Source: an uncultured Clostridia bacterium | GTDB lineage: Bacteria > Bacillota_I > Bacilli_A > RFN20 > CAG-288 | Assembly: GCA_900313465.1 (NCBI GenBank) | Contig: OMRU01000002.1 | Span: 1 to 16,601 of the forward strand | Direction of reading: 5' to 3' | DNA length: 16,601 bases | Shown here: positions 1 through 16,601 of the stretch, piece after piece | Layout: each line of letters begins with the position of its first letter | Numbering within the stretch: the first letter of the stretch is position 1 | Notes under the pieces: model-generated | The model's database searches: none | What the model saw: only the letters and a program-made list of their open reading frames with translations | What the model was told of the DNA's origin: nothing | Position numbers and translations under genes: made by a program

Positions 1-1077
1 GAAAAAGAAAAGAAAAACAAAAGTAAAGTAAGAAAAATCATCGAATGGATCATCACTGGCCTTGTGGCTCTCCTCTTTGTTGTGGTCGGTATTGGACAGA
101 TCAATGGTATGATGAACCGCGAGAATAACTATGGTCAGTCTCTTCCTTATGGCTATGGTAACTTTGTGGTACAGACGGACTCTATGGAACCAGAATACCC
201 AGTCTCTACCGCCATTGTCACCCATAAGGATAATCCCGCTGATATCTATGCTTTATGGGAAGAGATTCATCATTCCACCACCAAGGAAAGCCATATCGAT
301 ATCACTTTCTTTGATAGCTATACAGGAAGTTATGAAAAAGCCCAGAACATCCCTGAACTTGCCTCTACCTACTATGAAGAAACCAATAACGTCAATACCG
401 TCATGACCCACCGTTTGCGCTATATCGACTATCGCGAAGATGTCGAATTAGGCAAGGGTAGATATATCTTCTATGTCGCCGGTACCAATATCTCCGAGCA
501 CCAGTCAGGTGCTGGCCAATACCAGGTGTTCAGCGAAAAAGAACTCCTCGGCGTGGTCAAGATCAATTCCCCTGTTCTTGGTGGATTCTTCGGATTTGTC
601 GCTTCTCCCTGGGGATTGTTGATTCTTCTTCTTATCCCAGCCATGTATCTTATTTTCACCTCTGGTATGGATATCATCCGTGCGGTCAAACAAAAAGATG
701 AAGAGGAAGAAGCTCTAGCTGTTTCTAGTGATTCTTCTTTAGCTGGTTTTTCTCAAGAAGACCAGGAAAGATTAAAAGCGGAGATGCTAGCTGAGATTCT
801 CTATGGTAAGAAAGATGATGTTTCATCTATCTCACCAAAAGAAGAAAAAGTTGATGAAGATTCTTCTCTTAAGGATATCTCCAAAGATGATCAAGAAAGA
901 CTCAAAGCCGAAATGTTAGCTGAGATGATGAAAGAAGATAAGTCTTTAGCTAGTATGAAGATGACAAAAGAAGTTCCTGAAGAAAAAGAGAATGATGTCT
1001 TAAAAGACATCTCCAAAGAAGATCAGGAGAGATTAAAAGCTGAGATGTTAGCTGAGATGATGAAGGAAAACCACTGA
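1..1077 (+). CDS. SipW/ER-type signal peptidase I (S26) with repeated C-terminal tail, 5' end missing
   Basis: The reading frame is open from base 1, so the start codon lies upstream of the window; the GTG at 64 falls inside the first membrane helix and is unlikely to be the start. A basic Lys/Arg-rich stretch (codons 1-12) precedes a transmembrane helix (codons 13-33). The nucleophile motif DSMEP has its Ser codon at 181-183. A THR motif with its His codon at 409-411 matches the Ser/His arrangement of SipW and ER-type signal peptidases, which use His instead of Lys. The usual KGD box appears as AGTN. A second helix lies near 590-660. After it comes an acidic cytoplasmic tail with three copies of a DQERLKAEMLAE unit. 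The likely role is cleaving signal peptides of exported proteins; SipW itself processes matrix proteins (family knowledge). The next gene follows after 29 bases with no terminator, so it appears to head or continue an operon with c-di-GMP genes. Confidence 0.75.
   Translation, partial: EKEKKNKSKVRKIIEWIITGLVALLFVVVGIGQINGMMNRENNYGQSLPYGYGNFVVQTDSMEPEYPVSTAIVTHKDNPADIYALWEEIHHSTTKESHIDITFFDSYTGSYEKAQNIPELASTYYEETNNVNTVMTHRLRYIDYREDVELGKGRYIFYVAGTNISEHQSGAGQYQVFSEKELLGVVKINSPVLGGFFGFVASPWGLLILLLIPAMYLIFTSGMDIIRAVKQKDEEEEALAVSSDSSLAGFSQEDQERLKAEMLAEILYGKKDDVSSISPKEEKVDEDSSLKDISKDDQERLKAEMLAEMMKEDKSLASMKMTKEVPEEKENDVLKDISKEDQERLKAEMLAEMMKENH
751..1074 (+). repeat. Three in-frame copies of a DQERLKAEMLAE protein repeat
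   Basis: Copies begin near 751, 880 and 1012, each encoding S-(Q/K)-(E/D)-D-Q-E-R-L-K-A-E-M-L-A-E and separated by acidic, Ser/Lys-rich spacers. The copies differ mostly at synonymous third positions (for example GCG/GCC/GCT for Ala), so the protein sequence, not the DNA, appears to be kept. Each unit could form a short charged amphipathic helix on the cytoplasmic side of the membrane; that part is inference. Confidence 0.85.
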
Positions 1078-1106
1078 TTTGAAACATAAAGATAAGGAAT
1101 ATCACG

Positions 1107-2639
1107 ATGCATACCAATTCTAGATTATACGGAATCTTATCCATCGTATTCGGAACACTGTTTGTAGCCCAAAGTGCGGTTTACGTGATTTTTGTGGTGC
1201 TTAATCTTTTCCCTGAGTATGGTGTGATTCTTTCCCTGACCTTCGTTTTTGGTATCCTACTATTCCTGACCATGTTCTTTGTCTCTATTTCTCGATTCTA
1301 TAGCGCTCGAACTTTAAAGGCATCTTTGGTTAACGCCAACATCTATTCTCTTGGTATGAAGACGATGTTCCTTAACCGCGTCGCTTTTGAAACGACTGTC
1401 GAACGCTTGCGTAAGAGATTCAAGAAGAGAAATATCCCTCAGTCCTTGATCGCCTTTACCGGTACCATCAACTCCGCCCAGGCTTCCAGAAGTAGAGATA
1501 TCATTAACTTCAACGCCAAGGTCATCCTCTATCTGGATAAATATTTCTTCGAACACAAGAATGCCATATCGCACATCTTCTGTTTTGATGAAGGTTCCTT
1601 CCTTATTTATTGCTTTGGCGATTCCAGAATGGATGTGGTCAACTTCATCAACACCGTCAATGATGAACTATACCGTATTGTTGAAAACAACAACATGCAT
1701 ATTCTTGTCACCCCATATTTTGGTGTGGATGAAGTAAAGCCGAGTGAAACCCTGATTGAAGCCATTGAGAACGCCTATCTTGCCAGAAAGATTTCTGAGC
1801 GCAACTTTGAAATTCTCAACTTCTATCGTATCGGTTTAAGAAACGAGGTCAATCAGGATGATGCCATCCAGATTTCCAAAGCCTTAGAGAACAAGGAATT
1901 CGTCGTTTATTATCAGCCAAAATTTGATTTGATCAGAAATCGTTTCATTTCCTCTGAAGCCTTGATTCGTTGGAATTCCCCAACGCGTGGACTTCTTCCA
2001 CCAGGCATGTTTGTTCCTCAGGCTCAGGCTGCCGGTTTAACGCATGAACTTGATACCTACGTCTTTGAAAGAGTCTGTGAAGACTTAGCGGAAACCAAGA
2101 AGAGAGGTAGAAGACTTCTTCCTGTCTCTTTGAATTTCTCACTTTATGAATTCTATTCTGCCAACTTCCTTGATGTCATGATTGAAACACTAAAGAAGCA
2201 TGATGTCGATCCTCGACTCATCCAGATTGAGATTTTGGAAACCACCTCTCAGGCTAACCCATTCCTATCCGTTTCCATCATCAAGAGATTAAAGGATCTT
2301 GGTATCCGCGTCTTGATGGATGACTTTGGTATCGGTTATTCGAATATCGGTAACTTAAACAAGATTCCATTTGATGCCATCAAGATCGATAAATCCTATA
2401 TCGATAACATCGCTACCGATCGCCGTTCTCGTCAGATTGTCCAGTGTCTTGTCGACCTTGGTAAGATCTCCGGTATGGAAGTGATTGCGGAAGGTGTCGA
2501 TGATGCGGTGCAGGTCAGTTTATTAAGAAAGATGGGTTGTGATACCATCCAAGGCTTCTATTACAGTCAAGGTATCTCTAAAGCCGATTATGATAAGTTC
2601 TTGTTGAATAACCCGTTTGAAAAGGAGGCAAGCAAATGA
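1107..2639 (+). CDS. Membrane EAL-domain c-di-GMP phosphodiesterase with degenerate GGDEF
   Basis: This 510-residue protein has two N-terminal transmembrane helices (about 8-35 and 39-62), a degenerate GGDEF domain (about 90-240; the signature reads DEGSF at 161-165, so cyclase activity is unlikely) and a C-terminal EAL domain (about 253-500). The EAL motif set looks complete: EAL at 284-286, Asn343 in the SLNFS strand, Glu375/Glu378 in IEILET, DDFGIGYSN from 405, Lys426 in IKIDKS, Glu462 in AEGVD and Gln482 in QGF. This predicts hydrolysis of c-di-GMP to pGpG at the inner face of the membrane. The start at 1107 is supported by AAGGA at 1094-1098. The stop codon overlaps the next start (ATGA at 2636), so the two genes are probably translationally coupled. 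No partner for the N-terminal segment can be named. Confidence 0.92.
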   Translation: MHTNSRLYGILSIVFGTLFVAQSAVYVIFVVLNLFPEYGVILSLTFVFGILLFLTMFFVSISRFYSARTLKASLVNANIYSLGMKTMFLNRVAFETTVERLRKRFKKRNIPQSLIAFTGTINSAQASRSRDIINFNAKVILYLDKYFFEHKNAISHIFCFDEGSFLIYCFGDSRMDVVNFINTVNDELYRIVENNNMHILVTPYFGVDEVKPSETLIEAIENAYLARKISERNFEILNFYRIGLRNEVNQDDAIQISKALENKEFVVYYQPKFDLIRNRFISSEALIRWNSPTRGLLPPGMFVPQAQAAGLTHELDTYVFERVCEDLAETKKRGRRLLPVSLNFSLYEFYSANFLDVMIETLKKHDVDPRLIQIEILETTSQANPFLSVSIIKRLKDLGIRVLMDDFGIGYSNIGNLNKIPFDAIKIDKSYIDNIATDRRSRQIVQCLVDLGKISGMEVIAEGVDDAVQVSLLRKMGCDTIQGFYYSQGISKADYDKFLLNNPFEKEASK

Positions 2640-3373
2640 TTCTGATTGTTGGATCAAGTCACGACGACGTCCTCTATTTTGAAACCCTGTTATCCAAAAA
2701 ACATAACGAGATACTCTTCGATAAGTATCCGGTTACTTTCGGTCGTCTTTTTAACCAGGACATCGCTTTGGTCAGCGAAGTCTATACCAACTATATCGCT
2801 TCTATCGTCACCTCTTATTTTATCGATAAATATTTTGTTATTCTCGTTTTATCGGTTGGCACTTGTGTCGGCTATTCGAGAAACGTTCAGTTTGGCGATA
2901 TCGTCCTATCTAGGCAAGTCATGCTATCCGACGTGGATCAGATTGCGGTAAGACCGGTCTCCTTAGGTCAGATTCCTAATGGCTTTCCTGCTTTCTTCAA
3001 ATCGGAAAACGACATCAGAGCCATTATCACGAATGCTTTAAATACCAGAACGACAAGAAGATATATCGATGGTACTTTCTTCTCCTCGAATACCTTCTAC
3101 ACCAGAGAAGTTCAGCTTGAACCACTAAAGATCAACGGTAATCTTACCTCTCAGGACAGCGATGTTGTCTTTGATTGCACCTTTGGTGGTGTCGCTTTGG
3201 CCTGTCAAATGAACCACGTGGCTTTTGTGGCCTTGAAGGTCGTGGAAACTTCTCTTGGTCATCCGATGGATTACCAGGAATATTCCAAGGTTCTTGGCGT
3301 TTATGTAGAAGTGGGTAAAGTCATCGCTTCTAGTATTGGTGATATCGGTAGAACCGATATCTTGGAGGGTTAG
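2636..3373 (+). CDS. Nucleoside phosphorylase/MTA-SAH nucleosidase-fold protein, probably catalytically altered
   Basis: The 245-residue length and motif order match MTA/SAH nucleosidases (Pfs/MtnN): the core VLSVGTCVGYSRNVQFGDIV (71-90) parallels the family's GSAGGL...VGDIV segment, GTFFSSNTFY (146-155) parallels the SGDAF strand, and 178-206 parallels the VEMEATA...AISD region. By alignment from memory, the ribose-binding MEME glutamates are replaced around Asp180-Cys181-Thr182, and the catalytic Asp of ISD is replaced by Thr205 with Glu204 beside it. The early glutamate cluster is represented only by Asp10-Asp11. Either the substrate differs or the protein is a non-catalytic binder. It overlaps the EAL gene by 4 bases and has a strong AAAGGAGG site at about 2622-2629. 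Its place between two c-di-GMP proteins is not a typical home for mtnN. Confidence 0.7.
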   Translation: MILIVGSSHDDVLYFETLLSKKHNEILFDKYPVTFGRLFNQDIALVSEVYTNYIASIVTSYFIDKYFVILVLSVGTCVGYSRNVQFGDIVLSRQVMLSDVDQIAVRPVSLGQIPNGFPAFFKSENDIRAIITNALNTRTTRRYIDGTFFSSNTFYTREVQLEPLKINGNLTSQDSDVVFDCTFGGVALACQMNHVAFVALKVVETSLGHPMDYQEYSKVLGVYVEVGKVIASSIGDIGRTDILEG

Positions 3374-3375
3374 TT

Positions 3376-6300
3376 ATGGCTGCTATAAAATCCAAAAACA
3401 TGAAGAAGCTCTTCCGCCACTACATCCTCATGACTATCCTTGCTGGTATTCTTGCCGTTATCAGCATGCCTACTTTTGCCATCCTATATTTCAAAACTGG
3501 ACAAATCATCTTCTTTATCGCGCTTCTTATTATCCTTGGGGTTCTTCTTATCTTATACACTTTAGAACTCATCTTTTATACTTCTCGTCTATATAAACTC
3601 TTCTACACCGATATCTATGAAACCAGTGAAAGAAACTTGATCAAACTGAAACTTCATCAAAAAGGCTTAGAGCTATATAGGGCTAATGACATTCAGGAAA
3701 TCAGAAAGTTAAATGACAATGTCCGCGAACTGAATTATGAACTTGAACACATGGTTCAGGTAGCCCAGGATAAGAACTATTCCAAAGTCAACCTCAACTA
3801 TATCGATAAGAGAAAAAGACTTGTCGACCATCACACCTTCCACGATCATTTAGCCGAAATTGTCTTCTGCTCCCAGTCTTATCGCAATGTCTTGATTCAG
3901 GCTTATTATGAATTTGAAGACGGTGGCTTTTTGACTCCTGAAGAGATGGATTTATTGATTGGACATCTAAGTAGAACTTTTAGCACCTACGATAACATTC
4001 TTTTCTCCGCTACCCAGTCTAATGATGGTGTCTATCTTTATCTTCCGAGCATCGACTCCATTTCCGATATTCGTGAAAAGATCAATTCCTTGCTCAATCA
4101 GGCCTCTTTGATCCGTCAAAACGAACAGGGAAATTTAATCACCCTTTCTCTTCATTTTGCCATCGTCTGTTATCCTTACTCCTTGATCGACGACTTATTT
4201 GCCGATATTCATTACGCCAAGCGTATGGGTAATATCATCAACGAATATTTCCCATCCCGTTTGATCAACATGTCGGATAACAAACTCGTCATGAACGAGT
4301 CGATGAACCTCAACAACATGTCTAAGATTCTTGCTACCATCACCACCTTAAACATCTATGCAAAGAATCCTTGGAATGATTTAAAACAAGTCTTATCCAA
4401 CTATGCTAACTTGATGAATCTCGACCAGGTCGGTCTAATCGTCTTAGAAGACTCGACTAAGACCTACCGCACTTTGATCAACACCGGTAAGAAAACCTCT
4501 GCAGGTTTTGTCGAAGGTGAAGAAGTCTATATGCCTTTGATTCAAATTATTGGTGAGATCAAGGATGATGATCGTTCCTACTACTTCTCTCGTCGTCTTC
4601 ATCTCTCTCAGCGCCTAGGCGAGGGATTTGACCGTCTTTCTATTCAGTCTGGTTACTTCTATACCATCTATGGCGATAGAAACAACCTTCGCGCTATCTT
4701 ATTTTTCATCAACCAGGATCACGATCTGATTTTGGATACCTACATGAAGGAATCCATGCTTATGGTGGCAACCAAGATTGCGGATTTCTACTTGTCCGTC
4801 AGAAGAGTTGCCAGACTTACCGATGAAGCCAAAGTCACTTCCGCCGTCTTGAAACTATCCGACTTTGTCATGTATAAGATCAACCCTCTTACTTATCAGC
4901 TAACCGATATCTCCGATGGTATCATCGATGCTTTAGGTGGAAAGATCAAACGTGGTGATTATTGCTATCAGGCGATCTATCAAAGAGAGACACCATGTGA
5001 TAAATGTCCACTCAAGACCGGTAGAAAAATGCGTTCTCATATTGCCCCTTATGATATTGAGACTACTACCACCATCAACATGAATCATCGTCAGGATGAC
5101 GATGTCATCATGTTAGCCAAGCGTTTAAAAAACGAAAATGTACCAGAGGAAAATCCATTTGATTCTAACTTACTCGTCAACTCCTATTTCACTTTGATTC
5201 AAACTCTGACTAACGCTTATCATCTTAACGGTAGAGGTTATCTCTTACTGTTAAAATTTGATAATCTGATGGAACTTTTAGATAAATTTGGTTCTGAATC
5301 TACCACCCATGGCTTAAGAGTCTTTGCTGATCGATTAAGAGGTCTTGAGACGATTTCAAATGTCTATTACTATAAACCAGATACTCTGGCTGTCGTCTTA
5401 GCCGACTATGGTCAAATCGACGTCGTCAACGAATGCGAAGCCATCTATGAGCTTAATCGCACCTCCTCCTTTAAGGATAATGAGACGATCTTTAATATCA
5501 CCTATTTGCCAATCATGTATCCACAAGGCTTTGCCTCGGCTCCTGACTTTTTAAGACACGCAGAGAACTTTTACTCCTCTGGCAAATACAAGAGCGGTCA
5601 AAACTACATCTACTTTGATGAATCTGATTACTCCAGACCTGCCAGTAAGAACGAATTCATGCTTTCTGTTATCGACGACAAGTTCACCAACAAGGATTTC
5701 ACCGTCAACCTCCAGCCACTTATTCATACCTCCAACCGTAAGATCTTCGGTGCGGAATTACTTCTCCGTCTTTCTGACGAATATAGAAAGATCGTCTTCA
5801 ACGCTGACCAGTTGATCAAAGTCGCTGCCGCAAACGGCAAAATCGGTATCATCTCTTCTGCCTTGCTGGATTATATTGGTGACTTATACGATCAGTATGG
5901 TGTCTCCATCTTCAAGGCTTATGGCTTTGAAAGATTGACCATCAACACCGACTACTCCTACCTGTCCGATAAGAACTTGACCGATAAGATTCAGGAATTG
6001 TTTACCAAGCATCAGATTCCAAAGGGCTTCTTAGGCTTTGAAATCACTGAGAAAGATATTTATGACCACTACGACGATATGAAGAAGTTCATGAATACTC
6101 TTTCCAGCTTAGGTGTCGTCATGATCTGTGATAGATACAGCGGTGAGTTCCTCTCCTTTGATAGACTTAAGGAACTCAGCGTCTCTGAATTCAAGATCGA
6201 TAGAGTTTATACCCGTTTCATCGATACCGACCGTCAGAAGTATCAGATGGTCAGAGGTCTTCTTGAAGCGGCTAAGACTAGCGACATCAAGCCTGGTTTG

Positions 6301-6453
6301 ATCGGTGTGGAAAACATGGAACAATATCGTATGATTCATGAAATCAATACTGACTCCTACTTGCAAGGTTATGTCTTCTTCAAGCCTATGGATAAAGGTA
6401 GTTTGGTTGACACGGTTCGTAAGACCAATACCGCTATCAAGATAGCAAAATAG
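3376..6453 (+). CDS. Large membrane GGDEF/GAF/PAS/EAL-like protein with degenerate catalytic motifs
   Basis: This is a 1025-residue protein. Visible parts in order: two transmembrane helices (about 17-37 and 42-68); a helical linker (80-135); a GGDEF-like domain without a GGDEF signature (about 150-290); a GAF-like domain (about 315-475); a PAS-like segment with C530, C541 and C544 in a CxxCP context (about 490-590); a second GGDEF-like domain reading KPDTLAVVLAD where the signature should be (about 598-750); and a C-terminal EAL-like domain (760-1015). The EAL domain keeps some landmarks (Asn857, FEITE at 888-892, Lys940, QGY at 997-999), but EAL reads ELL (794-796), the DDFG metal site reads CDRYSG (918-923) and AEGVE reads GVENME. 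It is therefore more likely a c-di-GMP or ligand-responsive receptor or regulator than an enzyme. GGAGG at 3364-3368 supports the ATG. It is the last gene before a strong terminator. Confidence 0.82.
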   Translation: MAAIKSKNMKKLFRHYILMTILAGILAVISMPTFAILYFKTGQIIFFIALLIILGVLLILYTLELIFYTSRLYKLFYTDIYETSERNLIKLKLHQKGLELYRANDIQEIRKLNDNVRELNYELEHMVQVAQDKNYSKVNLNYIDKRKRLVDHHTFHDHLAEIVFCSQSYRNVLIQAYYEFEDGGFLTPEEMDLLIGHLSRTFSTYDNILFSATQSNDGVYLYLPSIDSISDIREKINSLLNQASLIRQNEQGNLITLSLHFAIVCYPYSLIDDLFADIHYAKRMGNIINEYFPSRLINMSDNKLVMNESMNLNNMSKILATITTLNIYAKNPWNDLKQVLSNYANLMNLDQVGLIVLEDSTKTYRTLINTGKKTSAGFVEGEEVYMPLIQIIGEIKDDDRSYYFSRRLHLSQRLGEGFDRLSIQSGYFYTIYGDRNNLRAILFFINQDHDLILDTYMKESMLMVATKIADFYLSVRRVARLTDEAKVTSAVLKLSDFVMYKINPLTYQLTDISDGIIDALGGKIKRGDYCYQAIYQRETPCDKCPLKTGRKMRSHIAPYDIETTTTINMNHRQDDDVIMLAKRLKNENVPEENPFDSNLLVNSYFTLIQTLTNAYHLNGRGYLLLLKFDNLMELLDKFGSESTTHGLRVFADRLRGLETISNVYYYKPDTLAVVLADYGQIDVVNECEAIYELNRTSSFKDNETIFNITYLPIMYPQGFASAPDFLRHAENFYSSGKYKSGQNYIYFDESDYSRPASKNEFMLSVIDDKFTNKDFTVNLQPLIHTSNRKIFGAELLLRLSDEYRKIVFNADQLIKVAAANGKIGIISSALLDYIGDLYDQYGVSIFKAYGFERLTINTDYSYLSDKNLTDKIQELFTKHQIPKGFLGFEITEKDIYDHYDDMKKFMNTLSSLGVVMICDRYSGEFLSFDRLKELSVSEFKIDRVYTRFIDTDRQKYQMVRGLLEAAKTSDIKPGLIGVENMEQYRMIHEINTDSYLQGYVFFKPMDKGSLVDTVRKTNTAIKIAK

Positions 6454-6456
6454 TTT

Positions 6457-6484
6457 AAGGTCGCCTAGTATGGGCGACCTTTTT
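6457..6484 (+). terminator. Rho-independent terminator of the c-di-GMP operon
   Basis: AAGGTCGCC (6457-6465) pairs with GGCGACCTT (6473-6481) around a 7-base loop, followed by a T run to 6484. It begins 4 bases after the stop codon of the 1025-residue protein. Confidence 0.93.
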
Positions 6485-6490
6485 GACGGC

Positions 6491-6519
6491 AAAAGAAAAA
6501 CTGGCTTTGGGCCAGTTTT
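6491..6519 (-). terminator. Terminator of the YhcH-family gene
   Basis: AAAACTGGC (6497-6505) and GCCAGTTTT (6511-6519) form a perfect 9-bp stem with a 5-base loop. Read on the minus strand it is followed by a T-rich tract (complement of the A-rich 6491-6500). It sits just past the stop of the minus-strand gene at 6539 and may also act on the plus strand. Confidence 0.88.
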
Positions 6520-6538
6520 ATCTTTGAATTTATTACTT

Positions 6539-7018
6539 TTAGAAATCAATTTTCACTTTAATGACGGCTTTTTCAATGACTTTATCATTGACCTTGATAC
6601 AAGGCTGATGAAGGTCATTTGGATAAACTAAGACAAAGTATCCACCGCTAGTCTTGATGATGCCATCAAGTTCACCAGCATAATTTGTCTTATCCTTTTC
6701 AACGTTATAAGGAACGGTGATATTAGAATCATCGTATTTCCTTTTATCTACATAACCAATGCTCTCTTCGTTTGCTAATACAATCTGAATATCCAACCAC
6801 TTCTCATGGCCCTCAATCTTCGTATCTTTAAATTCCTTGCCGACATAACTCGAACGATTCAAATATACTTCACCATCTTCTTTGATGATGTGTTTTCCTG
6901 CTTCTAAGGCGAGTAAACCTTCTAAACCTTTTTCGTGGATATAGTTGAAGGCGATTTGTAAATTCTTGGAGTAAGCGAAGTCTCTTGCGGAATAATCTAA
7001 GATGTTTCCTACGATCAT
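6539..7018 (-). CDS. YhcH/YjgK/YiaL family (DUF386) protein
   Basis: The protein has 159 residues, starting MIVGNILDYS. The family is recognised from the start pattern, the EGHEKWLDIQIVL block with its conserved His, the GELDGIIKTSGGYFVLVYPNDLHQP block near the C terminus and the matching overall length (about 150). Members are cupin-like and accompany sialic-acid or other sugar-acid catabolism genes; the reaction is not firmly established for most, and NanQ-type members are linked to sialic acid anomer handling (family knowledge). The start at 7018 is chosen over an in-frame ATG at 7069 because AAGAGG lies at about 7027-7033 in the right position and the upstream ATG lies beyond the -10 box. 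It appears monocistronic, with its own promoter and terminator. No sialic acid gene is visible nearby, so the substrate is open. Confidence 0.88.
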   Translation of the reverse strand: MIVGNILDYSARDFAYSKNLQIAFNYIHEKGLEGLLALEAGKHIIKEDGEVYLNRSSYVGKEFKDTKIEGHEKWLDIQIVLANEESIGYVDKRKYDDSNITVPYNVEKDKTNYAGELDGIIKTSGGYFVLVYPNDLHQPCIKVNDKVIEKAVIKVKIDF

Positions 7019-7033
7019 ATGATATACCTCTTT

Positions 7034-7045
7034 CTTGTATACAAG
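7034..7045. promoter_or_regulatory. Perfect palindrome between -10 box and start of the YhcH-family gene
   Basis: CTTGTATACAAG is a perfect 12-bp palindrome. It lies between the predicted -10 (7049-7054) and the ribosome site (7027-7033), where a bound repressor would block transcription. The symmetric TTGTATACAA core resembles operators of GntR- or LacI-type sugar repressors; that likeness is an inference. Confidence 0.45.
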
Positions 7046-7048
7046 TTT

Positions 7049-7054
7049 ATTATA
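7049..7054 (-). promoter_or_regulatory. -10 box of the YhcH-family gene
   Basis: The minus strand reads TATAAT here, about 30 bases upstream of the start codon at 7018. No good -35 hexamer lies 16-18 bases further upstream, so the promoter may be weak or activator-dependent. Confidence 0.5.
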
Positions 7055-7125
7055 GTATGTTTTTATCAAAAACGTTATGATTTTTGTGAAAATTGTTTTT
7101 TCAAGACAAAGAAAAATCGACCATA

Positions 7126-7138
7126 AGAAACAGTTTCT
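7126..7138. repeat. Inverted repeat AGAAAC-A-GTTTCT
   Basis: This is a perfect 6-bp inverted repeat with a single central base. On the minus strand it lies just downstream of a TTGACA hexamer (complement of 7145-7150), so it would sit within a promoter spacer if that hexamer is a -35. It is a possible operator; function is unknown. The rest of 7070-7230 shows no gene. Confidence 0.35.
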
Positions 7139-7191
7139 CTATAGTGTCAAAGATTAGACATGTTGAACAAACGGAAAATTTCTACTTTCTT

Positions 7192-7212
7192 GTTTCATTT
7201 ATGAAATGAAAC
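7192..7212. repeat. Perfect 9-bp inverted repeat with 3-base centre
   Basis: GTTTCATTT (7192-7200) and AAATGAAAC (7204-7212) are exact reverse complements around ATG. There is no T run on either side, so it is not an obvious terminator. It lies between the DUF368 terminator and the YhcH-gene promoter and could be a regulator-binding site or an RNA hairpin. Confidence 0.5.
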
Positions 7213-7227
7213 TTGAAGGAAAAGACG

Positions 7228-7254
7228 AAAAAAGCTGTTGATTTCTCAACAGCT
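7228..7254 (-). terminator. Terminator of the DUF368 gene
   Basis: AGCTGTTGA (7233-7241) pairs perfectly with TCAACAGCT (7246-7254) around a TTTC loop (GAAA on the minus strand). On the minus strand it is followed by six T residues (complement of 7228-7233). It lies 26 bases past the stop of the minus-strand gene at 7280. Confidence 0.92.
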
Positions 7255-7279
7255 CAGGAGATCTAGAACTTGTTTAATC

Positions 7280-8254
7280 TTATTTCTCAAGAGAAGTGTT
7301 CTTGTTAGTAAAACGAATCAAGAAATAAGAGATGAAGGCACAGACGACAAAGAGAATCGAGCCGACAACATAATCCCAGACAGGAAGAGTTGGATATAAA
7401 GGATAGATGCTAGAATTGATAAACATCGAAACTAAAGAACCAAGAATCAAGCCAAGAATACCATAGAAGGTGGTGACTCTGTGTTTGGATAAAAGATTCT
7501 TCATGACCTTAGAAGCAACAATCACACCCACTACTGCTCCAAGAGCAAGAATGACAAATAAGATAAGACCGGTGACTTTAAAGATGGTGTTATCACTAGC
7601 CCAGATGGATAATTCACCAGTTCTGGTGGCAAAGGTGTTGATGACTGGGATATACATACCGATCACCATCATGCACATGGAACCAGAGATACCAGGAACA
7701 ATACAAGCGCCAGCGGCTAAAAAGCCAGCGATGAAGACAAGAATATACATAAACCAAGCGCGTTCAAGAAGGAAAGTGGATAAATCCGTATTCGTGATGG
7801 CTGTCGTGACACCTAGTCCTCCAGCAATAAGTAGACATACAACAAAGGCTAGAATATGGAAAGTGAGTTCCTTGCTGTTATTTGCTTTTTTTAATTCAGA
7901 AATAGCAACAGGAATCGATCCGATGATAAAGCCACCAAATAGACCAGTGATGGTAAAAGGAGCAGCGTTATAGCCTTTCTGTATACCGATTAAGGCAGCG
8001 ATAGCACCAACAATGGCACCAAGGGCAAATGGTAATAACCATAAGAAGGATTTCTTGAAGTTCTTTTTTAAGTTGGTGATGTTATCAATTAAACCATCAT
8101 AGCATTTCTCAGCAATGGCAATCGTACCAGCACTAAGTCCTGGTACAGCGGCTGAGATACCAAGCGTGACACCTTTTAACATATCTATGACAAAGGATAA
8201 TGGGGTCTTTTTTGTTTCTTGAGTCAAGACTTCCTTTTCTTTTTGTTCATCCAT
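7280..8254 (-). CDS. DUF368 family polytopic membrane protein
   Basis: The protein has 324 residues. A cytoplasmic charged N terminus is followed by the family's diagnostic block MLKGVTLGISAAVPGLSAGT, then about eight to nine hydrophobic helices, including FLAAGACIVPGISGSMCMMV (a second PG-rich re-entrant-like element), ending in a short basic tail. DUF368 proteins are predicted transporters; some relatives (PopT/UptA group) are linked to recycling undecaprenyl phosphate across the membrane, which is family knowledge and not shown here. The start at 8254 has AAAGGAG at 8265-8271 at good spacing. An in-frame ATG at 8281 is rejected because it overlaps the likely transcription start next to the -10 box at 8285-8290. 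The gene is monocistronic, flanked by its own promoter and terminator, and divergent from rmuC. Confidence 0.88.
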   Translation of the reverse strand: MDEQKEKEVLTQETKKTPLSFVIDMLKGVTLGISAAVPGLSAGTIAIAEKCYDGLIDNITNLKKNFKKSFLWLLPFALGAIVGAIAALIGIQKGYNAAPFTITGLFGGFIIGSIPVAISELKKANNSKELTFHILAFVVCLLIAGGLGVTTAITNTDLSTFLLERAWFMYILVFIAGFLAAGACIVPGISGSMCMMVIGMYIPVINTFATRTGELSIWASDNTIFKVTGLILFVILALGAVVGVIVASKVMKNLLSKHRVTTFYGILGLILGSLVSMFINSSIYPLYPTLPVWDYVVGSILFVVCAFISYFLIRFTNKNTSLEK

Positions 8255-8284
8255 AGGGGTAAGCTCCTTTTGTTGACGCATACC

Positions 8285-8290
8285 ATTATA
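8285..8290 (-). promoter_or_regulatory. -10 box of the DUF368 gene
   Basis: The minus strand reads TATAAT, about 30 bases upstream of the chosen start codon. A weak -35-like TTCAAA lies 16 bases upstream (complement of 8307-8312). It is divergent with the rmuC promoter about 60 bases away. Confidence 0.55.
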
Positions 8291-8347
8291 TGATATCTTT
8301 TTGCGATTTGAAATTCTATTGTGCCTTTTTTGAAACCTTCAAAAAGG

Positions 8348-8353
8348 TATAAT
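8348..8353 (+). promoter_or_regulatory. -10 box of rmuC
   Basis: A perfect TATAAT lies 18 bases upstream of the rmuC start codon, followed by GGAGG at 8361-8365. No consensus -35 is visible at normal spacing. The mRNA leader would be very short. Confidence 0.5.
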
Positions 8354-8371
8354 ACTTCTTGGAGGTATCTT

Positions 8372-9532
8372 ATGGAAACTGCATTACTGATATTATCGAT
8401 TGTGATTTTGCTTTTGCTGGTTGTTTTAATCATCCTTCTATTATTTCGTAAACCAAAAGAAAGTAATTATGTTGATCATTCCAAAGAGATGTTTGATTAT
8501 CTAGAAAAGATCACTAAGGTCAATCATGAATCTCTAACTGAAATCAGAAAAGAGATGAATGAATTTAAAACGGAATCAAGAAAGGATATTTCCGATAGTT
8601 ATACTTCTCTTCTTAAGTTAGTCACCGACCAACTCAATGAACTGAATAAGAGAGTAGAAGGAAATCTAAAAACGGGATTTGAAACCAATGCTAGTAGCAT
8701 GAAAGAAGTCACTCTTGCCTTAGGTCAGATCACCAAAGCCCAGGCTAATTTAGATGCCTTGAAAGATGAAGTTACTTCCTTAAATGGTGTCTTGACCAAC
8801 AATCAGAAGAGAGGACGCTTTGGTGAGATTGCTTTAGAGAGCATACTAGAGAATGTCTATGGTGATACTCATGGTCTATATGAAACCCAGATTGAGTTAT
8901 CAAGTGGAAATAGACCAGATGCGATTGTCTATCTTCCTAAACCGGATCATATGGTCTGCATTGATTCTAAGTTCTCCTTTACTTCCTATAGCAAGTTATT
9001 TGATACTAAGGATGGAGAAGAAGAACATGAACTTCGCCAGGAATTCAAATCCGCTCTAAAGCAGCAAGTCACCAAGATTGCTTCTGATTATATCAAGCCC
9101 GGAAAGACAGCATCTTATGCCATCATGTTCATTCCTAGCGATGGCATCTATGCGTTTTTACAGAGCAATGATGATTTCTATCATTCCATCATCGACTATG
9201 CGAGAAGTAAGAATGTCATTCTTACCTCTCCTAGTACGCTTCAGCCAATCCTAGCCAATATTCGTATGCTGCAGGTCAATTATGAAGTGGCAAACAACAT
9301 CAAGGGTGTCATTGCTCATATTCAGAAGCTGAGAAAGGAAAATGAGATGCTTCTTGATGATTGGGTCGCCTTTTCTAAGAGCATGGATTCTCTTTCTAAG
9401 AAGAAAGGTGAATTTGATAAGAGAGTGGTCTCCTTAAATAAGAAAACCGACGCTTTACTAAATGAGGCCGATCAGAGTAATCTATTAGAGTCAAACGGTA
9501 ACGAAAATGATGAATCTTATCAAGGAAATTGA
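8372..9532 (+). CDS. rmuC: DNA recombination protein RmuC
   Basis: The protein has 386 residues. An N-terminal transmembrane anchor (about 4-25) is followed by a long coiled coil (about 40-140) and then the RmuC nuclease-like domain (about 145-330). The latter holds GRFGEIALE (148-156), RPDAIVYLP with Asp183, and IDSK with Asp198 and Lys200, together a PD-(D/E)xK pattern. RmuC limits recombination at inverted repeats and is thought to act as a nuclease on DNA (family knowledge). The ATG at 8372 is chosen because of GGAGG at 8361-8365 and the membrane helix right after it; an in-frame GTG at 8321 lies upstream of the -10 box. The 3' end overlaps the NUDIX gene by 26 bases, so the two are likely co-transcribed. 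Confidence 0.92.
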   Translation: METALLILSIVILLLLVVLIILLLFRKPKESNYVDHSKEMFDYLEKITKVNHESLTEIRKEMNEFKTESRKDISDSYTSLLKLVTDQLNELNKRVEGNLKTGFETNASSMKEVTLALGQITKAQANLDALKDEVTSLNGVLTNNQKRGRFGEIALESILENVYGDTHGLYETQIELSSGNRPDAIVYLPKPDHMVCIDSKFSFTSYSKLFDTKDGEEEHELRQEFKSALKQQVTKIASDYIKPGKTASYAIMFIPSDGIYAFLQSNDDFYHSIIDYARSKNVILTSPSTLQPILANIRMLQVNYEVANNIKGVIAHIQKLRKENEMLLDDWVAFSKSMDSLSKKKGEFDKRVVSLNKKTDALLNEADQSNLLESNGNENDESYQGN

Positions 9533-10073
9533 AGCTTATCAGCCTTATAACGAACAAGAAGAAAAGGATAAAGAATTAATTCTTTCCTGTCTTAGAAACG
9601 AATCAGACATCTTTTCTAGAGATAACCGTCTTGTTCATATGACTGCTTCTTGTTGGATCACCAACAAGAAACACGACAAGGTTTTACTTTGCTATCATAA
9701 GATATATAAATCCTGGGCCTGGCTTGGTGGCCATGCGGATGGAAATGAAGATTTATTAGCTGTCTCTTTAAAAGAAGCAAGAGAAGAATCTGGCTTAGAA
9801 CATATCTCACCTTATGATGGAAAAATCTTTTCTATAGAAAGTCTTACCGTAGATGGTCATGTAAAAAAAGGAAAATATGTCTCTTCTCATATTCATCTTA
9901 ATGTGACTTATCTTCTTGAGGCGGATGAAAAGGAAGAACTGAAGATCAAGGAAGATGAAAATAGTGGTCTTGCCTGGTTTAGTCTTGATGATGTCTATCA
10001 GGCAAGTAGTGAGGAATGGATGGTTTTAAATATCTATCGTAAGTTGAACGCAAAATTACGTGAGTTATCCTAA
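9507..10073 (+). CDS. NUDIX hydrolase
   Basis: This 188-residue protein has a complete NUDIX box from Gly75 to Leu97: G-x5-E81-x7-K89-E-A-R-E93-E94-S-G-L, with Lys in place of the usual Arg. Lengths on either side fit a single-domain NUDIX fold. Members cleave nucleoside diphosphates linked to another group, using Mg; the exact substrate (damaged nucleotide, ADP-ribose or another) cannot be told from sequence. The gene begins inside the rmuC 3' end, with adjacent ATG codons at 9507 and 9510 and no strong ribosome site, which suggests translational coupling to rmuC. Its stop codon lies in the loop of the terminator hairpin. Confidence 0.9.
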   Translation: MMNLIKEIEAYQPYNEQEEKDKELILSCLRNESDIFSRDNRLVHMTASCWITNKKHDKVLLCYHKIYKSWAWLGGHADGNEDLLAVSLKEAREESGLEHISPYDGKIFSIESLTVDGHVKKGKYVSSHIHLNVTYLLEADEKEELKIKEDENSGLAWFSLDDVYQASSEEWMVLNIYRKLNAKLRELS

Positions 10074-10086
10074 ACTCACGTTTTTT
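10058..10086 (+). terminator. Terminator of rmuC-NUDIX, overlapping the stop codon
   Basis: ACGTGAGTT (10058-10066) pairs with AACTCACGT (10073-10081) around a 6-base loop and is followed by T residues to 10086. The NUDIX stop codon TAA (10071-10073) falls at the loop/stem edge, so the hairpin begins within the coding region. Confidence 0.9.
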
Positions 10087-10140
10087 GTTCCATCGACACG
10101 AAGTTTTTCCTAAAACACTGATTTTTCTTTTCTATATTCC

Positions 10141-10146
10141 TATAAT
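10141..10146 (+). promoter_or_regulatory. -10 box of the pectate lyase gene
   Basis: A TATAAT lies 22 bases upstream of the ATG at 10169, downstream of the previous terminator. The -35 region is T-rich without a clear hexamer. Confidence 0.45.
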
Positions 10147-10168
10147 GACTTTATTAGCGAGTGAATTT

Positions 10169-12007
10169 ATGAATAGAAAAAGATTATTATCATTACTTTT
10201 TATCCTTCCACTTCTAAGCGGTTGTAGACTAGATTCTACTTCCTCTATTAGTGAATCATCAACAACTAGCAATACTTCCTTTATTACAAGTAGTGAGTCA
10301 AGTGTTGCTACAACTAGTTTCGTCTCTAGTTCTAGTGTAGAAGAAAAAGACAGCGTCTTTTCTTCTATCGATAGTGAAAGTCATGAGAATTCTAGCAAAA
10401 TAGAAAATTCCTCTTTTGAAGAATCTTCTTCAAGCAACATGAATTTTCAGGTGATTAAACTTGATTCCTCAAATGAAAAAATCGCCTTATCTTTTAGTGG
10501 TGATAAACCAAAAGAAGTCTATTATTCTCTTGATGGTGAAACCGAAATTAAAGTGGATGAGGAATTGATCTATGATGAGGAAATCTTCATTCCTGGATTA
10601 AAGAAGGGTAGTTATACGTTAAGAATTGTTGATGATCAGAATGAAGAGATGATTCTCTCTTCGATTGAAGTAAGTGCGATCGACCGTTCAGGTTATGCCC
10701 ATTTTCATTTAGCTGCTGCTTCTGGCTTTGGTGGCTATAAGGATGATGGAACCTTGAAGGATGATGCTCAAGTTATTTATGTCAATGATAATAACAAGAA
10801 TACTGTCCAGCTCAAGATTGGAAATAACACCTATACAGGTTTAGTCAATATCCTCAATCATTCCAAAAACCTCACCACTCCTGTTGTCATCCGTTTTATG
10901 GATACCATCAAGACCAATCAGTTCAAACCGAAAAGTGTAGAAGAGGGTAAAGAACCATTTGATGACGTCAATTACTTCTATAACGAAAAAGAAGATACCT
11001 ATACCGAACTAAATGGTTTATCCTCCAAGATCTGGGCGCCATCGACCATTGATGTCGATAGAGCAAAACAAGGTGGGGTAACCGAAGTTTCGACTGTCAG
11101 TAAAAGCAAAGACACCGATAGCGCCTTTAATAACTGCAAAGTCGCCAATGTTTCCAATATGACCATTGAAGGTGTTTCTTCTACTGCTGGCTTATTAAAC
11201 TGGGGTTTTACCTTCCAGAAATGTGCGTTTATCGAACTTAGAAACTTGACGTTTAGCGATTATACGGAAGATGCCTGTTCTTTTGAAGGAAGTCAGGGTA
11301 ACTATAATAAGTCAACTGGCGTTGTAGAAAAGACTCTCGATACGAATTATCAAGGATATTTCTTACATCACTGCACCTTCAACAGAGGGAAAAACAACTG
11401 GGATTTAACCCAAGAGCAGGATAAACATGATGGTGATGGTTCTGCTGACTTAAAGAAACTTAGCAACGTCACATTTGCTTACAATCATTTCTATAACTGC
11501 CATAAGACTGGTTTGATTGGTGGAGGCAATGAGCAGATGACAAGAAATGTCACCTTCCATCATAACTATTATGAAAAATGTCAGTCTCGTCTTCCTTTAG
11601 GAAGACAAGTCAATCTTCATTGCTACAACAATTATTATCTCAATTGTGGCAATTGTCAGGATATGAGAGCCAATTCCTTTACTTTCTCTGAAGCAAATTA
11701 TTTTGAAAACTGCACCTCTCCTCAGCTTGCCACAAGCGACAGCGTCTTTTCTTCCACCATCATCAAATCCTATCAGGATGTGATCGTCAATGCTTCAAAA
11801 GCCTCTCAAGCTAGTGTTGCTTTGACAAGAGAACAAAGCTTTACGGCGAACTGTTGTCCAGATGGCGAAAATGACTATTCTAATTTTGATACTAGTTCTA
11901 CTCTGTTTTATTATGATGAGGTCAATAAAGTCTCAAACGTCTCTCTTTTAGAGTCAGCAAGTAATGGTAAGACGACTTGTATGAATCTTTCTGGAAGTTA
12001 TCACTAA
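10169..12007 (+). CDS. Secreted lipoprotein pectate lyase (PL1-like)
   Basis: The protein has 612 residues from MNRKRLLSLLFILPLLSGC: a basic n-region, a hydrophobic core and an LSGC lipobox with Cys19, so it should be a surface lipoprotein. A Ser/Thr/Glu-rich low-complexity linker (about 20-95) follows, then an extra beta-rich domain (about 95-180) and a right-handed beta-helix domain. Pectate-lyase PL1 marks are HDGDGSADL (from His420), the HKTGLIGGG block, VTFHHNYYEKC, and SRLPLGR with Arg474/Arg479, the region of the catalytic Arg, followed by a Cys/Asn-rich NNYYLNCGNC stretch. The likely action is Ca-dependent beta-elimination of polygalacturonate outside the cell. The ATG at 10169 is chosen because it starts a proper lipoprotein signal; the longer in-frame frame to 10085 overlaps the terminator and promoter. 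The ribosome site is weak. Confidence 0.85.
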   Translation: MNRKRLLSLLFILPLLSGCRLDSTSSISESSTTSNTSFITSSESSVATTSFVSSSSVEEKDSVFSSIDSESHENSSKIENSSFEESSSSNMNFQVIKLDSSNEKIALSFSGDKPKEVYYSLDGETEIKVDEELIYDEEIFIPGLKKGSYTLRIVDDQNEEMILSSIEVSAIDRSGYAHFHLAAASGFGGYKDDGTLKDDAQVIYVNDNNKNTVQLKIGNNTYTGLVNILNHSKNLTTPVVIRFMDTIKTNQFKPKSVEEGKEPFDDVNYFYNEKEDTYTELNGLSSKIWAPSTIDVDRAKQGGVTEVSTVSKSKDTDSAFNNCKVANVSNMTIEGVSSTAGLLNWGFTFQKCAFIELRNLTFSDYTEDACSFEGSQGNYNKSTGVVEKTLDTNYQGYFLHHCTFNRGKNNWDLTQEQDKHDGDGSADLKKLSNVTFAYNHFYNCHKTGLIGGGNEQMTRNVTFHHNYYEKCQSRLPLGRQVNLHCYNNYYLNCGNCQDMRANSFTFSEANYFENCTSPQLATSDSVFSSTIIKSYQDVIVNASKASQASVALTREQSFTANCCPDGENDYSNFDTSSTLFYYDEVNKVSNVSLLESASNGKTTCMNLSGSYH

Positions 12008-12013
12008 TCCCTT

Positions 12014-12040
12014 TGCCTAGGTAATTAACCTAGGCATTTC
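12014..12040 (+). terminator. Probable terminator of the pectate lyase gene
   Basis: TGCCTAGGT (12014-12022) pairs with ACCTAGGCA (12028-12036) around a 5-base loop. The following tract is only TTTCT, so termination may be partial. Confidence 0.6.
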
Positions 12041-12090
12041 TAGTTCAAAGAAAAAAGAATGTGATAAACTATCCCTCGAGGGTTTTACCT

Positions 12091-13287
12091 ATGGATAAAA
12101 TTGAAGAAGTAAAAGAATATTTAAGACAAGAAAAGAAAGATGCCTGGATCATGGTGGATTATGAAAACAGAAATTCCACCTTGGTATCTTTTTTAGGAAA
12201 TAAGATGTTGACAAGAAAGATTTTTCTTGTCATCCCAAGAGAAGGAAGACCATATCTGATTACTCATAGTATCGATACTGTCTTTCTTAACGTAGAAGAT
12301 GTCACTTCTCGTTTTGACTTGAAAGTCTATCACACCTGGAAAGAGATGCTTGAAATCGAAAAAGAATGTTTTTCTTCCTATCAAGAAGTCATCATGGATA
12401 TTTCTGAATATGGACTTCTTCCAAGAGTCTCCCTTGCCGATTATGGCTCCGTTGACTATATCAAGAAGTTAGGAATCAATATCTCCTCTTCAGGAGATAT
12501 CCTTGAGAGATTTTCTGCTCTTTATGATAAAAAAGCCTATGAAGGACAAGTTCTTGCTTGCAACAAAGCGTTACAGATCAAAGATGAAGCCTTCAACTTG
12601 ATCAGAGAAGATATCTTAAGCCATGGCTATTCTGATGAATACCGCATTCAAAAATTTATCTGTGATAGATTCCATGAAGAAGGTATGGTTTATGATGATC
12701 CAGCCATCGTGGCGGTGAACACCAACGCTTCTAATCCTCATTATGGACCAACCAAACAGGTTCACTCTCCGATTCATGAAGGGGATGTTGTCTTAATTGA
12801 TATGTGGGCAAAGATGGATAGAGAAGATGGTGTATATGCTGATATCACCTGGATGGGATATGTCGGAGAAAGCGTTCCGGCTAACGTCGAAGAAAGATTC
12901 CAGATCTTACGTAAGGCAATCGATGATTCCTTTGACTTCATCAAGGAAAACTTACCTTTAAGAAGAGTAGAAGGTTATGAAGTGGATGATGTTTCAAGAG
13001 AGGTGGTTTCTAAGGCTGGATACGGGAAATATTTTACTCACCGCACTGGACATAATATCGCAATCGATGTCTCTCCTCATGGTCCTGGCGTCAACATCGA
13101 TAATTATGAATCCCATGATACCAGAGCCATCATTCCTGGTGTCACCTTCTCACTTGAACCTGGTATTTATGCACCAGACTTTGGTATGAGAGTAGAAACC
13201 GATGTCTATATCGATGAAAACAAGAACCCAGTCATGGTCGGTGGTAGACAAGAACATGTCATCGCCATCATGAAGAAATCAAATTAA
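12091..13287 (+). CDS. M24 family metallopeptidase (Xaa-Pro dipeptidase/aminopeptidase P-like)
   Basis: The 398-residue protein has two domains: an N-terminal creatinase-like domain (about 1-150) and a C-terminal pita-bread catalytic domain (about 155-395). All five expected metal ligands are visible: Asp237 in LIDMWA, Asp251 in YADITW, His321 in HRTGHNI, Glu356 in SLEPG and Glu369 in RVETD. The HGPG segment at about 330-333 supplies the second conserved His. It should remove or split Xaa-Pro bonds using two divalent metals in the cytoplasm. The start at 12091 has CGAGGG at 12077-12082 with 8-base spacing; an in-frame GTG at 12061 has no such site. It stands between two transcription units and is likely monocistronic. 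Exact specificity (dipeptidase or aminopeptidase P) is not resolved. Confidence 0.9.
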   Translation: MDKIEEVKEYLRQEKKDAWIMVDYENRNSTLVSFLGNKMLTRKIFLVIPREGRPYLITHSIDTVFLNVEDVTSRFDLKVYHTWKEMLEIEKECFSSYQEVIMDISEYGLLPRVSLADYGSVDYIKKLGINISSSGDILERFSALYDKKAYEGQVLACNKALQIKDEAFNLIREDILSHGYSDEYRIQKFICDRFHEEGMVYDDPAIVAVNTNASNPHYGPTKQVHSPIHEGDVVLIDMWAKMDREDGVYADITWMGYVGESVPANVEERFQILRKAIDDSFDFIKENLPLRRVEGYEVDDVSREVVSKAGYGKYFTHRTGHNIAIDVSPHGPGVNIDNYESHDTRAIIPGVTFSLEPGIYAPDFGMRVETDVYIDENKNPVMVGGRQEHVIAIMKKSN

Positions 13288-13307
13288 GTGTATTGATACT
13301 TTTATCG

Positions 13308-13316
13308 TGGTATAAT
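13308..13316 (+). promoter_or_regulatory. Extended -10 promoter of the NifU-like gene
   Basis: TGGTATAAT is an extended -10 element, about 29 bases before the ATG at 13345. No good -35 is found at 16-18 bases; a TTGATA lies too close (12-base spacer). Confidence 0.55.
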
Positions 13317-13344
13317 TTGAAAGTTATATATTGAGGTAAAGAAC

Positions 13345-13707
13345 ATGACGATCATTGAAGAGCAAAACCAAGCTCCTGCCATTGAAGAAAGAATCGATGA
13401 AGTCTTAGAACGTTTGCGTCCGTTTTTGGCTCGTGAAGGCGGCAATATCCAGCTCGATCACTTTGATCCTGAAACTGGCTATTGCTACGTCAAGATGACT
13501 GGTGCCTGCAACGGTTGCTACATGGCGGAAAGCGATGTCTCCGATTCGGTGGAAGTCTTATTGATGGATGAGATTCCTGAGATCAAAAAGGTTCAGTTGG
13601 TCCAGCAGGAACAAGTCTCTTTCCAGGATCTTTTGGAAAGATTGCAGGCGGAAGAAAAAGCCAATCAGGAATTAGAAGAATACAATCGTACTCACAAAAA
13701 CAACTAG
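13345..13707 (+). CDS. NifU C-terminal domain-type Fe-S scaffold protein
   Basis: This 120-residue protein is a single NifU C-terminal (Nfu) domain. A helix with IDEVLERLRPFLAREGGNI leads into the strand YVKMTGACNGC, in which Cys55 and Cys58 form the conserved CxxC that carries a transient Fe-S cluster between two subunits (family knowledge). The C-terminal 30 residues are charged and helical (EERLQAEEKANQELEEYN-like), beyond the usual domain. GAGG at about 13334 supports the start. It has its own promoter and terminator and no sufB/sufC/sufS genes beside it, so it is probably a cluster carrier and not part of an assembly operon here. Confidence 0.9.
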   Translation: MTIIEEQNQAPAIEERIDEVLERLRPFLAREGGNIQLDHFDPETGYCYVKMTGACNGCYMAESDVSDSVEVLLMDEIPEIKKVQLVQQEQVSFQDLLERLQAEEKANQELEEYNRTHKNN

Positions 13708-13710
13708 TCT

Positions 13711-13741
13711 AAGGGTTATCTCATCATGGGATAACCTTTTT
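13711..13741 (+). terminator. Terminator of the NifU-like gene
   Basis: AAGGGTTATC (13711-13720) pairs with GATAACCTTT (13730-13739), with one G-U pair, a short inner extension, and a T run to 13741. Confidence 0.88.
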
Positions 13742-13823
13742 CGTTCTTATGATAAATAAGATGGTTTTACCCTATTTGCCTGATTTATCTTTTCTTTTTA
13801 TCATGCTCAAATTAGATGATTTA

Positions 13824-13832
13824 TGTTAGAAT
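13824..13832 (+). promoter_or_regulatory. Extended -10 promoter of the pduL-phospholipase operon
   Basis: TGTTAGAAT is a TGn-extended -10 (TAGAAT) 18 bases before the start codon at 13851. GAGG at 13840-13843 serves as ribosome site. Confidence 0.45.
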
Positions 13833-13850
13833 TTATTTCGAGGCTTATTT

Positions 13851-14489
13851 ATGTTCAAGAAATCGTTTATTGTTGAAACCAGTGCCCATCATATTCACGT
13901 CACCAAAGAGGCGTTAGACTACCTTTTTGATGGCCAAGAATTGAATGTCATGAAGATGTTATCTCAACCCGGTCAGTTTGCCTCGGATAAAAAACTCGAT
14001 GTCATCTATCATGCTAGTTATCTAGATAAAGAAACAAATCAGATCGTTCATAAAGATCAGATCATCAAAGGAATGAGAATTCTAGGTCCAGTCAGAAAAG
14101 AGAATCAGATTGAAATCTCCATGACTGAAGCAAGAGCCTTAAAGGCTAATGTTCCGGTTAGAGAATCTGGTGATTTAGAAGGCTCATGTCCGGTGACATT
14201 ATATAATCCGAAAAACGGAAAGAAGTTTGAATGTGATAAAGGTATGATCGTTGCCAAACGTCATATTCATATGTCGATAGAAGATGCCCGTAATTTCCAT
14301 GTGAAGAATGGCGATATTGTCGCGGTAAAAATCATTTCCAGCAATGGTCGCTCAGCAATCTTAGGAGATACCATCATCCGTGTTAGTGAAAACTATGCGC
14401 TAGCGATGCATATTGATACGGATGAATCCAATGCCGTTGGTGGAGCCTCCATTGGAGTAGAAGGTTATATTGTGAAAGTGGAAGTCTGA
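13851..14489 (+). CDS. pduL: PduL-type phosphate acyltransferase (phosphotransacylase)
   Basis: The 212-residue length and motif order match PduL: two related beta-barrel halves, each with a zinc-binding His motif, SAHHIHV (His13, 14, 16) and AKRHIHM (Arg137, His138, His140). The first motif is SARHVHL in most members as I recall, so Arg to His is a small departure. The enzyme exchanges CoA and phosphate on acetyl or propanoyl groups, feeding acetate kinase and ATP formation. There is no N-terminal encapsulation peptide (the domain begins at residue 6) and no microcompartment shell gene in view, so it is most likely a cytosolic fermentative phosphotransacetylase. The downstream gene begins one base after the stop, forming an operon. 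Confidence 0.92.
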   Translation: MFKKSFIVETSAHHIHVTKEALDYLFDGQELNVMKMLSQPGQFASDKKLDVIYHASYLDKETNQIVHKDQIIKGMRILGPVRKENQIEISMTEARALKANVPVRESGDLEGSCPVTLYNPKNGKKFECDKGMIVAKRHIHMSIEDARNFHVKNGDIVAVKIISSNGRSAILGDTIIRVSENYALAMHIDTDESNAVGGASIGVEGYIVKVEV

Positions 14490-14490
14490 T

Positions 14491-15465
14491 ATGCCAAATT
14501 TATTGACTCATTATCTGTTTGCTAAGCGTTTTTCTTTAAAGGTTGAAGAGATTCATCGTCAGAATCCTGATTATCAGTCTTTCTTAACGAACAATTTTGA
14601 ATATCTCGCCTTAGGTACTCAAGGTCCTGACCCATTGTTTTATATGGGCATCATTCCTTTCCATGGACTTCATCTTAAGACCGCTTTAAAGAAGTATGGT
14701 AACAAGATTCATAAACTAGATGGCAAGAAATATTTCCGTTTTTTGGTTGAACAGTGTTATCGAATTGTCGAATCGGATAACGGAGATGAGGAAAGACGAT
14801 CCTTCCAGGCGTTTGTCTTTGGTCAGTTTGCTCATTATCTTTTAGATCGAGAATGTCATCCTTATGTCTTATATAAATCCGGCTTTGATGAAAATGGAAG
14901 AATCACTGGTAAATATCATTACCAGCACGCAGCCTTTGAAGCTCAGATTGACTATTGCTTAGCCAAGAAGTTCAAGATGGATTATTTCCTTAGTGATCCT
15001 CAGGATATTTTAAATAGCCACCGTCAACCTTTATCCTTGATCGATTTGAATTATGTTCCGGTCATCAAGAGAACCTTTAATGACAACAAGCTTCCTAAGG
15101 ATATGTATTCTAATGGCTTAAACAACATGAAGAGATGGTTATCCTATACCAATCATGGACATAAGATCAGAGTTGCTTTCTTTGGAAAAACAAATCTTTC
15201 TGCTACCAGATTACCAAAAGAAGTCAAAGAAGATGTCTTAAATGAAAAAAGAAGAATGTGGCTTGATCCTGTCACAGGCGAAGAAAGATATGAATCTTTC
15301 TTGGAATTGAATTCTATCGCCTTAGAAAAACTAGAAGCCTTGTATTATGACATTATCAAGTATGGCTTCAACTTTGAGACCTTCAGCAAGTATATCGATG
15401 GGAGAAATTATTACGGTACTCAACTAGAAGATAAATGGGTCTTCAAAGAAGAAAAGAAAAAATAA
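14491..15465 (+). CDS. Zinc-dependent phospholipase C family protein
   Basis: This 324-residue protein belongs to the zinc-dependent phospholipase C-like family (PF00882). It has the N-terminal MPNLLTHYLFA segment with His7, the ALGTQGPDPLFYMG block (metal-ligand Asp), and AHYLLDRECHPYVLY with two His and one Asp, followed by a YHYQHAAFEAQIDY helix. There is no signal peptide; the protein starts directly at the first helix, so it is probably cytoplasmic, unlike secreted clostridial alpha-toxin-like enzymes. The C-terminal third (about 210-324) is specific to Firmicute homologues of this type and has no function I can assign. The start lies one base after the pduL stop, with GTGGAAG as weak ribosome site, so translation is coupled. 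The substrate is unknown. Confidence 0.82.
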   Translation: MPNLLTHYLFAKRFSLKVEEIHRQNPDYQSFLTNNFEYLALGTQGPDPLFYMGIIPFHGLHLKTALKKYGNKIHKLDGKKYFRFLVEQCYRIVESDNGDEERRSFQAFVFGQFAHYLLDRECHPYVLYKSGFDENGRITGKYHYQHAAFEAQIDYCLAKKFKMDYFLSDPQDILNSHRQPLSLIDLNYVPVIKRTFNDNKLPKDMYSNGLNNMKRWLSYTNHGHKIRVAFFGKTNLSATRLPKEVKEDVLNEKRRMWLDPVTGEERYESFLELNSIALEKLEALYYDIIKYGFNFETFSKYIDGRNYYGTQLEDKWVFKEEKKK

Positions 15466-15480
15466 ATTGCTGAAAAGATA

Positions 15481-15514
15481 GAGTCGTGAACATTATGTTT
15501 CATGGCTCTTTTTT
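15481..15514 (+). terminator. Terminator of the pduL-phospholipase operon
   Basis: GAGTCGTGAA (15481-15490) pairs with TTCATGGCTC (15499-15508), including two G-U pairs, around an 8-base loop, followed by six T residues (15509-15514). Confidence 0.9.
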
Positions 15515-15584
15515 CTTACTTTTGAAGTAAAAGATGAAATCTTTTAAGAAAAATATCATTTCGGTACACTTTTTCTTCCCATAG

Positions 15585-15593
15585 TGCTATAAT
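15585..15593 (+). promoter_or_regulatory. Extended -10 promoter of the SAM-riboswitch/metK operon
   Basis: TGCTATAAT is a perfect TATAAT with the TGn extension. Transcription would start near 15600, exactly at the 5' edge of the riboswitch P1 stem. The -35 region has no strong match. Confidence 0.75.
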
Positions 15594-15600
15594 TTTTCCC

Positions 15601-15731
15601 GTTCATAAAGAGTACGGCTAGGGACCAAGCCCAATGACCCGTCAGCAGCGTGCCACAAAGTGGAGATGTGCTTCAGCTTGGACCGATGGGCTAATTATGA
15701 ATTTCTGCCCATTGGTAACAATGGGCTTTTT
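15601..15731 (+). ncRNA. SAM-I-clan riboswitch with transcription terminator
   Basis: P1 is a perfect 7-bp stem, TTCATAA (15602-15608) with TTATGAA (15695-15701), followed by the conserved AAGAG-like strand. P2 is ACGG (15614-15617) with CCGT (15639-15642); P2b is GGG (15621-15623) with CCC (15630-15632). The P2b loop CCAAG (15625-15629) can form the pseudoknot with CTTGG (15677-15681). P3 is AGCA (15644-15647) with TGCT (15669-15672), capped by CCAC-AAA-GTGG. The TCAGCA junction matches the SAM-I core. The normal P4 hairpin is missing or shrunk. A terminator GCCCATTG-GTAA-CAATGGGC (15707-15726) plus five T residues follows. CCGATGGGC (15683-15691) can pair instead with GCCCATTGG (15707-15715) as antiterminator. 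SAM binding should favour termination, shutting off the TSCPD gene and metK. Confidence 0.85.
15707..15731 (+). terminator. Riboswitch expression-platform terminator
   Basis: There is an 8-bp GC-rich stem with a GTAA tetraloop and TTTTT at 15727-15731. It is expected to form when SAM is bound. Confidence 0.88.
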
Positions 15732-15793
15732 CAAAGAAATGATTCGTCTTTGTATCAGCCTATCTGATTATGGGAAGCTTTTGGAGGTAAAAC

Positions 15794-16069
15794 ATGATTC
15801 AGACTATTGAGTATCAGCCAAAAGGGGTTTGTTCACGTTTGATGGTGTTATCCATCGATGATGAAAAGGATGTCATCACTGACTTTAATGTAGTCGGTGG
15901 ATGTTCTGGTAACCTTGCTGGTATCAGACGTCTGATTATCGGTATGTCCGTTCAAGATGTCGCTGATAAACTTGCAGGTACTACCTGTGGGTTTAAGAAT
16001 ACATCTTGTCCTGATCAACTAAGCCTTGCCCTAAAGAGCTACCTTGCAAGAAAGGAGAATGCAAAATGA
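15794..16069 (+). CDS. TSCPD-domain protein (TIGR03905-like)
   Basis: The 91-residue protein carries the name-giving TSCPD motif as NTSCPDQ (Cys72). The rest of the small-domain pattern is present too: KGVCSR (Cys13), VVGGCSGNL (Cys37) and GTTCGFK (Cys65), giving four conserved Cys residues that suggest metal or Fe-S binding. The same domain is found at the C terminus of some ribonucleotide reductases; stand-alone members are uncharacterised. GGAGG at 15782-15786 precedes the ATG. The stop overlaps the metK start (ATGA at 16066), so the two are translationally coupled and both lie behind the SAM riboswitch, linking this protein to methionine/SAM metabolism by context. Confidence 0.88.
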   Translation: MIQTIEYQPKGVCSRLMVLSIDDEKDVITDFNVVGGCSGNLAGIRRLIIGMSVQDVADKLAGTTCGFKNTSCPDQLSLALKSYLARKENAK

Positions 16070-16601
16070 CAAAAATCAGAAATCTTTTTACGTCTGAATC
16101 TGTTTCCGAAGGACATCCTGATAAGGTCTGTGACCGCATCAGCGATGCTATCCTTGATGCTGCTTTAGCTCTTACTACCAAAGCAAAATTAGACTATGAG
16201 AAGATTGCTCGTGATGTCGTTCGCTCTATCGGTTATACTAAGCCTGAACTTGGTATCGGTGCCGATAGCATGGAAGTCGAAGTCAACATCACCACTCAAT
16301 CTCCCGATATCGCCCAGGGTGTAGATAACTCCATGGATACCAAATCCATCGGTGCTGGTGACCAGGGCATCATGTTTGGCTATGCCACCGATGAGACGGA
16401 AAACTATATGCCTCTTCCTTTGGTCATGGCTCATAAGATGGTCAGATATGCCACCGCTTTAAGAAAAGCTGGTGAACTTAGTTTTGCTCGTCCGGATATG
16501 AAATCTCAAGTCACCGTGGATTACACCAATCCCGATGACATCAAGATCAGTGCTGTCGTCTTTTCTTGCCAGCACAATCCTGATATTGAGATTGAAGAAT
16601 T
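16066..16601 (+). CDS. metK: S-adenosylmethionine synthetase, 3' end outside window, with 23-residue internal gap
   Basis: The N-terminal 178 residues are unmistakably MetK: LFTSESVSEGHPDK (ATP-binding His17, Asp19, Lys20), TQSPDIAQGVD, SIGAGDQGIMFGYATDET (active-site flexible loop) and RPDMKSQVT. MetK makes SAM from ATP and methionine in the cytoplasm. AAGGAG at about 16052-16057 supports the ATG. Compared with E. coli MetK, the text runs LDAAL-A35 directly into L36-TTKAKLDYEKIARDVV, so residues equivalent to 33-55 of the E. coli enzyme (CETYVKTG...VGGE) are absent as a clean in-frame gap at about 16168-16173. That segment carries Glu42 (potassium site) and Glu55 (methionine site) in E. coli numbering. 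Either the gene product is crippled or altered, or the sequence has an assembly deletion. The ORF stays open to the window end. Confidence 0.9.
   Translation, partial: MTKIRNLFTSESVSEGHPDKVCDRISDAILDAALALTTKAKLDYEKIARDVVRSIGYTKPELGIGADSMEVEVNITTQSPDIAQGVDNSMDTKSIGAGDQGIMFGYATDETENYMPLPLVMAHKMVRYATALRKAGELSFARPDMKSQVTVDYTNPDDIKISAVVFSCQHNPDIEIEE

Follow-up and report, generated by a model that had tools for sequence, protein, structure and literature searches.

A 69-base in-frame gap in the metK gene of an uncultured bacterium probably stems from a local assembly or library error

In Escherichia coli MetK (methionine adenosyltransferase), Glu42 is presumably a K+ ligand and Glu55 a methionine contact. 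According to two papers on human MAT, Glu57 forms a dimer salt bridge with Arg264 (PMC7271947, PMC3793261); the former also describes Glu70 as touching the main chain of methionine and assigns both Glu57 and Glu70 a part in catalysis (PMC7271947). We examined a stretch of 16,601 bases (the window) that comprises positions 1–16601 of contig C157 in draft genome G000, which totals 1,340,531 bases in 275 contigs and is 75.17% complete. At its end lies the N-terminal part of an ordinary metK of an uncultured bacterium whose relatives are named Bacilli, from which 69 bases are missing relative to two near-identical proteins of the protein collection, P0121 and P0122, and to the other relatives examined. 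The features concerned, in window coordinates, are as follows.

15600–15703, forward strand: SAM-I (S-box) riboswitch-like leader (RF00162, 40.7 bits, gathering score 44.4)
15707–15726, forward strand: terminator-like hairpin with a T tail, following the S-box (consensus scan)
15794–16069, forward strand: gene for a TSCPD-domain protein (PF12637, TIGR03905), overlapping the metK start by 4 bases
16066–16601, forward strand: metK, N-terminal part, 178 codons, open at the contig end and continued on contig C199 (TIGR01034 and PF00438/PF02772 matches)
16173–16174, forward strand: junction from which 69 bases (23 codons) are missing (alignments with P0121, P0122, the listed proteins and the loci; codon list)
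16580–16601, forward strand: final 22 bases of the contig, the same as the end of C199 (6442–6463, reverse)

The join falls between Leu36 and Thr37, the former encoded by codon 36 (CTT, 16171–16173) and the latter by codon 37 (ACT, 16174–16176). In alignments with P0121 and P0122, exactly 23 residues, or 69 bases, are absent, the frame is kept, and there is no second gap. A preliminary description of this DNA had reported a MetK without a 23-residue segment, an exact in-frame loss of 69 bases and the disappearance of both glutamates of that segment; the alignments agree on each point, and the interval it gave for the loss, 16156–16185, includes the actual join at 16173|16174. The Pfam model S-AdoMet_synt_N (PF00438) is accordingly matched in two pieces on the window protein, at model positions 2–37 and 55–99 of 99. 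The fragment scores 206.6 bits against a TIGR01034 cut-off of 309.4, which is low partly because the contig ends. As a baseline, we took the other window genes alignable to the sister genome G002, five in number, and these contain a single gap, of 1 residue, over 1,152 alignment columns; compared with the same genome, MetK carries a single 23-residue gap, which exceeds ordinary divergence.

To place this gap among relatives, we drew on proteins, loci and draft genomes. Two protein searches, with the best 120 of ~8,000 scored proteins retained in each, gave 240 proteins; a length rule kept the 178-residue query from reaching full-length MetK, which the 370-residue query could reach, and clustering at 90% identity could conceal a gapped allele beneath another representative. 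When these proteins were aligned with the window, 240 of 241 rows spanned both flanks, 239 of them from proteins other than the window's. Relatives with the same gap, which by the preliminary description would show the loss to be tolerated if they also made SAM, were absent from all three sets of sequences: none of the 239 flank-covering proteins (among the best 120 of ~8,000 per search) has lost the segment, nor has any of 29 relatives' loci or of 80 loci from named genomes (kept from at least 590 confirmed). P0047 lacks 6 of the 23 residues in the protein alignment, a partial loss only. The relatives' loci come from a search of the window's own genome and 58 relatives, which matched all 59 and gave 30 loci, so that 30 of the genomes are represented; apart from the window copy, each locus has at least 19 of the 23 residues.

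Across the order, PF00438 is matched in 256 of 279 drafts, the window's own included, and in 145 of the 150 with a completeness of 90% or more; the best matches listed start at model positions 1–3 and end at 98–99. Eight genomes of the order were re-examined for weak PF00438 matches, and none has the window's pattern: G028, G205 and G206 cover most of the model (2–98, 3–87 and 3–91), the match is cut by a contig end in G086 and G075, divided between two contigs in G202 and around a run of N in G143, and limited to model positions 7–77 in G128. On the sequences examined (proteins, relatives' loci, named-genome loci and order drafts), the gap is ruled out as a family trait.

Several further observations were made in the course of this survey. 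PF00438 is unmatched in 23 of the 279 drafts, five of them at least 90% complete. On contig C9 of G143 (8828–9276, L123), metK is broken by the N run and part of its coding sequence is duplicated on both sides; the run could mark a gap in the scaffold whose ends were left unmerged, or it could be masked sequence. The same-genus relative G009 has two metK copies (C4 and C47), with 76% and 56% identity to that of the window over the matched part. In genus g49, the MetK N domain is matched weakly on G205 C5 (L122) and G206 C19 (L124), with E ~1e-27 and the model covered to 87 and 91, respectively.

Residues 37–59 of P0121 are the counterpart of the missing segment. In an AlphaFold2 model of this protein (mean pLDDT 76.6, built with 30 sequences), they form a short loop and two strands, 41–49 and 52–60, which make up a β-hairpin between helix 18–36 and helix 67–78; the model of the fragment from the window has helix 18–35 followed by helix 44–55, with no intervening strand. 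The hairpin carries Glu45 and Glu58, both absent from the window MetK. Each is present in 238 of the 239 proteins in the alignment (best 120 of ~8,000 per search), and both are kept in every one of the 29 relatives' loci and in 79 of 80 named-genome loci. Their spacing of 13 is that of human Glu57 and Glu70, to which, judged by motif and spacing, they probably correspond. Other parts of the enzyme are in place: His17 and Asp19 of the EGHPDK motif, each found in 239 of 239 other proteins, are intact in the window MetK, and all three S-AdoMet_synt Pfam domains are matched, N and M on the window and C on contig C199. A MetK lacking the hairpin should not make SAM.

The sequence in front of metK resembles that of the sister genome. 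The RF00162 match at 15600–15703 covers the whole model (1–108) with an E-value of 4.6e-8 in a 331-base search; at the default gathering cut-off nothing is listed in the window (40.7 < 44.4 bits). Because a terminator-like hairpin follows, the leader probably works as a riboswitch. In G002, the TSCPD gene and metK stand in the same order, with coordinates that give the same 4-base overlap, and an S-box of 39 bits, found in a search at E 0.01 and also below the gathering score, lies upstream of the same genes. In the loci of six relatives no S-box reaches the gathering score, and none appears at E 0.01 in L036–L038. The preliminary statement that the gene keeps its SAM riboswitch therefore needs qualification: the element is present, but it scores below the gathering threshold and precedes the TSCPD gene that lies before metK. 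Elsewhere in the window, positions 10085–12007 encode a large predicted protein whose N-terminal part is rich in serine and which has a pectate lyase domain (PF00544).

C157 ends 428 bases past the join, and on C199 the metK frame continues to the MetK stop codon. In a profile search of the genome's contigs, PF00438 was matched on C157 only and PF02773 on C199 only, which together with the 22-base overlap of the contig ends shows a single metK split by the assembly. The contig break inside metK and the 22-base overlap suggest a thinly covered stretch assembled at small k. Among the other contigs there is no 22-base partner for the start of C157, so this signature comes from one contig pair.

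Apart from the gap, metK is under strong constraint, which mostly reflects its history before the gap arose. In comparison with G002, the 34 codons before the gap contain zero replacements, the part after it has a dN of 0.05 and a dS of 0.82 (142 codons), and the part on C199 has a dN of 0.02 and a dS of 0.87 (150 codons compared). The genome has eight radical-SAM domain matches, and the cell should therefore need SAM.

P0121 and P0122, each of 393 residues, have the 23 residues and agree with the split gene outside the gap at 369 (P0121) and 367 (P0122) of 370 residues; neither is letter-identical to the window protein. Sequence identity at this level suggests that both belong to the same species as the window, in which case, as far as the proteins tell, the gap would not be fixed in that species.

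Judging from the P0121 protein and the window codons, the deleted stretch would share at most 2 bases with the flank in this species. The equivalent region of G002 contains no repeat of 7 or more bases at a spacing of 69 bases, and the copies of its one 8-base direct repeat are spaced 51 apart. Repeat-mediated collapse or slippage is rejected on the G002 sequence, and the strict form of the assembly collapse, between repeats, that the preliminary description had offered as an option is not supported. The equivalent G002 stretch also has an inverted repeat of 8 bases whose arms are 11 bases apart, and the 99 bases around it out-fold 196 of 200 shuffles (z −2.24); such a fold, seen in G002, might cause a polymerase to jump, either in the cell or during library preparation.

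Based on these results, we consider the 69-base gap to have arisen through a local fault in the assembly of the draft or in its library, with a probability of about 0.6. A chimeric or jumped read, accepted at thin coverage, would have dropped the 69 bases; we infer both the thin coverage and a laboratory or software origin of the join, as opposed to one in the cell. An error is favored because near-identical alleles are intact, because a contig break lies in the same gene and because the cell apparently needs SAM. Several points argue against it: the join is clean, in frame (a chance of one in three) and placed at the edges of a β-hairpin; no G002 repeat of matching spacing would make an assembler skip the segment; the five other genes compared show no similar fault; and the 22-base overlap is a signature of one contig pair. 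Moreover, PF00438 is unmatched in 23 of the 279 order drafts, and since these include 5 of the 150 with at least 90% completeness, a real loss of MetK is conceivable in this order. The same 5 drafts, the clean in-frame join with its flanks intact, the graph collapse left unexplained by any G002 repeat of matching spacing, and the G002 inverted repeat with its strong fold, which a polymerase might jump over in cell or tube, would fit a real, recent deletion that inactivated MetK in a single strain. Such a strain would import SAM, carry another metK in the quarter of the genome that the assembly lacks, or belong to a short-lived lineage that happened to be sampled. However, P0121 and P0122 are intact, the MetK N domain is kept in 256 of the 279 order drafts (its own included), and the search of this draft genome gave no second metK, and we therefore regard a real deletion as possible but doubtful. 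The recent deletion and the assembly error named in the preliminary description thus both stand, with the balance shifted toward error by the intact alleles, the contig break and the apparent need for SAM.

A shortened MetK that manages without the hairpin, as a working or a regulatory protein, would agree with the retained frame and with a gene still placed behind an S-box-like leader and its TSCPD partner, as in G002. We nevertheless judge it very improbable: the lost glutamates are nearly invariant in the proteins and loci surveyed, the fragment model joins two helices where a strand should be, and the genome yielded no other metK. In the human enzyme, moreover, the probable counterparts of these glutamates both have a function: Glu57 pairs with Arg264 in the salt bridge of the dimer, and Glu70 contacts methionine (PMC7271947). 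The preliminary description had also raised a regulatory or inactive paralogue and advised looking for a second intact metK; PF00438 and PF02773 reveal no second metK in this draft, 75% complete, and the one found stands behind the same TSCPD gene as in G002. Least credible of all is a natural hairpin-less MetK that serves as a scaffold or regulator and is still controlled by the S-box, with SAM obtained by other means. If the deletion were real, one strain would have lost a key enzyme, or MetK would be able to dispense with part of its active site. An assembly or library error, the reading that we prefer, carries a more general caution: when a widespread enzyme shows an in-frame gap in a fragmentary draft, near-identical proteins should be compared before the gap is read biologically.

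In its comparison with known systems, the window protein is like the MetK family (TIGR01034; PF00438, PF02772 and PF02773) in the rest of its sequence, and it lacks the N-domain β-hairpin, P0121 residues 37–59, and the two glutamates that the hairpin carries. As in G002, its gene follows an S-box-like leader and a TSCPD gene. From P0121 and P0122 it differs in the 23 residues, which they retain and the window MetK does not.
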